DNA from: Rhodospirillaceae bacterium
GTDB taxonomy: Bacteria; Pseudomonadota; Alphaproteobacteria; GCA-2731375
Length of the DNA stretch: 64,000 nt
Assembly (NCBI GenBank): GCA_018660265.1
Contig: JABJKS010000061.1
Location: 95,139-159,138 of the forward strand
Direction of reading: 5' to 3'
Shown: one piece after another, positions 1 to 64,000 of the stretch
How the letters are laid out: each line of letters opens with the position of its first letter
Position numbering within the stretch: position 1 is the first letter of the stretch
Notes under the pieces: generated by a model
Told to the model about the DNA's origin: nothing
Seen by the model: the letters and a program-made list of their open reading frames with translations, nothing else
The model's database searches: none
Translations under genes and position numbers: made by a program

Positions 1-43
1 TCGACCTATTCGGCGTCAGACGGGTACTCATATGCATGTTCAT
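1..43 (-). CDS. 5' end of an unidentified gene running off the left edge
   Basis: On the minus strand an ATG at 43 is preceded by a good Shine-Dalgarno sequence (AAGGAGAG at about 51-58) and opens a frame that stays open to the window edge. It begins MNMHMSTRLTPN. Only 14 codons are visible, so no function can be given. The strong ribosome-binding site is the main reason to believe it. The terminator at 142-173 and the FecR gene lie upstream on the same strand, so this gene probably has its own promoter between 44 and 140. Confidence 0.45.
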   Translation of the reverse strand, partial: MNMHMSTRLTPNRS

Positions 44-141
44 TCGCTTCTCTCCTTGAAGTTTCTGTTGTCGCAAACATCGGCTTTTCAGAAGTGGATC
101 GAATGAACAACCTCGTAAGAACTCACATCTAGAGGCACAAA

Positions 142-173
142 AAACGACCCGGCTTTCATCACCGGGCCGTTTC
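142..173 (-). terminator. Rho-independent terminator behind the FecR-domain gene
   Basis: Read on the minus strand, a stem of ACGGCCCGG pairs with CCGGGTCGT (one G-T wobble) around a short loop and is followed by TTTTTTG. It lies 50 bases past the stop codon of the FecR-domain gene and points the same way. Confidence 0.8.
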
Positions 174-223
174 TAATAATTTTAGCAACAATTTCTGCGC
201 CGTCACGGTGGCGACTAAAGTTT

Positions 224-1039
224 CTAATTTGTCGCAGTCGATGTCGACGTGCTGCTGGATGTATCCGTGCTGGTGTTGTTGTTGTCGGATGAGGCTGCCG
301 CGATAGCCACTGCTACTGCCGCCGCCAATGCTGCAACGCCAACCAATGCGCCTGTCGACAGGCCACCAAGGCCACCCGTGGTGGCACCGCCGCTACCTGT
401 CGAAACGCCTGGCTCAGGGCCCAGGGCACTGTTCATGGCTTGCAGCTGTGGTGTGGCAGGTGGGCTGGCAGATGGTGGGGTGGGTGGCGTCCCTTGAGAC
501 ACCGATGTTGTGAAACCGGAATTCACCGTTGTCGTGGCACCACCGCCGGTGACCGTCACGCTGCCCGCGGTTACGGATACGGTCGTTGTGCCATTGGCGG
601 CCACGGCGACGACGAGGGTCGTGCCCCGTACACCAATGACGGCCGTCGGTGTGCGGATGGAATATTTCTCCTTGGCCAACGTACCCGTGACAAACCGCAT
701 AACGCCCTTGCTCATGGACAGGGCGACTTGGGATTTGGAGGCATCCGCATCAAAGATGAATTTATCCAAAGTAATGGATGAACTGGCACCAACGGACAAA
801 ATTGTGTTGTCCTGGAAAATCAGACGTGTTGCGCTGTTGGCACCGGTGTTGATACTTTCGTCGGAATAGACGGCATCCCTGAGATTCAGGTTGCGGGTGT
901 TGGATTGAAACACGCCCATGACCTTGGAGACGACTTTATTTGTTGTGCCAACCGCAACCTGGGCCTGGGCGACAACTGGATGCAAGGTCAGCGCCGCGAC
1001 CATGGCAAAAACCGATGCTTTCCGAAAAACCATGCTCAT
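224..1039 (-). CDS. FecR-domain secreted protein
   Basis: A 271-residue exported protein. It has an N-terminal signal peptide (hydrophobic core followed by VVAQAQ) and a FecR-type domain at about residues 30-135, with the family features NTGANSATRLIFQDNT and PTAVIGVRGTT. A Gly/Ser/Thr-rich stretch follows, then an Ala-rich hydrophobic segment (about 225-250) and a Ser/Thr/Asn tail. FecR domains in stand-alone secreted proteins are common in alphaproteobacteria and are usually of unknown function. This is not the membrane FecR sigma-factor regulator, since no FecI or TonB receptor gene is nearby. The start is supported by GAGGGGAGAGGAAAC before the ATG. A terminator follows. Confidence 0.8.
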   Translation of the reverse strand: MSMVFRKASVFAMVAALTLHPVVAQAQVAVGTTNKVVSKVMGVFQSNTRNLNLRDAVYSDESINTGANSATRLIFQDNTILSVGASSSITLDKFIFDADASKSQVALSMSKGVMRFVTGTLAKEKYSIRTPTAVIGVRGTTLVVAVAANGTTTVSVTAGSVTVTGGGATTTVNSGFTTSVSQGTPPTPPSASPPATPQLQAMNSALGPEPGVSTGSGGATTGGLGGLSTGALVGVAALAAAVAVAIAAASSDNNNTSTDTSSSTSTSTATN

Positions 1040-1266
1040 GTTTCCTCTCCCCTCAAGTGATTCTTTGTATGATAGCTTATTGTTACCATGTTAACCGCAT
1101 CATTACGCCAACTATGGTTAATGTTTTGTAAAAATGCAATAAGCACGCCTTTGCCACCCTCAAAAGCAGATCGTTCGATCAATTATATTTGCGCGGTGCT
1201 TTGGCCCATTATACCAAATCTTTGATAATTTCTTTGTCATAAATTTCATTCTGGTAAAATGTCCTC

Positions 1267-2328
1267 ATGACGAATCCTTCCACAGTCCCCGTCCTAATCA
1301 CCGGCGGTGCGGGCTATATCGGCAGCCACGCTGTATTGGCATTACTTGACTGCGGCCGCGCGGTCGTTGTGCTGGATGACCTGTCTACGGGCCGCCGTGG
1401 GGCGGTGCCTGATGGGGTGCCGTTCTATCAGGGCAGGATCAACGATGATGATTGCGTTACCCAGGTTATCAAGGATCATGGTTGTTGCGAGGTGATGCAC
1501 TTCGCCGGCTCTATTGTGGTGCCGGAATCCGTGGCGATGCCCCTGGATTATTATCAGAATAATGTCAGCGGTACTGCCCAGTTGCTGCGCACCTGCCTGA
1601 ACAATGGCATAGAGCGGTTTGTCTTTTCCTCCTCCGCCGCAGTTTATGACGGTGATTATGACGGTGATTATGACGGTGATTACGACGTTACCGGCGGCGT
1701 GCCTTTGGTGGAGGGCGCGCCGCTGGCACCCGCTAATCCCTACGGGCGTAGCAAGTTGATGACCGAATGGATGTTGCAGGATATCTCTGCTGCGACGGAT
1801 TTGCGCGTTGCCGTATTGCGTTATTTCAATGTAGCAGGCGCCGATCATCTGGCGCGGTCGGGGCAATATTCAAAGGTTGCCACCCATCTGATCAAGCGGG
1901 CCAGCCAGGCAGCCCTGGGCGTTCTGCCCCATATTGATGTTTTTGGTGATGATTACCCGACGCCGGATGGCACCTGTGTCCGGGACTATATTCATGTCAG
2001 CGATTTGGCCCAGGCCCACCTGGCCGCTCTCGATCATGTGGCGGCAAGCGGCGAAAACCTGACCGTCAATTGCGGCTATGGCCATGGCTATTCAGTTCGT
2101 GAGGTGCTGGATGCCACAGACAAGGTGCTGGTTGATACTTTGGGTATCCCGGCCCTCGAACGTCGGATCGGGCCGCGCCGGGCCGGTGATCCCCCCAGCC
2201 TGGTAGCGGATACCACTCATATGCAATCGACCCTGAATTGGCTGCCGCAATTTGATGATTTGGCGGTGATGATCGAAACGGCGATTAGGTGGGAGAAACA
2301 GCTGGTGGATGGCCAAGAGCAATTTTGA
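1267..2328 (+). CDS. galE: UDP-glucose 4-epimerase
   Basis: A 353-residue extended short-chain dehydrogenase that interconverts UDP-glucose and UDP-galactose using bound NAD, in the cytoplasm, supplying sugars for surface polysaccharide. Visible features are the NAD-binding TGGAGYIGSH at the N-terminus, FSSSAAVY with the catalytic Ser region, and NPYGRSK with the catalytic Tyr and Lys. The C-terminal region (GDPPSLVADT) is typical of GalE. Between the SSSAAVY strand and the catalytic helix there is an unusual insert of repeated Tyr-Asp-Gly-Asp units encoded by a 12-bp tandem repeat. The last three codons (EQF) and the stop lie inside a dispersed structured element. Neighbouring genes 2428-4264 also look sugar-related but are on the other strand. 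Confidence 0.93.
   Translation: MTNPSTVPVLITGGAGYIGSHAVLALLDCGRAVVVLDDLSTGRRGAVPDGVPFYQGRINDDDCVTQVIKDHGCCEVMHFAGSIVVPESVAMPLDYYQNNVSGTAQLLRTCLNNGIERFVFSSSAAVYDGDYDGDYDGDYDVTGGVPLVEGAPLAPANPYGRSKLMTEWMLQDISAATDLRVAVLRYFNVAGADHLARSGQYSKVATHLIKRASQAALGVLPHIDVFGDDYPTPDGTCVRDYIHVSDLAQAHLAALDHVAASGENLTVNCGYGHGYSVREVLDATDKVLVDTLGIPALERRIGPRRAGDPPSLVADTTHMQSTLNWLPQFDDLAVMIETAIRWEKQLVDGQEQF
1645..1686 (+). repeat. 12-bp in-frame tandem repeat inside galE (3.5 copies)
   Basis: The unit TATGACGGTGAT occurs three times in perfect tandem and ends with a half copy TACGAC. It encodes Tyr-Asp-Gly-Asp repeats. Because the unit is a multiple of three, changes in copy number would alter loop length without breaking the frame. 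Confidence 0.95.
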
Positions 2329-2416
2329 ATTAATTGGAGTCGCTCTCGCGGCCCAAATGATTTGTTCAATTGCACTTTGTTCTTAAGAAATTGTGCATGT
2401 TTTAAAAAACATGCAC
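2316..2416 (+). repeat. Dispersed structured 3' element, copy A (after galE)
   Basis: One of three related copies in the window (see 29049-29150 and 49214-49323), oriented here in the direction of galE. It starts AGAGCAATTTT, which supplies the final galE codons and TGA stop. It then has an inner hairpin TTGG-A-GTCGC / GCGGC-CCAA, the closing arm AATTGCACT, and a distal perfect 10-bp hairpin (GTGCATGTTT / AAACATGCAC). It fills the gap between galE and the convergent formyltransferase-like gene. No ORF is seen in it. Confidence 0.85.
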
Positions 2417-2427
2417 TGGGGTGAAGA

Positions 2428-3177
2428 TTAGTCGGCCTGGTCTTCTTCCAGACTAAGCAGCGCCAGATGTTTAAGCAGGGGATGGATGACGTAATAGTCC
2501 GCCCCCTCATCCTCACCAGTCTCACCATGCGCGCTGACTTGAGGCAGAACATCGTCAGCCTGCCAGTTCGCCACCACGTCCACCATCAGGTCTGCGCGCA
2601 TGGCGGAATCGTAGAAATAATCGATGTCCACGTCCACGGGCGGGGCCGGGTATCGGCGGCGGGCCACGATGGGCCCCTGGTCGATGGCAGGCACCAGTTG
2701 GATCACGGAAACGCCGCAATTCCCTTCCGCCAGCAGGCTGTAATAGACAGTGGTGCTGCCTCGGTATTCAGGCAACCAGCCGGAATGGGCATGCAGAAAC
2801 GGTATCCCAAGGGACAGCAATTCTGGGCTGACCAGCTGGCCGCCATAGCCGGAATAGACGGCCAGGCCGGTGCCGTCAGCTATGGCTTCTTTCACTGCCG
2901 TCAGAATTGCCGGGTCAGTGATTTTTTCCGCTTCGATATGGTCTATACGATCCGCCAGGCCTGCCAAAGTTTCCAACAACGGGATATTGGGGTCAGGTAG
3001 GGGAATAGTGGTCGCCATTTGTGGGCGGACCAGTTCCGATGCCTTGCCCGACTGCCCTGCACCGGGACGGTCGAATAGGATAACCTGCGCCAACCTGATG
3101 TCCTTGGCCGCCATAGCCTGGGCATAGGCTTGGCTACGCGGCGTATTTGCGGCCAGAAAAATGATGTCGCCACTCAC
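2428..3177 (-). CDS. Formyltransferase-family protein
   Basis: A 249-residue protein of the formyl-transferase fold (methionyl-tRNA or sugar-nucleotide formyltransferase type). The hallmark region is present: LHAHSGWLPEYRGSTT corresponds to the catalytic His and R-G segment, and AIDQGPIVARR to the conserved Asp-x-G-x-I. Members transfer a formyl group from 10-formyltetrahydrofolate to an amine. The tRNA enzyme is longer and has a C-terminal domain absent here, so a sugar or small-molecule acceptor is more likely (inference). I moved the start from the ORF-track Met to GTG 3177, which overlaps the TGA of the upstream gene (GTGA). The upstream extension is only the shadow of that gene. It is the last gene of a three-gene overlapping operon. 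Confidence 0.75.
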   Translation of the reverse strand: MSGDIIFLAANTPRSQAYAQAMAAKDIRLAQVILFDRPGAGQSGKASELVRPQMATTIPLPDPNIPLLETLAGLADRIDHIEAEKITDPAILTAVKEAIADGTGLAVYSGYGGQLVSPELLSLGIPFLHAHSGWLPEYRGSTTVYYSLLAEGNCGVSVIQLVPAIDQGPIVARRRYPAPPVDVDIDYFYDSAMRADLMVDVVANWQADDVLPQVSAHGETGEDEGADYYVIHPLLKHLALLSLEEDQAD

Positions 3178-3746
3178 GCCGAAATTCCCCGCGCTTGTAC
3201 CACGGCATCCACGTATCCAGCTTCCTGGCCCAGGTGCCAGGTCAGACGGGCGGCAAGATCGGGGCTTAACCGCGCCACCTCGGCACAAAGGGTATCGAGA
3301 CATTTGAGATAGACATTGAGGTACCGCAGGGTCGGGGTTCCCTCATACGCAGCCGCAAACAGATCAGCGGCGCGAAGATAAAGCGACATGGTATATCGGG
3401 CCTGTTTATCCAAAGCGCGGAAGGCTAGGTCATAGCCATCGTGAACACGCTTATGAATTTCGAACTTTTTCACGAAAGCTTCCCGCAAGTCGACATCGCC
3501 GCCCAGGGCGCGCTCCAACAAATCAATGCTCTGGCGCGAGTTTGGATCTACGTTTGGTTTTGCGGGCAGCGGTGCCACGGCATCGGGCAAACCTGCCAGA
3601 GAGGTGGCGCGATCCTTTCGCCAGGCAGCAACAAATGCCTGTCCGCCATATTGTGAATACGAATAACGTTGCGGCGCGTCGATCAAATCACCCCTGGCGT
3701 AGGGGTAGTCCATGGTCGTGCGGGTCGTGCGGGTCGTGCGGGTCAT
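3174..3746 (-). CDS. Unknown protein between cysC-like and formyltransferase genes
   Basis: A 190-residue, mostly helical soluble protein that I do not recognise. It has no signal peptide or membrane segment. The start overlaps the stop of the cysC-like gene as ATGA and its own stop overlaps the next start as GTGA, so the three genes are translationally coupled. The first 11 codons after the Met are repeats of Thr-Arg-Thr encoded by a 9-bp tandem repeat. A second possible start, ATG 3713 (MDYPYARG), lies just after the repeat, so the repeat may sit in the leader rather than in the protein. Its position suggests a role in the same modification pathway. Confidence 0.7.
   Translation of the reverse strand: MTRTTRTTRTTMDYPYARGDLIDAPQRYSYSQYGGQAFVAAWRKDRATSLAGLPDAVAPLPAKPNVDPNSRQSIDLLERALGGDVDLREAFVKKFEIHKRVHDGYDLAFRALDKQARYTMSLYLRAADLFAAAYEGTPTLRYLNVYLKCLDTLCAEVARLSPDLAARLTWHLGQEAGYVDAVVQARGISA
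3714..3746 (-). repeat. 9-bp tandem repeat at a gene start
   Basis: Three perfect copies of GGTCGTGCG (plus strand) followed by a partial fourth that contains the overlapping start and stop codons. It lies exactly between the two candidate start codons of the 190-residue gene. Confidence 0.9.
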
Positions 3747-4264
3747 GGGGCAACCCCAATGCGGCCCAGGATATCGGCGGCGACGGCGTTGGCATCCAGA
3801 ACCGTGCCGTCATTGCGGACGACCATGTCGGGTTGTTCGGGGGTGGGGAAGGGGATGTCCATGCCGACAACGTTTGCCATTTCGCCTGAACGGGCAGCCG
3901 CATACAGGCCCTTGCCGTCGCGCGCCTCCAACGCCGCCAGAGGCGCATCGACGAAGACTTCGAAATAGTCGCTAAAGCGATTTTTGTTTTCCGCCATGAT
4001 GTCGGGAAAGATACACAGGATGCTGACCACGGCGTTGATGTTCTGGTTATCCAGCCAGGCGCTCATGGCCGCAATGCGTTCCCCATTGACCCGCCGTCCC
4101 GCAACCGTGAAAGGTGCCGTGCCCTGGTCATGTTTGAAAATGTCGCGGATCTCATCGCCATCAATCAGCACTGTCGCGGGATCAATGGCCTGCCACCTAG
4201 CGTGCAGGGCACGGGCAATGGTGGTCTTTCCCGCACCGGATAGGCCGACTAACCAGACAATCAT
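3743..4264 (-). CDS. cysC: Adenylylsulfate kinase-like P-loop kinase
   Basis: A 173-residue protein of the APS kinase family, which phosphorylates adenylylsulfate on the 3'-OH using ATP to give PAPS. It shows the Walker A motif GLSGAGKTT, the segment LIDGDEIRDIF, and the C-terminal family signature RDGKGLYAAARSGE with the D.P...PE.P region after it. The segment where CysC normally reads R-x-E-N-I-R-R is VAGRRVNGERIAAM, so the substrate may not be APS. No cysDN sulfate adenylyltransferase genes are nearby. Its operon partners point to polysaccharide or nucleotide-sugar modification rather than sulfate assimilation (inference). The gene symbol names the family, not a proven role. Confidence 0.75.
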   Translation of the reverse strand: MIVWLVGLSGAGKTTIARALHARWQAIDPATVLIDGDEIRDIFKHDQGTAPFTVAGRRVNGERIAAMSAWLDNQNINAVVSILCIFPDIMAENKNRFSDYFEVFVDAPLAALEARDGKGLYAAARSGEMANVVGMDIPFPTPEQPDMVVRNDGTVLDANAVAADILGRIGVAP

Positions 4265-4492
4265 TTTAAGCTCTATTTAATGCGCCCCAACGTCTTAAAA
4301 TCCGAGGCTCCAGAATCGACTGTTATTGTAATTCAAAAAAGAGCGAAAGATAGACCGTGTAATTGTGATCGTCGGGGGTGGCGGAATGTCTTTCCAACGG
4401 TGATAGAATCTGGCTAATATCATCCCGAAAACCGAGTGCCATTGGATATTTTTGTGGCAACCGAATAACATTCGCTAGGGAGGCGATATCAC

Positions 4493-5587
4493 ATGAAACG
4501 TCGTGTATTTATGAAGGGCGCCGCGACAGCCGGCGTCGCGGGTGCCGCAGTTGCAGCATCAACATTCTCTACACCAGCGATTGCCAAGGGCAAACAGAAA
4601 TGGATTGGCGTCAATACGTTCGGGAAGGCTGGCCTGTTGGGCCGCGCCTTTGATGCCTTTGCGAAATTCGTTGGCGAGGCGTCCGAGGATAGGCTTTCAA
4701 TCAAAGTTTATCATGCGGGTGAGTTGGTGAAACCATTCGAAACCTTTGACGCGGTACAGGAAGGCACGGCACAGATCGGCCTTGGTGCGCCTTATTACTG
4801 GACCGGGAAATCCAACGCCATTCAGTTTGTCGCCGGCATGCCCTTCGGCCTGAACGCACAGGAACAAAATGGCTGGCTGTACCAGGCCGGCGGTTTGGAT
4901 ATGTGCAACAAGGTCTATAACGAACTTGGCCTACAGTTCCTTCCCTGTGGCAATACGGGCAATCAAATGGGCGGTTGGTATAACAAGGAAATCAACACGG
5001 CTGCCGATCTTGACGGACTGAAATTCCGTATGCCTGGACTGGGCGGCGAAATTCTCAAAACCTTTGGCGTCAATGTCATATTGCTGCCCGGGACGGAGGT
5101 GTTGGCGGCGCTGACATCGGGTGCCATCGATGGCACGGAATGGATTGGGCCGGTGGCCGACCGTGGCAAGGGCCTCTACAAAGTTGCGAAATATTACTAT
5201 TACCCCGGCTGGCATGAGCCCGCGACGGTCCTTGATTGTTTTATCAACAAAAAAGCATTCGATGGTCTGGACAATAGTCTGCGGACAATTGTGGAACATG
5301 CCGCAGCGAAAACAAACCTTATGCTACTGTCGCAATTCCAGGCGTTGAACAATGCCGCCATGGATGCCTTGATTAACAAGGAAGGCGTGCAGCTGAAAAC
5401 CTATAGCGATGAATTGCTACAGGCGATTGGCAAGCGAGCGACGGAGGTTCTACCAGCCATAGCGTCCAAGGATAAGATGTCTCAGGAGCTTTACGACCAC
5501 CTTATTGCCTATCGTAAAACTTCCGTGAACTGGGCCCGTCTTTCAGAAGGGGCGTTCATCAAGGCGCGCGAATACGCCGACCTTTAA
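4493..5587 (+). CDS. dctP: TRAP transporter solute-binding protein (DctP/TakP type)
   Basis: A 364-residue periplasmic binding protein. The N-terminus has a Tat signal (KRRVFMKG, an Ala-rich core, then STPAIAKG), which is usual for this class. The region PGLGGEILKTFGVN, then DGTEWIGPVADRG and YYYYPGWHEPAT, is characteristic of the TakP-like group that binds 2-oxo acids and similar carboxylates (family knowledge; the ligand here is unknown). GGGAGGCGATATCAC precedes the ATG. Its membrane partners dctQM lie downstream on the opposite strand, so they are transcribed towards it. A terminator follows. Confidence 0.9.
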   Translation: MKRRVFMKGAATAGVAGAAVAASTFSTPAIAKGKQKWIGVNTFGKAGLLGRAFDAFAKFVGEASEDRLSIKVYHAGELVKPFETFDAVQEGTAQIGLGAPYYWTGKSNAIQFVAGMPFGLNAQEQNGWLYQAGGLDMCNKVYNELGLQFLPCGNTGNQMGGWYNKEINTAADLDGLKFRMPGLGGEILKTFGVNVILLPGTEVLAALTSGAIDGTEWIGPVADRGKGLYKVAKYYYYPGWHEPATVLDCFINKKAFDGLDNSLRTIVEHAAAKTNLMLLSQFQALNNAAMDALINKEGVQLKTYSDELLQAIGKRATEVLPAIASKDKMSQELYDHLIAYRKTSVNWARLSEGAFIKAREYADL

Positions 5588-5608
5588 TCAGTACTGGCTA
5601 TACATTGA

Positions 5609-5640
5609 TAGGGCGGGTGGCGACACCCGCCCTATTTTTG
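5609..5640 (+). terminator. Terminator after dctP
   Basis: A perfect stem TAGGGCGGGTG / CACCCGCCCTA with a GCGA loop, followed by TTTTTG. It lies 22 bases after the dctP stop. The T tract is only on the plus-strand side, so it acts for dctP rather than for the convergent dctM. Confidence 0.88.
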
Positions 5641-5661
5641 TTTGGCCCTGTCCAGGGTGCG

Positions 5662-7041
5662 TTATCTGAACAGGATGGACGGCAGCCAGGTCGCGATCTC
5701 GGGGAATATGGTCAGCACACATAACGCAAAGACCTGGATCGCGATGAAGGGGATCACACCTTTGTAAATATCCAGCGTTTTGACGGAAGGTGGTGCCACC
5801 CCGCGCAAATAGAACAGGGCAAAGCCAAAGGGCGGCGTTAGAAAGCTGGTTTGCAGATTGATCCCGATCATGACACCCAGCCAGAGGGGGTTGATGCCAA
5901 GGGAAATCAGGATTGGCGCGACAATTGGGATAACAACAAAAATAATCTCGATAAAATCCAGAAAGAAGCCAAGAAAGAAGATAACCGCCATCACCAATAA
6001 CATGGCGCTGAAAGCGCCGCCCGGCAGATTGGCCAGGAAATGTTCGATCATTTCATCGCCGCCAAAGCCCCTGAAAACCAATGAGAACATGGACGCCCCG
6101 ATCAGGATGACGAAGACCATGGTCGAAACCTTCAACGTTGCCTGGGCGACGTCCCGAACGATCCGTAGGTTCAGGCGGCGGTAAGAGGCAGCGATCAACG
6201 TTGCGCCAATGGCCCCGACGGCAGCTGATTCCGTTGGTGTGGCAGCGCCAACGAGAATGGAGCCCAAGACCAGGATAATTAAGCCCAGTGGCGGCAGGAC
6301 CACGCGCAGGAAGCGGCCCATCATGGGCGGGCGGACATCATCGCCCTGAACCAGGGCCGGGCAGGTCTCGGGCTTGAATACGGCCATGAAGGCCATATAG
6401 GTGGTATAAAAGGCGACGAGCATCAGGCCCGGCAACAGGGCACCGGCGAACAGATCGATGCCGGTGACGGGTTCTGGTGCCAGGTCGCCGCGCATTTCCG
6501 CCGCCTGCTCGTTCGCGCCCTGCAACACATCCGCCAGGATAATCAGCACGATGGATGGCGGGATGATCTGGCCCAAGGTGCCGGCGGCATTGATGATCCC
6601 CGTTGCCAGTTTCGGGTCATAGCCCGCGCGTAACATGGGCGGCAGGCTCAACAATCCCATGGTCACCACCGTGGCACCAACAATGCCCGTGGAGGCAGCC
6701 AGCAAGGTGCCAACGATGATCACCGTAAAACCCAGGCCGCCATTTACCCGGCCAAACATCAGGCCCAAAGTGTCCAGCAGATCACCGGCAATGCGGGAAC
6801 GTTCCAGCATCACCCCCATGAATATGAACAACGGCACCGCGACAAAGGTTTCCGTGGTCATGATGCCAAAAATGCGCTGCGGATAGGCCCCCATCAGCGC
6901 CATCATAAACAGGTCCGCCGACTGTCCAAGATAGGCAAACAGCAGGGCGGAGCCTGCAAGCGTCAACGCCACTGGAAAACCGAACATCAGCAGGAACAAG
7001 GTGGTCCCAAACATGATCAGGCCGAGAATTTCCTCACTCAT
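5662..7041 (-). CDS. dctM: TRAP transporter large permease subunit
   Basis: A 459-residue integral membrane protein with about 12 hydrophobic segments, of the DctM family that forms the ion-coupled translocation channel. Typical segments include FPVALTLAGSALLFA near the N-terminus, ASTGIVGATVVTMG, and LGFFLDFIEIIFVVIPI. The start overlaps the dctQ stop (ATGA), so the two are coupled. It works with the small subunit DctQ and the binding protein DctP at 4493-5587. Confidence 0.93.
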   Translation of the reverse strand: MSEEILGLIMFGTTLFLLMFGFPVALTLAGSALLFAYLGQSADLFMMALMGAYPQRIFGIMTTETFVAVPLFIFMGVMLERSRIAGDLLDTLGLMFGRVNGGLGFTVIIVGTLLAASTGIVGATVVTMGLLSLPPMLRAGYDPKLATGIINAAGTLGQIIPPSIVLIILADVLQGANEQAAEMRGDLAPEPVTGIDLFAGALLPGLMLVAFYTTYMAFMAVFKPETCPALVQGDDVRPPMMGRFLRVVLPPLGLIILVLGSILVGAATPTESAAVGAIGATLIAASYRRLNLRIVRDVAQATLKVSTMVFVILIGASMFSLVFRGFGGDEMIEHFLANLPGGAFSAMLLVMAVIFFLGFFLDFIEIIFVVIPIVAPILISLGINPLWLGVMIGINLQTSFLTPPFGFALFYLRGVAPPSVKTLDIYKGVIPFIAIQVFALCVLTIFPEIATWLPSILFR

Positions 7042-7583
7042 GCCGCGTTCTCATCCTGATAGTTGGGTTCAACCTGATGCCCGGCAATGGATAGCAGGCT
7101 GCGCAGGATCAGGGAGATGGCCTGTATGGCCAAAAGAAAACTAAAACCCCAGATCATGCCTTTCAGGACAAACAGGAACGGCATGCCGCCCGCTTCGGCG
7201 GAGCTCTCCATCACACCAAAGCTGCGGGTGATATAGCCGATGCTTCTATCGAATATGATCCAACAGATCGGCAGTACGAAAATGATACAGCCGACAATAT
7301 TGACCACGTCCCTATAGGTTTGCGATGCGGTGCGATAGAAAATATCGATCCGCACATGACCGTCGTGCAGCAGGGTATAGCCGGCCCCCAGCATAAAAAC
7401 GATGGCATGGGCCCAGACATAGCTTTCCTGCATCCAGATAAAGCCGATTGAAAAGATATAGCGCATGATGACGATCAAGGTGACAACCAACACCATGAAC
7501 ACGGTCAACCACGAGACGGTGCGCCCCACATACTCGTTGATGCCATCCAGAAGGCGCACCACCCAACTTAAAATACTGACCAT
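7038..7583 (-). CDS. dctQ: TRAP transporter small permease subunit
   Basis: A 181-residue protein with four predicted membrane helices, of the DctQ family. The segment IWMQESYVWAHAIVFMLGAGYTL, followed by HVRIDIFY, is the usual conserved core. It is the first gene of the dctQM pair. DctQ associates with DctM in the inner membrane and is needed for docking of the binding protein (family knowledge). Confidence 0.92.
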   Translation of the reverse strand: MVSILSWVVRLLDGINEYVGRTVSWLTVFMVLVVTLIVIMRYIFSIGFIWMQESYVWAHAIVFMLGAGYTLLHDGHVRIDIFYRTASQTYRDVVNIVGCIIFVLPICWIIFDRSIGYITRSFGVMESSAEAGGMPFLFVLKGMIWGFSFLLAIQAISLILRSLLSIAGHQVEPNYQDENAA

Positions 7584-7640
7584 ATAAATTCCTCGACACC
7601 GTATTGCGGTGCCTACGATAGGCGGTTTGGCTCAATTGCT

Positions 7641-8492
7641 CTAAGACTTTTGCAACAACCGTTCGGGGTGCATGCTGTCGATGTGACCCATGAAGGGCGG
7701 ATGAATTGAATAACCCATGAGGGCTTGGACCCGGGTCGAAAATGTGCGGGTTGTTTCAGGCGGTACGGCCAGCATCATGTTTTCCTGCTGCCGGGCCCAG
7801 GGCGCGCAATATTGCAAGGTGACGGCCAGACGATTGGCAGCTGATCGGTTGCCGCCGCCGCGATGCCACAGGGTGCCGGAAAAGATCAGGGCGGAACCCG
7901 CCGGCATGACCGCATCCACCAATCGCGTTTCCAGGTCTTCGAGCACCGGGACTTCATAGGCCGGGCCATTACGGGGCAGGGCGATCTCGTGCTCAGCGGG
8001 CAGGCCGTCAGGGTTCTCGTCGCCCCAGGTGTGGGAGCCGGGGATCAATTGCGTGGCACCATTTTCCAAGGTGAAATCATCAATGGCCCAGATCACGCTC
8101 ATCCCGATGGGCGGGCGGGGCCGTGGCACGGGATAGAAGGAATCGTCGAAATGCACCGCCTGTGGGCTTTCCCCAGGGTGCAGATCAATGGATAGTCCGG
8201 CGGAGAGGAGGTAATTCGCCTCCAGCATGTCATCCAATACGGCCAGGACCGTCGGGTTCTCCACCATATCGGCGAATATTTGTCCACGGGCGAGCAGGCT
8301 ATAGACACGTTCGGTCTGATAACCTTCAAAATCGTTGCGGCCGCGAATGCCGGTTTTGTGGACTGTCAGGGCCTGGCGCACAGCATCGCGTCCATTCGAA
8401 TCCAGCAATTCGGGAACGATGGCGAAACCATGTTCGCCTATGCCTGCCAGAATTCCTAGCCTATCGTTTGCTTGGCAATAATGTTCTTTCAT
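7641..8492 (-). CDS. Phytanoyl-CoA dioxygenase (PhyH) family oxygenase
   Basis: A non-haem Fe(II)/2-oxoglutarate-dependent dioxygenase, 283 residues from ATG 8492. The metal triad is visible: His114-x-Asp116 in AVHFDDSF and the distal His210 in LWHRGGGNRSAANR, where the Arg would bind 2-oxoglutarate. PhyH relatives hydroxylate many small molecules, so the substrate is open. The ORF track begins 14 codons earlier (ATG 8534). Neither start has a clear ribosome-binding site, so the choice is uncertain. It is divergent from the GST gene. Its TAG stop lies in AGAGCAATTGA, which resembles one arm of the dispersed 3' element but lacks the rest. Confidence 0.8.
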   Translation of the reverse strand: MKEHYCQANDRLGILAGIGEHGFAIVPELLDSNGRDAVRQALTVHKTGIRGRNDFEGYQTERVYSLLARGQIFADMVENPTVLAVLDDMLEANYLLSAGLSIDLHPGESPQAVHFDDSFYPVPRPRPPIGMSVIWAIDDFTLENGATQLIPGSHTWGDENPDGLPAEHEIALPRNGPAYEVPVLEDLETRLVDAVMPAGSALIFSGTLWHRGGGNRSAANRLAVTLQYCAPWARQQENMMLAVPPETTRTFSTRVQALMGYSIHPPFMGHIDSMHPERLLQKS

Positions 8493-8549
8493 GGCTAGAG
8501 TATATTTTTCGCGGCCAGTCTTGTGAAGTCGCATTCAGGGGATCAAGAG

Positions 8550-9224
8550 ATGTTGAAATTTTACTACAGCGGTGCGCCAAACCCGGTAAAGGTTGCTCTC
8601 TTCCTGGAAGAGGCCGGCTTGGATTATGAAGCCATCCCCGTCGATACTCGGGCCGGGGATCAGCACAAGCCCGCATTTTTGGCCCTTAACCCCAATGCCA
8701 AGGTACCGGTGATCGTCGATGATGACGTGACCGTCTTTGATAGCAACGGAATCCTGCTTTATCTGGGTGATAAAACCGGGCAGTTTATGCCCGATGACAA
8801 TCCGGCGGCGCGTGGGGAAATGCTGTCATGGTTGATGTTCGTCGCCTCCGGCATCGGGCCCTATTCGGGCCAGGCGGTGCATTTTCAACATCATGCACCT
8901 GAAAAGCTGGCCTATGCCATCAACCGCTATCGCTTCGAGGCTCTGCGTCACTACGCAATTGCCGATGCCCGTTTGGCTGACCGCCCCTATATGCTGGGTG
9001 ATCGTTATACCATCGTTGATATGGCCTTATGGGGCTGGGCTCGCCTGTTGCCCGTGGTTCTGGGCGACGATGCTTTGGCCGGCCTGCCGAACCTGGAACG
9101 GCTGGTGACAGAAATATCTGCCCGTCCCGCCGCAGCGCAGGCTGAGACCTTGAAGGAACGCCACGCCTTTAAAGCTGAGATGGATGATGACGCCCGCCGG
9201 AACATGTTTCCCAGTAATTACTAG
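8550..9224 (+). CDS. Glutathione S-transferase family protein
   Basis: A 224-residue protein with a thioredoxin-like N-terminal domain (MLKFYYSGAPNPVKVALFLEE, then NPNAKVPVIVDD and the glutathione-binding FDSNGILLYL) and an all-helical C-terminal domain. It resembles the bacterial GST group related to YghU and YfcG. The first-helix active residue would be Ser7 or a nearby residue. The start was moved from GTG 8523 to ATG 8550, which has AGGGG at about 10 bases upstream. The true substrate is unknown. Confidence 0.88.
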   Translation: MLKFYYSGAPNPVKVALFLEEAGLDYEAIPVDTRAGDQHKPAFLALNPNAKVPVIVDDDVTVFDSNGILLYLGDKTGQFMPDDNPAARGEMLSWLMFVASGIGPYSGQAVHFQHHAPEKLAYAINRYRFEALRHYAIADARLADRPYMLGDRYTIVDMALWGWARLLPVVLGDDALAGLPNLERLVTEISARPAAAQAETLKERHAFKAEMDDDARRNMFPSNY

Positions 9225-9232
9225 GGTAACTG

Positions 9233-10825
9233 TTAGGTCGTCTGGTCCTTGGTGGCGGCAAAAGTTAAATCAGGCCAGTCCCGGGTCAAATCGTCCAGAT
9301 GCCAGGCATTGCGGGCCAGCAGGACCAAATCGCCCTCGTGATCATCGGCGACCACGGCGCGTTCCTTGTCGGCGAAGCGTTTCAAGGTTGCTTCGTCATC
9401 GCAGAACACCCAACGGGCTGTAAACAAGCTTGATGGTTCAAAATGCACAGGCAACTCGTATTCCGCCGCGATACGGTCGGCCAGGACGTCAAATTGCAGG
9501 GCGCCAACCACGCCCACATACCAATTCGCCCCAAGGCGTGGTTTGAAGACGCTGGCGGCACCTTCTTCGGCCAATTGCTGCAGGGCCCGGCCCAGATGCT
9601 TGGCTTTCATGGGATCGTCAGGCGCAACGCGATTGATCAATTCGGGCGCAAAAGATGGAATGCCGGTAAACGCCAGTTCCTCCCCCTCACTCAAGGCATC
9701 ACCGATATGTAGATTGCCATGGTTCGGCAGGCCGATGATATCGCCTGCATAGGCATCTTCCGCCGTGCCGCGGTCCTGAGCCAGAAACAGGATGGGATTA
9801 TGCATGTTGATTTGTTTGCCGCTGCGAATATGCTTCAGCTTCATGCCTTTTTTGAAATGGCCCGAACAGATGCGCATGAAGGCCATGCGGTCCCGGTGCT
9901 TGGGATCCATGTTGGCCTGGATCTTGAAAACGAAACCGGAGACTTTGCTTTCTTCCGGCTTAACGGGCCTGGTCGCACTGGGGCGGGGGCCGGGCGGCGG
10001 GGCCAGTTTGGCCAGCCCGGACAACAATTCCCGAACGCCGAAATTGTTGATGGCGGAGCCGAAGAAGACCGGCGTCATGCTGCCTTCGCGATAGGCCGCT
10101 GGGTCGAAATCAGGGCACAAGCCCTTTGCCATCTCCACCTCTTCACGCAGGGTTTTGGCATCATCTTTGCCCAGCAGTTCGTCCAATTTGGGATCATCAA
10201 GGCCGGAGCAAACCTCACCCTCGCTCATGACGTTCTTACTCGCTGCCTTGTCCATCAGCACCAAGCGGTCGGAAAACAGATCGTAGCAACCTTTAAAGCG
10301 CCGGCCCATGCCAATGGGCCAACTGGCCGGTGTCACATCCAGGGCCAGGCTTTGTTCAATCTCATCCAACAGATCAAACGGATCCCGGCTTTCCCGGTCC
10401 ATCTTGTTGATGAAGGTGACGATGGGGACATCGCGCAGGCGGCAAACTTCGAATAATTTACGGGTTTGATCCTGAATACCGCGCGCACCATCCAATACCA
10501 TCACCGCGCTGTCGACAGCTGTGAGCGTGCGGTAGGTATCTTCGGAGAAATCCTGATGGCCCGGTGTGTCGAGCAAATTGAACGTGCAACCGGCATAATC
10601 AAAGGTCATGACGGAGGTGGCGACGGAAATGCCCCGCTCCCGCTCCACCTTCATCCAATCGGAATGGGCCCGGCGCGCATCGCCCTTGGCCTTGACCGCA
10701 CCGGCAAGATTGATGGCACCGCCGAACAGCAACAGCTTCTCCGTCAGGGTGGTTTTGCCCGCATCGGGATGGGCGATAATCGCAAAGGTGCGTCGCCGGG
10801 CGATTTGATCGGTGATATTGCTCAT
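9233..10825 (-). CDS. prfC: Peptide chain release factor 3
   Basis: A 530-residue translational GTPase that recycles RF1 and RF2 from the ribosome after termination. The G-domain motifs are present: HPDAGKTTLTE (G1), RGISVATSV (G2), DTPGHQDF (G3) and NKMD (G4), followed by the RF3-specific domains ending with a DLVLLARNAWHLDD segment. The length matches E. coli RF3. I placed the start at ATG 10825 (MSNITDQIARRRTF); the 35 upstream residues in the ORF track look non-conserved. Confidence 0.95.
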   Translation of the reverse strand: MSNITDQIARRRTFAIIAHPDAGKTTLTEKLLLFGGAINLAGAVKAKGDARRAHSDWMKVERERGISVATSVMTFDYAGCTFNLLDTPGHQDFSEDTYRTLTAVDSAVMVLDGARGIQDQTRKLFEVCRLRDVPIVTFINKMDRESRDPFDLLDEIEQSLALDVTPASWPIGMGRRFKGCYDLFSDRLVLMDKAASKNVMSEGEVCSGLDDPKLDELLGKDDAKTLREEVEMAKGLCPDFDPAAYREGSMTPVFFGSAINNFGVRELLSGLAKLAPPPGPRPSATRPVKPEESKVSGFVFKIQANMDPKHRDRMAFMRICSGHFKKGMKLKHIRSGKQINMHNPILFLAQDRGTAEDAYAGDIIGLPNHGNLHIGDALSEGEELAFTGIPSFAPELINRVAPDDPMKAKHLGRALQQLAEEGAASVFKPRLGANWYVGVVGALQFDVLADRIAAEYELPVHFEPSSLFTARWVFCDDEATLKRFADKERAVVADDHEGDLVLLARNAWHLDDLTRDWPDLTFAATKDQTT

Positions 10826-10969
10826 GTGCTCATGTGCTCGTGCGCGCCGGGTGGGCGTCTGAATTTCGAACTGATTGCAAGGTTGCGCCGTATAGCACCT
10901 AAATCCTGTGGATGAAAGGTGAGCTGGCAAGGCGACTTGGGAAAGACGACCTGAACCTGGTCAGCAGCG

Positions 10970-11611
10970 TTAGGGGATATCCATGACCATGCGATAGCGG
11001 GTGGGCTGGACATCCTTCGTCCATAGGGCCGGTAAATTGGTTTCGGACAGGATCTCCATACCCTGGCGTCGATAGAAGGCTACTGCCGGATTATTGCTGA
11101 TGACGTCCAGGTGCAGGGCGGTATAGGCCGCAGTGCCCGCCCGATTGAGCACATCTTGGAATAACCGATGGCCGATGGCCTGACCTCTAAATTCGGTCGA
11201 AACGGCAATGTTTTGTAGATAATACGCCCCCTCCGGGACGGGCGGGTGGTGATAATCCATTGCCTTCAAACGTTTTTTGAATTTTGGCAGGATCCGGTCC
11301 GTTGCCAGGCTGGACAATATCCCGCCCGTAACCTCGGACTGTGCGATCATGCCACTGCCGGGCATCGACAGGCTTAGGCCCAGAATTTCGTATTCATTGG
11401 TAGGTTTTGGCTGCGATGTTGCCAGCATGCCGTGGCGATGGCTTAATAATCCCCCGCGCTGAAGCCATTGATGCTGCAGGTCCTTGAACCCGCGGGCCCG
11501 ATTATCGGCATAGATATAGCCGAGGAATTGGGGGGAGGAATCCCAAATCAGTTGCGCAGCCGCTATTGCCAGGGACGGCGCGTCGTTGGCGGGTCCGATA
11601 ATACAATCCAT
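10970..11611 (-). CDS. GNAT-family N-acetyltransferase
   Basis: A 213-residue acetyltransferase. The acetyl-CoA binding loop is in LQNIAVSTEFRGQAIGHRLF, and the following LHLDVISNNPAVAFYRRQGM is the classic motif B. The substrate is unknown. I moved the start to ATG 11611 (MDCIIGPANDA), since the 18 residues upstream in the track overlap the divergent VOC gene leader. Confidence 0.8.
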   Translation of the reverse strand: MDCIIGPANDAPSLAIAAAQLIWDSSPQFLGYIYADNRARGFKDLQHQWLQRGGLLSHRHGMLATSQPKPTNEYEILGLSLSMPGSGMIAQSEVTGGILSSLATDRILPKFKKRLKAMDYHHPPVPEGAYYLQNIAVSTEFRGQAIGHRLFQDVLNRAGTAAYTALHLDVISNNPAVAFYRRQGMEILSETNLPALWTKDVQPTRYRMVMDIP

Positions 11612-11667
11612 GTCGGCATTTTCTGTTATATGTGCCGAACATTGCAAGGGAGAGGGAGGCCACATCA

Positions 11668-12348
11668 GTGGATTTGGCGAAGCAACATATTGATATTGGT
11701 CTGTACACCAATAACCGGGACGCGCAATTGGCCTTTTGGCAGAACGTCGTTGGCCTGGAATTCGATCATGTGGGCAAGCTGGGCGGTGGCGTCCATCAAT
11801 TGCGCCATCACATGAACGGCTCCATCCTGAAGATCAATCATGCCCGTGATCAATTGCCCGATCTGGATCCATCCGGCTATCGCCGCCTGTTGATCGCCAA
11901 ACCGGATTTGGATGCGGTGCAAAGCCTGAAGGATCCCGACGGCAATTTGGTGGACCTTGTCCCCATGGGATATCGGGGCATCGTTGGCATTGGCATCGAG
12001 ATCGTGGTCAGTGACCTTGCCGCTGCCAAGGGGTTTTGGCTGGATGCCTTGGAATTTCAGGCCGGCGCGGATGATACGGTCATCGCGGGCGATACGGTTT
12101 TGCTGTTGCGGGAAGACCGCGCCATCAAACCAACACCGGATATATCGGCGGCGCGCGGTTACCGCTATACCACGGTACAGATTTTCAAGTGCGACCTGGA
12201 ACATGCGGGCATTCTGCAACGTGGTGGCCGGGAAGGGCGGGAGCCGCGCACCATCGGGACCACGACGCGCTATTCCTATGTGCGGGACCCGGACGGCAAT
12301 TGGCTGGAAGTTTCACAGCGGGCGCAATTAACCGGCAGTTTGGATTAA
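11668..12348 (+). CDS. VOC (glyoxalase/dioxygenase fold) protein
   Basis: A 226-residue protein with two vicinal-oxygen-chelate modules in tandem. The first is HIDIGLYTNNRDAQLAFWQNVVGLEFD and the second starts with GIEIVVSDLAAAKGFWLDALEF and ends at VRDPDGNWLEVSQR. Family members include extradiol dioxygenases, glyoxalases and epimerases, so the reaction cannot be assigned. The start is GTG 11668, chosen because GGGAGAGGGAGG lies eight bases upstream. The ORF-track start at 11632 has no such site. Confidence 0.8.
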   Translation: MDLAKQHIDIGLYTNNRDAQLAFWQNVVGLEFDHVGKLGGGVHQLRHHMNGSILKINHARDQLPDLDPSGYRRLLIAKPDLDAVQSLKDPDGNLVDLVPMGYRGIVGIGIEIVVSDLAAAKGFWLDALEFQAGADDTVIAGDTVLLLREDRAIKPTPDISAARGYRYTTVQIFKCDLEHAGILQRGGREGREPRTIGTTTRYSYVRDPDGNWLEVSQRAQLTGSLD

Positions 12349-12411
12349 GCCCGGCTGGATTTGGCCAGTCTGCATTAAGGTGGCCTGGATTAGAAATATT
12401 GGAGAGAGAAA

Positions 12412-12882
12412 ATGAGCGAACAGATTTGGGACGTATATCTATCAGGTGAAATTCACAGTGATTGGCGGGAAAGAATTATCGAAGGGGCGGCCAAGGCGGG
12501 CCTGGGCATCGATTTCAGCTCTCCCGTGACCGATCATGCATCGTCCGATGATTGCGGCGTGGCCATACTGGGGGGGGAGGATCAGGCTTTTTGGCATGAT
12601 CACAAAGGGGCCAAGATGAACGCCATTCGTACCCGTACCCTGATTGACCGGGCCGATATCGTCGTCGTGCGTTTCGGTGACAAGTATAAACAATGGAACG
12701 CCGCCTTTGACGCGGGCTATGCCGCTGCCATGGGCACCTCGATCATCACTTTGCATGATCCGGACCTGCGCCATGCCTTGAAGGAAGTGGACGGGGCAGC
12801 CATGGCCACGGCACAAACGCCGGAACAGGTTGTCCAAATTCTCGACTATGTTATCAACGGACGCCTTGCGGCATCTGCCTGA
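12412..12882 (+). CDS. YtoQ-family protein
   Basis: A 156-residue cytoplasmic protein matching the YtoQ family, with the conserved opening WDVYLSGEIHSDWRERI and later RTRTLIDRADIVVVRFGDKYKQWNAAFDAGYA. The fold resembles nucleoside 2-deoxyribosyltransferase-like proteins, but the function is unknown. GGAGAGAGAAA precedes the ATG. It overlaps the start of the next gene by 35 bases, which suggests coupling. Confidence 0.85.
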   Translation: MSEQIWDVYLSGEIHSDWRERIIEGAAKAGLGIDFSSPVTDHASSDDCGVAILGGEDQAFWHDHKGAKMNAIRTRTLIDRADIVVVRFGDKYKQWNAAFDAGYAAAMGTSIITLHDPDLRHALKEVDGAAMATAQTPEQVVQILDYVINGRLAASA

Positions 12883-13693
12883 CGTGACTTCGGACAGGAA
12901 AAGACCGGACGGCGGACCCTATATCACCCTTGCTGATGTCGAGGCTTCGTTTAATAACAAAGTCCTTAACATGGGTATTGTGCGTTGGTTCGGGCGGCCT
13001 ATCGGCAATCGTCTGACGCCGTTTTTCTTCAATCGCGGCTGGACGGCCAATCAACTGACGACATCCCGCCTCGGCCTGGCCGCCCTGGCCATGGTGTTAT
13101 TGATCACCTTGCCGCCCTCGTTTCTGTGGCTCGTGACGATCCTGTACTATGTCTGTTTCGTCGGCGATCTGCTGGACGGCAATCTGGCCCGTCTGCATGA
13201 TGGGGCGACCTACTGGGGCAAATTCTATGACGGGGTGGCGGATCGTTTCTATTATACCGCCGCGCCCTTGGCCGCTGCCATTGCCGTCTGGCGTGACACC
13301 GGCCTGGCCTGGCCCCTGGCCGCCGGCGGTCTGGCTGCGGTCATCTTCACTTACAATGATCTGATCAATAACCGGTTGAAATATTTTGTTGAGTGGATGG
13401 AAGGCCAGACGGGCCCCGCCACCTATCGCCCCGGCAAACTTTTGTCCAAATTGAACAGCCTGAACGATAGCATCATGACAAATGGTTTCTTTGTCGCGCC
13501 GTTGTTGTTGCTCGTGCCAGGTGTTGGCTTGCTTGGTTATTTCTATGCGACATTGCTGTTGCAGGGGGTTTTTGCCGGGCTGGGTCTGATGGCCTTGTTG
13601 TATCGATCCTATCGTACCCTGTCCCGTTGGCGGAAAAGCATGCATGCGGTTGATTTTGATCCTGCCAACCCTACGAAAGCCCAGAGTAAGTAG
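12848..13693 (+). CDS. CDP-alcohol phosphatidyltransferase family protein
   Basis: An integral membrane enzyme of 281 residues that moves a phosphoalcohol from a CDP-alcohol to an acceptor alcohol. The complete signature D-G-x2-A-R-x8-G-x3-D-x3-D is present in DGNLARLHDGATYWGKFYDG and the next few residues. Several hydrophobic helices follow. The substrate is unknown. It is longer at the N-terminus than PgsA. I chose ATG 12848 over the TTG at 12830; both overlap ytoQ. Confidence 0.82.
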   Translation: MLSTDALRHLPDVTSDRKRPDGGPYITLADVEASFNNKVLNMGIVRWFGRPIGNRLTPFFFNRGWTANQLTTSRLGLAALAMVLLITLPPSFLWLVTILYYVCFVGDLLDGNLARLHDGATYWGKFYDGVADRFYYTAAPLAAAIAVWRDTGLAWPLAAGGLAAVIFTYNDLINNRLKYFVEWMEGQTGPATYRPGKLLSKLNSLNDSIMTNGFFVAPLLLLVPGVGLLGYFYATLLLQGVFAGLGLMALLYRSYRTLSRWRKSMHAVDFDPANPTKAQSK

Positions 13694-13710
13694 AGTGGAG
13701 GAGTAATCTG

Positions 13711-14994
13711 ATGCATACCGCCGATCCCAAATCCAATCTGTGGACCCATACAGCTGCCCCCGCCCCGGATTACCCGACCCTGAAAGGGGAGCGGCGGGCC
13801 GACGTGGTTGTGGTCGGGGCCGGTTTCACGGGGCTGTCGGCAGCATTGCATGCGGCGGAGGGCGGTGCCGATACGGTTTTGCTGGAGGTGCACCAACCGG
13901 GTTTTGGTGCTTCGGGCCGAAACAACGGCCAGGTAATTCCCGCCTATAGCCGCCACAACCCCGATGATGCGGTGAAGGTTTTCGGCAAAGATCGCGGTGA
14001 GCGCTTAAACGAGATGGTGGCAGGCTCCGCCGATCTGGTGTTCGACCTGATCGCCAAGCATGACATGGATTGTGAGGCGGTTCAGGAAGGCTGGTTGCAG
14101 CCGGCCCATCGGGCATCCCGCATGAAAGGCGTGCAGATCAAACATGATCAATGGGCCGCCCGTGGCGCACCTGTGGAAATGTATGATGCGGACAGGGCGG
14201 CGGAACTAACCGGCAGCCCGATTTATCATGGTGGTTGGTTGCATCGTTCGGGCGGCCATATCAACCCCTTGGGCTATTCCCGCGGCCTGGCCCGGGCCGC
14301 GCATGCAGCCGGGGCCGCTGTACATGGTGATAGCCCGGTGCAATCCATTGACAGGGAAGGCGGCCACTGGCGGCTCAAGCTGCCCCATGGCGTTGTGCGG
14401 GCGGAAAAAGTTATTCTGGCGACCAACGGCTACACAGGCAATTTATTCCCAAATCTGCGCCAAACCATCGTGCCCTTACGCTCCACCCATGTGGCGACCA
14501 CGCCCTTGGGGGACAACGTTGCAAAATCTATTCTGCCGGGCGGCCACGGGCTTTCGGATACCCGCCAGGCCTTGTGGGCATTTCGCAAGGAGCGCTATGG
14601 CCGTATCGTCACCACCTCGGCACCGGTCTTCACCACCGGGGCCCGTCGGCGCATGACGGAATCGACTATTAAACGTCTGAAGACCGCTTTTCCCCAGATA
14701 GAACAGCCGGAGATCGAATATGTCTGGGAAGGTATTATTGCCATGACCCAGGAACGGCTGCCCCGTTATCACGAACTTGCCGGCGGCATGATCGCCGCAT
14801 TGGGCTATAGCGGCCGGGGTATCGCCCTTGGGACTGCGGTGGGCCGCATGATGGCGCAACGTATTCTAGGTACACCCGCCGGCGAACTGGCCCTGCCTGC
14901 CCTGCCGCTGAAACCATTGCCCATGCACGACCTCGTCGTGCCCCTGGCCCGGACGCTGAGTTGGTATTTCCGCTGGAAAGATACCAGGGATTAG
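13711..14994 (+). CDS. FAD-dependent amine/amino-acid oxidoreductase (DAO family)
   Basis: A 427-residue flavoprotein with the dinucleotide-binding motif VVVGAGFTGLSAALHAAEGG near residue 35 and the FAD-contacting SGRNNGQV segment. The C-terminal ALGYSGRGIALGTAVGR closes the FAD site. It resembles gamma-glutamylputrescine oxidase and related amine oxidases (PuuB type), but no polyamine genes are adjacent, so the substrate is open. GGAGGAGTAATCTG precedes the ATG. Confidence 0.85.
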   Translation: MHTADPKSNLWTHTAAPAPDYPTLKGERRADVVVVGAGFTGLSAALHAAEGGADTVLLEVHQPGFGASGRNNGQVIPAYSRHNPDDAVKVFGKDRGERLNEMVAGSADLVFDLIAKHDMDCEAVQEGWLQPAHRASRMKGVQIKHDQWAARGAPVEMYDADRAAELTGSPIYHGGWLHRSGGHINPLGYSRGLARAAHAAGAAVHGDSPVQSIDREGGHWRLKLPHGVVRAEKVILATNGYTGNLFPNLRQTIVPLRSTHVATTPLGDNVAKSILPGGHGLSDTRQALWAFRKERYGRIVTTSAPVFTTGARRRMTESTIKRLKTAFPQIEQPEIEYVWEGIIAMTQERLPRYHELAGGMIAALGYSGRGIALGTAVGRMMAQRILGTPAGELALPALPLKPLPMHDLVVPLARTLSWYFRWKDTRD

Positions 14995-15032
14995 GGCGTT
15001 TTTGACGAGGCCGTGGCAGATGGGGCGGGAGT

Positions 15033-15338
15033 TTAACCGCCCGAGAGGACGCCTTGCAGCTTCATGGCGATGCCCATGTCGCCTTCGATCTTCAACTTGC
15101 CGGTCATGAAGGCGGTGGTGCCGTCCAATTCCCCCTGGATCATGGATAGGAAATCATCCAGTGCGATCTTCAGGGTGCAATCGGCTTCGCCGTCGTCATT
15201 GGTCACCACGTTGGGGACTTGCGTGGCATCAAGCATCAGGAATTCGTCGTCGCCAAAATCCCATTTCACAACCGCGCCCAGGCCGCAATCTTCGCCTACG
15301 CGATCACGCATGCCGTCGGTCAATTCCTGCAAGCTCAT
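15033..15338 (-). CDS. SCP2 sterol-carrier domain protein
   Basis: A 101-residue single-domain SCP-2 protein. The central segment DGEADCTLKIALDDFLSMIQG and the end LKIEGDMGIAMKLQGVL are diagnostic. Such proteins bind fatty acyl chains, acyl-CoAs or other lipids in a hydrophobic tunnel. It is divergent from the acyl-CoA operon, with the 24-bp palindrome between them, so both may be under one regulator. Confidence 0.85.
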   Translation of the reverse strand: MSLQELTDGMRDRVGEDCGLGAVVKWDFGDDEFLMLDATQVPNVVTNDDGEADCTLKIALDDFLSMIQGELDGTTAFMTGKLKIEGDMGIAMKLQGVLSGG

Positions 15339-15440
15339 ATCGCTCTATCTCCCAAATTATGTGTCGTAATTATGCCATGACATATCCTTCGCGCCCAGCG
15401 AAAGCAATGCCTGAAACAAACCCACAATCGATCTCACGTT

Positions 15441-15464
15441 CTTGACGTTAACGTTAACGTCAAG
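15441..15464. promoter_or_regulatory. Perfect 24-bp palindrome, probable operator
   Basis: The half-site CTTGACGTTAAC is followed directly by its exact reverse complement. It lies 103 bases upstream of the SCP2 gene start and 79 bases upstream of the SDR gene start, in the divergent intergenic region. A site of this size and symmetry fits a dimeric repressor of the TetR or MerR type. From memory, it resembles the ACGTTAACGT-like sites described for LiuR-type regulators of branched-chain acyl-CoA genes, which would fit the operon downstream. No regulator gene is in the window. Confidence 0.75.
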
Positions 15465-15542
15465 TAGCCTTTTTGTAACGCACAAACCGTGCTGTTGCGT
15501 TAAGGTCATAGGCCTCGATTGGCCTTTATATAGAGAGATATC

Positions 15543-16421
15543 ATGCCCTACGGTACCGTATTCCGCCCCGATTTGTTTGCTGGTGAAACGATTATAGTAA
15601 CTGGTGCGGGCAGTGGCATTGGCCGCTGTACGGCCCATGAATTGGCCTCGCTTGGGGCCAAGGTGGTGCTGATCGGGCGCAACCGGGAAAAACTGGATCA
15701 GGTCCAGGCCGAGATCATCGAAGATGGCGGGCAGGCGGATATTCAGGTCCTCGACATTCGGCTTGAAGAAGACGTTATCGCAGCCATTGATATGATCGTC
15801 GGGCGGGATGGCCCCATCTATGGCTTGGTCAACAATGCGGGCGGGCAATATCCGGCGCCTTTGGAAGATATCAGCCAAAAAGGCTGGGAGACTGTGGTGC
15901 GCACGAATTTGACCGGTGGTTTTCTGGTCGCGCGCGAGGTCTATCGCCAGACTATGAAAGCCCAGGGTGCGGGCGCAATTGTTAACATCACCGCTGATCA
16001 TTGGATGTCCATGCCGACCATGGGGCATTCGGGCGCGGCGCGGGCGGGGATGGAGAATTTTACCATGACGGCGGCGGTGGAATGGGGCCGTTTCGGGGTT
16101 CGGGTCAATGGGGTGGCCCCTGGTTGGATCGCTTCCTCCGGCTTTGATACCTACGACGGGGAGATCCGCAAGCAGATCCGAACCTTGGGTGAATTCGTGC
16201 CCCTGGCCCGTCTGGGCCGTGAGGCTGAAGTGGCGACGGCAATCGTCTTTTTGTTGAGCCCAAGTGCGGCCTACATTACGGGCACCTGCATTCGGGTCGA
16301 TGGCGCAGCCCCCAACGCGCCGCATAATTACACCCTGCCTGACGGGCCCGGAAATCAGCATTTCGCCGGCTTCCATCGGGAGGTTCTGCCAAAGGTCTTG
16401 AGCGAGACGGATGACGACTAA
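15543..16421 (+). CDS. SDR oxidoreductase, dienoyl/enoyl-CoA reductase-like
   Basis: A 292-residue short-chain dehydrogenase with the nucleotide motif TGAGSGIGR and the NNAG motif. In place of the usual Tyr-x3-Lys it has HSGAARAGMENFTM. This matches the arrangement of peroxisomal 2,4-dienoyl-CoA and trans-2-enoyl-CoA reductases, which also lack the canonical Tyr at this place, with Arg where those have Lys or Arg. It is the first gene of a five-gene acyl-CoA operon and its stop overlaps the next start (TAATG). Likely role: reduction of an unsaturated or oxo acyl-CoA in the same pathway (inference). Confidence 0.82.
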   Translation: MPYGTVFRPDLFAGETIIVTGAGSGIGRCTAHELASLGAKVVLIGRNREKLDQVQAEIIEDGGQADIQVLDIRLEEDVIAAIDMIVGRDGPIYGLVNNAGGQYPAPLEDISQKGWETVVRTNLTGGFLVAREVYRQTMKAQGAGAIVNITADHWMSMPTMGHSGAARAGMENFTMTAAVEWGRFGVRVNGVAPGWIASSGFDTYDGEIRKQIRTLGEFVPLARLGREAEVATAIVFLLSPSAAYITGTCIRVDGAAPNAPHNYTLPDGPGNQHFAGFHREVLPKVLSETDDD

Positions 16422-18040
16422 TGCCGGCCCTTATCTCTGAGATCGATCCAGCTTCAGACAACTTCGCCCGGAATAGCGCTGCCATGATGGCGTTGTTGGA
16501 CGACGTGCGTCTGTTGGAAGGCCGGGTTAGAGCCTATTCGGAACGGGCCCGGCCACGATTTGAAGGGCGGGGGCAATTGCTGCCCCGGGACCGCATCAAT
16601 CTACTGTTGGATCGGGGCACACCGTTTGTCGAACTCTCCACCCTGGCAGGGTTGGGGATGCATGATGATGACGGGGATGAAAAACCCACGGGCGGGGGCA
16701 GCATTACGGGCATCGGCATCGTCTCTGGTGTGCGCTGTATGATTTCCGCCTCCGACAGCGGCATCAAGGGGGGCACATCGACCCCCATGGGCTTGAAGAA
16801 AAAACTTCGCAGCCAGCAAATCGCGTTGGAGAACAAGCTGCCGACCATTGCCCTGGTAGAATCAGGCGGTGCCAATCTGCTCTACCAATCAGAATTGTTT
16901 GTTGAGGGGGGACGCACCTTTGCCAATCAAGCGCGTCTTTCGGCTGCCGGGATCCCGCAAATTACTGTCGTCCATGGCTCCTCCACTGCTGGCGGGGCCT
17001 ATGTGCCCGGATTGTCGGACTATGTGGTTGTGGTCCGCGACCGGGCAAAGATTTTCCTGGCCGGGCCGCCGTTGTTGAAATCCGCCACGGGGGAGATCGC
17101 CACGGATGAGGAATTGGGCGGTGCGGACCTGCACGCCTCCGTCGCGGGCACGGCGGAATATATAGCCGACGATGATGCCCAGGCCATTGCCGTGGCCCGT
17201 GATGTCATGGCGAAACTGCGTTGGAACGATGTCCTGCCGCTACAAACGAAGCCGGCGTATCAAGAACCGCTTTACGGGGCGGAAGAACTGTTGGGCGTCG
17301 TGCCGGTGGACTATGCAAAGCCCTATGATGCCCGTGAACTGATCGCCCGGCTGGTGGATGGTTCCAACTTTCTGGATTTTAAGGCCGCTTTTGGTGTTGC
17401 CACGGTTTGCGGCCATGCCTCCATCCAGGGGCACCCCTGTGGCATCATCGGCAATAACGGCCCCATCGATGCCCAGGGCTCGGTCAAGGCGGCGCAGTTC
17501 ATACAGCTTTGTTCCCAATCGGGCACGCCGATCATCTATCTGCAAAACACCACCGGCTACATGGTTGGACGGGATGCCGAAACCGGGGGGATCGTCAAAC
17601 ACGGTTCCAAAATGATCCAGGCGGTGGCCAACGCCACGGTGCCGCAGCTTACCATGATGGTCGGCGGATCCTTTGGCGCGGGCAACTATGGCATGTGCGG
17701 GCGATCCTTTGATCCGCGCTTTATCTTTGCCTGGCCGAATTATCGCATCTCGGTCATGGGCGGGGCGCAGGCGGCGGGCGTCATGCGCATCGTTACCGAA
17801 GCCAAGGCGGAACGTGAAGGGAAGGAGCCAGACAGGTCGGCTCTGGACGAGATGTACAATTCCATCGTCAGCCAGATCGATGGGGAATCCACGGCCCTTT
17901 ACGCCACGGCCCGGCTTTGGGATGACGGCATTATCGACCCCCGCGACAGCCGCAAGGTCCTGGGCTATGCCCTGTCCATTTGCGGCGAGGCGGAACAACG
18001 ACCCTTGCGGGCGAACACATTTGGCGTCGCCCGCGGCTAG
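16421..18040 (+). CDS. Acyl-CoA carboxylase, carboxyltransferase (beta) subunit
   Basis: A 539-residue biotin-dependent carboxyltransferase. It has the N-terminal RDRINLLLDRGTPFVELS and the crotonase-like CT domains, with ESGGANLLYQSE and later QNTTGYMVGRDAE and GGSFGAGNYGMCGR. The length and the last motif fit 3-methylcrotonyl-CoA or geranyl-CoA carboxylase beta (LiuB/AtuC) better than propionyl-CoA carboxylase. It transfers the carboxyl group from carboxybiotin on the alpha subunit (19306-21276) to the gamma carbon of a 3-methyl-2-enoyl-CoA. Which of the two substrates is used cannot be decided by eye. Confidence 0.87.
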   Translation: MPALISEIDPASDNFARNSAAMMALLDDVRLLEGRVRAYSERARPRFEGRGQLLPRDRINLLLDRGTPFVELSTLAGLGMHDDDGDEKPTGGGSITGIGIVSGVRCMISASDSGIKGGTSTPMGLKKKLRSQQIALENKLPTIALVESGGANLLYQSELFVEGGRTFANQARLSAAGIPQITVVHGSSTAGGAYVPGLSDYVVVVRDRAKIFLAGPPLLKSATGEIATDEELGGADLHASVAGTAEYIADDDAQAIAVARDVMAKLRWNDVLPLQTKPAYQEPLYGAEELLGVVPVDYAKPYDARELIARLVDGSNFLDFKAAFGVATVCGHASIQGHPCGIIGNNGPIDAQGSVKAAQFIQLCSQSGTPIIYLQNTTGYMVGRDAETGGIVKHGSKMIQAVANATVPQLTMMVGGSFGAGNYGMCGRSFDPRFIFAWPNYRISVMGGAQAAGVMRIVTEAKAEREGKEPDRSALDEMYNSIVSQIDGESTALYATARLWDDGIIDPRDSRKVLGYALSICGEAEQRPLRANTFGVARG

Positions 18041-18099
18041 GTATGTGATGTTGCTAGACCACCCACGCCCCAACAAACAGAAAAGGCGGAGTATTTGCC

Positions 18100-19260
18100 A
18101 TGTTATTCACAGAACAGCACGAAGAGTTACGTAATTCCGTACGCCGTTTCGTTGAGGCGGAGATCAACCCTTACGTGGATGATTGGGAAGAAGAAGGACG
18201 TTTCCCGGCCCACGAGCTGTTCAAGAAGATGGGCAGCCAGGGTTTCCTCGGTGTTGATAAGGCCGAGGACGTGGGCGGTATGGGCCTGGACTATTCCTAT
18301 GTCATGGCCTTTGCCGAAGAAATGGGCACGGCCCATCACGGCTCCGTCCCCATGGCGGTCGGGGTGCAGACGGCCATGGCGACGCCCGCATTGGCGCAGT
18401 TCGGCTCGGACGAATTGCGGCAGGAGTTTCTTGCCCCCGCAGTCAGCGGCGATATGGTTGCCGCCATCGGGGTCACGGAGCCCGGCGCGGGCTCTGATGT
18501 TGCGTCCTTGAAGACCAATGCCCGCAAGGATGGCGATGATTACATCATCAATGGTTCTAAAATGTTTATCACCAACGGTGCCCAGGCGGATTGGGTCTGC
18601 CTGTTGTGCAATACCTCCGACGGGCCCATCCATCGTAACAAAACCCTAATCTGCGTCCCCATGAATACGCCCGGCGTGACGGTGGAGCGGACACTGAACA
18701 AAATGGGTATGCGCGCCTCTGACACCGCTTTGATCTTTTTTGATGATGTACGGGTGCCCCAGCGCAATCGCATTGCCAATGAGGGTGAGGGTTTTACCTA
18801 TCAGATGATCCAGTTTCAGGAGGAGCGTTTGTGGGGCGCTCTGAGCATGCTGCGGCCTATGGAAAAGGCCATCCAGGATACAATCGAATATACCCGGGAT
18901 CGAAAAATATTCGGCGGCTCGATCCTGGATAATCAAGTTGTGCATTTCCGCATGGCGGAGCTGACGACGGAGATTGAACTGCTGCGTTCCCTGGTTTACC
19001 GGGCTGGCGAGGACCTGGTGGCGGGGGAGGATGTGACCTATCTCGCCTCCATGGCCAAGCTAAAGGGCGGTCGTCTGGTACGCGAGGTTTCCGATAGCTG
19101 CCTGCAATACTGGGGCGGCATGGGCTATATGTGGGAGAGCAAGATCGGCCGTCTGTTCCGCGACGGTCGCCTGATGTCCATCGGCGGTGGTGCGGATGAG
19201 GTGATGTTGCAGATCCTCTGTAAATACATGGACATCCTGCCGGGCCGCCGAAACAAATGA
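18100..19260 (+). CDS. Acyl-CoA dehydrogenase, AtuD-like
   Basis: A 386-residue flavoenzyme that oxidises an acyl-CoA to the 2-enoyl-CoA. It carries the FAD and substrate motifs IGVTEPGAGSDVASLKT and QYWGGMGYMWESKI. The usual medium-chain catalytic Glu near the C-terminus (E-G-T) is replaced by SIGGGADE. A Glu occurs instead in FQEERLWGA, at the position used by isovaleryl-CoA and long-chain dehydrogenases. The sequence resembles citronellyl-CoA dehydrogenase AtuD as I remember it. Its position between the two carboxylase subunits fits oxidation before carboxylation of a 3-methyl-branched acyl-CoA. Confidence 0.87.
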   Translation: MLFTEQHEELRNSVRRFVEAEINPYVDDWEEEGRFPAHELFKKMGSQGFLGVDKAEDVGGMGLDYSYVMAFAEEMGTAHHGSVPMAVGVQTAMATPALAQFGSDELRQEFLAPAVSGDMVAAIGVTEPGAGSDVASLKTNARKDGDDYIINGSKMFITNGAQADWVCLLCNTSDGPIHRNKTLICVPMNTPGVTVERTLNKMGMRASDTALIFFDDVRVPQRNRIANEGEGFTYQMIQFQEERLWGALSMLRPMEKAIQDTIEYTRDRKIFGGSILDNQVVHFRMAELTTEIELLRSLVYRAGEDLVAGEDVTYLASMAKLKGGRLVREVSDSCLQYWGGMGYMWESKIGRLFRDGRLMSIGGGADEVMLQILCKYMDILPGRRNK

Positions 19261-19305
19261 GACCAAACAAGTGAGCCACCTGAAGACGAGAAGGGATACC
19301 AACAT

Positions 19306-21276
19306 ATGGCCTTTACCAAGGTCCTGATCGCCAATCGCGGCGAAATTGCCTGCCGTATCATGCGCACGTCCCATGCCATGGGCTATCGCACAGTCGCCGT
19401 ATATTCCGAAGCCGATGGGGATGCCCCGCATGTTCAGTTGGCCGACCAGGCGGTTTGTATCGGACCGGCCCCGGTTGCCGAGTCTTATTTAAATGTCAGC
19501 GCCATACTTGCTGCCGCAGCCCGCACCGGCGCGGATGCGGTGCATCCCGGCTACGGCTTCTTGGCGGAGAACGCGGCTTTCGCCCAGGCCTGTGCCGATG
19601 CAGGTTTGACCTTCATTGGGCCATCACCCAAGGCCATCGACCTGATGGGCAACAAGCGCCTGGCGAAGCTGCGCATGGCGGATGCGGATGTCCCCTGTGT
19701 GCCCGGTTACAGCGGCGCTGATCAGGACGATGGCGTGCTGACGGCGGAAGGGGAGAGCATTGGCTTTCCCCTGATGGTCAAGGCGGCTTCAGGCGGCGGC
19801 GGACGCGGTATGCGCCTGGTGGAAAATGCGGCTGATCTGCCTGCCGCCATTACCGGTGCCCGCTCGGAGGCGGAGAACGCTTTTGGCTCCGGCGAATTGA
19901 TCCTGGAAAAAGCGGTCATCGAACCGCGCCATGTGGAAATACAGGTCTTTGCCGACAGTCGCGGTAACTGCGTACACCTGGGCGAACGTGATTGTTCCAT
20001 CCAGCGCCGGCATCAAAAGGTGGTGGAGGAAGCGCCATCGCCTGCGGTAGGTCCGGAACTGCGCGCTGCCATGGGGGCAGCAGCCGTGGCCGCTGCCCAG
20101 GCCATCAACTATCAGGGTGCCGGCACGGTGGAATTCCTGCTTGGTGCGGATGGCAGCTTTTTCTTTCTGGAAATGAACACCCGCCTGCAGGTGGAACACC
20201 CGGTGACGGAAATGATCACTGGCCTGGATCTGGTGGAATGGCAGTTGCGTGTGGCGGCGGGAGAGCCATTGCCTCTGGATCAGAATGGCATCACCTATGA
20301 CGGCCATGCCATCGAAGTCCGCCTTTATGCCGAGGATCCTTATGCGGATTTCCTGCCGCAAACAGGCACGGTTGTTGCCTGGCGGCCGTCACCGGATGTG
20401 CGCGTTGATACCGGCATTGTGGAAGGCCAGGAAATCTCACCCTTTTATGACCCCATGGTGGCCAAGGTGATCGCGCACGGCGGTGATCGAGAGGAGGCCC
20501 GCCGTCGTCTGGTGCGCGGCCTGGAGGATACGACCTTGCTGGGCCTGCCAAACAATCGCGGCTTTTTGGTGGACGTCCTGCGCCATGAACGCTTTGCCGA
20601 TGGCAGCGCGACGACGGCCTTTATCGGCGAACATTTTCCCGATTTATTGCGCCCGGTGCCCAGTGCTGCGGCCCGCGCCCTGGCCGCCGTGCTGATCTAT
20701 CGCCACAGCATCCGGAATGGCCCCCAAGATGGGGCACAGATGGGCTGGCGTTCGGCTTCGCCCATCGTGGTTGCCATTGACCTTCGGTTTGACGCGGAAA
20801 AATGCGCTTGCCGGATTTCCCCGACCGGTACGGGGTTTCAGGTATCCCTGGATGATGACGCGGCCGAAACATTGCAATTGATCAGTGTCTCGGACGGCAG
20901 CGTTCGGTTCGCCTGGGATGGTGTGGTGAGTACCGCGAACTTTGCCTATGAGGATGACGATTTGCATCTGGATCTGGCAGGGGGCAGCAACAGGTTCTTT
21001 GAATTTACCCCGGCCCTGGCGGCGGCAACGGCGCGTGAAGGAGATGGCCGTTTAATTGCGCCCATGGCCGGGCGCATCGTTTCGGTAGGTGCACAGCCAG
21101 GCGAAACGGTGGTCAAGGGCCAGATCCTGGTGATCCTGGAAGCCATGAAGATGGAACACGAGATTAAGGCCCCTGCTGATGGCGTCGTGGCGGAAATCGG
21201 TGTGACCGAAGGCGATCAGGTCAAGCCACGGCAAATGCTGGCGGTGGTCGCGGCAGAGTCTGAGGCGGCAGAGTAG
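19306..21276 (+). CDS. Acyl-CoA carboxylase, biotin carboxylase/carrier (alpha) subunit
   Basis: A 656-residue fusion of a biotin carboxylase (FTKVLIANRGEIACRIMRT at the N-terminus, the ATP-grasp loop VKAASGGGGRGMR, and EMNTRLQVEHPVTE), a linking domain and a C-terminal biotinyl carrier domain. The biotinylated Lys lies in EAMKMEHE, about 40 residues from the end. Length and layout match 3-methylcrotonyl-CoA or geranyl-CoA carboxylase alpha (LiuD/AtuF). It works with the subunit at 16421-18040. Biotin protein ligase must be elsewhere. Confidence 0.92.
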   Translation: MAFTKVLIANRGEIACRIMRTSHAMGYRTVAVYSEADGDAPHVQLADQAVCIGPAPVAESYLNVSAILAAAARTGADAVHPGYGFLAENAAFAQACADAGLTFIGPSPKAIDLMGNKRLAKLRMADADVPCVPGYSGADQDDGVLTAEGESIGFPLMVKAASGGGGRGMRLVENAADLPAAITGARSEAENAFGSGELILEKAVIEPRHVEIQVFADSRGNCVHLGERDCSIQRRHQKVVEEAPSPAVGPELRAAMGAAAVAAAQAINYQGAGTVEFLLGADGSFFFLEMNTRLQVEHPVTEMITGLDLVEWQLRVAAGEPLPLDQNGITYDGHAIEVRLYAEDPYADFLPQTGTVVAWRPSPDVRVDTGIVEGQEISPFYDPMVAKVIAHGGDREEARRRLVRGLEDTTLLGLPNNRGFLVDVLRHERFADGSATTAFIGEHFPDLLRPVPSAAARALAAVLIYRHSIRNGPQDGAQMGWRSASPIVVAIDLRFDAEKCACRISPTGTGFQVSLDDDAAETLQLISVSDGSVRFAWDGVVSTANFAYEDDDLHLDLAGGSNRFFEFTPALAAATAREGDGRLIAPMAGRIVSVGAQPGETVVKGQILVILEAMKMEHEIKAPADGVVAEIGVTEGDQVKPRQMLAVVAAESEAAE

Positions 21277-21301
21277 CCAAGACGCGAGGAGTATTCCGAC
21301 A

Positions 21302-22456
21302 ATGAACATCCCCAATCAACCAAGCAGCCTCTATTACACAGATGAGCATGTGGCCTTCCGCGACACCATGCGCCGTTTTGTAGAGCGGGAGATCGAGCCC
21401 TATGCGACTGAATGGGACGAGGCGGAGGAATTTCCACGGGAACTGTATAAAAAGGCGGCGGAAGTCGGCTTGCTGCAACTGGGTTATCCCGAAGAATACG
21501 GCGGTATCACATGTGACCGTTTCTTCAATGTCATCGTCGCCCAGGAATTGGCTCGGGCCGGGGCCGGCGGCATCTATGCCTCGTTAATGAGCCACACCAT
21601 CGGCACGCCTCATTTGGCTCAATTCGGCTCTGACGAATTAAAGGCCCGGGTTCTGCCAAGTGTGTTGGCGGGTGAGAAGATCGCTGCCCTGGCGGTTACC
21701 GAACCATCGGGCGGCTCGGATGTGGCGCAGTTGAAGACCACGGCCAAGCGGGATGGGGATGACTATATTGTCAACGGCCAGAAGATATTCATAACCTCCG
21801 GCGTCAGGGCGGATTTTTATACCGTCGCAGTCCGCACGGGTGGTGAGGGCCTGGGCGGTATCTCGTTGTTGATGATCGAAAGGGACCGGCCGGGGTTCGA
21901 ACGGACAAAACTAAAGAAAATGGGTTGGTGGGCCTCGGATACCGCAGCCCTGTATTTTGATGACGTGCGGGTTCCCGTCGCCAACTTAATTGGGGAGGAG
22001 CACCAGGGCTTTAAGGCGATCATGCATAATTTCAACTATGAACGCCTTGGCATGTCCGCCTCTGCCCTGGGCTATGCCCAGACCTGCCTGGATGAGGCGA
22101 CGTCTTATGCCAAGGAGCGCCATACTTTTGGCAAGCCTTTGATCGAGAACCAGGTGATCCGCCATAAGCTGGTGGACATGGCCATGCGGATCAATTCCGG
22201 TGTCGCCTATCTGGAAAACCTGACCTGGCGGGATATGCAAAAGGAACGCGTGGTCGCCGACGTCTGCATGTTGAAGGTCCATGCGACATCGACAATGGAA
22301 TTCTGCGCCAATGAGGCCATGCAGATCCTGGGCGGGGCCGGCTATATGCGCGGCGGCAAGGTGGAACGCATTTATCGTGAGTGCAAAGTCATGGCCATCG
22401 GCGGCGGATCAGCGGAAATCATGAAGGACCTGGCGGGCCGGCAAATGGGGCTTTAG
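21302..22456 (+). CDS. Acyl-CoA dehydrogenase (second in operon)
   Basis: A 384-residue acyl-CoA dehydrogenase with ALAVTEPSGGSDVAQLKTTA and MQILGGAGYMRGGKVERIYRE. As in the first enzyme, the E-G-T catalytic site is changed (AIGGGSAE). A Glu is found in NFNYERLGMSA, at the isovaleryl-CoA dehydrogenase position. It is not a recent duplicate of the 18100 gene, since the sequences differ along their length. It ends the operon. Its TAG stop lies in a short palindrome shared with the convergent gene. Confidence 0.88.
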   Translation: MNIPNQPSSLYYTDEHVAFRDTMRRFVEREIEPYATEWDEAEEFPRELYKKAAEVGLLQLGYPEEYGGITCDRFFNVIVAQELARAGAGGIYASLMSHTIGTPHLAQFGSDELKARVLPSVLAGEKIAALAVTEPSGGSDVAQLKTTAKRDGDDYIVNGQKIFITSGVRADFYTVAVRTGGEGLGGISLLMIERDRPGFERTKLKKMGWWASDTAALYFDDVRVPVANLIGEEHQGFKAIMHNFNYERLGMSASALGYAQTCLDEATSYAKERHTFGKPLIENQVIRHKLVDMAMRINSGVAYLENLTWRDMQKERVVADVCMLKVHATSTMEFCANEAMQILGGAGYMRGGKVERIYRECKVMAIGGGSAEIMKDLAGRQMGL

Positions 22457-22511
22457 ACCAATGTCGAGAGGTACTCAGCCCGGCGACTCGAGGAATATCG
22501 AGATGGTCTAG
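22454..22511. repeat. Short palindrome holding the stop codons of two convergent genes
   Basis: The 58-bp interval begins TAGACCAATGTCGA and ends TCGAGATGGTCTAG, an imperfect inverted repeat. The stop of the acyl-CoA dehydrogenase (TAG 22454) and the stop of the opposite gene (CTA 22508) are the outermost bases. There is no T tract, so it is not a typical terminator. The ends share TAGACCA with the MITE-like element at 36028-36292, but the interior is different. Confidence 0.5.
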
Positions 22512-23500
22512 TCGCTGTAGGCCAGGTTCGGATTAACAGCAGTTAAGATGCCGTCGTTCAATTCCATGGTGCAGTACGGCGTTTCAACAGTTTGATTGGG
22601 TTTGTAACTGAACAGAATATCCCAACCAGCGTCCACAAACAGTTTTTCCATTTTATTATGAACATCTTCGCCGTGGGTGCCCATGTGCACCCGTCGAACT
22701 TTTTGGGTCAACGCATCCATAGCGGGGGGGAAGACGACTGTTTCGGATTGCTGCATGTCGGCTTCCACGTAGTCGACCCGTGCATAGGGTGCCAACAGGT
22801 CTTTCAGGGTTACGGCGCTGACGAAGGTAATCTCAGCGTTGAAGTCATAGTCCGTGCCGGGTGCAAGATCGATGCTCAAGTCGGTGCTGTTCCGCAGCAA
22901 GAGATTTTTCGCCAGCCTTTCCATAGAATCGCTTTGCTGGGCCAGATCCAGGATACCCATGCGATTAGCGCGGCTATTGGTCATTACGGAATTTTGCGCT
23001 CCCGAGCCCGGTGCGCCGATGGGGAAGAGGACTGGATTGTTGTCTCCACTCATCGCGGCCTCGATCAACCAATGGTCGTCTGGATTAATGCCGTTATAGC
23101 GGAAATGTTTCCGGGTCATTTCGATGTTTTCGGCCATGCCATCGACCGCTACCAATTGTGCAGGCATGGGGTTCAGTGCCTGCAGCGCCAAATAAGCGTT
23201 GACCGCCTGGCCGCCGTAGCAAGCTCCCAGGGTCATCATGACATAGGATCCTCGTGCTTCACGGGCCGCAGCCACTGCATTGAAATATTCGAACCAATCT
23301 TCCCCCGTCGGCAGGTCAGGTGAATTCGTCTCAATAATCCCATCGCCTGTTGTTTCCGGATCTACGCCCCATATTTTTCTGAATTCCGCTGATGTCCGTT
23401 GCCCCAGGAAGTCGATAAGGAAACCTTTTTCGACATATCCGGAGAACGGCTCCACGTCTTTAAACGTATCCAAATATGGTTCGAAATCATTAACCGTCAT
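22508..23500 (-). CDS. FkbM-like putative methyltransferase
   Basis: A 330-residue protein. The C-terminal part (YVEADMQQSETVVFPPAMD, then KVRRVHMGTHGEDVH and AGWDILFSYKPN) looks like the FkbM-type S-adenosylmethionine methyltransferase domain. The segment MTLGACYGGQAVNAYLAL in the first half would be the cofactor loop. FkbM enzymes methylate sugars or natural products, often in surface-glycan pathways. I placed the start at ATG 23500, because AAAGGA then lies about nine bases upstream; the track start at 23509 would have almost no spacing. It is isolated from other glycan genes. Confidence 0.6.
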   Translation of the reverse strand: MTVNDFEPYLDTFKDVEPFSGYVEKGFLIDFLGQRTSAEFRKIWGVDPETTGDGIIETNSPDLPTGEDWFEYFNAVAAAREARGSYVMMTLGACYGGQAVNAYLALQALNPMPAQLVAVDGMAENIEMTRKHFRYNGINPDDHWLIEAAMSGDNNPVLFPIGAPGSGAQNSVMTNSRANRMGILDLAQQSDSMERLAKNLLLRNSTDLSIDLAPGTDYDFNAEITFVSAVTLKDLLAPYARVDYVEADMQQSETVVFPPAMDALTQKVRRVHMGTHGEDVHNKMEKLFVDAGWDILFSYKPNQTVETPYCTMELNDGILTAVNPNLAYSD

Positions 23501-23624
23501 GTCGCCCATCCTTTATCTAAATCCAGGCCGGATTATCAGAAATTATGGCTACTAAATGGTTAATATCTGCATCAATCAACATGCCAGGGCTTGACCAAAT
23601 TTGTTGGGACGGGCAAGCAGGGGC

Positions 23625-26273
23625 ATGATAAATGATACGCCCCAAACCAGCCATCCCGAGACCATCCACCTAAGCGATTATCAACCGCCCGCATTTCTGG
23701 TTGATGACGTTGCCCTTGAATTTGATCTGCTGCCCGATGCAACCCAGGTGGTTACCCGGCTGCGGCTGACCAGAAATCCGGCCCATCGCAATAGCGCGGC
23801 GGATTTGTATCTTGAGGGGGAGGAGTTGGAGCTTTTGTCCCTCAGCCTGAATGGGACTGCCCTTGGCCCGAATGACTATGTTGTTGGTGCGGCTGGGCTT
23901 AGCCTGAGCGTGCCGGGCGATGCGGGCGAGCTTGAAATCACAACCAGAATAGCACCTGCAGCCAATACCAAGCTGGAAGGGCTGTATCAATCCGGGGGTA
24001 TCTTCTGCACCCAGTGCGAGGCGGAAGGGTTTCGCCGTATCACTTATTTTCCCGACCGGCCCGACGTCATGACCACCTATCGGGTGACCATGCGGGCGGA
24101 CAAGGTGGCCTGTCCGGTGCTGTTGTCCAACGGCAATTTGGTTGAGGCAGGCGATCTGCCCGATGGCCGGCATTTCGCCGTCTGGGATGACCCGTTTCCA
24201 AAACCGTCATATCTGTTCGCCCTTGTGGCCGGTGATCTGTCCTGGCTGGAAGATAATTTCGTCACAATGTCGGGACGGGACGTGACATTGCGGATCTACA
24301 CAGACCCCGACAACGAAGACCGTTGCGCCTATGCCATGGGGGCTTTGCAACGTTCCATGCGCTGGGACGAAGAAAAATACGGTCTGGAATACGATCTGGA
24401 TCTGTTCAACATCGTCGCCATCAATGATTTCAACATGGGTGCCATGGAGAATAAGAGCCTGAACGTTTTCAACGCGAAATACGTTTTGGCCAACCCGGAA
24501 ACAGCGACGGACGACGACTATGCCAATATCGAGGCCATCGTGGCGCATGAATATTTCCACAATTGGACCGGCAACCGGGTCACCTGCCGGGACTGGTTTC
24601 AACTAAGCCTGAAGGAAGGCCTGACGGTCTTTCGCGATCAGCAATTCTCTGCTGATATGCGCTCCGCCCCGGTGCAGCGTATCAAGGATGTCCGTGGCCT
24701 GCGGGCCGCGCAATTCCCTGAAGACGCGGGCCCCCTGGCCCATCCCGTTCGCCCGGCCAGTTATATGGAGATCAACAATTTCTATACCGCCACGGTCTAT
24801 GAAAAAGGGGCTGAGGTGATCGGCATGTATCAGACCCTGTTAGGCGCGCGTGGCTTCCGCAAAGGCATGGATCTGTATTTTGAACGCCACGACGGCCAGG
24901 CGGTAACGACGGATGATTTCCTCGCAGCAATGGCGGATGCCAACGATGCCGATCTGGAACAGTTCAAGCTGTGGTACAGCCAAGCCGGCACGCCTGAAAT
25001 TCATGCCTCCGGCAGTTATGATCCCGATGCACGGACTTATGAATTGAGCTTGAGCCAGAACCTACCCGCGACACCCGATGGTGTCAGCAAACAGCCCATG
25101 CAGATCCCTGTCGCGGTTGGCTTGCTGGATGCTCAGGGGGCCGACTTTCCCCTGACCGAAGACGGCGCGACGACGGTGGTTGTCGATCTGAACAGCGCCG
25201 ATACGACTGTCAGGTTCGAAGATATTGCCAGCCCGCCGGTACCCTCCATCAACCGGGGTTTCTCCGCCCCCATCCAGGTTCGCCAGGAATTGCCCGAAGG
25301 TGGTGCCGCCTTCCTGATGGCCCATGACAGTGATCCCTTCAATCGCTGGGAGGCGGGACAGCAATATGCCGCCGGTCTGTTGAAAACCATGAGCGAAGAG
25401 ATTTCGTCCGGCCAGGCACCTCTCATCGATCAGGATTATATCAGTGCGGTCAGACTAACCCTGACGGATGCCGGTCTTGACCCGGCCTTCGTCACCCTGG
25501 CCTGTCAGCTGCCTAGCGAGCAATTTCTGGCGGAGCAGGTCGAAGCTGCCGATCCAACATCAATCCATCTGGCACGCGAAGCTTTGCGCTCGGCTGTTGC
25601 ACGGAACCTGCGCGATGATCTTCTTGCCATTTATGATGGCAATCGATCCAATGCGCCGTTTAGTCCGGATTCCGACTCCGCCGGGCGGCGGGCTTTGAAA
25701 AACCTGGCTCTATCCTATCTTTCGACACTGGATGATGACCGCTGTCAGGCTTTGGCGGGCAATCAGTTCCGGGACGCTGATAATATGACGGACCGCATGG
25801 CGGCCCTTTGGGCCCTCAATGACAAGGAAGGTGGCGAGCGGGAGGCGGCCCTGGCGACCTTCCATGATCAGTTCAAGGATGATGCGGTCGTGATCGATAA
25901 ATGGCTGTCGTTGCAGGCGGCATCGTCGCGCCCGGATACTTTGGAGCAAGTCGTCGCATTGATGGATCATTCGGTATTTTCCATCACCCAGCCCAATAAG
26001 GTGCGGGCCTTGATCTCTGCCTTTTGCGGGGCCAATCCCTATCGCTTCCACACTCCGGACGGCAGCGGATACCGCTTTCTGGCCGACAAGGTTTTGCAGC
26101 TGGACCCGATCAATCCCCAGGTCGCCGCGCGCCTGGCGACCCAGTTGGGCCGCTGGCGTCGTTATGACGAGACGCGCCAGGGCTTGATGCGGGCGGAGCT
26201 GTCGCGCATTCTTGCCGCTGAAACCTTGTCTGCAGACGTCTTCGAGATCGCCTCGAAGGCCCTGGGCGATTAA
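23625..26273 (+). CDS. pepN: Aminopeptidase N
   Basis: An 882-residue zinc metallopeptidase of the M1 family that removes N-terminal residues from peptides in the cytoplasm. It has the exopeptidase motif MGAMENKSLN and the zinc site HEYFHNW (His308 and His312) with the third ligand Glu 19 residues on in SLKEGLTVFRD. The length and C-terminal helical domain match proteobacterial PepN. The start was moved from TTG 23601 to ATG 23625; the AGGGG is very close to it, so the start remains somewhat uncertain. Confidence 0.95.
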   Translation: MINDTPQTSHPETIHLSDYQPPAFLVDDVALEFDLLPDATQVVTRLRLTRNPAHRNSAADLYLEGEELELLSLSLNGTALGPNDYVVGAAGLSLSVPGDAGELEITTRIAPAANTKLEGLYQSGGIFCTQCEAEGFRRITYFPDRPDVMTTYRVTMRADKVACPVLLSNGNLVEAGDLPDGRHFAVWDDPFPKPSYLFALVAGDLSWLEDNFVTMSGRDVTLRIYTDPDNEDRCAYAMGALQRSMRWDEEKYGLEYDLDLFNIVAINDFNMGAMENKSLNVFNAKYVLANPETATDDDYANIEAIVAHEYFHNWTGNRVTCRDWFQLSLKEGLTVFRDQQFSADMRSAPVQRIKDVRGLRAAQFPEDAGPLAHPVRPASYMEINNFYTATVYEKGAEVIGMYQTLLGARGFRKGMDLYFERHDGQAVTTDDFLAAMADANDADLEQFKLWYSQAGTPEIHASGSYDPDARTYELSLSQNLPATPDGVSKQPMQIPVAVGLLDAQGADFPLTEDGATTVVVDLNSADTTVRFEDIASPPVPSINRGFSAPIQVRQELPEGGAAFLMAHDSDPFNRWEAGQQYAAGLLKTMSEEISSGQAPLIDQDYISAVRLTLTDAGLDPAFVTLACQLPSEQFLAEQVEAADPTSIHLAREALRSAVARNLRDDLLAIYDGNRSNAPFSPDSDSAGRRALKNLALSYLSTLDDDRCQALAGNQFRDADNMTDRMAALWALNDKEGGEREAALATFHDQFKDDAVVIDKWLSLQAASSRPDTLEQVVALMDHSVFSITQPNKVRALISAFCGANPYRFHTPDGSGYRFLADKVLQLDPINPQVAARLATQLGRWRRYDETRQGLMRAELSRILAAETLSADVFEIASKALGD

Positions 26274-26279
26274 TCCGGC

Positions 26280-26975
26280 TTAGGCCTTCCTGCCGGCCGC
26301 GGGCAGCTTCGGCGGCTTTTCGGGCCGGTTGGGGCCCCAGACCCGGCTGTAATAACTGTCGGCCAAATGCAACGCACCGATCGGGTTGTGGGCCAGGACG
26401 CGATCCTTGGCGACCAGCACTGTTGTCGGACCTTCGGCATACTTGAAGAACATGCTGTCATGGCCGACACACAGACCCAGTACCACGTTGAACTGGCAGC
26501 CCGCCTCGTTCAACAGTTTGGCCTGGCTGACCGGATTGCACATGGCTTCGAAATTACCGGGGCGGATTTTTTCATCATCCCGCAGGCCCATATCTTCCTT
26601 TGGTACGCCGCCATGTTTGCAGGCAACGGAGGCGACTTCGAAACCATGACTTTCAAGAATACCGCTTAGGGTGCGGGCCAGATCGACGAAGCTGATGCAG
26701 GTGGCGATACCGATTTTCGTGTAGTCCATCTTTTTGGCGAACTGACAGATCTCTTCGACCCGGGTCCATTGGCAATAGCCCTCGGCTTCCACACGGCCTG
26801 ACTCCTGGGCGATGCGTTTGGTCTCCGGGTCCTCGTAAAGGGCCACGGCGGCGTCGATTTGTTCGGGCATAACCTTGGTCGGGCAATAACCCGGCCCCCG
26901 CGCCTCGCTCTCCCCTTGCCGGCAGGCCCGAACATTTTCGGGGCAGTAGGCGCACCCAGGTTCATCATAGCTCAT
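26280..26975 (-). CDS. DUF1847 cysteine-rich protein
   Basis: A 231-residue protein of the DUF1847 family. It has an N-terminal cysteine cluster (C-A-Y-C-P-x-N-V-R-A-C, then GYCPTK) and further conserved Cys in GIATCISFVDLA, ACKHGGVPKE, AMCNPVSQA and LGLCVGHDSMF. The pattern suggests a bound metal or iron-sulfur cluster. The function is unknown in the family. GGGAGTGATCAACC precedes the ATG. It is the last gene before a short gap behind the racemase-like gene on the same strand and may belong to that operon. Confidence 0.82.
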   Translation of the reverse strand: MSYDEPGCAYCPENVRACRQGESEARGPGYCPTKVMPEQIDAAVALYEDPETKRIAQESGRVEAEGYCQWTRVEEICQFAKKMDYTKIGIATCISFVDLARTLSGILESHGFEVASVACKHGGVPKEDMGLRDDEKIRPGNFEAMCNPVSQAKLLNEAGCQFNVVLGLCVGHDSMFFKYAEGPTTVLVAKDRVLAHNPIGALHLADSYYSRVWGPNRPEKPPKLPAAGRKA

Positions 26976-27072
26976 GGTTGATCACTCCCAGCCAGTCGAT
27001 TGGATAGGGGAAGGGTGGCCCAAAACAGGCAATGATGTCCTTGCGCTAGATCAATTGAGGGATCAGGTGCCG

Positions 27073-27807
27073 CTATTGGGAGAAAATTCGGCCCCAACCA
27101 TGCAAACGGGTCGCATCAACACCGGCCAGTTCCAAGGCGCGCAGGACAACCACGGAAATGCTGTCATAGATGGTCACGCCCAATTCCGCCTCTAATCGTT
27201 CCGCCAGGGCGGCACCACGCATGTTGGTACAGATGATGGAGATCGCCTCGGCACCTTCATTGGCGACCTCTCGACACATGGCCTCCACCTGGGCCTCGGT
27301 AATTTCGGAAAAGGAATAGTTGTCGCTGATGCCTAAATGCCGTTCCGCGATGCAGTCAAAACCGGCGGCTTGATAATTGTCCAGAATGCGGGCCTGAACG
27401 TCATCTGTGTAAGGTGTGAGCAAGCCGAATTTTGTCACGCCATGGCGGCGAAACAGGTCGTTATTGGCCAGGATGGAGGTGGTGGCCGGGGCCCCGGTGT
27501 TATCTGTGATACGGGTGCAAAGCGCCTCATCATTGTCAAAGCCCAACCAGCCCGCAGAAGTGCCGTTCCAGGCGATGGAATGACATTTCGCATCGGCCAA
27601 AAGATCAGCGGCACCTAGAAAGCGGTCATGATCAAATTGGGCCAGACCTTTGTCCGACAGAGAAATTTCCGTCACCTTAAAGCGGCTGAAATGGGCCGTG
27701 ACTTCATCCAGGCCAGACAGCATGGCCGTCGTCGTCGGCTCTAACACCGTGTTTGATGAGGGTGTCAACATGCCCAGAATAATCCGCTCCGACAAATTAG
27801 GCATCAT
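27073..27807 (-). CDS. Asp/Glu racemase superfamily, arylmalonate-decarboxylase-like
   Basis: A 244-residue enzyme of the cofactor-free aspartate/glutamate racemase fold. Racemases and maleate isomerases use two opposed Cys. Here the first site reads WNGTSAG (Gly82) and only the second Cys is present (Cys193 in IICTNMRG). A single Cys with Gly-Thr-Ser opposite, plus TPYTDD (Tyr133), is the arrangement known for arylmalonate decarboxylase. A decarboxylase of a malonate-type acid is therefore more likely than a racemase (inference). It overlaps the end of the MFS gene by 11 bases, so uptake and breakdown may be linked. Confidence 0.72.
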   Translation of the reverse strand: MMPNLSERIILGMLTPSSNTVLEPTTTAMLSGLDEVTAHFSRFKVTEISLSDKGLAQFDHDRFLGAADLLADAKCHSIAWNGTSAGWLGFDNDEALCTRITDNTGAPATTSILANNDLFRRHGVTKFGLLTPYTDDVQARILDNYQAAGFDCIAERHLGISDNYSFSEITEAQVEAMCREVANEGAEAISIICTNMRGAALAERLEAELGVTIYDSISVVVLRALELAGVDATRLHGWGRIFSQ

Positions 27808-29020
27808 TCTGTTTCTCCGTCAATTTGGCGCTATGTGTGGGGCGGCGCAACAGCAGGCAACCGGCGATGAAGGCCGGTACGCCAATGATCAAGAAGCCAA
27901 AGGTGAAGCCGCCGCCGTTCGCAAGGATGAAGCCATAAAGGGCGGGATAACCCATCATCGCGATATAGCCCAGGGACAGGACGCCGCCTGTTAGGCTGCC
28001 GACCTGACCGGGCGGGGCCAGGCGCGCCACCTCCGCCAACAGGACCCCATGCCAGCTGACGGCGGTGGCGGAAAAGGCGCAGGCAGCCGTCAGGACCAAA
28101 GGAATGCCCCAATCATCTGTTATCAGGCCGGTCATGACGCTGGAGCCCGCGATGCCCAGGCCCAAGAGGGCCAGCATTTTGCGTGGCGCGATAAAACTGC
28201 CCGCCAGCCAGCCCCAAAATATGCGGGCGACGACGGCCACAACCTGGCTTGCGGCAAAGACCTGGCCCGCAACCGTCAGTTCGTAACCCAATCCCTCCAC
28301 CAGGAAAAGGACGAAAAAAGCCGCATAGACCGCCTGCGCGCCGACGAAGGTGAACATGGCGAAACTGATTTCGCGGGTTTGCGGGTGGTTGAAAACCATG
28401 CCGACGGTCCGCAACAATTCAGTCGTCGGCATCAAGGTACGGCCCACTTGACGATGTTCATCGAAGCGGGCGCGCCAGGGTTGCAGCAAAAACGCCGCGA
28501 CAATGCACATTAAGCCGGAAATGACGAAGGCACCGCGCCAGCCCGACGCCAGGATAAAGATAGGCACCAGGATCCCGGCCAGAATGCCGCCCATGGGCAC
28601 CCCGGTTTGCTTGATCGCGAATATCACAGGGGCATGCCGTGGCGGGGCATAGCGAAACAACAACTCGGACGAGGCAGGCGTGGAAATAGCGCCCGATGCG
28701 CCAACGATCAAGGCGGACAGGGCGAACATGGGGATCGTTCCCGCCGTTGCAATAAACAGACCCAGGCCCATCACAACCAATGCCATCTGACTGACCCTTA
28801 AGGGGCCATAACGTTGAATGAAAGGGCCACAGCCGATGGCCGAAAATATAGCGACGCAATAGAGCGCCACGGAATAGGCCCCAACCAGTGCCGGGGACAG
28901 GTTCAAATCCTCGGCTATCACCGGTGCGGCCACGGGCAGCACCATCGTCGTCATAAACGACAGGGATTGCTGCACCAACATGGTCAGGACGGCAATGGTC
29001 AATATTCGTCCTGATGACAA
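27797..29020 (-). CDS. MFS transporter
   Basis: A 407-residue major facilitator carrier with 12 hydrophobic segments. The loop between helices 2 and 3 (GCGPFIQRYGPLRVSQ) is a degenerate MFS motif A. The cargo is unknown. The gene lies between the peptide-type ABC operon and the arylmalonate-decarboxylase-like gene, and overlaps the latter, so it may move the same acid or its product. Confidence 0.85.
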   Translation of the reverse strand: MSSGRILTIAVLTMLVQQSLSFMTTMVLPVAAPVIAEDLNLSPALVGAYSVALYCVAIFSAIGCGPFIQRYGPLRVSQMALVVMGLGLFIATAGTIPMFALSALIVGASGAISTPASSELLFRYAPPRHAPVIFAIKQTGVPMGGILAGILVPIFILASGWRGAFVISGLMCIVAAFLLQPWRARFDEHRQVGRTLMPTTELLRTVGMVFNHPQTREISFAMFTFVGAQAVYAAFFVLFLVEGLGYELTVAGQVFAASQVVAVVARIFWGWLAGSFIAPRKMLALLGLGIAGSSVMTGLITDDWGIPLVLTAACAFSATAVSWHGVLLAEVARLAPPGQVGSLTGGVLSLGYIAMMGYPALYGFILANGGGFTFGFLIIGVPAFIAGCLLLRRPTHSAKLTEKQNDA

Positions 29021-29048
29021 GGCAAACTCCGCGTTGAATTTCGCTCTA

Positions 29049-29150
29049 GAGTATGTTTATTCAAAACATGCTCAGACTCTTAAAGAAAAGAGCAATTGAA
29101 CCAACCACTTGGGTCGCGATAGCGACTCCAATTAATTTAAAATTGCTCTA
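29049..29150 (-). repeat. Dispersed structured 3' element, copy B (after dppC)
   Basis: The second copy of the element, in the direction of the dppC-like gene, whose TAG stop is its first bases (TAGAGCAATTTT). The inner hairpin is TTGG-A-GTCGC-TATC-GCGAC-CCAA and the outer arms AGAGCAATT and AATTGCTCT pair perfectly. The distal hairpin is GAGCATGTTT / AAACATACTC with one mismatch. No ORF is present between the dppC and MFS genes. Confidence 0.85.
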
Positions 29151-30053
29151 CCGCGAACGTAGTTTCGGATCGAGCACGTCGCGCACCGCATCACCGAACA
29201 TGTTAAAGGCGAATACGGCCAGGGTAATGGCTAAGCCAGGGAAAATGGCGACCCAGGGCGCGCTTTCGGCATATTCTTCCGCCCCGCCCTGTAGCATCAG
29301 ACCCCAGGCAGGCGTCGGTTCCTGCACACCAAGGCCCAGGTATGAGAGGGACGCTTCCAGCAAAATAGCCTGACCAACGAAAGTCGTCAGCATAATCAGG
29401 AACGGTGCCATGACGTTAGGCACCATATGGCGGAGGATAATGCGCTTGTGGGAAAAACCCATGGCGCGGGCGGCATCCACATAGGGGATTTCCCGAATTG
29501 CCAGGGCCGATGATCGCACCACCCGGGCGCATTGGGGAATAAACGGTATGGTAATGGCGATGATCACGTTCGATGTGCCTGTGCCAAGGATGGAGACCAC
29601 GGCCAGGGCCAGAATGATCAGGGGAAATGCCATGAAGACATCCATCACCCGCTGGAACAACAAATCAAACATCCCGCCGAAATAGGCTGATGCCACGCCA
29701 AGGACCAGGCCGGCAAAGGCCCCAATGAAGGCGCAGACAAAACCCACATATAACGCGGTGCGCGCACCATAGATAATGCGGGTCAATTGATCCCGGCCAA
29801 ATTGGTCCGTGCCCAGCCAATAAGTGCTGTTGGGTGCGGCCAGCATGAATTCAAAGTCGTTGGCTTCCGGATCATAGGGCGTGATGACATCGGCAAAAAC
29901 AGCCATGAAAACCATCGTAAGCACTACAAAAAGCCCCGCCGCGCCAAGGGGTTGGCGGCGCGCTAAACCCAGGGCGGATTTGTACCACGTACGCTGTTCG
30001 GTCAATTCTTCCAGTGTCGCAGGTGCGGAATTGGGAAGTTCAGATACAGTCAT
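29148..30053 (-). CDS. dppC: Peptide-type ABC transporter permease (DppC family)
   Basis: A 301-residue inner-membrane permease with an N-terminal cytoplasmic stretch, about six membrane helices and the EAA loop RAMGFSHKRIILRHMVPNV that contacts the ATPases. The segment YWLGTDQFGRDQLTRIIYGAR is typical of DppC/OppC. It pairs with the DppB-type permease 12 bases upstream. The symbol names the family; the cargo may be dipeptides, opines or other small molecules. Confidence 0.9.
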   Translation of the reverse strand: MTVSELPNSAPATLEELTEQRTWYKSALGLARRQPLGAAGLFVVLTMVFMAVFADVITPYDPEANDFEFMLAAPNSTYWLGTDQFGRDQLTRIIYGARTALYVGFVCAFIGAFAGLVLGVASAYFGGMFDLLFQRVMDVFMAFPLIILALAVVSILGTGTSNVIIAITIPFIPQCARVVRSSALAIREIPYVDAARAMGFSHKRIILRHMVPNVMAPFLIMLTTFVGQAILLEASLSYLGLGVQEPTPAWGLMLQGGAEEYAESAPWVAIFPGLAITLAVFAFNMFGDAVRDVLDPKLRSR

Positions 30054-30065
30054 CTTCTCCGTCCC

Positions 30066-31037
30066 CTAACTATACCGAATGCGCGGATCCAGCCACGCAT
30101 AGAGGACATCAGTAAACAGATTGGTCAGAACGAAAATCAGAACCACCAACATAACCAATTGCTGGGTCAGAGTGAAATCATGATTGAGAACGGATTCAAC
30201 GAACAAACGCCCCAGACCATTTAGATTGAAGACTTGTTCCGTCACCACCAGACCGCCCATCAGGAAAGCAAATTCCAAGGTGATAATGGTGACCACGGGC
30301 AACATGGCGTTTTTTAGAGCATGGCGGTTGATGATGATTTTTTCCAACAGACCCTTGGCCCTGGCCGTGCGTACATAGTCTTCGCGCAAGACTTCCAACA
30401 GGGCGGATCGGGTCATGCGGGTTGCAACGGCGGAATAGCGATAGCCGGTCGCGACGGCGGGCCAGATCAGTTGCGCGAAATTCCCCAAGGGGTCTTCAAA
30501 TGGCGAGACATATTCTATGGGTGGCATCCAGGGTTCGCCAAACCAAGCCTGGGTTGTGAGTAACAGACCAAGGATGATCATGATGCCCAGCCAGAACGAG
30601 GGTATGGCAATGCCGGCGATGGAGAAGGTTCGAACGCAATAATCGATCCAGGTATTTTGTTTGATCGCCGATATGGTGCCTAAGGGTATGGCAATCAGCA
30701 CCGCGACCAAGGTCGCCATGATCGCCACTTGCAGTGATAATTGGAAGCGCAGGCCAATCTCGTAACCGATGGGACGGCCTGTCCACATGGACTCGCCCAG
30801 ATCAAAGGTCAGATAACCTGTAATAAAATCACCGAATTGAACATATAGCGGGTCGTTGAGGCCAATTTTGTCCTGACAGAGTTTGACCTCGGCCGGATCG
30901 GCATACAACCCGCTCCCGCCTAATCGAATTTCGCAGATATCACCTGGCACGGCGCGCAATAATAAGAAGACCAACACCGCGGCACCCAACAGGGTGGGAA
31001 TGGCAAGAAGCAACCGGGTGATGATGTATTTATACAC
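30066..31037 (-). CDS. dppB: Peptide-type ABC transporter permease (DppB family)
   Basis: A 323-residue permease with six predicted helices, opening with the typical YIITRLLLAIPTLLGAAVLVF and carrying the EAA loop YVRTARAKGLLEKIIINRHAL. The segment GGLVVTEQVFNLNGLGRL is a strong family mark. It follows the binding-protein gene, from which it is separated by a GC-rich hairpin. Confidence 0.92.
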   Translation of the reverse strand: MYKYIITRLLLAIPTLLGAAVLVFLLLRAVPGDICEIRLGGSGLYADPAEVKLCQDKIGLNDPLYVQFGDFITGYLTFDLGESMWTGRPIGYEIGLRFQLSLQVAIMATLVAVLIAIPLGTISAIKQNTWIDYCVRTFSIAGIAIPSFWLGIMIILGLLLTTQAWFGEPWMPPIEYVSPFEDPLGNFAQLIWPAVATGYRYSAVATRMTRSALLEVLREDYVRTARAKGLLEKIIINRHALKNAMLPVVTIITLEFAFLMGGLVVTEQVFNLNGLGRLFVESVLNHDFTLTQQLVMLVVLIFVLTNLFTDVLYAWLDPRIRYS

Positions 31038-31087
31038 AGATTTCGCGCCTTATAAAATTTTGGGTTATTCAATAAACTTAAATGTTG

Positions 31088-31121
31088 CCCGCCGCCCCGC
31101 AGTGAGAGTTGGGGCGGCGGG
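31088..31121 (-). promoter_or_regulatory. GC-rich intercistronic hairpin between dppA and dppB
   Basis: An 11-bp stem CCCGCCGCCCC / GGGGCGGCGGG with a 12-base loop, 25 bases past the binding-protein stop. On the transcribed strand it is followed by CAACATTTAAG rather than a T tract. It may act as an mRNA-stabilising or partial termination structure that raises binding-protein level over the permeases. Confidence 0.65.
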
Positions 31122-31145
31122 TTCCATTCATCGAGATTGGTCGGA

Positions 31146-32759
31146 CTATTTATCCAACCAGATGTTGTCCAAGGACACGTTCAGATAATGCGAAGGTGCT
31201 GTCTTCCAGCCCTTCACGTAGGAACGATGTGGGTTGATCTTGTACCACCACATGGTCAAAGCCATGTGCGCCTCTTCGTCCAGGATACGCTTTTCATAGG
31301 TGCGCATCATGGCCCGGACTTTCTTGGGATCTGCTTCCTGGTTCATCTTGTTGAAGAGATCTTCCAGAACGGGATCGGCATAACTGCCATAGTTGTTGCC
31401 GGCGCTGCCCAGGAACTTGGACACATCCACCAACGGGTTGATGACGGATTGGCAGTTGAAGTCGATGGAAACATCGAAATCTTTCTTCTTACGCAAGCTG
31501 TCAAAGAAGGGACCACTTGGCTTGACATCCTGTTTCACTTTCAGGCCGACTTTCCGCCATTGGTCAATCAACCATGTGCCCACCACCTTATAAGGCTGAT
31601 CGACACCGCGGTTCAGCAATGTGAAAGACATGCCTTCTTGGCCGGCTTCCTTCAACAAGCGCTTGGCCTCCGCCCTATTGGCTTTGATGTCGGGGCCGTA
31701 ACCAGCCAACTTCATCAATTCATCCTTGGTCGCTGCCAGTGGATGGTTGGGGAAGGCAATGCCGCCGACGGTTTTCACGATGGCGATCTTGGATAGGTAT
31801 TTAGAGCCCGACCACCGGTCCACTGCCAGGGACAACGCGCGGCGCACCCGTGCATCATCAAATGGTTTTTTCTTGTGGTTCGGGGTAAAGAACAATGCGC
31901 AGTTCCAATCACTTTCCTGCACCGTGATCTTGTCGCCCAGGGCCTTGACCAGATCGTCACGGGCCTTCGGTGGGAAACCGCGGAATTCGATATCTGCACG
32001 ACCGCCGCGAATGGCGTTCAGACGCGTCGCCATTTTCGGTGCTGAAATAGCTTTATAGCCATCCAGATAGGGTTTGCCGGCGTGATGATAGCCGTCATAA
32101 CGTGTGCCTTCGACAAAGGCACCCGGTTGATGCTGCACGAACTTGAAGGCACCGGAACCATTAACGTTCTTCATGTGCCAGCTGTAGCCGTGCTTGTCCA
32201 AATCGGCTTTCGAATAGACAAAGTTGAAGGGGGTTGCTACGGCCGGGATAAAGGCACCGGAGGCATACTTCAACTTGAACACAACGGTGGTGTCATTGGG
32301 GGCGGAGATTGAATCCACCATTTTGAAGAAAGCCTTGCGCGATGACGGTACGCCCTTGGGTGGGAATACGATCTTGTCGTAGGTCGCTTTGACGTCTTGC
32401 GCCGAGAGGGCGGCACCATTGTGGAATTTTACGCCCTTGCGGATCTTGAAGACATAAGTTTTGCCGTCATCGGTTGGATTGGGCACTGCGCCTTCGCAAA
32501 GATCGCAAACGAAATCCGTCGGTGAGGACGGGTTGTCCGGATTGATCCGGATCAGCAGGCTGTAGAATGGCCGGATCGGATGGATCATGCCAAACGTGGT
32601 TTCCTGATGCCCGTCGTAGGATGGAATTTTACTACCAACAACGATATTTAATACGCCGCCCTTTTTCGGCGTTTCCGCCTCTGCTGATAGGGTAAAGCCG
32701 GCACCAATCGCCACGCCAAGACCTATCATGGCGGCTTTTTTCAAGCCTTTGAATAGCAT
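31146..32759 (-). CDS. dppA: ABC transporter peptide-type substrate-binding protein
   Basis: A 537-residue periplasmic protein of the SBP_bac_5 family (DppA/OppA). It has a Sec signal peptide ending about SAEAE. Family segments include YVFKIRKGVKFHNGAALSAQDVKATYDKI and DDARVRRALSLAVDR. It collects the ligand for the dppB/C permeases and dppD/F ATPases. Unlike the usual A-B-C-D-F order, the ATPase genes come first here (D-F-A-B-C). The ligand is unknown. Confidence 0.9.
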   Translation of the reverse strand: MLFKGLKKAAMIGLGVAIGAGFTLSAEAETPKKGGVLNIVVGSKIPSYDGHQETTFGMIHPIRPFYSLLIRINPDNPSSPTDFVCDLCEGAVPNPTDDGKTYVFKIRKGVKFHNGAALSAQDVKATYDKIVFPPKGVPSSRKAFFKMVDSISAPNDTTVVFKLKYASGAFIPAVATPFNFVYSKADLDKHGYSWHMKNVNGSGAFKFVQHQPGAFVEGTRYDGYHHAGKPYLDGYKAISAPKMATRLNAIRGGRADIEFRGFPPKARDDLVKALGDKITVQESDWNCALFFTPNHKKKPFDDARVRRALSLAVDRWSGSKYLSKIAIVKTVGGIAFPNHPLAATKDELMKLAGYGPDIKANRAEAKRLLKEAGQEGMSFTLLNRGVDQPYKVVGTWLIDQWRKVGLKVKQDVKPSGPFFDSLRKKKDFDVSIDFNCQSVINPLVDVSKFLGSAGNNYGSYADPVLEDLFNKMNQEADPKKVRAMMRTYEKRILDEEAHMALTMWWYKINPHRSYVKGWKTAPSHYLNVSLDNIWLDK

Positions 32760-32864
32760 TGTCTTTGCCTCCCGTTAACGTCGGCGTTGTGCAGCCGACA
32801 ATTCATGCGCCACCACGGCGCAATTCCTTAAATTATTATTTTACAACTAAGCACGAAATCTTAC

Positions 32865-33872
32865 TTACGAAACTTCTCCACATGCAACCCAATGTCCCGG
32901 GCGCATTTCCCGCAGCTCTGGCACCGGGCCGGAGCAGTTTTCGACTGCGACAGGGCAACGAGGATGAAAGACACAGCCTGACGGCGGGTTCATCGGGCTG
33001 GGCACCTCGCCCTTGACCAGATGATGTTTGCGGCCCGCCTCAATCGTCGGATCGGGCACCGGCACGGCATTCAACAAAGCCTGGGTATAGGGATGCAGCG
33101 GGTTATCGAATAATTCATCGCAGGGGGCCAGTTCAACGATCTTGCCCAAGTACATAACTGCAACCCGGTGGCACAGATGGCGCACCACCGAGAGATCGTG
33201 GGCGATAAATAAATAGGTTAGATCGAATTCCTCCCGCAGGTCTTCCAGCAGGTTGATCACCTGAGCCTGAATGGAGACATCCAGGGCCGAGACCGCTTCG
33301 TCGCAAATGATGAATTCCGGCTTCATGGACAGGGCCCGGGCGATGCCGACGCGTTGCCGCTGCCCGCCGGACATTTCATGCGGATAACGGTCCGCCATTT
33401 TCGGGCTCAGACCGCAAACCGTCAGCAGCTCGGCGATCCGTTTGGCGCGGTCTGCCGAATTGGGCTCTATGCCATGTACGGCCAGGGGCTCGCCGATAAT
33501 GTCACCGATTTTCATGCGGGGGTTTAGCGAGCTAAAGGGATCTTGAAAGATAACCTGTATCTTGCGCCGCATAGCGGCCAATTCGGCCCGTCCCATACGG
33601 TTAAGATCAGCGCCGTGATAGAGGATTTGGCCTGCGGTCGGTTTTTCCAGCTGTAGAATACAGCGCCCGGTGGTCGATTTTCCACAACCGGATTCTCCCA
33701 CCAGACCCAGCGTTTCGCCCGGCATGATGTCAAAGCTGATGCCGTCGACGGCCTTTACATGGGCGATGGTCCGTTGCACCAGCATGCCATCGGTGACCGG
33801 GAAATACATTTTTAGATCCCGAACCTGCAATAAAGGTTCGGCGGTCTGTGGTTCCGGCATGGTCATGCTCAT
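32865..33872 (-). CDS. dppF: Peptide-type ABC transporter ATPase (DppF family)
   Basis: A 335-residue ATPase with Walker [10 protein letters not shown], signature [15 protein letters not shown] and Walker [13 protein letters not shown]. The C-terminal oligopeptide-transporter extension ([15 protein letters not shown]) carries the Cys cluster typical of this subgroup. The start overlaps the stop of the dppD gene by one base, so they are coupled. Together with DppD it forms the ATPase pair. Confidence 0.92.
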
Positions 33873-34864
33873 TATGCCGCCGCCCCTTTGTCCAATTCGT
33901 CCCGCTGCCAGCAGGCGGAACTGTGACCGTCATCCACCAATTCCAAATCCGGCCTTTCATGTTGGCAACGATCCACCGCATAGGGGCAGCGCGGCAGGAA
34001 AGCACAGCCCGCGCCCAATTGCGTCATGTCAGGTGGATGGCCAACGATAGGGATCAGGCGTTCCCCACGGGGCTGATCCAGTCGGGGTACGGATTTCAAC
34101 AACCCACGCGTATAGGGATGGCGGGGGCGATGATAAATGTCGGCTGATACACCGCTTTCAACGATGCGCCCGGCATACATCACATTGACCCGGTCCGCAT
34201 AACGGGCCACGACGCCAAGGTTATGGGTGATAATGATCAAGGCGACGCCCAGACGCCGGGTCAGATCCTTCATCAATTCCAGAATTTGCGCCTGAATGGT
34301 GACGTCCAAGGCGGTGGTCGGTTCATCCGCGATAATCAGTTTTGGATTGCAGGCCAGGGACATGGCGATCATCACCCGTTGGCGCATCCCGCCCGATAGG
34401 TGATGGGGATATTGCCGCAGGCGTCGCTGCGGTTCTGAAATGCCCACCAGACCCAGCAATTCAACCGCACGCGTTTGGGAATCTTCCCTATTGGTGCCCA
34501 GATGCTGTTCAAGGGTTTCAGTCAACTGCCGGCCAATGCTGAGGACCGGGTTCAACGAGGTCATGGGTTCCTGGAACACCATGCCAATATCCCGGCCCCG
34601 TACCTTGCGAATGCCTTCTTCGTCCAGCCCCAGCAGGTCCTGGCCGTCGAATATTATTTTGCCACCCATGATGCGGCCCGGCGGATCGGGGATTAAGCGC
34701 AAAATAGACAGTGCGGATACGGACTTGCCGGAACCGGACTCGCCAACAATGGCAACCGTCTCGCCCGCATCTACGGTATAGCTGATGCCATCAACGGCAC
34801 GCACAATGCCTTCGGACGTGAAGAACTGGACCTGCAGGTCCGCGATCTCTAACAGACTCGCCAA
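33872..34864 (-). CDS. dppD: Peptide-type ABC transporter ATPase (DppD family)
   Basis: A 330-residue ATPase with Walker A GESGSGKS, signature [15 protein letters not shown], Walker [13 protein letters not shown] and the C-terminal [15 protein letters not shown] cluster. I moved the start from 35149 to TTG 34864 ([11 protein letters not shown]), which has a run of eight G's eight bases upstream. The 95 extra residues in the track do not look like the family, although they include a hydrophobic stretch. It is the first gene of the importer operon, divergent from the enoyl-CoA hydratase gene. Confidence 0.87.
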
Positions 34865-35148
34865 ACTAATATCCCCCCCCAAAAAAGGGTCATTTATCGC
34901 GGCGGAGGTCTTTGCCCCCAATGCTTCACGAAACCTTTTACGCTGGCTATTTAATAGACCTATAGCGGCGGGCACAACAAATATCAGTGCAAGTAGAGAC
35001 GATATGTCCCAGCAACTTAGACTTGACCCAATCCGCCAAGCGGGGCTTATCAAGGGCATGAATAGGCCCGTGCATGGGTAAACTGAAGATATCGGCCTTG
35101 GATTCCACCTTGAATTCGGGGCCTGACCGCAATAGACAGGAGTATGCA

Positions 35149-35961
35149 ATGCTAAAGCGTTACGCTGAGAAATATCCCGCTTTTGAATATGACAGCCCTT
35201 CCGAGCGCGTCCTGCGCATCACATTCAACAAGCCGGAGACGTATAATTCACTCGATTCTGACGGCCATCGTCAACTGGCATATATCTGGCGTGAGATTGA
35301 TGAAGATGCGGATGTCAGTTGCGTTATTCTGGCCGCCAAGGGCAAGGCATTCTCCTCGGGCGGTGATTTCTCCATGATTCAGAAAAACATCGAGAACTGG
35401 AATGACACGGTCGGTGCCTGGAAAGAGGCGCGCGATTTGGTTTACAACATCATCAATTGTTCCAAACCGATCATCTCCGCCGTTAATGGTGTCGCAGTCG
35501 GTGCCGGTCTGGTAGCCGCCCTTTTGGCCGACATCTCCATCATCGCCAAATCCGCCCGCGTGCTGGACGGTCATGTGCGTCTGGGCGTCGCCGCCGGCGA
35601 TGTGGCCTGCATCAACTGGGTCATCCTGGCAGGCATGGCCAAGGCCAAGTATCACCTGCTGACGAACGAGCCTGTATTTGGTGAAGAGGCCGAACGCATG
35701 GGCCTGTTCTCGCTCTGCACCGAAGATGACGCCCTGACGGCGAAGTCAGAGGAAGTCGCCAAGACCCTGGCCGATGGCGCGCCGAATGCCATTCGCTGGA
35801 CCAAATTGGCTTTGAACAACTGGTATCGTATGGCCATGCCCACGTTCGAGAATTCCCTGGCTTTGGAAATGCTCGGCTTCAAGGGACCCGAGGCTCAGGA
35901 AGGTCTGGCGGCCCATCTGGAAAAACGTCAGCCCAACTTCGACAAACATTCGCCCCTATAG
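35149..35961 (+). CDS. Enoyl-CoA hydratase/isomerase family protein
   Basis: A 270-residue crotonase-fold protein. It has AAKGKAFSSGGDFSMI (oxyanion-hole strand) and INCSKPIISAVNGVAVGAGLVAALLADISI. The residue pair that acts as general acid and base in true hydratases is not obvious: the first Glu position is in a divergent context. It may therefore be an isomerase, hydrolase or another crotonase reaction. The start was moved to ATG 35149, which has CAGGAG seven bases upstream; the track start at 35074 lies in the leader. It stands alone, followed by a terminator. Confidence 0.82.
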   Translation: MLKRYAEKYPAFEYDSPSERVLRITFNKPETYNSLDSDGHRQLAYIWREIDEDADVSCVILAAKGKAFSSGGDFSMIQKNIENWNDTVGAWKEARDLVYNIINCSKPIISAVNGVAVGAGLVAALLADISIIAKSARVLDGHVRLGVAAGDVACINWVILAGMAKAKYHLLTNEPVFGEEAERMGLFSLCTEDDALTAKSEEVAKTLADGAPNAIRWTKLALNNWYRMAMPTFENSLALEMLGFKGPEAQEGLAAHLEKRQPNFDKHSPL

Positions 35962-35976
35962 GCGGACACAATTGCT

Positions 35977-36020
35977 GCCGCCCCGAACGGTCTGTGATGA
36001 TCGTTCGGGGCGGCATTTTT
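35977..36020 (+). terminator. Terminator after the enoyl-CoA hydratase gene
   Basis: A perfect 13-bp stem GCCGCCCCGAACG / CGTTCGGGGCGGC with a 12-base loop, followed by ATTTTTTA. It lies 15 bases after the stop codon. The MITE-like element begins eight bases later. Confidence 0.9.
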
Positions 36021-36027
36021 TATGTGC

Positions 36028-36292
36028 CTAGACCACGTTCGTAGAACATAGACCCGTTTGACCGTACTTCCCATCGTCGTGGCTAGGCGAAGGGTGCCGA
36101 TCGTAGTGGGGCTACGGACAAGACCTTCAACGACGCCACGGCGTTGGGAAGCACGGCCTTCGGTGGCGCGTGGAGACCATTCGGATGCGTTATTTTGCTT
36201 GCCCGTAGTCCCACTACGACCGGCGCAATATGCCTACCCGAATGGCCTCCACACACCATCAAACGGATCTATGTTCTACGAATGTGGTCTAG
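36028..36292. mobile_element. 265-bp MITE-like element with cloverleaf inverted repeats
   Basis: The ends are 34-bp inverted repeats (CTAGACCACRTTCGTAGAAC and on, with two mismatches). Inside are two further arms. One is closed by CTTCCCATCGTCGTGGC pairing with GCCACGGCGTTGGGAAG. The other is closed by GGAGACCATTCGG pairing with CCGAATGGCCTCC. The arm tips (CGTAGTGGGGCTACG and CGTAGTCCCACTACG) are near reverse complements of each other and each is a small hairpin. There is no ORF of its own. The CTAG ends suggest TA target duplication as in IS630/Tc1-mariner-type elements (inference). This is the only content of the gap between the terminator and prmA. Confidence 0.8.
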
Positions 36293-37180
36293 TTCCAGGG
36301 TAATCCATTCACCGATCTGCCGCCGCCGTCGCAGGAACAGTCCCTGGTCGCGATAGATGGAACGGACTTGGGCATCCTGTTTCGCCAGCAATCCCGAAAG
36401 CACAACACGGCCACCCGGTGCCAAATGGGCGGCGATGGCGGGGGCCAGGCGTTGCAGGGGGCGGGCCAGGATATTCGCCACAATCAGATCATAGGGCGCG
36501 CGGCTGGACAGTGCCGGATGGGCAAAGCCATCGGCCAGGACGCCTTTGATCCATGGGTGGAGGTGATTGCCGCGGCTGTTTTCGCGGGTTACGGCAACGG
36601 CCCATGGATCGATGTCCGAGGCGACAACAGGAACCCGCCACAATCGCGCCATGGCCAGGGCCAGGACGCCCGCTCCACAGCCTAAATCCAGCGGCCGTTG
36701 AAATTTCCGAACCTTGCCCAGGCGATCCAGGGCCAGCAGGCAGCCATAGGTCGTCTCATGCTTGCCGTTGCCAAAGGCGCGCCCGGCCTCAACTTCCAAT
36801 GCCATTGCGCCCGCCGGCGATTTACCTCGGTCATGGGCACCATGGACAAAGAACCGCCCCGCGTGGACCGGGGGCAGGGCATGCAGGGCATGGGTAACCC
36901 AATCCCGATCGGGCAAAGCCACCAGACTAAGGCCGGGGACCGCCATATCCATGCTGCTGGCCGCCAGGGCGACGCGGGCTTCCAGAACCAGCTGATCTAC
37001 GGGCGGGGCGAATAGAACCTCGATTTTCCAGAGGGCGCCGCCCTCCACTTCGCCGCCTTGAATTTCAAAACTGGAACTGGCCAGGGCTTCCATGCCGGGC
37101 GCTTCGTTCAGGGCTTCGTCGAACGCCGCGATGGCCTGTGGCGGCACCACGACGCAGGCCTGCCAGATTTCGTCTGTCAT
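36269..37180 (-). CDS. prmA: Ribosomal protein L11 methyltransferase
   Basis: A 303-residue S-adenosylmethionine methyltransferase that trimethylates ribosomal protein L11. It has motif I LDLGCGAGVLALAMARL, the acidic SDIDPWAV and the NIL motif in IVANILARPL, as in PrmA. AFGNGKHETTYGCLLAL is the usual G-T-G-x-H-x-T-T loop with changes. The last seven residues (LDHIRRT) and the TAG stop are encoded by the terminal repeat of the MITE-like element, so the original C-terminus has been replaced. The catalytic domain is intact. Confidence 0.9.
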   Translation of the reverse strand: MTDEIWQACVVVPPQAIAAFDEALNEAPGMEALASSSFEIQGGEVEGGALWKIEVLFAPPVDQLVLEARVALAASSMDMAVPGLSLVALPDRDWVTHALHALPPVHAGRFFVHGAHDRGKSPAGAMALEVEAGRAFGNGKHETTYGCLLALDRLGKVRKFQRPLDLGCGAGVLALAMARLWRVPVVASDIDPWAVAVTRENSRGNHLHPWIKGVLADGFAHPALSSRAPYDLIVANILARPLQRLAPAIAAHLAPGGRVVLSGLLAKQDAQVRSIYRDQGLFLRRRRQIGEWITLELDHIRRT

Positions 37181-37256
37181 GCTTCGCGCGCCAACCTAAA
37201 ACTCTGGTCGCACCGTGAAAGGTCAAGGCGGCTAGAACTTCGTCTACTCAAGCGAA

Positions 37257-37349
37257 AGATCTGGATGCCCGTGTCAAGCACGGGCATGACGTCTTGGATA
37301 ATGGTTCGTGAGCTTCCCGTCATTACCGGACTTGATCCGGTAATCCATG
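37257..37349. repeat. Two REP-like palindromes
   Basis: The first, around TGCCCGTGTCAAGCACGGGCA (37265-37285), and the second, around TTACCGGACTTGATCCGGTAA (37323-37343), are inverted repeats with a short CTTGA or TCAAG loop. They are followed and preceded by TGAC/GTCA and CCATG or GGAT. Palindromes of this consensus are very common between genes in alphaproteobacteria (family knowledge). They fill the gap between prmA and uvrD. Confidence 0.8.
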
Positions 37350-37409
37350 TCACCGCACGCTTGGAACTTTGGTGATTGGCCAGGTATGTTGAAATTTGGC
37401 GTTTCCGTA

Positions 37410-39755
37410 TCATGCGGGATCGACAAAACTATCGATGACTTTTTTGGCACCGGCTTTGTCGAATTCTATGGACAACTTGTTGCCCTCAATATCCTCAATC
37501 ATGCCGTAGCCGAATTTTTGATGAAAGACCCGCTCCCCGATTGCATAGTCCGAGACGCCGGGTGCCGTGGTCACGACCTGTTCGGCCTGGCCTTGCAGAT
37601 AGCTGGGCGGCGGAGCACCGGGGCTGGCTTTACGCATGCCCCGTCGGGGTTGGCTATCACCAAAGCTAAAAGCACCCGGCCCGAAAGGCTGGGTCAACGC
37701 CACGGGGACAGGTTCGGCCCCGCCGCTATAAAGGCCGGGCTCTGTCTCCGTCTCGATATGTTCGCTGGGTAATTCTTCGATGAAACGGCTGGGCATGGTC
37801 ATGCGCCATTGCCCGAATACCTGGCGCTGGGCGGCAAAGCTGACGATGGCGCGCTGTCGTGCCCGGGTCAGGCCCACGTAGGCCAGGCGGCGTTCCTCTT
37901 CCAAGGCGGCCAGACCGCTTTCGTCCAAAGCGCGTTGATGGGGGAACAGTTCTTCCTCCCAACCGGGCAGGAACACCGTATCGAACTCCAACCCTTTGGA
38001 GCCATGCAGGGTCAGAATATTAACCGCATCGTCCGCATTGGTCAGATCCGCATCCATGACCAGGCTGACATGTTCCAAAAAACCACCCAGTTTGTCGAAC
38101 GGTTCCAGGGCCACGATCAGTTCTTTCAGGTTTTCCAGCTTGGTCGGCGCTTTTGGATCCTTGCTGGCTTGCCACATGGCCGTGTAACCGCTTTCATCCA
38201 AGATCACTTCCGCCAATTCACCCGGCGGCATGCTGTCCATCAGGCCACGCCAGCGGTCAAAGTCATCCAACAACTTGGTCAGGCTGTTGCGGGCGCGAGC
38301 CTTAAGGTCATCGCCGCTGACCATGATGCGGGCAGTGCGGGTCAGGGGTGTTTCCGTACTACGGGCCGCCTGATGCAACAATTGCACAGTGGCATTACCC
38401 AGGGCCCGCTTCGGTGTGTTGATAATCCGCTCAAAGGCCAAATCATCGTCTGGCTGCGCCAACACCCTTAGGTAGGCCACTGCATCGCGGATCTCCGCCC
38501 GTTCATAAAACCGGGTGCCGCCGATCAGGCGATAGGGCACACCCAGGGTCAGAAACCGTTCCTCAAACTCCCGGGTCTGGAACGAGGCGCGGACCAATAT
38601 GGCCATCTCGTTGAGGGGCTGTTCGTGGCGTTGTAGGTCTTCAACCTGTTCGCCCACTGATCGCGCTTCTTCCGCCCCATCCCAAAGGCCGCGGACCTGG
38701 ACCTTTTCGCCGTCATTCAATTCCGTCCAGAGGGTCTTGCCCAGGCGGTCTTCGTTCTTGGCGATCAGACCGGCGGCGGCACCCAATATATGGGGGGTCG
38801 AGCGGTAGTTGCATTCCAGGCGTACCACCTTGGCACCGGGGAAGTCTTTTTCAAATCGCAGAATGTTGCCGACCTCAGCACCGCGCCAGGAATAGATCGA
38901 TTGATCATCGTCACCGACGCAGCAGATATTGCGATGGCCCTGGGCCAGCAGACGCAACAGCAGATACTGCGAGACGTTGGTGTCTTGATATTCGTCGACC
39001 AGAATATAGCGGAATTGCTTTTGATAAGACGCCAGGACATCCGCGTTCTCGGCAAAGATCGTCAGACAATGCAGCAACAGATCGCCGAAGTCACAGGCGT
39101 TGAGAGTTCTAAGCCGCGCTTGATAGGCCTTGTACAGCACCACGCCCAGGCCATTGGCGAAAGCCTCACCCTCGCCGCCCGGAACCTTTTCCGGGATCAG
39201 GCCGCGATCCTTCCAGCGATCAATCATCGCGGCCAGTTGCCGCGGCGGCCAGCGTTTTGGGTCCAGCTGTTCCGCCTCGATCAATTGTTTCAACAGGCGC
39301 AACTGATCATCCGTATCAAGAATGGTAAAATTGCTTTTCAGGCCGACCAGCTCCGCATGGCGGCGCAACAGGCGCACGCCGATGGCATGAAACGTCCCCA
39401 GCCATAAGCCTTCAACGGCCCTTCCGACCAGGGCGGCGGTCCGCTCTGCCATTTCGTGGGCCGCTTTGTTGGTAAAGGTCACCACCAATAGCTGGCTGGG
39501 AAAGGCCAGATGACGATGCAGGATATTGGCCAGGCGGGTGGTCAGCACCCGGGTCTTGCCGGTGCCCGCCCCGGCGAGGACCAGGACCGGGCCGTCCACG
39601 GCCTCAACCGCACTGCGCTGTTCCGGATTTAGCTGGTCGATATAGTCCGGCCTTGGTGTTGGCGAATTGGAATCAACGACGCCCGCCACCCCATCAGGCT
39701 GGGGCGCGTGTGCGGCGGGGGCCGTCGCGTGTTCTAAATCAAATGGATCGGACAT
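37410..39755 (-). CDS. uvrD: UvrD/PcrA-type DNA helicase
   Basis: A 781-residue superfamily 1 helicase that unwinds DNA 3' to 5' in excision and mismatch repair. It has the Q-motif LNPEQRSAVEAV, Walker A GAGTGKT, Walker B VDEYQDTN, motif III GDDDQSIYSWRGAE, motif V LTLHGSKGLEFDTVFLPG and motif VI EERRLAYVGLTRAR. The C-terminal part (GERVFHQKFGYGMIEDIEGNKL) is the usual Tudor-like RNA-polymerase-binding domain. The start was set at ATG 39755 (MSDPFDLEH), since the 15 residues before it look random. Confidence 0.95.
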   Translation of the reverse strand: MSDPFDLEHATAPAAHAPQPDGVAGVVDSNSPTPRPDYIDQLNPEQRSAVEAVDGPVLVLAGAGTGKTRVLTTRLANILHRHLAFPSQLLVVTFTNKAAHEMAERTAALVGRAVEGLWLGTFHAIGVRLLRRHAELVGLKSNFTILDTDDQLRLLKQLIEAEQLDPKRWPPRQLAAMIDRWKDRGLIPEKVPGGEGEAFANGLGVVLYKAYQARLRTLNACDFGDLLLHCLTIFAENADVLASYQKQFRYILVDEYQDTNVSQYLLLRLLAQGHRNICCVGDDDQSIYSWRGAEVGNILRFEKDFPGAKVVRLECNYRSTPHILGAAAGLIAKNEDRLGKTLWTELNDGEKVQVRGLWDGAEEARSVGEQVEDLQRHEQPLNEMAILVRASFQTREFEERFLTLGVPYRLIGGTRFYERAEIRDAVAYLRVLAQPDDDLAFERIINTPKRALGNATVQLLHQAARSTETPLTRTARIMVSGDDLKARARNSLTKLLDDFDRWRGLMDSMPPGELAEVILDESGYTAMWQASKDPKAPTKLENLKELIVALEPFDKLGGFLEHVSLVMDADLTNADDAVNILTLHGSKGLEFDTVFLPGWEEELFPHQRALDESGLAALEEERRLAYVGLTRARQRAIVSFAAQRQVFGQWRMTMPSRFIEELPSEHIETETEPGLYSGGAEPVPVALTQPFGPGAFSFGDSQPRRGMRKASPGAPPPSYLQGQAEQVVTTAPGVSDYAIGERVFHQKFGYGMIEDIEGNKLSIEFDKAGAKKVIDSFVDPA

Positions 39756-39984
39756 AGTTGAACATATAGACCATCGCGGCGTCTTTTTGCACCCGAACAA
39801 AGCAAGTCGTTGTTCCTACAAGTATGAATCGCTGTTAACCATGCTGCCGTTAGGTTGGACATAGTCGAATCGATTGCAGAAACAAAATAATTACGAAAAA
39901 AACTTTGCGTCGTGCGGCAAGCTGTCGCATATTGCCGCGAAATAAATATCAGGTACCACAAAGGTGCCGATGGGAGGACTATAA

Positions 39985-40065
39985 ATGAATTGGCCGTTAT
40001 CTTCGGCCCTTTGGCCTGGTGTCTGGTGCGCGCGCGCGCCGCTACAATATGAATCCATAACATGA
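39985..40065 (+). CDS. 26-residue leader peptide coupled to livG
   Basis: Too short for the ORF track. It begins MNWPLSSALWPGV with GGGAGGA placed six bases before the ATG, the best ribosome-binding site in the 306-base gap between uvrD and livG. Its TGA overlaps the livG ATG (ATGA). livG itself has no clear site of its own, so its translation probably depends on this ORF. The peptide has three Trp and three Leu but no run of a single regulatory residue. Nothing else was recognised in the gap besides an A/T-rich stretch at 39885-39955 that could hold the promoter. Confidence 0.6.
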   Translation: MNWPLSSALWPGVWCARAPLQYESIT

Positions 40066-40871
40066 ATCAAAGTTCAGCCAACGTGGCGGGGGCCTCATCC
40101 TCCGCTCAACCGTTGTTGCAAGTCAGTGATGTCGCCGTCCATTTTGGCGGCATTATCGCGCTCGACGGTGTAAGTTTCGATGTTCAACAAGGCGCGGTCC
40201 TGGGCTTAATTGGCCCTAATGGTGCTGGTAAGACAACCTTGTTCAACTGCCTCAGCCGCCTTTATATTCCTAATTCCGGCGATATTCGCTTTGCGGGCCA
40301 AACCATTCTGAGTACCGCACCGCACAAGATCGCCGACATTGGCATTGGCCGCACCTTCCAGAATTTGGCTCTGTTTGGCACCATGTCGGTGTTGGACAAC
40401 GTCATGGTCGGCGGTCATTCCCAAAGCAGCAGCGACTTTCTCTCCAATGCCTTGCGCCTGCCTTGGGTCAAGACGGAGGAAGAAGGGCTGGCGGATGCAT
40501 CATGGGAACTGATCGATTATCTTGATCTGATGGATGTGGCCTATACCCCGGTCGCGGATTTACCGTTCGGTACGCAAAAGCGTGTTGAACTGGCCCGCGC
40601 CCTGGCCTCTAAGCCGAAGTTGCTTTTGTTGGATGAACCGGCGGGTGGCTTGAACCATGATGAAGTTGAGGATCTTGGCTCTTTGATCAAACAGATCAGG
40701 GATGACCGGGGCATCACCGTGTTATTGGTAGAACATCACATGAGCCTGGTTATGGCCGTCTCTGATCATGTTGTGGCGATCGATTTCGGCCGTAAGATCG
40801 GCGAAGGTACGCCAAGCGAAGTACAGCAAAACCCGGAAGTTATTCGGGCCTACTTGGGGACCAGCGACTGA
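40062..40871 (+). CDS. livG: Branched-chain amino acid-type ABC transporter ATPase LivG
   Basis: A 269-residue ATPase with Walker A GPNGAGKTTLFNCL, the LivG-type region IGIGRTFQNLALFGTMSVLDNVMVG, Walker B LLLLDEPAGGLNHDE and the switch His in LLVEHHM. The usual LSxGxQ signature is LPFGTQKRVELARAL, as in many LivG proteins. It pairs with LivF on the inner face of the membrane. Start and stop overlap the neighbours (ATGA upstream, TGATG downstream). Confidence 0.93.
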   Translation: MNQSSANVAGASSSAQPLLQVSDVAVHFGGIIALDGVSFDVQQGAVLGLIGPNGAGKTTLFNCLSRLYIPNSGDIRFAGQTILSTAPHKIADIGIGRTFQNLALFGTMSVLDNVMVGGHSQSSSDFLSNALRLPWVKTEEEGLADASWELIDYLDLMDVAYTPVADLPFGTQKRVELARALASKPKLLLLDEPAGGLNHDEVEDLGSLIKQIRDDRGITVLLVEHHMSLVMAVSDHVVAIDFGRKIGEGTPSEVQQNPEVIRAYLGTSD

Positions 40872-41581
40872 TGGCATTCTTAGAAGTAAAAGGCTTGGAA
40901 GCCTTCTATGGTCATACCCAGGCCCTGCATGGCCTGGATTTTGAGCTTGAAGAAGGTGGCATCACCACGATTCTGGGCGCGAACGGTGCGGGTAAAACAA
41001 CAACCCTGCGCTCCATCTGCGGCATGGTACGGAATAATGGCTCTATCACGTTCGATGGCAATTCGCTGATCGGCAAGGCGACGGAAAACATCGTTCGCCT
41101 TGGCATTGCCCACGTACCGGAAGGTCGGGGCACCTTTGTAAGGATCACGACGGAGGAAAACCTTCGTCTCGGTGCCTACACTATTAAGGGTGCCAAGAAT
41201 ATCGCCGATGCCATGGACCGGGTTTACAACTATTTTCCCCGCCTGAAAGAACGGCGTAATCAGCAGGCTGGCACCTTGTCGGGCGGTGAGCAGCAAATGC
41301 TGGCCGTCGGGCGGGCCTTGATGTTGCGGCCGCGCCTGATGTTGTTGGATGAGCCGTCATTCGGTCTGGCACCGTTGATCGTGAAGGAATTGTTCGAAAT
41401 TCTGCGCTCGATCAACAACGATGAAAAGGTTTCCATGCTGTTGGTTGAGCAAAATGCCACTTTGGCATTGAACTTGGCTGACCATGCCTACCTTTTGGAA
41501 ACGGGCCGTGTGGTGATGTCGGGCACGTCGGAGGATATTTCTTCGGACGAGGCTGTGCGGCAATCATACCTAGGTTACTAG
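40871..41581 (+). CDS. livF: Branched-chain amino acid-type ABC transporter ATPase LivF
   Basis: A 236-residue ATPase with Walker A GANGAGKTT, signature LSGGEQQMLAVGRALM and Walker B LMLLDEPSFGL. The short length and AHVPEGRGTFVRITTEENL are typical of LivF. It is coupled to livG by a one-base overlap. Confidence 0.93.
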   Translation: MAFLEVKGLEAFYGHTQALHGLDFELEEGGITTILGANGAGKTTTLRSICGMVRNNGSITFDGNSLIGKATENIVRLGIAHVPEGRGTFVRITTEENLRLGAYTIKGAKNIADAMDRVYNYFPRLKERRNQQAGTLSGGEQQMLAVGRALMLRPRLMLLDEPSFGLAPLIVKELFEILRSINNDEKVSMLLVEQNATLALNLADHAYLLETGRVVMSGTSEDISSDEAVRQSYLGY

Positions 41582-41649
41582 TGTGGTTACTGACCTTTTG
41601 ATGAGGAACCGCCCCGAAAGCGCGGGTTGAGCGGACAGGATTTACGAAG

Positions 41650-42522
41650 ATGGAATATTTTCTCCAACAAACACTTAGCGGCTTAGCCAACGGCGCGATT
41701 TACGCCTGTGTGGCCTTGGCTGTGGTCATGATCTATCAGGCCATTGACCATTTTAACTTTGCCCAGGGCGAGATGGCGATGTTTTCGACCTTCATCGCCT
41801 GGCAGATGATGCAATGGGGCATGCCGTTCTGGCTGGTTTTCCCGGTTTGCGTGGTGATCTCCTTCGCCGGTGGCGTGGTGATCGAACGGGTTATCTTTGG
41901 CCCTATTCACAATGCCCCGGTGCTTAGCCACGTGATCGTGTTTATTGCTTTATTCTCCATCTTCAATTCCCTGGCCGGCTTTATCTGGGAATTCACGATC
42001 AAGCCATTCCCCTCTCCGTTTCCTGAAAAAGATGTTCTTGGCACCAATTTGATTGCCATGCATGAATTGGGAATGATCGGGATTACCTTGGTCATGTTAG
42101 TGATGATCTATTTGTTCTTCCGCTTTACGCCCATCGGTTTGGCGATGCGGGCGGCAGCGGCCAATCCGGTATCTGCCCGGTTGGTGGGCATCTCGGTCAA
42201 ATGGATGCTTTCCTTAGGCTGGGGTCTGGCAGCGGCCATTGGTGCCGTCGCGGGTATGTTGATCGCCCCCATGGTGTATCTGGAGCCGAATATGATGTTG
42301 GGCATCCTGCTGTATGGCTTTGCCGGCGCGGTGGTGGGTGGCTTAACCTCCCCCGGCGGAGCAGTGGCCGGTGGCTTCCTGGTTGGTGTGGCCGAGAATT
42401 TGGCCGGTGCGTATGTGATTGGCAGTGAGTTGAAGTTGACCTTCGCACTTGTCCTGATCGTTGGTGTGTTGTTGTTGCGGCCGGCTGGCCTGTTTGGCCG
42501 GGTCGTCGTGAACAGGGTGTAA
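41650..42522 (+). CDS. livH: Branched-chain amino acid-type ABC transporter permease LivH
   Basis: A 290-residue permease with about eight hydrophobic helices. It opens with LSGLANGAIYACVALAVVMIYQ and has NFAQGEMAMFSTF, both strongly LivH-like, and ends with a GGLTSPGGAVAGGFLVG segment. It forms the channel with LivM, whose gene follows after four bases. Confidence 0.93.
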   Translation: MEYFLQQTLSGLANGAIYACVALAVVMIYQAIDHFNFAQGEMAMFSTFIAWQMMQWGMPFWLVFPVCVVISFAGGVVIERVIFGPIHNAPVLSHVIVFIALFSIFNSLAGFIWEFTIKPFPSPFPEKDVLGTNLIAMHELGMIGITLVMLVMIYLFFRFTPIGLAMRAAAANPVSARLVGISVKWMLSLGWGLAAAIGAVAGMLIAPMVYLEPNMMLGILLYGFAGAVVGGLTSPGGAVAGGFLVGVAENLAGAYVIGSELKLTFALVLIVGVLLLRPAGLFGRVVVNRV

Positions 42523-42526
42523 ACAA

Positions 42527-43588
42527 ATGGTAGCTGACGTAAATACAAGCTCCGCCGGCCGTCGGGCCATTCCGGAGAATCCCGCGAATAACCTTGCAAT
42601 TGCGGGCATTCGATTGCCGGTCTGGAACAAAATCCTCATCGCCATATTGTTGGTGGTCGCGGTTATTGCGCCGTTCTTTCTGGAGGATTTCGACGTTTTT
42701 CAGATGACCTATGCGCTGGTCTTTGCCATGGCAATTTTAGGGCTGAACCTTTTGACCGGCTTTAATGGCCAGTTTTCATTGGGGCATAGCGCGTTCTTCG
42801 GAATTGGTGCCTACACCACGGCCATGATGATGGCCCATTGGGAAGTTGCTTTCTATTGGACCATAATCCCAGCCGGTATCGTTTGTCTGGTTGCGGGTTT
42901 TCTCTTTGGTCTGCCGGCCTTGCGCCTGGAAGGCCTCTATCTGGCTTTGGCCACCTTTGCCTTGGCCACAGCGATGCCGCAGATCCTGAAATACCACGCG
43001 TGGGAAGATTTAACCGGCGGTGTGCAGGGTTTGGATCTGGATAAACCGGAATCGCCCTTCCCCGATACGTTAAGTGACGATCAATATCTGTATTTTATAG
43101 TCCTTGTCGTGGCCATCATATTATTCATATGTGCCTGGAACCTGGTGCGCGGACGGACAGGTCGGGCGATGATCGCCATTCGGGATAATCCAATTGCGGC
43201 CCAGACCATGGGTGTTAACAACGCAGTGTACAAATCCCTGACCTTTGGCGTCAGCGCACTGTATACCGGTATTGCCGGTTCCATGAGTGCCATTATTATC
43301 CAATTTGTTGCGCCTGATAGTTTCACCTTCCTGCTGGCGGTGACCTTCCTGGTCGGCCTTGTGGTTGGCGGTGTTGCTTCCATTCCCGGTGCCATTTTCG
43401 GTGGGTTTTTCGTCCTCCTGATCCCGAATATATCAGAGGCCGTTGCCGATATGACAGGGCGTACAGATGCCAAGGGGCTTTCCTGGGCAGTTTATGGCCT
43501 ATTCCTGATTATCACGGTTTATGTCATGCCTTCAGGTGCTGCGGGGCTTGTTCGTTTGCTGGTCGGGAAATTAGCGCGACGGGGATAG
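42527..43588 (+). CDS. livM: Branched-chain amino acid-type ABC transporter permease LivM
   Basis: A 353-residue permease with about ten helices. LLTGFNGQFSLGHSAFFGIGAY and RDNPIAAQTMGVNN are hallmark LivM segments. It forms a heterodimer with LivH. An intercistronic hairpin (43624-43654, GCCCTG pairing with CAGGGC) lies between it and the first binding-protein gene. Confidence 0.93.
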   Translation: MVADVNTSSAGRRAIPENPANNLAIAGIRLPVWNKILIAILLVVAVIAPFFLEDFDVFQMTYALVFAMAILGLNLLTGFNGQFSLGHSAFFGIGAYTTAMMMAHWEVAFYWTIIPAGIVCLVAGFLFGLPALRLEGLYLALATFALATAMPQILKYHAWEDLTGGVQGLDLDKPESPFPDTLSDDQYLYFIVLVVAIILFICAWNLVRGRTGRAMIAIRDNPIAAQTMGVNNAVYKSLTFGVSALYTGIAGSMSAIIIQFVAPDSFTFLLAVTFLVGLVVGGVASIPGAIFGGFFVLLIPNISEAVADMTGRTDAKGLSWAVYGLFLIITVYVMPSGAAGLVRLLVGKLARRG

Positions 43589-43676
43589 TGCCGGCAGCAA
43601 TAATTTATATCAGTTTAAAAACCGCCCTGGTTGATGTCTGAACCAGTACAGGGCTAATTTGCAGAGGAGAATTACA

Positions 43677-44888
43677 ATGACTAAATTGCGTAAGATCGCA
43701 ATTGCAACAACAACAGCCGCAACATTTTTTGCGGGGACCGCCATGGCAGGAAATGCACCTGGCGTCACGGATACGGAAATCATGATTGGCAACACAACTG
43801 CCTATTCCGGCCCCGCGTCGGTTTACGGCACTATTGCTAAATCCATCAGCGCCTGCTGGGACTGGGTTAACGAGACTGGTGGCATCAATGGCCGTAAGAT
43901 CAAATGGGTCAGCCTGGATGATGCCTACTCGCCGCCCAAGACCAAGGAACAGATCCGCAAATTGGTCGAGCGTGAAAAAGTCGCCTTCACCTTCCAGACC
44001 CTGGGCACGCCGACCAATTCCGCCGTGCACAAATACATGAACAAGAAAAAGGTCCCCCACCTCTTTGTGGCGACCGGTGCCACCAAATGGGGACAGCCTA
44101 AGACGTTCCCATGGACCATGGGTTGGCAGCCTAACTACCAAACGGTCGGGGCCATTTTCGGCAACTACATCCTGCAGAATTACCCGAACGGCAAAGTCGC
44201 GGTGATGTATCAAAATGATGACTACGGCAAAGATTATGTCATCGGCATGAAACGGGCCATGGGCGACAAATACGCCATGCAGGTGGTCAAGGAAGAGACA
44301 TACGAAGTCACCGATCCGACCATTGATAGCCAGATCGTCAGCCTGAAGAACAGCGGCGCGGATGTGTTCGTCAACATCTCCATTCCGAAGTTCGCTGCCC
44401 AGGCGATCAAAAAAATGTACGCCATCGGCTGGAAGCCCGCGCATCTGTTGAACGATGTGGCAGCCTCCATCTCCTCGACCTACAAGCCGGCTGGCATCGA
44501 AAAAGCCAAAGGCATTATTTCGGTGGATTTCTATAAGGATCCCAACGATCCCGAATGGAAAGACGATCCCGATACCAATGCTTGGCGTGCCTGGATGGAT
44601 AAGTACTATCCTGGTGGCGACAAGGCCAACAAGATGAACGCTTATGGCTATGCTGTTTGCCACACTATGATGGCGGTTCTGAAGAATGCCGGCGACGACC
44701 TCAGCCGCGAAAACATCATGAAACAGGCCGCTAGCCTGCATGAAGTGGCGATCCCGATGCTGTTACCCGGTATGTATGCGGACACCAGCCCAACGGATTT
44801 CTATCCGCTTGAGCAGATGCAGATGACCCGTTTCGACGGCACGCGTTCTGTGCGTTTTGGTCCGTTGATCAGCGCCGAGACTGAATAA
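43677..44888 (+). CDS. livK: HAAT-family substrate-binding protein, copy 1
   Basis: A 403-residue periplasmic binding protein of the hydrophobic amino acid transport type, with a Sec signal peptide ending at TAMAG. The segment APGVTDTEIMIGNTTAYSGPASVYG is the usual opening. It delivers ligand to LivHM. The start was moved from 43659 to ATG 43677, with GAGGAG six to ten bases upstream. It is followed by a terminator and then by a second, nearly identical gene. The ligand may be a branched-chain amino acid, amide or another small acid. Confidence 0.9.
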   Translation: MTKLRKIAIATTTAATFFAGTAMAGNAPGVTDTEIMIGNTTAYSGPASVYGTIAKSISACWDWVNETGGINGRKIKWVSLDDAYSPPKTKEQIRKLVEREKVAFTFQTLGTPTNSAVHKYMNKKKVPHLFVATGATKWGQPKTFPWTMGWQPNYQTVGAIFGNYILQNYPNGKVAVMYQNDDYGKDYVIGMKRAMGDKYAMQVVKEETYEVTDPTIDSQIVSLKNSGADVFVNISIPKFAAQAIKKMYAIGWKPAHLLNDVAASISSTYKPAGIEKAKGIISVDFYKDPNDPEWKDDPDTNAWRAWMDKYYPGGDKANKMNAYGYAVCHTMMAVLKNAGDDLSRENIMKQAASLHEVAIPMLLPGMYADTSPTDFYPLEQMQMTRFDGTRSVRFGPLISAETE

Positions 44889-44912
44889 ACACAAAATACA
44901 CTTATCTATTAT

Positions 44913-44946
44913 GGGGCTGCCGGGATAACCGGCGGCCCCTTTTTTT
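44913..44946 (+). terminator. Terminator after binding-protein copy 1
   Basis: A stem GGGGCTGCCGG / CCGGCGGCCCC with one G-T wobble and a five-base loop (GATAA), followed by seven T's. It ends the livGFHMK1 transcript, so copy 2 has its own promoter or is read through. Confidence 0.93.
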
Positions 44947-45061
44947 CATAATAATGCGTCAATATGTCGCATAATGCTTGATGTTATTATGAAAAATGGT
45001 CCAAAATCCTTTGTACCAATGCCATGAATGAGCATTGGAAAAATTGCAGAGGAGGTTTGCA

Positions 45062-46273
45062 ATGACTAAATTAAGTCACGTCGCGATTGCCGCTGCTGCT
45101 GCTGTAACATTTGTTGCGGGAACAGCGATGGCTGGAAATGCACCGGGGGTCACGGATACGGAAATTAGGATTGGTAACACCAATCCATATTCCGGCCCCG
45201 CCTCGGTTTATGGAACTATTGGTAAATCCCTGGGGGCCTGCTGGGATTGGGTCAACGACACCGGTGGCATCAATGGTCGCAAGATCAAATGGATCAGTCT
45301 GGATGACGGCTATTCACCGCCCAAAACCAAGGAACAGATCCGCAAATTGGTGGAGCGTGAAAAAGTCGCCTTCACCTTCCAGACCCTGGGCACGCCGACC
45401 AATTCCGCCGTGCACAGATACATGAACAAGAAAAAGGTGCCGCATCTGTTTGTGGCGACCGGTGCCACGAAATGGGGACAACCTAAGAAATTCCCATGGA
45501 CCATCGGTTGGCAGCCGAACTACCAGACGGTTGGGGCCATTTTCGGCAACTACATTCTGCAGAATTACCCGAACGGCAAAGTCGCGGTCATGTATCAAAA
45601 CGATGACTACGGCAAAGATTATGTCATCGGCATGAAGCGGGCCATGGGCGACAAATATGCCATGCAGGTGGTCAAGGAAGAGACATACGAAGTCACTGAC
45701 CCGACCATTGATAGCCAGATCGTCAGCCTGAAGAACAGCGGCGCGGATGTGTTCGTCAACATCTCCATTCCGAAGTTCGCTGCCCAGGCGATCAAGAAAA
45801 TGTACGCGATCAAATGGAAGCCGGCGCATCTGTTGAACGATGTGGCAGCCTCCATCTCCTCGACCTATAAGCCGGCTGGCATCGAAAAGGCCAAGGGCAT
45901 CATTTCGGTGGATTTCTACAAGGATCCCAACGATCCCGAATGGAAAGACGATCCCGAGACCAATGCCTGGCGTGCCTGGATGGACAAGTACTATCCTGGT
46001 GGCGACAAGGCCAACAAGATGAACGCTTATGGCTATGCTGTTTGCCACACCATGATCGAGGTGTTGAAAAACGCAGGCAATGATCTTAGTCGGGAAAATA
46101 TCATGAAGCAGGCAGCCAGCTTGCATAAGGTCATGATCCCGATGTTGCTGCCTGGTATGTATGCGGACACCTCTCCAACGGATTTCTATCCGGTTGAGCA
46201 GATGCAAATGACCCGTTTCGACGGTACGCGTTCCGTTCGGTTCGGCCCATTGATCAGCGCCGAGACTGAATAA
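45062..46273 (+). CDS. livK: HAAT-family substrate-binding protein, copy 2 (tandem duplicate)
   Basis: Also 403 residues, and identical to copy 1 over most of its length. Differences cluster in the signal peptide and first 65 residues (for example MIGNTTAYS against RIGNTNPYS) and near the C-terminus (MMAVLKNAGDD against MIEVLKNAGND; HEVAIPM against HKVMIPM). The central part is almost unchanged even at silent sites, which suggests gene conversion or a recent duplication with change at the ends. It has its own ribosome-binding site (GAGGAGG) and terminator. It probably shares the LivFGHM permease with a different ligand preference or timing. Confidence 0.92.
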   Translation: MTKLSHVAIAAAAAVTFVAGTAMAGNAPGVTDTEIRIGNTNPYSGPASVYGTIGKSLGACWDWVNDTGGINGRKIKWISLDDGYSPPKTKEQIRKLVEREKVAFTFQTLGTPTNSAVHRYMNKKKVPHLFVATGATKWGQPKKFPWTIGWQPNYQTVGAIFGNYILQNYPNGKVAVMYQNDDYGKDYVIGMKRAMGDKYAMQVVKEETYEVTDPTIDSQIVSLKNSGADVFVNISIPKFAAQAIKKMYAIKWKPAHLLNDVAASISSTYKPAGIEKAKGIISVDFYKDPNDPEWKDDPETNAWRAWMDKYYPGGDKANKMNAYGYAVCHTMIEVLKNAGNDLSRENIMKQAASLHKVMIPMLLPGMYADTSPTDFYPVEQMQMTRFDGTRSVRFGPLISAETE

Positions 46274-46298
46274 CAATAAATCCAATAATTGATCATTT

Positions 46299-46330
46299 GG
46301 GGCCGCCGGTTATCCCGGCGGCCCTTTTCT
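46299..46330 (+). terminator. Terminator after binding-protein copy 2
   Basis: A perfect stem GGGCCGCCGG / CCGGCGGCCC followed by TTTTCTTTT. It is related in sequence to the terminator of copy 1, so it was duplicated with the gene. Confidence 0.92.
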
Positions 46331-46397
46331 TTTGTTGGTTAATCGGGTAGGCATCGCCAACGAAATTTTGAAATGCCCATTTTCTGATCGAGATGTC

Positions 46398-46952
46398 ATG
46401 CAGAGCACACGAATTGAAGGTTTAATTTATCTGGCCGCGTTCGCCCTATGTATCCCTACGGCCAATTGGATGCTGGGGCATGTGGGAACAGTCTGTCCGC
46501 CAAACTCTCCCTGCCTGATCCCCGTGGGCTTTGGCATCATGGCCCCTAGTGGTGTGTTGATGATCGGCCTGGCCCTGGTGCTGCGGGATCTGGTTCAACG
46601 CCGTCTTGGTGCCCTATGGGCGATCGGTGCCATCGTCTTCGGCGCCGCCCTGTCGGCGCTTTTAGCACCACCCTCTCTTGTGCTGGCGTCCGGGGTGGCA
46701 TTTTTGTTGTCTGAACTAGCCGATTTTGCCGTTTATACACCTCTCCAGCGCCGTCGCCTGATATTGGCGGTGGTCGCTTCCGGCTTGGTTGGCTTGGTTA
46801 TCGATAGTCTATTGTTCCTGCAACTGGCATTTGGAAACCTAGACTTCCTGACTGGGCAGATAATGGGCAAGGCATGGGTGGTATTGCTCGCCATCCCGGT
46901 CATCTGGTTGTTGCGGGAATGGGACCTGCGCCGAGGTGTTCAGGCCGCTTGA
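46398..46952 (+). CDS. VUT-family membrane protein (possible queuosine precursor transporter)
   Basis: A 184-residue membrane protein with about six hydrophobic helices, of the VUT/YhhQ-like family whose studied members import queuosine precursors. The segment MIGLALVLRDLVQRRLGALWA and LSELADFAVYTPLQRR are typical. This short form has a Cys-containing loop, TVCPPNSPCLIPVG. The start was placed at ATG 46398 rather than the TTG at 46332. queG, a queuosine gene, is 5 kb away in the same direction, but they are not adjacent. Confidence 0.78.
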   Translation: MQSTRIEGLIYLAAFALCIPTANWMLGHVGTVCPPNSPCLIPVGFGIMAPSGVLMIGLALVLRDLVQRRLGALWAIGAIVFGAALSALLAPPSLVLASGVAFLLSELADFAVYTPLQRRRLILAVVASGLVGLVIDSLLFLQLAFGNLDFLTGQIMGKAWVVLLAIPVIWLLREWDLRRGVQAA

Positions 46953-47104
46953 GGTTAGGTTATTGCCTGCGTGTAACATTCTGGTGTATTGCGTAACGAT
47001 TATATCCATTGGGGTTGCTAATCCGTTAATAAAATGTAAATTAGTCCGATGTAGATTGTAAGCATAACTGCGCACGGTTGAGCGTGGTAATTTAAGGGGA
47101 CAAT

Positions 47105-47554
47105 GTGACGAGCGTAGGGCCAGCAGCTCCGGTCTATGCACGTATGGTCTACGGGCCAGGCGAAGTGGTGCCTGTGCGCCCAATCCAGCGTCCTGCCCCC
47201 TCGGGTGAAGGTGACGATGCAGCCCGGCAACGGGGCACCCAAACCGCTGCCAAAGGTTATGGTGGCCAGCGACATAACCAAACGCAAAGCCTGGGCACGC
47301 GACCGGCCAATGTTGTCGAGCTACCCGTTGCCAGACGGGAACAACAACCGGCGACGGAGCAGCCGACGGCGCGAAGTGCGCAACCTTTCGTGCCTTTCCT
47401 CGCCCAACAAATCGCACAAGAAGGTTTGCCGGCAAATGCCTCTGATACGGCCCGGCGAAATCAGCATGAGGCCGTAACCGATGCCTACTTACTGGCCAGC
47501 GATGATTCCGCAAAAATCATCGGCCCCGTGCGGCCAAAAGAAATCGTCGTCTAA
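47105..47554 (+). CDS. Hypothetical protein
   Basis: A 149-residue protein starting at GTG 47105 with AAGGGGA just upstream. It is rich in Gln, Ala, Pro and Arg and looks mostly disordered. The C-terminal part FVPFLAQQIAQEGLPANASD, followed by DAYLLASDDSAKIIGP, is more ordered and reminds me of short alphaproteobacterial hypotheticals. I cannot assign a function. The opposite-strand ORF 46839-47513 is judged a shadow, since it runs through the VUT gene and has low-quality composition. The bases 46953-47104 hold no recognisable feature. Confidence 0.55.
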   Translation: MTSVGPAAPVYARMVYGPGEVVPVRPIQRPAPSGEGDDAARQRGTQTAAKGYGGQRHNQTQSLGTRPANVVELPVARREQQPATEQPTARSAQPFVPFLAQQIAQEGLPANASDTARRNQHEAVTDAYLLASDDSAKIIGPVRPKEIVV

Positions 47555-47643
47555 GGCGTATTCCTGAAAGTATTTCTGGCTGTAGCAGACTTGGCCATCG
47601 TTCGTGGTGGCTATAAACCCTGGCGCTGTTGTATGATCTGCCC

Positions 47644-49185
47644 ATGAGTAAACTCTCCTGCATCGCAGATCTTCTTGCTATTGGTGCCGATGGTGCCATC
47701 GCAATCGGGGCGCCCGGACGGACGCCGGCCCAATCACCCATGACGTTTGCCGCCCTCCGTGCCCTTGCCGGTGAGGTTGTGGACAGCTTGAACAGGAACG
47801 GCATAGGTCGCGGCGATCGGGTGGCGATCGTGTTACCGAATGGTCCCGAGATGGCGGTCGCCTTCATGACCGTTGCCGCCGGTGCCGTGACCGCACCCTT
47901 AAACCCGGCCTATCGGGAGGATGAGTTTAATTTCTATCTCGATGACCTGAAGGCCCGTGCCCTGATCGTACAACAGGGTGATGACACGCCAGCCCGCGCC
48001 GTTGCCCAGCGTCGCGGCATTGATGTGCTGGAATTGGTCCCTGACCTGGACGGTCCCGCAGGGGGCTTTCGCCTGCAAGATGGGGCCGGGGATAGGGCCG
48101 CAACCGAAAACGGCGGCATGGCAAGCGTCGATGATCCGGCCTTGATCCTGCATACATCCGGCACCACATCCCGGCCCAAGATGGTGCCCCTTAGCCAGGG
48201 TAATATCTGTGCGTCTGCCAGCCATATCGGAGCGAGCCTGGCGCTGACCCCGGACGATCGTTGCCTCAATATCATGCCGTTGTTTCATATCCACGGCTTG
48301 ATTGCGGCGGTGCTTTCCAGCCTGGCGGCAGGGGCGGCCGTGCATTGCACGCCTGGTTTCAACGCCCTGCGCTATTTCCAATGGATGGATGCGGTGCAGC
48401 CGACTTGGTATACGGCTGTGCCCACCATGCACCAGGCCATCCTGTCCCGGGCCAAGCGTAATGCGGATAGTTTGGCGCAGTCGCAATTGCGTCTGATCCG
48501 CTCCTCCTCATCCTCCCTGCCGCCGCAAGTCATGGCAGCTTTGGAGGAGACCTTCGCCTGTCCGGTCATTGAAGCCTATGGCATGACGGAGGCGGCCCAT
48601 CAAATGGCTTCCAACCCCCTGCCGCCGGCTGAACGGCAACCTGGGTGTGTTGGCCTGGCCGCCGGACCAGAGATCGGCATTATGTCCGAGGAAAGTGGTG
48701 AAATCCTGCCCACCGGCGAGGTCGGTGAGATTGTCATCCGGGGCCCGAATGTCACCACCGGCTATATCGAAAATCCCAGCGCGAATGCGACGGCGTTCAC
48801 GGATGGCTGGTTTCGTACCGGTGATCAAGGCACCTTGGATGGGGCCGGCTATTTGACCCTGACCGGGCGTCTGAAGGAAATTATCAATCGTGGCGGCGAA
48901 AAGATCAGCCCGCGCGAAGTTGATGAGGTTCTGTTGGATCACCCGGCAGTGGGGCAGGTGGTCACCTTCGCCATGCCGCATGACAAGCTGGGCGAGGATG
49001 TCGCTGCTGCCGTGGTTTTGGCGGAAGGCGCTGAGGCGACGGAGCGGGAATTGCGCGACTTTGTCGGCCAACGCCTGGCGGATTTTAAGGTGCCCAGGAA
49101 ACTATTATTTCTCGATGAAATTCCGAAAGGGGCCACTGGCAAATTGCAGCGTATTGGGTTGGCCGAAAAACTGGGTCTCAGCTAA
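47644..49185 (+). CDS. Acyl-CoA synthetase, oxalate-CoA ligase (AAE3/Pcs60)-like
   Basis: A 513-residue adenylate-forming ligase. It has the P-loop LHTSGTTSRPK, the A5 motif EAYGMTEAAHQMASNPLP, A7 WFRTGDQGTLD, A8 LTGRLKEIINRGGEKISP and the terminal Lys in PKGATGKLQR. PLFHIHGLIAAVLSSLAAGA, WYTAVPTMHQAI and MTEAAHQM closely recall plant AAE3 and yeast Pcs60, which activate oxalate. No oxalyl-CoA decarboxylase gene is nearby, so the substrate stays open. The start was set at ATG 47644. Confidence 0.85.
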   Translation: MSKLSCIADLLAIGADGAIAIGAPGRTPAQSPMTFAALRALAGEVVDSLNRNGIGRGDRVAIVLPNGPEMAVAFMTVAAGAVTAPLNPAYREDEFNFYLDDLKARALIVQQGDDTPARAVAQRRGIDVLELVPDLDGPAGGFRLQDGAGDRAATENGGMASVDDPALILHTSGTTSRPKMVPLSQGNICASASHIGASLALTPDDRCLNIMPLFHIHGLIAAVLSSLAAGAAVHCTPGFNALRYFQWMDAVQPTWYTAVPTMHQAILSRAKRNADSLAQSQLRLIRSSSSSLPPQVMAALEETFACPVIEAYGMTEAAHQMASNPLPPAERQPGCVGLAAGPEIGIMSEESGEILPTGEVGEIVIRGPNVTTGYIENPSANATAFTDGWFRTGDQGTLDGAGYLTLTGRLKEIINRGGEKISPREVDEVLLDHPAVGQVVTFAMPHDKLGEDVAAAVVLAEGAEATERELRDFVGQRLADFKVPRKLLFLDEIPKGATGKLQRIGLAEKLGLS

Positions 49186-49213
49186 ATCTGAAGCATGGAA
49201 GTTTGGCGGGCTG

Positions 49214-49323
49214 GAGCATGTTTCTTTTATACATGCCCAAGGCGCTGGGACTCTTAAGAATCGAGCAATTGAACCAATCACTTAGATCGCACAAGCGATT
49301 CTAACTAATTGAAAATTGCTCTA
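49214..49323 (-). repeat. Dispersed structured 3' element, copy C (after a small ORF)
   Basis: The third copy, reading on the minus strand from TAGAGCAATTTT. Its inner hairpin is TTAG-A-ATCGC-TTGT-GCGAT-CTAA, in which two G-C pairs of copies A and B are replaced by A-T pairs. The outer arm AATTGCTC is kept. The distal hairpin is GGGCATGT / ACATGCTC and is a few bases further away than in the other copies. The TAG is the stop of the 52-residue ORF at 49321-49479. Confidence 0.83.
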
Positions 49324-49479
49324 GTGCACCGTGTGCCCGACCTCGCCGTTTATGCGGTGGATTTCTTCGACGACGCCGTACCAGGCATATTGCTGGGCCA
49401 CATACAGGGCTTGCTCAACTCCCAGTGTCTCAACCAGGTTTTGCGCCAGACCTTGATAATGTTCGACCATGTTAGACAT
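49321..49479 (-). CDS. Small 52-residue protein
   Basis: Too short for the ORF track. It starts MSNMVEHYQGLAQNLVETLG and continues with EQALYVAQQYAWYGVVEEIH, an amphipathic, helix-forming composition. It is flanked by a ribosome-binding-like GGGAAG eight bases upstream and by copy C of the structured element at its stop. That the element starts at a stop codon, as for galE and dppC, supports it as a real gene. The function is unknown. Confidence 0.55.
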   Translation of the reverse strand: MSNMVEHYQGLAQNLVETLGVEQALYVAQQYAWYGVVEEIHRINGEVGHTVH

Positions 49480-49589
49480 TGCTATACTTCCCACTCACGA
49501 CGATTTCTGATGTTAATATTAGCGGCGCATGATTAAGAAATTCTAAGCGTTGGATGGGAAATTTGGATGAATTTTGAGAGGCGGTTCAC

Positions 49590-50099
49590 ATGATTTATAT
49601 TTCGTCCTGGCGCACCATGGAAAATCGCGCAGTTGAACTGGGTGCGACCCATATTCTATCACTCCTGGGCATAGAAGGCGTACCTGACACGCCGCCGGGC
49701 ATTGATCCGGCACGCCACCTTCATGTTGAGGTTGATGATTATCCGGCCTCTTTCGCGGGCGATATCGTGCCGACCATCGAACACGTAACCGAATTTCTGG
49801 ATTTTGCCGTTGCCTGGGATCGTCAGGGACCCATGATCGTCCATTGTTATGCGGGTGTCAGCCGCTCCACGGCGGCTGCATTGAGCATATTCTGTCATTA
49901 CAATCCAGGCTGCGAGATGGAGGCGGCGATGGCCCTGCGCCGCGCGGCCCCCCATGCCAAGCCAAACAAGCGTATCATTGCCATTGCGGATCGATTGCTG
50001 GACTGTGACAACCGGCTGGTTGAGGCTGTGGAGGCTATTGGTCCCGGTGCCTATGAAGGTGGGCAAACCCCTCTGGTCGAGCTGCCCCTGAGCCTGTAA
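49590..50099 (+). CDS. Dual-specificity/tyrosine phosphatase family protein
   Basis: A 169-residue protein with the Cys-phosphatase loop HCYAGVSRSTAAAL (C-x5-R) near residue 90. A candidate general acid Asp lies upstream, in VDDYPASF or AGDIVP. The enzyme would form a phosphocysteine intermediate. The N-terminal segment LGATHILSLLG is typical of small bacterial DSP-like enzymes. The substrate (protein or phosphoinositide/sugar phosphate) is unknown. AGAGGCGGTTCAC precedes the ATG. Confidence 0.83.
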   Translation: MIYISSWRTMENRAVELGATHILSLLGIEGVPDTPPGIDPARHLHVEVDDYPASFAGDIVPTIEHVTEFLDFAVAWDRQGPMIVHCYAGVSRSTAAALSIFCHYNPGCEMEAAMALRRAAPHAKPNKRIIAIADRLLDCDNRLVEAVEAIGPGAYEGGQTPLVELPLSL

Positions 50100-50142
50100 A
50101 AACGAAACCTCTGGGGTGTGTGTTTTATTGGGGAAACCGAGT

Positions 50143-51120
50143 ATGAGAGCGATTGTTTGCCGGGAATTGGGGCCGCCATCGGTGCTGCGGTTGGAGGAAT
50201 TGCCGGAGCCGAGCATGGGGCCGGGTCAGGCGCGCGTGAAAATCAACGCCGCAGGGATTAATTTTCCCGACATTCTGACGGTCGAGGGCGTCTATCAGCA
50301 CAAACCGTCTTTGCCCTTTATCGCCGGGTTCGAGACGGCGGGCGAAGTCATTGAAACGGCGGCGGATGTTGAAAACGTCAAACCCGGTGACCGGGTTTTG
50401 ATGGGCGTTCGACCAGGCGGCTTTGCAGAACAGGCGGTGGTTGATGCTGATATATTGTTGCCTACCCCCGAACCATTTGATGATGTGACCGCCGCCGCCT
50501 TCCGGGTCACCTATATCACGGCCTATCACTGCCTGTTGCAACGTGGTGGGTTGAAGGCCGGGGAGTGGGTTCTGATCAATGGTGCCACGGGGGGCGTCGG
50601 TCTGGCGGCGGTGGAAATAGCCAAAATTCATGGTGCTAAAATCATCGCCACGGGTGGGGACGATGGCAAGTTGGAGGTGGTGCGCAAATACGGCGCGGAT
50701 CACGTGATTAACTATCAAAACGGTCCCTTCCGCGATCAGGTGAAAAAGATCACCGGCGGCAACGGCGTGAACCTGGTTTATGATCCCGTGGGGGGCGATG
50801 TCTTCGATCAATCCCTGCGTTGCATGGCTTGGCATGGGCGGTTGGTCGTGGTGGGCTTTACATCGGGACGTATCCCAGAGATGTCTATCAATTATGCCCT
50901 GATCAAGGGCCTGTCGATCATCGGTTGTCGGGCCGGAGAGGCCCGCCGTAACGACCCGGAGGCCGGCGATAAGGAACTGGCCGATGTGCTTGCACTGGCC
51001 AATGCCGGCAAGCTGCACCCTTATGTTTCCCACGTTTTGCCGTTCGAAAATGCCATCGAGGGCATGCAGCTGTTAATGGACCGAAAAGTCGTCGGCAAGG
51101 TGGTTTTGACCATGGGCTAA
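50143..51120 (+). CDS. NADPH:quinone oxidoreductase-like (zeta-crystallin type MDR)
   Basis: A 325-residue medium-chain dehydrogenase without the catalytic zinc ligands. It has GINFPDILTVEGVYQ in the N-terminal domain and the NADPH motif INGATGGVGLAAVEIAKIHGAKIIA. These are typical of quinone oxidoreductase or enoyl-reductase-like MDR proteins. The start was moved to ATG 50143, since the nine residues upstream are unlikely to be coding. It is followed by a GST gene on the same strand. Confidence 0.88.
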   Translation: MRAIVCRELGPPSVLRLEELPEPSMGPGQARVKINAAGINFPDILTVEGVYQHKPSLPFIAGFETAGEVIETAADVENVKPGDRVLMGVRPGGFAEQAVVDADILLPTPEPFDDVTAAAFRVTYITAYHCLLQRGGLKAGEWVLINGATGGVGLAAVEIAKIHGAKIIATGGDDGKLEVVRKYGADHVINYQNGPFRDQVKKITGGNGVNLVYDPVGGDVFDQSLRCMAWHGRLVVVGFTSGRIPEMSINYALIKGLSIIGCRAGEARRNDPEAGDKELADVLALANAGKLHPYVSHVLPFENAIEGMQLLMDRKVVGKVVLTMG

Positions 51121-51174
51121 GCCATGCTATGTGAGGGTACGAGCCACCGCTAACCGGAACCCTATAGTCCAAAC

Positions 51175-51843
51175 ATGCGCATTCTGTACCATTTCTGGCT
51201 ATCGCCATTTTCCCGCAAGGTTCGTATCGCCTTGTATGAAAAGGGGCTTGAGGTCGAAATGGTGGTGGAAAAATACTGGGATCGCCGCCAGGACTTTCTT
51301 GCCATGAATCCGGCCGGTCAGGTGCCTGTACTGACGGAGCCCGACGGTGCCGTGCTCTCGGATAGCCAGGCAATCGTCGAATACCTGGAAGAATGCCATC
51401 CCGAACCTAATCTGATGGGTCATGATCCCATCGACCGGGCCGAGTGCCGCCGTCTGATCGCCTGGTTTGATGGCAAGTTCTACAACGAGGTGTCGGAATT
51501 CTTGTTGCGGGAAAAGTTATTGAAACGCTTCATGGGGATGGGGGAGCCGCGCTCTGATCTGATCCGCGCCGGGCGGGAGAATATCGGCTATCACCTGGAC
51601 TACATTTCCTACCTGGTGGAACGGCGGAATTACATTGGTGGTGAAGTCTTCTCCCTGGCCGATATCACGGCCGCTGCGCATATATCCTGCCTGGACTATT
51701 TAGGCGATGTCCCGTGGGAGCATTATCCCGGTGCCAAGGAATGGTATGCCCGGGTGAAGTCCCGGCCTTCGTTCCGCGCCATTCTGGCCGATCATATGCC
51801 AGGCCTACCGCCACCCCGACACTATGCCGACCTCGATTTCTAA
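51175..51843 (+). CDS. Glutathione S-transferase family protein
   Basis: A 222-residue GST with the N-terminal thioredoxin-like domain (WLSPFSRKVRIALYEKGLE, NPAGQVPVLTEPDG and the glutathione-binding DSQAIVEYLEE) and a helical C-terminal domain ending in SLADITAAAHISCLDYLG. The Ser in SPFSRKV would be the thiol-activating residue. It lies between the quinone oxidoreductase and queG genes. Confidence 0.9.
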   Translation: MRILYHFWLSPFSRKVRIALYEKGLEVEMVVEKYWDRRQDFLAMNPAGQVPVLTEPDGAVLSDSQAIVEYLEECHPEPNLMGHDPIDRAECRRLIAWFDGKFYNEVSEFLLREKLLKRFMGMGEPRSDLIRAGRENIGYHLDYISYLVERRNYIGGEVFSLADITAAAHISCLDYLGDVPWEHYPGAKEWYARVKSRPSFRAILADHMPGLPPPRHYADLDF

Positions 51844-51868
51844 GGCATCTTCAATGCTGTCTGAACCG

Positions 51869-51932
51869 CCCGCTCCCCCGGCCCGTCCACCCATTAATGG
51901 TACCCTGTGGATGGACGGGCCGGGGGAGCGGG
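51869..51932 (+). promoter_or_regulatory. Perfect 21-bp inverted repeat overlapping the queG leader
   Basis: CCCGCTCCCCCGGCCCGTCC(A) pairs fully with its reverse complement 22 bases later. The right arm contains GGGGGAGCGGG, the only purine-rich stretch before the queG ATG at 51948, so the hairpin could hide the ribosome-binding site. There is no T tract, so it is not a standard terminator. The loop contains the palindrome CCATTAATGG. Confidence 0.75.
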
Positions 51933-51947
51933 TGGCCTGGTAATTCG

Positions 51948-53084
51948 ATGGCTATCGAAAGAGACCTATCCGCCGCCTTGACGCGTGAGGCATTGGCCCT
52001 GGGTTTTGACGCCGTGGGCATCACGGGCGCGGATAATCCCGCTATTGCAGCCGCCGGTGACCGTTTGCAGGAATTTCTGCATATGGGCCGCCAGGGGGAT
52101 ATGGCATGGCTGGCGGAAAAGGCCGACCGCCGCCATCACCCTCACGCCCTGTGGCCCGATGCGCGGTCTATCATCATGTTGGGCCTGAATTATGGTCCCG
52201 AAGAAAATCCGTTACAGCGCCTGGCAGAAAAGACCCTGGGCAACGTATCCATCTATGCCGCGCGTAAGGACTATCATGTGGTGGTCAAGAAACGCCTGAA
52301 GGCGTTGGCGCGCTGGTTGCAGGGCAATGGCGGCGGTGAATTAAAGGTCTTTGTTGATACGGCACCGGTACTGGAAAAACCCCTGGCCCAGGCCGCGGGC
52401 CTTGGTTGGCAGGGCAAGCATACAAATTTGGTCAGCCGTGACTATGGCTCCTGGCTATTTCTGGGCAGCATATTCACCACCTTGGATTTGACGCCGGACG
52501 AGGCCGGGGCGGACCATTGCGGGGCCTGCCGCAAGTGTCTTGATATCTGCCCCACGGCTGCTTTCCCGGCCCCCTATCAATTGGATGCCCGGCGTTGTCT
52601 GTCCTATCTCAGTATCGAACATCAGAGCCATATCGATGTTGAATTCCGCAAACCCATGGGCAATCGAATTTTTGGCTGTGACGATTGCCTGGCGGTCTGC
52701 CCCTGGAACAAGTTCGCGGTCGCCGCCCATGAGGCAACCATGGCACCCCGTCCAGGGTTGAGCATGGTTGAATTGGGGGATCTGCTGCAGTTGGATGATG
52801 CCGCCTTCCGCAATCTATATGCGGGCACACCGGTCAAACGCCTTGGCCGGGACCGTTTCCTGCGCAATGTCCTGATCGCGGCTGGAAATTCCGGGCAGGG
52901 TGCGCTGGTTCCCTTAATTGAGGCTTTGTTGTCAGATACTTCCCCCCTGGTCCGGGCCATGGCGGTTTGGGCGCTATCTCAATTGTACGAAGGTAAGGCC
53001 ATGGCGGCCCTTGCCGATAAGTTTGCCGATAATGAAGTTGATCCTGGCGTTCGGGCGGAATGGTCCGCTGCTATTCCGTCCTGA
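51948..53084 (+). CDS. queG: Epoxyqueuosine reductase
   Basis: A 378-residue cobalamin-dependent enzyme that makes the last step of queuosine synthesis in tRNA. It has two 4Fe-4S cluster motifs, CGACRKCLDICPTAAF and CDDCLAVCPWNKF, the conserved VDTAPVLEKPLAQAAGLGWQGKH region and HEAT-like repeats at the C-terminus. The length matches E. coli QueG. I moved the start from 51714 to ATG 51948 (MAIERDLSAAL), since the track ORF runs through the GST gene in another frame. It overlaps the convergent TPR gene by 14 bases. Confidence 0.95.
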   Translation: MAIERDLSAALTREALALGFDAVGITGADNPAIAAAGDRLQEFLHMGRQGDMAWLAEKADRRHHPHALWPDARSIIMLGLNYGPEENPLQRLAEKTLGNVSIYAARKDYHVVVKKRLKALARWLQGNGGGELKVFVDTAPVLEKPLAQAAGLGWQGKHTNLVSRDYGSWLFLGSIFTTLDLTPDEAGADHCGACRKCLDICPTAAFPAPYQLDARRCLSYLSIEHQSHIDVEFRKPMGNRIFGCDDCLAVCPWNKFAVAAHEATMAPRPGLSMVELGDLLQLDDAAFRNLYAGTPVKRLGRDRFLRNVLIAAGNSGQGALVPLIEALLSDTSPLVRAMAVWALSQLYEGKAMAALADKFADNEVDPGVRAEWSAAIPS

Positions 53085-53862
53085 CATCCATTTTCTCCAG
53101 GCGGGCCTGGGCCGCATCTGCTGCCGGGGTGCCGCGGTGATCCTGCAGTACGCGCAGCCAATCCGAACGTGCACCATTCCTCTCACCTGCGTCATGACGC
53201 AGGATGCCCCTTTCCAGGCGGGCCGACGGATTTCCTGGGTTGAGGCTTAGAGCCCGTTCGATGGCGATCATCGCGTCGCCTGCCCGCCCCAGATGACGCA
53301 GGGCCGAGGCCCGAAAGGCGATGGCGTCGTCATCCCGATCATCCAACGCTATGGCGTTATCCAGATCGATCAGGGCGGCGGCGTGCTCTCCCTGTTCCGC
53401 CCGGATGCGGCCCCGGTCAACCAGATAGGCGGCTTTGCCGGGATCAAATTGGATGGCCAGTTCGATCGCTTGTAGGGCCATATCCACACGCCCGCCCAAC
53501 AGCCAGACATTGGCGGCCTGGGCCAGGACATCACCTGGCGAGGGGTAATGATCGCTGGGCAAAGTGGCGGCCAAGGCCTCCAGGCGTTGGGCAGCACGGT
53601 CATATTGTTTGGCCTCTAACAAGGCCATGGCCGCGCAATGGCGGGCCGGCGCACCGCCGTCCAGGGCGGCCCAGGCTTCCGCCCTGTCAAAGGCTTCCCA
53701 CGGCTCCCGGTAAGTCAGGGTGATGCAGGATCTGTACTGGCGTTCGTGATCAATGCCGGTGTTTTCCGCCGCCAACCCATCCGCCAGCCCGCCCGGCACA
53801 CTGAACAGGGGAAGGGATAAAAGACACAAGATCAAAAGGCTGTATTGTCTGGGCGTGGACAT
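53071..53862 (-). CDS. TPR-repeat exported protein
   Basis: A 263-residue protein with a hydrophobic N-terminal signal (SLLILCLLSLPLFSVPGGLA) and several tetratricopeptide repeats from about residue 85 to the end, for example VDMALQAIELAIQFDPGKAAYLVDRG and GDAMIAIERALSLNPGNPSARLERG. TPR domains mediate protein contacts in the periplasm or membrane. No partner can be inferred. The gene is convergent with queG. Confidence 0.8.
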   Translation of the reverse strand: MSTPRQYSLLILCLLSLPLFSVPGGLADGLAAENTGIDHERQYRSCITLTYREPWEAFDRAEAWAALDGGAPARHCAAMALLEAKQYDRAAQRLEALAATLPSDHYPSPGDVLAQAANVWLLGGRVDMALQAIELAIQFDPGKAAYLVDRGRIRAEQGEHAAALIDLDNAIALDDRDDDAIAFRASALRHLGRAGDAMIAIERALSLNPGNPSARLERGILRHDAGERNGARSDWLRVLQDHRGTPAADAAQARLEKMDVRTE

Positions 53863-53911
53863 GCGCCTAACTTCCTATCTTAACAGGACGACAGCAAGGT
53901 TTCTCAGCGTA

Positions 53912-54754
53912 ATGACGGCGAAAAAACTATTTTGTTTCGGTTTGGGTTATAGCGCCCAGGTACTTGCCCAGGATTTGTTGGCGAATGGTTGGTCGATTAC
54001 GGGTACCAGCCGGGATGGTGAGCGGGATACGCTGCCCTTTGCCCGGACCCAGCCGCTTGATAACCCGGCCCGGCAAATGGCGGGGGCAAGCCATGTCTTG
54101 GTGTCCATTCCACCCGATGCGACCGGCGATCCCGTGCTCGATTGTCACGGTGACGATATCGCGAAACTGGAACAGCTTTCCTGGCTGGGCTATCTCTCCA
54201 CCACCGGGGTTTATGGCGATCATGGCGGTGGCTGGGTCGACGAGACGACGACAACCGCGCCCATCAACAGACGCAGTGAATGGCGTGTCCTCTCGGAGCA
54301 GGCCTGGCTGGCCTGGGGACGGCAGCATGATGTGGCGGTGCAGATATTCCGTCTGGCTGGGATTTATGGGCCTGGTCGCAATGCTCTTGTGAACCTGCGC
54401 CAGGGAAAGGCCCGGCGTATTGTAAAGCCGGGGCATGTCTTCTCCCGCATTCATGTGGAAGACCTGGCGCGTGTATTGCAGGCATCCATGGCGCAGCCAA
54501 ACCCCGGGGCGATTTACAATGTCTGCGATGACGAGCCCGCGCCGCCGCAGGATGTCATCACATATGGGGCTGAATTGCTGGGTCTGTCCCCGCCCGATGA
54601 GGTACCGTTCGAGCAGGCCGATCTAAGCCCCATGGCAGTCAGTTTCTATAGCGACAACAAACGGGTCAGCAACGAACGTATCACCCAGGAATTGGGCATC
54701 GTGCTACAATACCCTACCTATCGCGCCGGGCTGGAGGCGTTGTTGACGGACTAA
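53912..54754 (+). CDS. NAD(P)-dependent epimerase/dehydratase-like protein (YeeZ type)
   Basis: A 280-residue extended SDR-like protein with an N-terminal dinucleotide-binding glycine motif CFGLGYSAQVLAQDL. It has YLSTTGVYGDHGGGWVDE, where Ser/Thr and Tyr lie as in the active site, and LAGIYGPGRNAL. It resembles the poorly characterised YeeZ group. The start was set at ATG 53912 (MTAKKLFCFG), the first Met before the Rossmann fold. The 53 upstream track residues read across the start of the opposite TPR gene. Confidence 0.8.
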   Translation: MTAKKLFCFGLGYSAQVLAQDLLANGWSITGTSRDGERDTLPFARTQPLDNPARQMAGASHVLVSIPPDATGDPVLDCHGDDIAKLEQLSWLGYLSTTGVYGDHGGGWVDETTTTAPINRRSEWRVLSEQAWLAWGRQHDVAVQIFRLAGIYGPGRNALVNLRQGKARRIVKPGHVFSRIHVEDLARVLQASMAQPNPGAIYNVCDDEPAPPQDVITYGAELLGLSPPDEVPFEQADLSPMAVSFYSDNKRVSNERITQELGIVLQYPTYRAGLEALLTD

Positions 54755-54783
54755 CGCAGATTTTTTTTGGGGGGAAGCGCTTC

Positions 54784-55953
54784 ATGGCCACGCGTTGGAT
54801 CATGTTGGGGGTGTTGTTCGTCGTCCGTCTGTCCATGGGCTATCAATTCCAGTCCGTCGCCTCCGTCTCATCGACATTGGTTGCTGATTTCGGCTTTTCT
54901 TATGCCCAGGTCGGCACCTTGATCGGGCTGTTTCTGTTGCCGGGTATCTTTATCTCCATCCCCTCTGGCTTGATGACCCGCGCTGTTGCCGACAAGAATC
55001 TGTTGATGCTGGGTGCGGTTGCGATGATCACCGGTGGCGTGCTTATGGCTTTGTCTGAAGGCCCGTCGGGGCTTTATACGGGCCGCCTGATTACCGGGGT
55101 CGGCGGTTCCATATTCAATGTCATTTTGACCAAGATGGTGACCGAGTGGTTTTTCGAGAAGGAAATCGTCACCGCCCTGGCCATTATACTGACCGCCTGG
55201 CCCATGGGCATTGCCATGGGTCTTGTCAGCCAAGGTCTGATCGCCGAGACCCTTGGTTTGGAATGGGTGATGTATGGCACTGCCGGGTTTGCCTTGTTCG
55301 GCCTTGTCCTGACCGCCATGTTTTATCGCGACGCACCGGTGCCCGCCGATCAAAGGGTTGCGCCATTCCGCTTCGGCCTGCCAAGACGACAGTTTGTCCA
55401 TATGGCATTGGTAAGCATCGCCTGGGCGCTCTACAACGCCAGTATCATTCTACTCGTCAGTTTTGCCCCGGATATCCTGATTGGAGACGGCTACAGTGAG
55501 GTTGAGGCGCGTTCGGTAACGTCGCTATTCATGTGGGTGAGCCTCGTTTCAGCGCCTTTGGGCGGGCGGGTGATAGAGGTTCTGGGCCATATGACCGCGA
55601 CCATTATTGTTATGACGGCGTTCAGTGCGGTTGGCATGATGGCAATCGCCTATGGCATGGCAACGGAAGTATCTTTTGTGGTCGTGGGTATAACGCTCGG
55701 TGTCGCCGTCGGGGCGTTGATGTCCCTGTCGTCGGAGGCCGTCAGCCCGGAAAATCGCGGGCCGGGTCTGGGCATATTTTATACCTGGTATTATATCGGC
55801 ATGACAATTTCGCCAATGATAGCGGGCTGGACCAAGGACATGACCGGCATTACCTCGGCTCCGGTGATGCTGGCGGCCGGGATGCTGGTGGTCACCATTA
55901 TCTGTGTCGGGCTGTTCCGCCTATTGCAAAAAACCTGGCCAATTACGACATAA
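54784..55953 (+). CDS. MFS transporter
   Basis: A 389-residue carrier with 12 hydrophobic segments and an MFS fold, including SIPSGLMTRAVADKNLLMLG in place of motif A. The cargo is unknown. GGGGGGAAGCGCTTC precedes the ATG. It lies 29 bases after the epimerase-like gene on the same strand. Confidence 0.87.
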   Translation: MATRWIMLGVLFVVRLSMGYQFQSVASVSSTLVADFGFSYAQVGTLIGLFLLPGIFISIPSGLMTRAVADKNLLMLGAVAMITGGVLMALSEGPSGLYTGRLITGVGGSIFNVILTKMVTEWFFEKEIVTALAIILTAWPMGIAMGLVSQGLIAETLGLEWVMYGTAGFALFGLVLTAMFYRDAPVPADQRVAPFRFGLPRRQFVHMALVSIAWALYNASIILLVSFAPDILIGDGYSEVEARSVTSLFMWVSLVSAPLGGRVIEVLGHMTATIIVMTAFSAVGMMAIAYGMATEVSFVVVGITLGVAVGALMSLSSEAVSPENRGPGLGIFYTWYYIGMTISPMIAGWTKDMTGITSAPVMLAAGMLVVTIICVGLFRLLQKTWPITT

Positions 55954-56030
55954 TAATCCAATTATTTTATGTAGAACCACAGTGCTGTCCTTTATGCTGG
56001 CACAAATCAGAAAGTCGAAAGGACCCCTGC

Positions 56031-56609
56031 ATGTTCGAACAAGCCCGTTTTATTGAAGCCTGCAAAGCTGCCGTCGGCGATGGTCAGAAAGCCATCCGGG
56101 AAGTTGTCTTGGAGGCTGTCGCGGACCCCGCAGCTATCATCGCGGATTTAGGAGAGCCGACCCAGGCCGGCGTCTTTCCGATGTATCAGGCGGCAGACCT
56201 GACGATTATTAACTTCGTATGGGCACCCTATATGACGTTGTTGCCGCATAATCATAACATGTCCGCGGTAATTGGAATTTACGGCGGGCGGGAAGACAAT
56301 GTTTTTTGGCGTCGGTTGAGCGATCCTGACGGCCCGGCGTTGGAGGCGGCGGGTGCCGATTCCCTTGGAGTGGGACAGGCCGCGACCCTGGGCCCCGATA
56401 TCATTCATTCCGTGGCCAACCCGATCCGGAAATTGACCCCGGCCATTCACGTCTATGGCGGTGATTTTTTCAACCCGCCGACACCGCGCGCCCAATGGAA
56501 TCACGAAACCTTGCGCGAGGAAGCGTGGGATATGGATAACACCCGCAAGGTCTTTCGCCAGGCTGATGCGCGATACCAGGCCGGTCTTGCCGCCGGCGCA
56601 GAGGATTAA
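56031..56609 (+). CDS. Cysteine/thiol dioxygenase-like cupin protein
   Basis: A 192-residue cupin. LPHNHNMSAVIGIYGGREDNVFWRR carries the two metal His of the first cupin motif. IHSVANPIRKLTPAIHVYGGDFF gives the third His and the second strand. This pattern matches cysteine dioxygenase and related thiol dioxygenases, which oxidise a thiol to a sulfinate. The substrate cannot be told. The ORF track starts 166 codons too early, inside the MFS gene; ATG 56031 has GAAAGGACC upstream. It ends two bases before the ABC exporter gene. Confidence 0.8.
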   Translation: MFEQARFIEACKAAVGDGQKAIREVVLEAVADPAAIIADLGEPTQAGVFPMYQAADLTIINFVWAPYMTLLPHNHNMSAVIGIYGGREDNVFWRRLSDPDGPALEAAGADSLGVGQAATLGPDIIHSVANPIRKLTPAIHVYGGDFFNPPTPRAQWNHETLREEAWDMDNTRKVFRQADARYQAGLAAGAED

Positions 56610-56611
56610 TC

Positions 56612-58486
56612 TTGATTAACCGGTTTTTCCGTTGGCTGGAACAGCGGACCGACCCGCTGCCTACAGCGCAGCCAGAAATGCCGCCGCCATCTCTGATCCC
56701 CTTTACCCTGCATTATGCCAAACCGTTCTGGCGGCTGTTGCTGGCCTCCGCCCTTTTCTCGACCGTGATTGCCATATTGGAGGTGAGTTTGTTTGCCTTC
56801 CTGGGCCGCATGGTGGATTGGCTGGCCTCCGCTGATCGGGCAACATTCTGGGCTGATCACGGCGGGCAGTTGGCCTTGATGAGCGTTGTGGTGTTGGTCG
56901 TGCTGCCGATCCTAAAGTTCATATCCGAGGCGATCCATAATCAAGGCCTGTTGGGCAATTTCGCCATGCGCACCCGCTGGCAGGCCCATCGCTATCTGTT
57001 GCGCCAAAGCATGGAATTTTATCAAGATGATTTTGCCGGCCGGGTGGCAGCGAAAATGATGCAAACGGCCTTGGCCGTGCGCGATATTGTCATGAAATTG
57101 ACCGAGGTGATGTTGTATGTGGTGGTCTATTTCACCGCCGCCGTGGTCCTGTTCGCCAGTAGTGATCTACGCCTGACAGCCCCCATGATTATCTGGCTGC
57201 TGGGTTATATTGTCGCCATGCGCATTTTCGTACCCCGCCTTCGCGATTGGTCCATGGCCCAGGCCGAGGCACGGTCCGTGGTTACGGGCCGGGTCGTGGA
57301 CAGCTATACCAATATCGGCACGGTCAAGATGTTCGCCCATGCGGCCTATGAAGACGGCTATGCCCGGGAAGGCATGCAGGGCTTTTTGGAGCCTGTGTAT
57401 GGCCAGATGCGCCTGTCCACTTTGTTGTCCATCACCTTGAATATCATGAATGCCTGCCTGATTTTTGCCATCGCCGGCATGGCCATATGGCTGTGGTATA
57501 TCGAGGCGACATCCGCCGGGGCCATCGCCCTGGCCGTCGGACTGGTTTTGCGCCTGCAAGGCATGTCCCAATGGATCATGTGGGAGGTTTCTCACGTCTT
57601 TGAGAATATTGGCGTGGTCCTGGACGGCGTGGCCACCATTGCCCGGGAACGCAATATTGAGGACGACCCGAATGCCCAGGTCCTGGTGGTGGCGAAGGGC
57701 GGCATCCGGTATGATCGCATCTCCTTCAATTATGGGCAGGAGCGGGAAGACGTGGACCAGGGTGTTATCTCCGCCCTGGATCTGGATATCCGGCCCGGTG
57801 AAAAGGTTGGTATCGTTGGACGTTCCGGTGCGGGCAAGTCCACATTGGTCAGCTTGCTGTTGCGTTTCTATGACCTGCAGGACGGTCGTATCCTAATCGA
57901 TGATCAGGATATCACCGCTGTTACTCAGGACAGCCTGCGGGCCAATATCGCCATGGTGACCCAGGATACATCCCTGCTGCACCGTTCCGTTTTTGACAAT
58001 ATATCGTACAGCCGCCCGGGCGCGACCCAGGCCCAGGTAGAGGCAGCCGCAGCCGCGGCCCATGCGGATGAGTTCATTGGCGGTTTGGAAGACGGCAAGG
58101 GCCGGCGCGGCTATGAGGCCCATGTGGGCGAACGGGGTGTGAAGCTGTCAGGCGGCCAGCGCCAACGTATCGCCATCGCCCGGGTGTTCCTCAAGGACGC
58201 CCCCATCTTGATTTTGGATGAGGCCACTTCGGCCCTGGATTCGGAGGTGGAAGCCGCCATTCAGGAAAGTTTCCAGGCCCTGATGGCGGATAAAACCGTC
58301 ATCGCCATCGCCCATCGCCTTTCCACCATCGCTGCCATGGACCGCTTAATTATTATGGATCAAGGCCGCATCGTTGAAGAGGGCGACCACGAAACCCTGC
58401 TGGCGCGCGGCGGTCTGTATGCCGAATTATGGTCCCGTCAGTCGGGTGGTTTTTTGGCCAAGGATGCCGCCGACGCCGCTGAATAG
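56612..58486 (+). CDS. ABC exporter, fused membrane and ATPase domains
   Basis: A 624-residue half-transporter of the MsbA/multidrug type. The N-terminal part has six membrane helices (about residues 35-320). The C-terminal part has Walker A GRSGAGKST, signature LSGGQRQRIAIARVFL, Walker B ILILDEATSALD and the switch His in AIAHRL. It would act as a homodimer. The start is TTG 56612, two bases after the cupin stop, with AGAGGATTAAT before it; no better ATG exists upstream of the first helix. The cargo is unknown. Confidence 0.9.
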   Translation: MINRFFRWLEQRTDPLPTAQPEMPPPSLIPFTLHYAKPFWRLLLASALFSTVIAILEVSLFAFLGRMVDWLASADRATFWADHGGQLALMSVVVLVVLPILKFISEAIHNQGLLGNFAMRTRWQAHRYLLRQSMEFYQDDFAGRVAAKMMQTALAVRDIVMKLTEVMLYVVVYFTAAVVLFASSDLRLTAPMIIWLLGYIVAMRIFVPRLRDWSMAQAEARSVVTGRVVDSYTNIGTVKMFAHAAYEDGYAREGMQGFLEPVYGQMRLSTLLSITLNIMNACLIFAIAGMAIWLWYIEATSAGAIALAVGLVLRLQGMSQWIMWEVSHVFENIGVVLDGVATIARERNIEDDPNAQVLVVAKGGIRYDRISFNYGQEREDVDQGVISALDLDIRPGEKVGIVGRSGAGKSTLVSLLLRFYDLQDGRILIDDQDITAVTQDSLRANIAMVTQDTSLLHRSVFDNISYSRPGATQAQVEAAAAAAHADEFIGGLEDGKGRRGYEAHVGERGVKLSGGQRQRIAIARVFLKDAPILILDEATSALDSEVEAAIQESFQALMADKTVIAIAHRLSTIAAMDRLIIMDQGRIVEEGDHETLLARGGLYAELWSRQSGGFLAKDAADAAE

Positions 58487-58512
58487 GGTGGCGAGGTAAA
58501 GCTTTGCAATTG

Positions 58513-59295
58513 TCAGGCGGCGGTAATCCCGCCATCAATGGGTAAGGCGACGCCGGTGATCATGGAAGCCTCGTCAGACGCCATGAACAGGGCGGCGTTG
58601 GCGATGTCCTCCGCCTGGGCCAAACGGCGCAGGGGAATGCCGTCGATCAGATTTCGGTTCACTTCGGCCCTGCGTTCCTCACTCAATCTATCGGGCAGAA
58701 ACTGCGGCAGCATGGGTGTGTCCGTGGCGACGGGACACAGCACGTTGACGCGAATATTGTCCCGCGCCAGTTCCAGTGCCAGGCTGCGCCCGATGCCGAC
58801 CACACCATGTTTGGCCGCCGTGTAGGGGGAGCCGAAGGGCCGCGCGGCAATGCCCTGCAGGCTGGAGGTATAGATGATCGCGGCCCCGCCGGGCAGGTCG
58901 GCAGCCGCGGCGCGCAACGCAGGCACGGCGGCGCGTGTCATCTTGTAAGGGCCGATCAGATCAATATCGATGATCCGTTGCAGTTCCTCATCCTCAACCC
59001 TGTCGATACCGCTGGCGACAAAGGGCACGCCGGCGTTATTGAACAGAATGTCCAGCTTGCCAAAGCGCGACAATGCAAGGGCGACGGCGGCATCATTCTG
59101 TTCCGGGTTGGTGTGGTCGCATTGGGCAAAAACGCATTCAGCGCCATATTCATCCGCGATAGCCTGGCCCTGCTCGCCATTGATATCCGCCAGGACGACG
59201 CGTGCGCCTTCGGCGATGAAGCGCCGCACGCTGGCCTCTCCCATACCCGATGCACCGCCCGTAATCAGGGCAACCCTGTTTTCCAATCGTGCCAT
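58513..59295 (-). CDS. Short-chain dehydrogenase/reductase
   Basis: A 260-residue classical SDR with TGGASGMGEA, NNAG, the catalytic Ser in IYTSSLQG and YTAAKHG (Tyr and Lys). It resembles 3-hydroxyacyl-CoA dehydrogenases and 3-oxoacyl reductases. It is 18 bases downstream of the acyl-CoA ligase gene on the same strand, so a role in processing the activated acid is likely. AAAGGAAACGATACA precedes the ATG. Confidence 0.88.
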   Translation of the reverse strand: MARLENRVALITGGASGMGEASVRRFIAEGARVVLADINGEQGQAIADEYGAECVFAQCDHTNPEQNDAAVALALSRFGKLDILFNNAGVPFVASGIDRVEDEELQRIIDIDLIGPYKMTRAAVPALRAAAADLPGGAAIIYTSSLQGIAARPFGSPYTAAKHGVVGIGRSLALELARDNIRVNVLCPVATDTPMLPQFLPDRLSEERRAEVNRNLIDGIPLRRLAQAEDIANAALFMASDEASMITGVALPIDGGITAA

Positions 59296-59313
59296 TGTAT
59301 CGTTTCCTTTTTG

Positions 59314-60942
59314 TTATGCGTCGTTGTCCTGGAACCGCGCCATGGCATCTTGTTGCAACAGATAGCGTTGGATCTTGTTGGTGGAGGTGCGGGGGAAATC
59401 TTCGACGATTTCCACATAACGGGGGACTTTGTAATCTGCGATGGCACCCCGGCAATGGCTGATCACATCTTCCTGGCTCAAACTTGCGCCAGGGGTCGGC
59501 ATCACGAAGGTGAAACCAACCTCACCCATACGAGCGTCAGGCACACCGCAGACCACCGCCTGATAGATGTCCGGGTGGCCTTCCAGAAAGCGTTCAACCT
59601 CCGCCGGATAGGCATTCGAGCCGCCAACGATATACAGCTCCTTGGCCCGGCCCGTAATCAACAGGTAGCCGTCCGGATCGATCTGACCCAGATCACCGGT
59701 GCGGAACCAGCCTTCCGGCGTGATCGCCTCCGCCGTGGCCTCCGGGTTCTTATAATAACCCAACATGACCAGATAGCCGCGCACCCAGATCTCGCCATCC
59801 TCACCATCGGGAACCTGTATGCCCGTGGCCGGATTGAACACACCAACTTCATAGTCGCCGACGATCTTGCCCTTGTTCTCGCAGGTGACTTCGATAGGTG
59901 CGTCGAATTCGCTTAGCGTCGTCATGCCCATGGTTTCCGTCATGCCATAGACCGCTTGCAAGGCTTCGAAATGCAGAGTGGATTTGACCTTGCGGGCGAT
60001 GGCGGGGGTTACCGGCGCGCCGCCGATCCAGGCCGATTTCAGGCAGTGGGTATCGCGATCTTCAACGCCTGGTTGGGCCAGTAAATCAAAAAAATGCGTG
60101 GGGATACCGCCCATGATGGCGATGCGCTCCCGCTCAATCAAATCCAGGGCCTCACCCGCATGCCATTCCGCCATGGTAACCAGGCAACAGCCGTGCTGCA
60201 TGGTGGGGATGGTCGTGGCGACGGAACCTGCCACATGATAAAGCGGCATATGCCCCAATACTTTGTCGCCCGGCTCCATATGCATGCCACGGGCGATGTT
60301 TTGCCCCTCAATCAAAACGCGGTGGCAATGCATGGCACCTTTCGGTTGCCCTGTGGTGCCGGAGGTGTAGATGATGATCACCGGATCCTCGACCTCCACC
60401 GCCGCCTCTGCCGCCGCCAGGTCAACGCCATCATGTTTTTGCGTCATCAAAGCGCTTTGAGACATGGTGCCGGGATGTTCGACATCCTGCCACAGAACCA
60501 CGGCGCGCAGCTCGGGCAGGCCCGCGATGTCCATTCGACCCGGCGTCGCATCCTCAAAACCCGGTGCCATTTCGCGGATCATGCCCAGATAATCGATATT
60601 CCAATATTCCGGCATGGCGACCAGCACCTTGGCGTCCGACTGCGCCAGGATGTATTCGACCTCGGATACCTTATAGCGGGTATTGATGGATACAACGGTG
60701 GCACCGATGCGGCAGCAGGCAAACCAGGTCAAAAGCCAGGCCGGGCTGTTGGTCAGCCAGCAGGCCACATGGTCGCCACGGCCGACGCCCAGGCCCAGTA
60801 GACCCTTCGCCATGCTGTCTACCTGAGCATCAAAGTCCCGATAGGTGATCCGTTGGCCCATACCGACAACGAAGTCATCGTCAGGCCAAATTTCCGCCGA
60901 ACGCCGCAGCGCCTGGCCAATTGTTACGCCGGTCCAATCCAT
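59314..60942 (-). CDS. Acyl-CoA synthetase (AMP-binding)
   Basis: A 542-residue adenylate-forming ligase that activates a carboxylic acid with ATP and CoA. It has the P-loop IYTSGTTGQPKGAMHCH, the A5 motif AVYGMTETMGMTTLSE, A7 WFRTGDLGQIDPDGYL and A8 ITGRAKELYIVGGSNAYPAE, with the terminal Lys region FPRTSTNKIQRYLL. It resembles medium/long-chain and aryl-acid ligases (FadD3/FadD13-like). It forms an operon with the SDR and is divergent from the selenoprotein gene. Confidence 0.9.
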   Translation of the reverse strand: MDWTGVTIGQALRRSAEIWPDDDFVVGMGQRITYRDFDAQVDSMAKGLLGLGVGRGDHVACWLTNSPAWLLTWFACCRIGATVVSINTRYKVSEVEYILAQSDAKVLVAMPEYWNIDYLGMIREMAPGFEDATPGRMDIAGLPELRAVVLWQDVEHPGTMSQSALMTQKHDGVDLAAAEAAVEVEDPVIIIYTSGTTGQPKGAMHCHRVLIEGQNIARGMHMEPGDKVLGHMPLYHVAGSVATTIPTMQHGCCLVTMAEWHAGEALDLIERERIAIMGGIPTHFFDLLAQPGVEDRDTHCLKSAWIGGAPVTPAIARKVKSTLHFEALQAVYGMTETMGMTTLSEFDAPIEVTCENKGKIVGDYEVGVFNPATGIQVPDGEDGEIWVRGYLVMLGYYKNPEATAEAITPEGWFRTGDLGQIDPDGYLLITGRAKELYIVGGSNAYPAEVERFLEGHPDIYQAVVCGVPDARMGEVGFTFVMPTPGASLSQEDVISHCRGAIADYKVPRYVEIVEDFPRTSTNKIQRYLLQQDAMARFQDNDA

Positions 60943-61022
60943 ACTGTGATACGCCTCCTACTAATTGCTGCCAGCATATTATGTGATACTATTGATGGAT
61001 CAAGTTTGTGGAGGAGTGAATT

Positions 61023-61904
61023 ATGCCGCACGTTCGTTATATAGACAAAACCTCCGCCTATTATAAGGCGGAAGGTTATGCCAAGCCCTATCAATGGGCC
61101 CATTTTGAAGATGTGCCTTTTACGCCGTTGAAAAAGCCGTTGTCGGAGAGCCGTCTGGCTCTGATCTCTACGTCGGAAATTACGGTCCGCACATGGGAAG
61201 ACCAGCGCCTGCCCCAGGAAAAGGGTGAGGCGGGGAATGTCTACAGCGTGCCAACGGATACACCGGTGGAGGATCTTTACAGCCCCTCACATAGTTTCGA
61301 CACCCATGCGACGACCCTGGCGGATGTGAATAATTTTTTCCCCGTCACCCGTTTGCAGGAAATGGCGGCCGCAGGACGGATCGGGTCATTGGCACCGACG
61401 GCCTATGGCCTCTACAATGCTTATTCCCAGCGGAAAACATCGGAAAGTGACGCGCCGGAGGTGCTGCGCCGGTGCCGCGAAGAAGGGGTTGATGTCGCCC
61501 TAATGACACCGGTCTGACCGGTATGCCATCAGACCGTGAGTCTGACCGCGCGACATCTTGAAGAAAACGGCATCCCGACCGTGGTGGTTGCCAATGCCCG
61601 CGATATTGTTGAGACCTGCGGTGTGCCGCGGTTTCTGTTCAGCGACTTTCCATTAGGAAGCCCATGCGGTGAACCGGACAATGTGGAACTACAGCGCAGC
61701 ATAGTATCCCAGGCCTTGGATTTGTTGGAAACCGCAACCGCCCCGCGGACAACAGTGCAAACGCCTTTTGAATGGAGCAAGGGCGATGGCTGGAAGGCCA
61801 AGGTCTTCACCCAGGATCAGCCCTGGCAGACCGAGGAAGTAAAAGCTGCCTGGCTGGAGAAAAAGGCCTTGTACCGCAAGCTTCGGGAAGAAGGTAAGGT
61901 CTAA
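61023..61904 (+). CDS. Selenoprotein of the glycine/sarcosine/betaine reductase B-like family (UGA = Sec165)
   Basis: The ORF track shows two ORFs, 61023-61517 and 61536-61904. They are in the same frame and separated only by TGA 61515-61517. Reading TGA as selenocysteine gives 293 residues with the join VALMTPV-U-PVCHQTVSLTARHLEENG. In relatives without selenium this reads C-P-V-C-H-Q, so the UGA replaces the first Cys of a C-x2-C redox motif. The conserved family blocks lie on both sides: SHSFDTHATTLADVNNFFPVTRL and SLAPTAYGLYNAYSQRKTSE before, ARDIVETCGVPRFLFSDFPL after. A SECIS-like hairpin follows the UGA. GGAGGAG precedes the ATG. The reaction is unknown outside anaerobic reductases. 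A simple nonsense mutation is the alternative. Confidence 0.85.
61515..61545 (+). promoter_or_regulatory. Selenocysteine UGA with bacterial SECIS-like hairpin
   Basis: TCAGAC pairs with GTCTGA around the loop CGTGA at 61529-61545. The loop starts 18 bases after the UGA (17 between) and has G at its second place. Bacterial SECIS elements recognised by SelB lie just downstream of the UGA, with a small apical loop that has a G in its first two bases, so the layout fits (family knowledge). Confidence 0.7.
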
Positions 61905-61907
61905 ATA

Positions 61908-62150
61908 ATGACGAAGTCTGTAATCGTGTATTCGACACCATTGTGCCAACCATGCGAACAATTAAAGGCCTATCTGCGGGCCCATGATGTGGCATTCGTG
62001 GCCAAGGACTTGATGATGGATGAAGAGGCGGCGGAATTCATCGATAGCCATAACATTCGCTCGTCGCCGGTGCTGCAGGTTGATGACGAATTGCTGTTCG
62101 GCCCGAACCTGGGGCCGGAGAAGATCGACGAACTACTGGGCTTGGAATAA
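61908..62150 (+). CDS. Glutaredoxin-like protein
   Basis: An 80-residue thioredoxin-fold protein with the active site STPLCQPCEQLKAYL (C-x2-C) and the cis-Pro in RSSPVLQVDD. It starts three bases after the selenoprotein stop, so the two are made together. A likely job is to reduce the selenenyl-sulfide (U-x2-C) of the partner (inference). It is shorter than classical glutaredoxins of the GrxC type but matches the family. Confidence 0.87.
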   Translation: MTKSVIVYSTPLCQPCEQLKAYLRAHDVAFVAKDLMMDEEAAEFIDSHNIRSSPVLQVDDELLFGPNLGPEKIDELLGLE

Positions 62151-62180
62151 CGCCGCGAAATGTTCTGATTTCGCCTAAGA

Positions 62181-62232
62181 CTTGGCCACGGTGGCTTAGC
62201 CAAAACGGCTTGGCCATGGTGGCCAACTGTGG
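62181..62232. repeat. Degenerate direct repeat between convergent genes
   Basis: CTTGGCCACGGTGGC is followed 28 bases later by CTTGGCCATGGTGGC. The second copy forms a short hairpin (TTGGCCA / TGGCCAA). It fills the gap between the glutaredoxin and cheZ ends. It may act as a weak bidirectional stop signal, but no T tract is present. Confidence 0.4.
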
Positions 62233-63420
62233 TTAGGAATTGAAGATCGCGTCGATGGTATCGGCGTCGGCTTCCTCGGAGAGGCCGGAAAAATCCATTT
62301 CGTCCGGATTGGCGTCGTCGAGAGCCGATAATTCAGCGATTTCTTCATCCAATCCATCGCTGCCGCTGCCATCGCCGCTTTCGAGCCCGTCGAACGTATC
62401 TGGTGCGTCGTCATCTAGCGATCTGGCGACACTGTCGAAGTCAATGCCCGCCTTTGGGTCTTCGGGATCAGCTGCGACCGGTGCGTCATCATCCATCGAC
62501 GTGGTGACACTGTCGAAATCTATGCCCGCTGTGGGATCTTCTGGATCAAGCCCGGCGGCGGCATCGTCATCGTTGCTATCGGCAGTGAGGTCCGAACCGC
62601 CATTCATCATTGCGTCAATATCCGCCTGAGCGACACCTTGGCCGTCCATTTGCGGGCCGTTCAATAATCCTGCCTCGGGATGATCCTCGGGTAGATTGTT
62701 GGCACTGAATTCCTCAAGCGCGCCGTTGCGCAGGGTTTCCGAGCCCCAAATCTGGATCATTGCGCCAACCCGCTGCTCCAAATAACGCAGGGCATTGACC
62801 ACCTTTGTGGTGCGCTGGCCGGTGATGTCCTGAAAAGAACAGGCCAGGAATATATTTGTTATATCCTCTTCAATCGCATCGAACAGGTCGCTGTCGGGAA
62901 TGCTTTCGCGCAGTTTTTCGAAGTTTTCCTGAATATTTTCCGCCGCCGCCAGGATGTCATTGGTCGCCCGTTCCGTCGCCGTAACGATGGCGTCCAGATC
63001 CTCTGTCGCTGCCATTATACGATTATTGGCGCCTTCCTTGGGCTTGATTGCGGCAATATCCCGTCGGGTATGGGCGATGGCATCGCTCATATTCTGTAAC
63101 TCGGCGGACAGGATTTCGGATGGTTGCTTCAGATCTTGTTGTTGGGGTTGGCTGCGCATGTCGTCCAAAGCGCGCATGACCAGATCGGAGGCTATGGCCC
63201 GGTTGCGCCGGGCATGTTCGCGCAGAAATGTGCGGCCCCGTGCCGTCTGCATGACAGCTTCTTCCAGGCTGTCATATTCGTCGTGGGTAAGCTCCCGCCG
63301 ATTTTCCAGTTCGTCGTCCGTAGACTCAATCTCGTGATCAAAAACCGGCTCTTCATCAAAGGCGGGATTCTCTGGTAGGGCGTCCAATTCCGCCGTAATC
63401 GGTTCGCTTTGCATGCTCAT
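62233..63420 (-). CDS. cheZ: Chemotaxis CheZ-type protein phosphatase
   Basis: A 395-residue protein whose helical core contains FLACSFQDITGQRTTKVVNALRYLE. This is the CheZ active-site helix with Asp198 and Gln202, which speeds CheY-P dephosphorylation. The C-terminal 120 residues are acidic and hold a duplicated block, DPEDPTAGIDFDSV and DPEDPKAGIDFDSV. They end with ADTIDAIFNS, which looks like the CheY-binding tail of enterobacterial CheZ. The extended acidic linker is much longer than in E. coli (214 residues in all). No other chemotaxis gene is in the window. Confidence 0.82.
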   Translation of the reverse strand: MSMQSEPITAELDALPENPAFDEEPVFDHEIESTDDELENRRELTHDEYDSLEEAVMQTARGRTFLREHARRNRAIASDLVMRALDDMRSQPQQQDLKQPSEILSAELQNMSDAIAHTRRDIAAIKPKEGANNRIMAATEDLDAIVTATERATNDILAAAENIQENFEKLRESIPDSDLFDAIEEDITNIFLACSFQDITGQRTTKVVNALRYLEQRVGAMIQIWGSETLRNGALEEFSANNLPEDHPEAGLLNGPQMDGQGVAQADIDAMMNGGSDLTADSNDDDAAAGLDPEDPTAGIDFDSVTTSMDDDAPVAADPEDPKAGIDFDSVARSLDDDAPDTFDGLESGDGSGSDGLDEEIAELSALDDANPDEMDFSGLSEEADADTIDAIFNS

Positions 63421-63668
63421 CGGTCTTTATTCCGTTTTCAAATGATGCGTTGACACTCATGCCTGACCTTCAAATGCCCCGAAGGGCCTTTGGCGACACC
63501 AAATGATGACGCTTAGTGATTAATAATTCGTTCTTAATAAACATGACGAGAATATAAGGGTTATCTAAAGTATAAAGCCAATCGGTAATGCCTAGTTCTA
63601 TCGATCTATTGAGCGTTTCGATTGTATTTGGGTAAAATAACCCCGGTGCCGTTATTTAGGATCACAAC

Positions 63669-63944
63669 GTGATGCAAGACGATCAAGAACAGCAGAAAAC
63701 TACGCCTAATGAGATTAATGATGGGGATGAAAAAGCAGATCTAATTGCCCGTGCAATGCACAAGCGGGATACGGTGGCCCAGAACCTTGATGTGGTGATA
63801 GAGGAAGCCCGTGTTGGCTATACTCGTGTGCGCATGCAGGTCACCGACTATATGCTAAATGGCCATGGTACGGTTCATGGCGGCTATAGCTTTATATTAG
63901 CCCGAATTATTCATAGTGGGGCTTTGAATTGTCGGCGAGCGTAG
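63669..63944 (+). pseudogene. Truncated PaaI-like acyl-CoA thioesterase
   Basis: The ORF starts like a hotdog-fold thioesterase (RVRMQVTDYMLNGHGTVHGGYSFILA, with the catalytic region H-G-G). At about 63902 it changes to ARIIHSGALNCRRA and stops. The expected continuation (an Asp and aromatic-rich helix, then the second half of the fold, about 50 residues) is absent in all three frames up to the window edge. The sequence after the break (CCCGAATTATTCATAGTGGG and on) looks like the end of an inserted element that continues outside the window. The start is ATG 63669 or the GTG before it. Confidence 0.65.
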
Positions 63945-64000
63945 ATTAACCTGTTGAAATATCGTAGTTTTCTGGTGACTAAGCCAATGCCACGACACCA

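Follow-up and report, generated by a model that had tools for sequence, protein, structure and literature searches.

A mobile two-hairpin repeat in a marine alphaproteobacterial genus, very probably a CIR-like miniature element

Three copies of a dispersed repeat lie in the window, the 64,000-nt stretch of Rhodospirillaceae DNA analyzed here. The original prediction took compensatory changes among them as a sign that selection maintains a folded structure in RNA or DNA. The locus raises the question of whom the structure serves: the host at each site, or the repeat in its spread. All three copies are present where they had been placed, B and C on the minus strand, and the predicted order of parts is confirmed: a AGAGCAATT arm, an inner hairpin, an AATTGC arm, a CTTAAGA linker and a distal hairpin. 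The paired changes are also real. In the inner stem TTGG/CCAA becomes TTAG/CTAA and GTCGC/GCGAC becomes ATCGC/GCGAT, with a T-G wobble in copy A; one distal-stem pair is A-T, T-A or G-T. Copies A, B and C fold much better than shuffled sequence (RNA z −5.1, −4.7 and −5.6). Their features are as follows.

2316–2417, plus strand: copy A (nhmmer and covariance-model matches; fold z −5.1)
2326–2328, plus strand: TGA stop of the upstream epimerase-like gene (1267–2328), contained in copy A (ORF list, sequence, Pfam Epimerase)
2337–2341, plus strand: GANTC (GAGTC) of copy A, in the inner hairpin near the loop (sequence; family position 23–27)
2393–2416, plus strand: distal hairpin of copy A, GTGCATGTTT / AAACATGCAC (fold)
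29048–29149, minus strand: copy B (nhmmer and covariance-model matches)
29075–29079, minus strand: second GANTC of copy B, in the linker (sequence; family position 71–75)
29124–29128, minus strand: GANTC of copy B, in the inner hairpin (sequence)
29148–29150, minus strand: terminal TAG of copy B, the stop codon of an OppC-like permease gene (29148–30053; sequence, ORF list, Pfam)
49213–49322, minus strand: copy C, with about 8 additional linker bases (nhmmer and covariance-model matches)
49249–49253 and 49258–49262, minus strand: two more GANTC of copy C, in the linker (sequence)
49297–49301, minus strand: GANTC of copy C, in the inner hairpin (sequence)
49321–49323, minus strand: TAG of copy C that would terminate a small predicted ORF (49321–49470, 49 codons, without a Pfam match; of uncertain gene status; gene caller, Pfam)

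The epimerase-like gene runs a few codons into copy A, which supplies its stop. The outer flanks of this copy are A (2315) and G (2418), so its target was not TA or has since decayed.

That these three copies are the only ones is refuted by a genome search, which returned at least 40 copies by BLAST and at least 134 matches to the R1 covariance model (E up to 0.1). The source genome holds 16 copies in 464 kb, or about 190 genome-wide by a very rough extrapolation; its relative G010 holds 91 in 1.2 Mb, which extrapolates to about 350. The unit is 101 bp long (model positions 2–102) and reads AGAGCAATTTTCAATTAATTGGAGTCGC-TTTC-GCGACCCAAGTGATTGGTTCAATTGCTCT, a linker TTTCTTAAGAGTCT, then GAGCATGTTT-AGAAT-AAACATGCTCT; terminal inverted repeats of 6–7 bp, AGAGCA...TGCTCT, are present in the family. 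Two inverted-repeat arms joined by a linker are borne out by the covariance model and by folding the consensus of each subfamily (103 positions, z −7.3). The second subfamily, abundant in G010, combines another stem sequence with an identical architecture (AGAGCAATTCCGAATTAATGAGAATCGC-GAA-GCGATTC...). A third, more diverged variant of the two-hairpin design occurs at L268:2088–2192 (AGAGCAACCCGC...GTTGCTCT, distal TAGCGCATGG...CATGCGCTA), and a shorter relative, which has AGAGCAATTCTG...AAATTGCTCT and differs in its inner hairpin, at G000:C110:19487–19582.

The family is carried by each of the 11 genomes sampled from a single uncultured genus of marine Alphaproteobacteria; where records are named, they are bins from marine metagenomes under the labels Alphaproteobacteria, Proteobacteria or Rhodospirillaceae. 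Four further genera within its taxonomic family gave at most one weak match, and the R1 model found none in about 285 other alphaproteobacterial genomes sampled outside the genus. A generic two-hairpin TAGAGC pattern, counted in 240 genomes, is clearly above chance in this genus only. No Rfam family matches the repeat at gathering or relaxed thresholds, and neither a BLAST search of plasmids and phages nor a viral-contig scan gave a match. The suggestion of a distant kinship with Rhizobiales-type intergenic repeats is therefore right in kind, whereas in sequence the family is restricted to its genus and has no relative in the other genera sampled.

The repeat is mobile, as orthologous empty sites show. 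About 13 alignable independent sites are filled in some genus genomes and empty in others. The empty site is mostly a single YTAG or TA and the insertion is precise; some aligned empty sites are not TA, several are ambiguous, one is C|AG, and one recent insertion lies in CC|GG. A target logo over 223 copies shows C or T followed by T on the left and A followed by G or A on the right (YT|AR, best CTAG), with no signal further out. At least eight identical copies occupy unrelated sites in G010, and two tandem pairs of copies each share one CTAG. Together with the defined 101-bp unit, the filled and empty site pairs, the YT|AR rule and the recent bursts make mobility directly testable.

Does insertion duplicate the target? 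Filled sites resemble TA...TA, yet the outer T and A are far more variable than the inner A and T, and some targets are CA or CG. On the copy tree, the outer T and A have undergone 24 changes each on terminal branches and 7–9 on internal ones; the adjacent inner bases change less (11 terminal and 1 internal, 19 terminal and 2 internal). Substitution of the outer T/A runs at about three times that of the average column, unlike the inner ends. Because the outer bases vary to this extent, the family does not fully fit the classical definition of a TA-duplicating MITE. Our reading is that the repeat enters between T and A with no clear duplication of the TA; at TA targets, insertion with duplication would give an identical sequence.

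These data bear on the idea that the repeat is a MITE derived from an IS630/Tc1-mariner element, the origin suggested for RUP of pneumococci. We regard this as possible but unlikely. The target is a TA-centred CTAG, DDE_3 (IS630-family) genes occur in 9 of the 11 genus genomes, and one IS group of this kind also occupies CTAG, directly at repeat ends. Against this, its ends (CTAG-TGCTCCGCACC, CTAG-TGGTCTGAATC) are unlike those of the repeat, and the outer and inner T/A lack the behaviour expected of a duplicated TA. IS630 was accordingly rejected as the parent, since the best-resolved elements have other ends despite their use of CTAG and their nesting. The nested elements themselves (L268:713–2192 and L275:1367–2725) lie at or beside the CTAG ends of repeats, which thus act as IS landing sites.

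A search of 1.66 Mb for an autonomous copy split into halves found none, and around the DDE_3 and RAYT genes retrieved there was neither a parent IS nor a transposase bearing AGAGC ends. Movement as a REP-type repeat by RAYT, a Y1 tyrosine transposase, is very improbable. RAYT genes are present in 9 of the 11 genus genomes, but at two loci (L261:1119–1940 and L254:1147–1928) a long palindrome unrelated to the repeat, GGGGACACAATAC..., flanks the gene and forms a separate REP system; none of the RAYT loci fetched has an R1 repeat nearby, and no RAYT was detected in two genomes with copy numbers of at least 30 and at least 79. RAYT was rejected as the mover on the strength of this different partner palindrome.

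What, then, maintains the stems? In 113 copies, two-sided change was seen in 22 drawn pairs against 10.9 expected (0 of 500 shuffles), exceeding both shuffled and shifted controls. The distal arms alone occur in at least six matched forms, e.g. GAGCATGTTT/AAACATGCTC, GAGCATTTTC/GAAAATGCTC and GAGCACATTT/AAATGTGCTC. The covariation expected from the original prediction thus stands against shuffled sequence; under a tree-aware null, in which substitutions are replayed on the tree, the best true pairs, all in the distal hairpin, reach E values of only about 0.1, 0.35 and 3, because few lineages hold most of the change. The distribution of changes over the copy tree is more telling. Internal branches, which represent spreading lineages, carry 28 pair-keeping and 6 pair-breaking changes (6/34 break), and terminal branches, which represent single resident copies, carry 69 and 110 (110/179 break; Fisher p = 3e-6). 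Resident copies lose pairs much like neutral sequence. Pairing is held in spreading lineages and lost after insertion, which argues that the structure serves propagation and decays in residents. This pattern fits a structure required for spreading better than an RNA function for the host at every insertion. Of the predicted structure under selection, the structured dispersed family with covarying stems is upheld, and selection at each site is not. The family also carries a warning: covariation in a repeat family can stem from selection on propagation and not on host RNA function.

Compensatory change could also arise without selection if template switching within a hairpin copied one arm onto the other. 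Two copies in G007 (C93:6294–6398 and C129:25763–25867) have a first hairpin that is a near-perfect palindrome copied from one arm, possibly a trace of such quasipalindrome correction, and the distal arms change in blocks of two or three adjacent bases (ATG to GCA, ACA or ATT). Paired change relative to breaking nevertheless concentrates on internal branches, whereas correction should act on residents as well; loops and bulges remain, and the spread is left unexplained. Quasipalindrome correction may add to the paired change, although as the explanation of the compensatory changes it is unlikely.

We propose instead that the repeat is very probably a miniature mobile element of CIR/MITE type that depends on an enzyme supplied in trans, hence non-autonomous, a 101-bp AGAGC...GCTCT unit of two imperfect palindromes and a linker, which would make it a new, recently active CIR-like family, its CIR kinship being judged from published descriptions and not from sequences. 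The unit has inserted many times, cleanly between the T and A of YT|AR, preferably CTAG, in all sampled species of the genus, one of which shows a burst of identical copies. A hypothetical transposase or recombinase acting in trans would recognise the hairpin ends. Recognition of this kind would maintain pairing in spreading lineages and leave it to be lost in residents. The repeat is tolerated only outside coding sequence.

Gene context, based on a simple ORF and hexamer caller, is compatible with such tolerance. None of the 104–107 copies in 1.66 Mb lies inside a predicted gene. Copies are in excess downstream of genes: of 104 in the same 1.66 Mb, 43 lie between convergent genes, where length predicts 12.5, and 12 between divergent genes, where it predicts 35.8. 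The repeat's own terminal TAG is the stop codon at 48 of the 135 adjoining gene 3′ ends (36%). The CTAG target overlaps a TAG stop and both ends of the repeat read TAG, so that insertion there is harmless; for the latter reason the protein end stays intact after insertion at a TAG or TAA stop. The family thereby shows how a repeat can sit harmlessly at exact gene ends by bringing its own stop codon. We regard target choice and removal of harmful insertions as sufficient for the observed 3′ location. In G010, CTAG stop sites are occupied at 18/102 and intergenic ones at 11/199, a comparison confounded by decayed ends, and we claim no extra attraction to stop codons.

The same location could be expected of an RNA element that works at 3′ ends, either as an intrinsic terminator or as a stem that stabilises the mRNA, recruited to gene ends and kept by selection on the host. 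The strong hairpin precedes a T-rich stretch (on average 4.9 T per 8 nt), copies are enriched between convergent genes, and orientation with the gene prevails at exact stop codons (28:14, p 0.04) and within 100 nt (48:31, p 0.07). Yet single copies often break pairs (about two thirds of one-sided changes), many are missing from the same site in sister species, the T-run differs between subfamilies, and a preference for gene 3′ ends can follow from target choice when genes and promoters are avoided. We consider a host-selected 3′ element improbable; for a mobile element, terminator-like activity at mRNA 3′ ends would be a side effect.

Among known repeats, the closest in description are the CcrM-associated intergenic repeats (CIR) of Caulobacter, Brucella and other Alphaproteobacteria, on record since 2003 (Chen and Shapiro, 2003, via PMC2229807). 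That review (PMC2229807) describes them as about 110 bp long, with TA ends, two inverted-repeat arms and a linker, GANTC at the terminal loop and no occurrence in genes, and calls their mobility unexplained. The present family shares the size, TA ends, two arms and linker, GANTC at or beside the terminal loop, strictly intergenic position, CcrM-bearing host and alphaproteobacterial setting, a likeness drawn from the published description; the R1 model had no match in the approximately 285 alphaproteobacterial genomes outside the genus. It differs in its demonstrated empty sites, target and recent bursts, points on which the review has no information for CIR. RUP of Streptococcus pneumoniae (PMC3049150, PMC2229807) is likewise similar (107 bp, about 110 copies, TA target, intergenic, in excess between convergent genes, strongly folded); unlike in the present family, its terminal repeats are 9 bp long and resemble those of IS630-Spn1, a parent of a kind not found here, and no GANTC is reported for it. 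Bru-RS1/2 of Brucella (103–105 bp) and RIME of rhizobia, named in PMC2267715 and PMC2573895, are palindromic, stem-loop intergenic alphaproteobacterial repeats, alike in size and general anatomy by description alone. REP/BIME are also abundant intergenic palindromes with hundreds of copies, but the present repeat is a precise 101-bp unit that inserts at YT|AR, and the RAYTs of the genus are partnered with a different repeat. Decay on terminal branches, a target rule read from empty sites and the rebuilding of stop codons were not found described in the texts searched, in which CIR repeats are covered by the review PMC2229807.

The GANTC sites may tie the repeat to CcrM methylation. In the inner hairpin, at or beside the loop (family position 23–27), GANTC is present in 138 of 183 copies, its variable base being G in 65, A in 45, T in 27 and C in 1; the linker site (position 71–75) is present in 99, and 167 copies have at least one. 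GANTC density is 17 per kb in repeats, about tenfold the 1.7 of other intergenic DNA, against 0.75 in genes and 3.7 predicted from base composition. Genome-wide depletion with an intergenic excess is reported for CcrM-bearing Alphaproteobacteria (PMC3973325), and the pattern here is the same. At the four fixed GANTC positions, substitution is not below average on terminal branches and somewhat below on internal ones, so the data suggest but do not prove that GANTC itself is selected.

Genes for CcrM (a RAMA-domain methylase) and GcrA are each found in 10 of the 11 genus genomes, and the L313 protein matches the CcrMI structure 6PBD (E 5e-156). Dam methylation gates IS10 and IS50. By analogy, CcrM methylation of GANTC might confine mobility to the hemimethylated window after replication, and the TAG ends might have evolved to exploit stop codons as safe harbours; we hold this combined idea to be speculative and rather unlikely, though if it were true, CIR-type repeats across Alphaproteobacteria would be cell-cycle-gated transposons. 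In the two loci examined, the CcrM gene adjoins a gene that, from our reading of its sequence, we take to be MutY-like.
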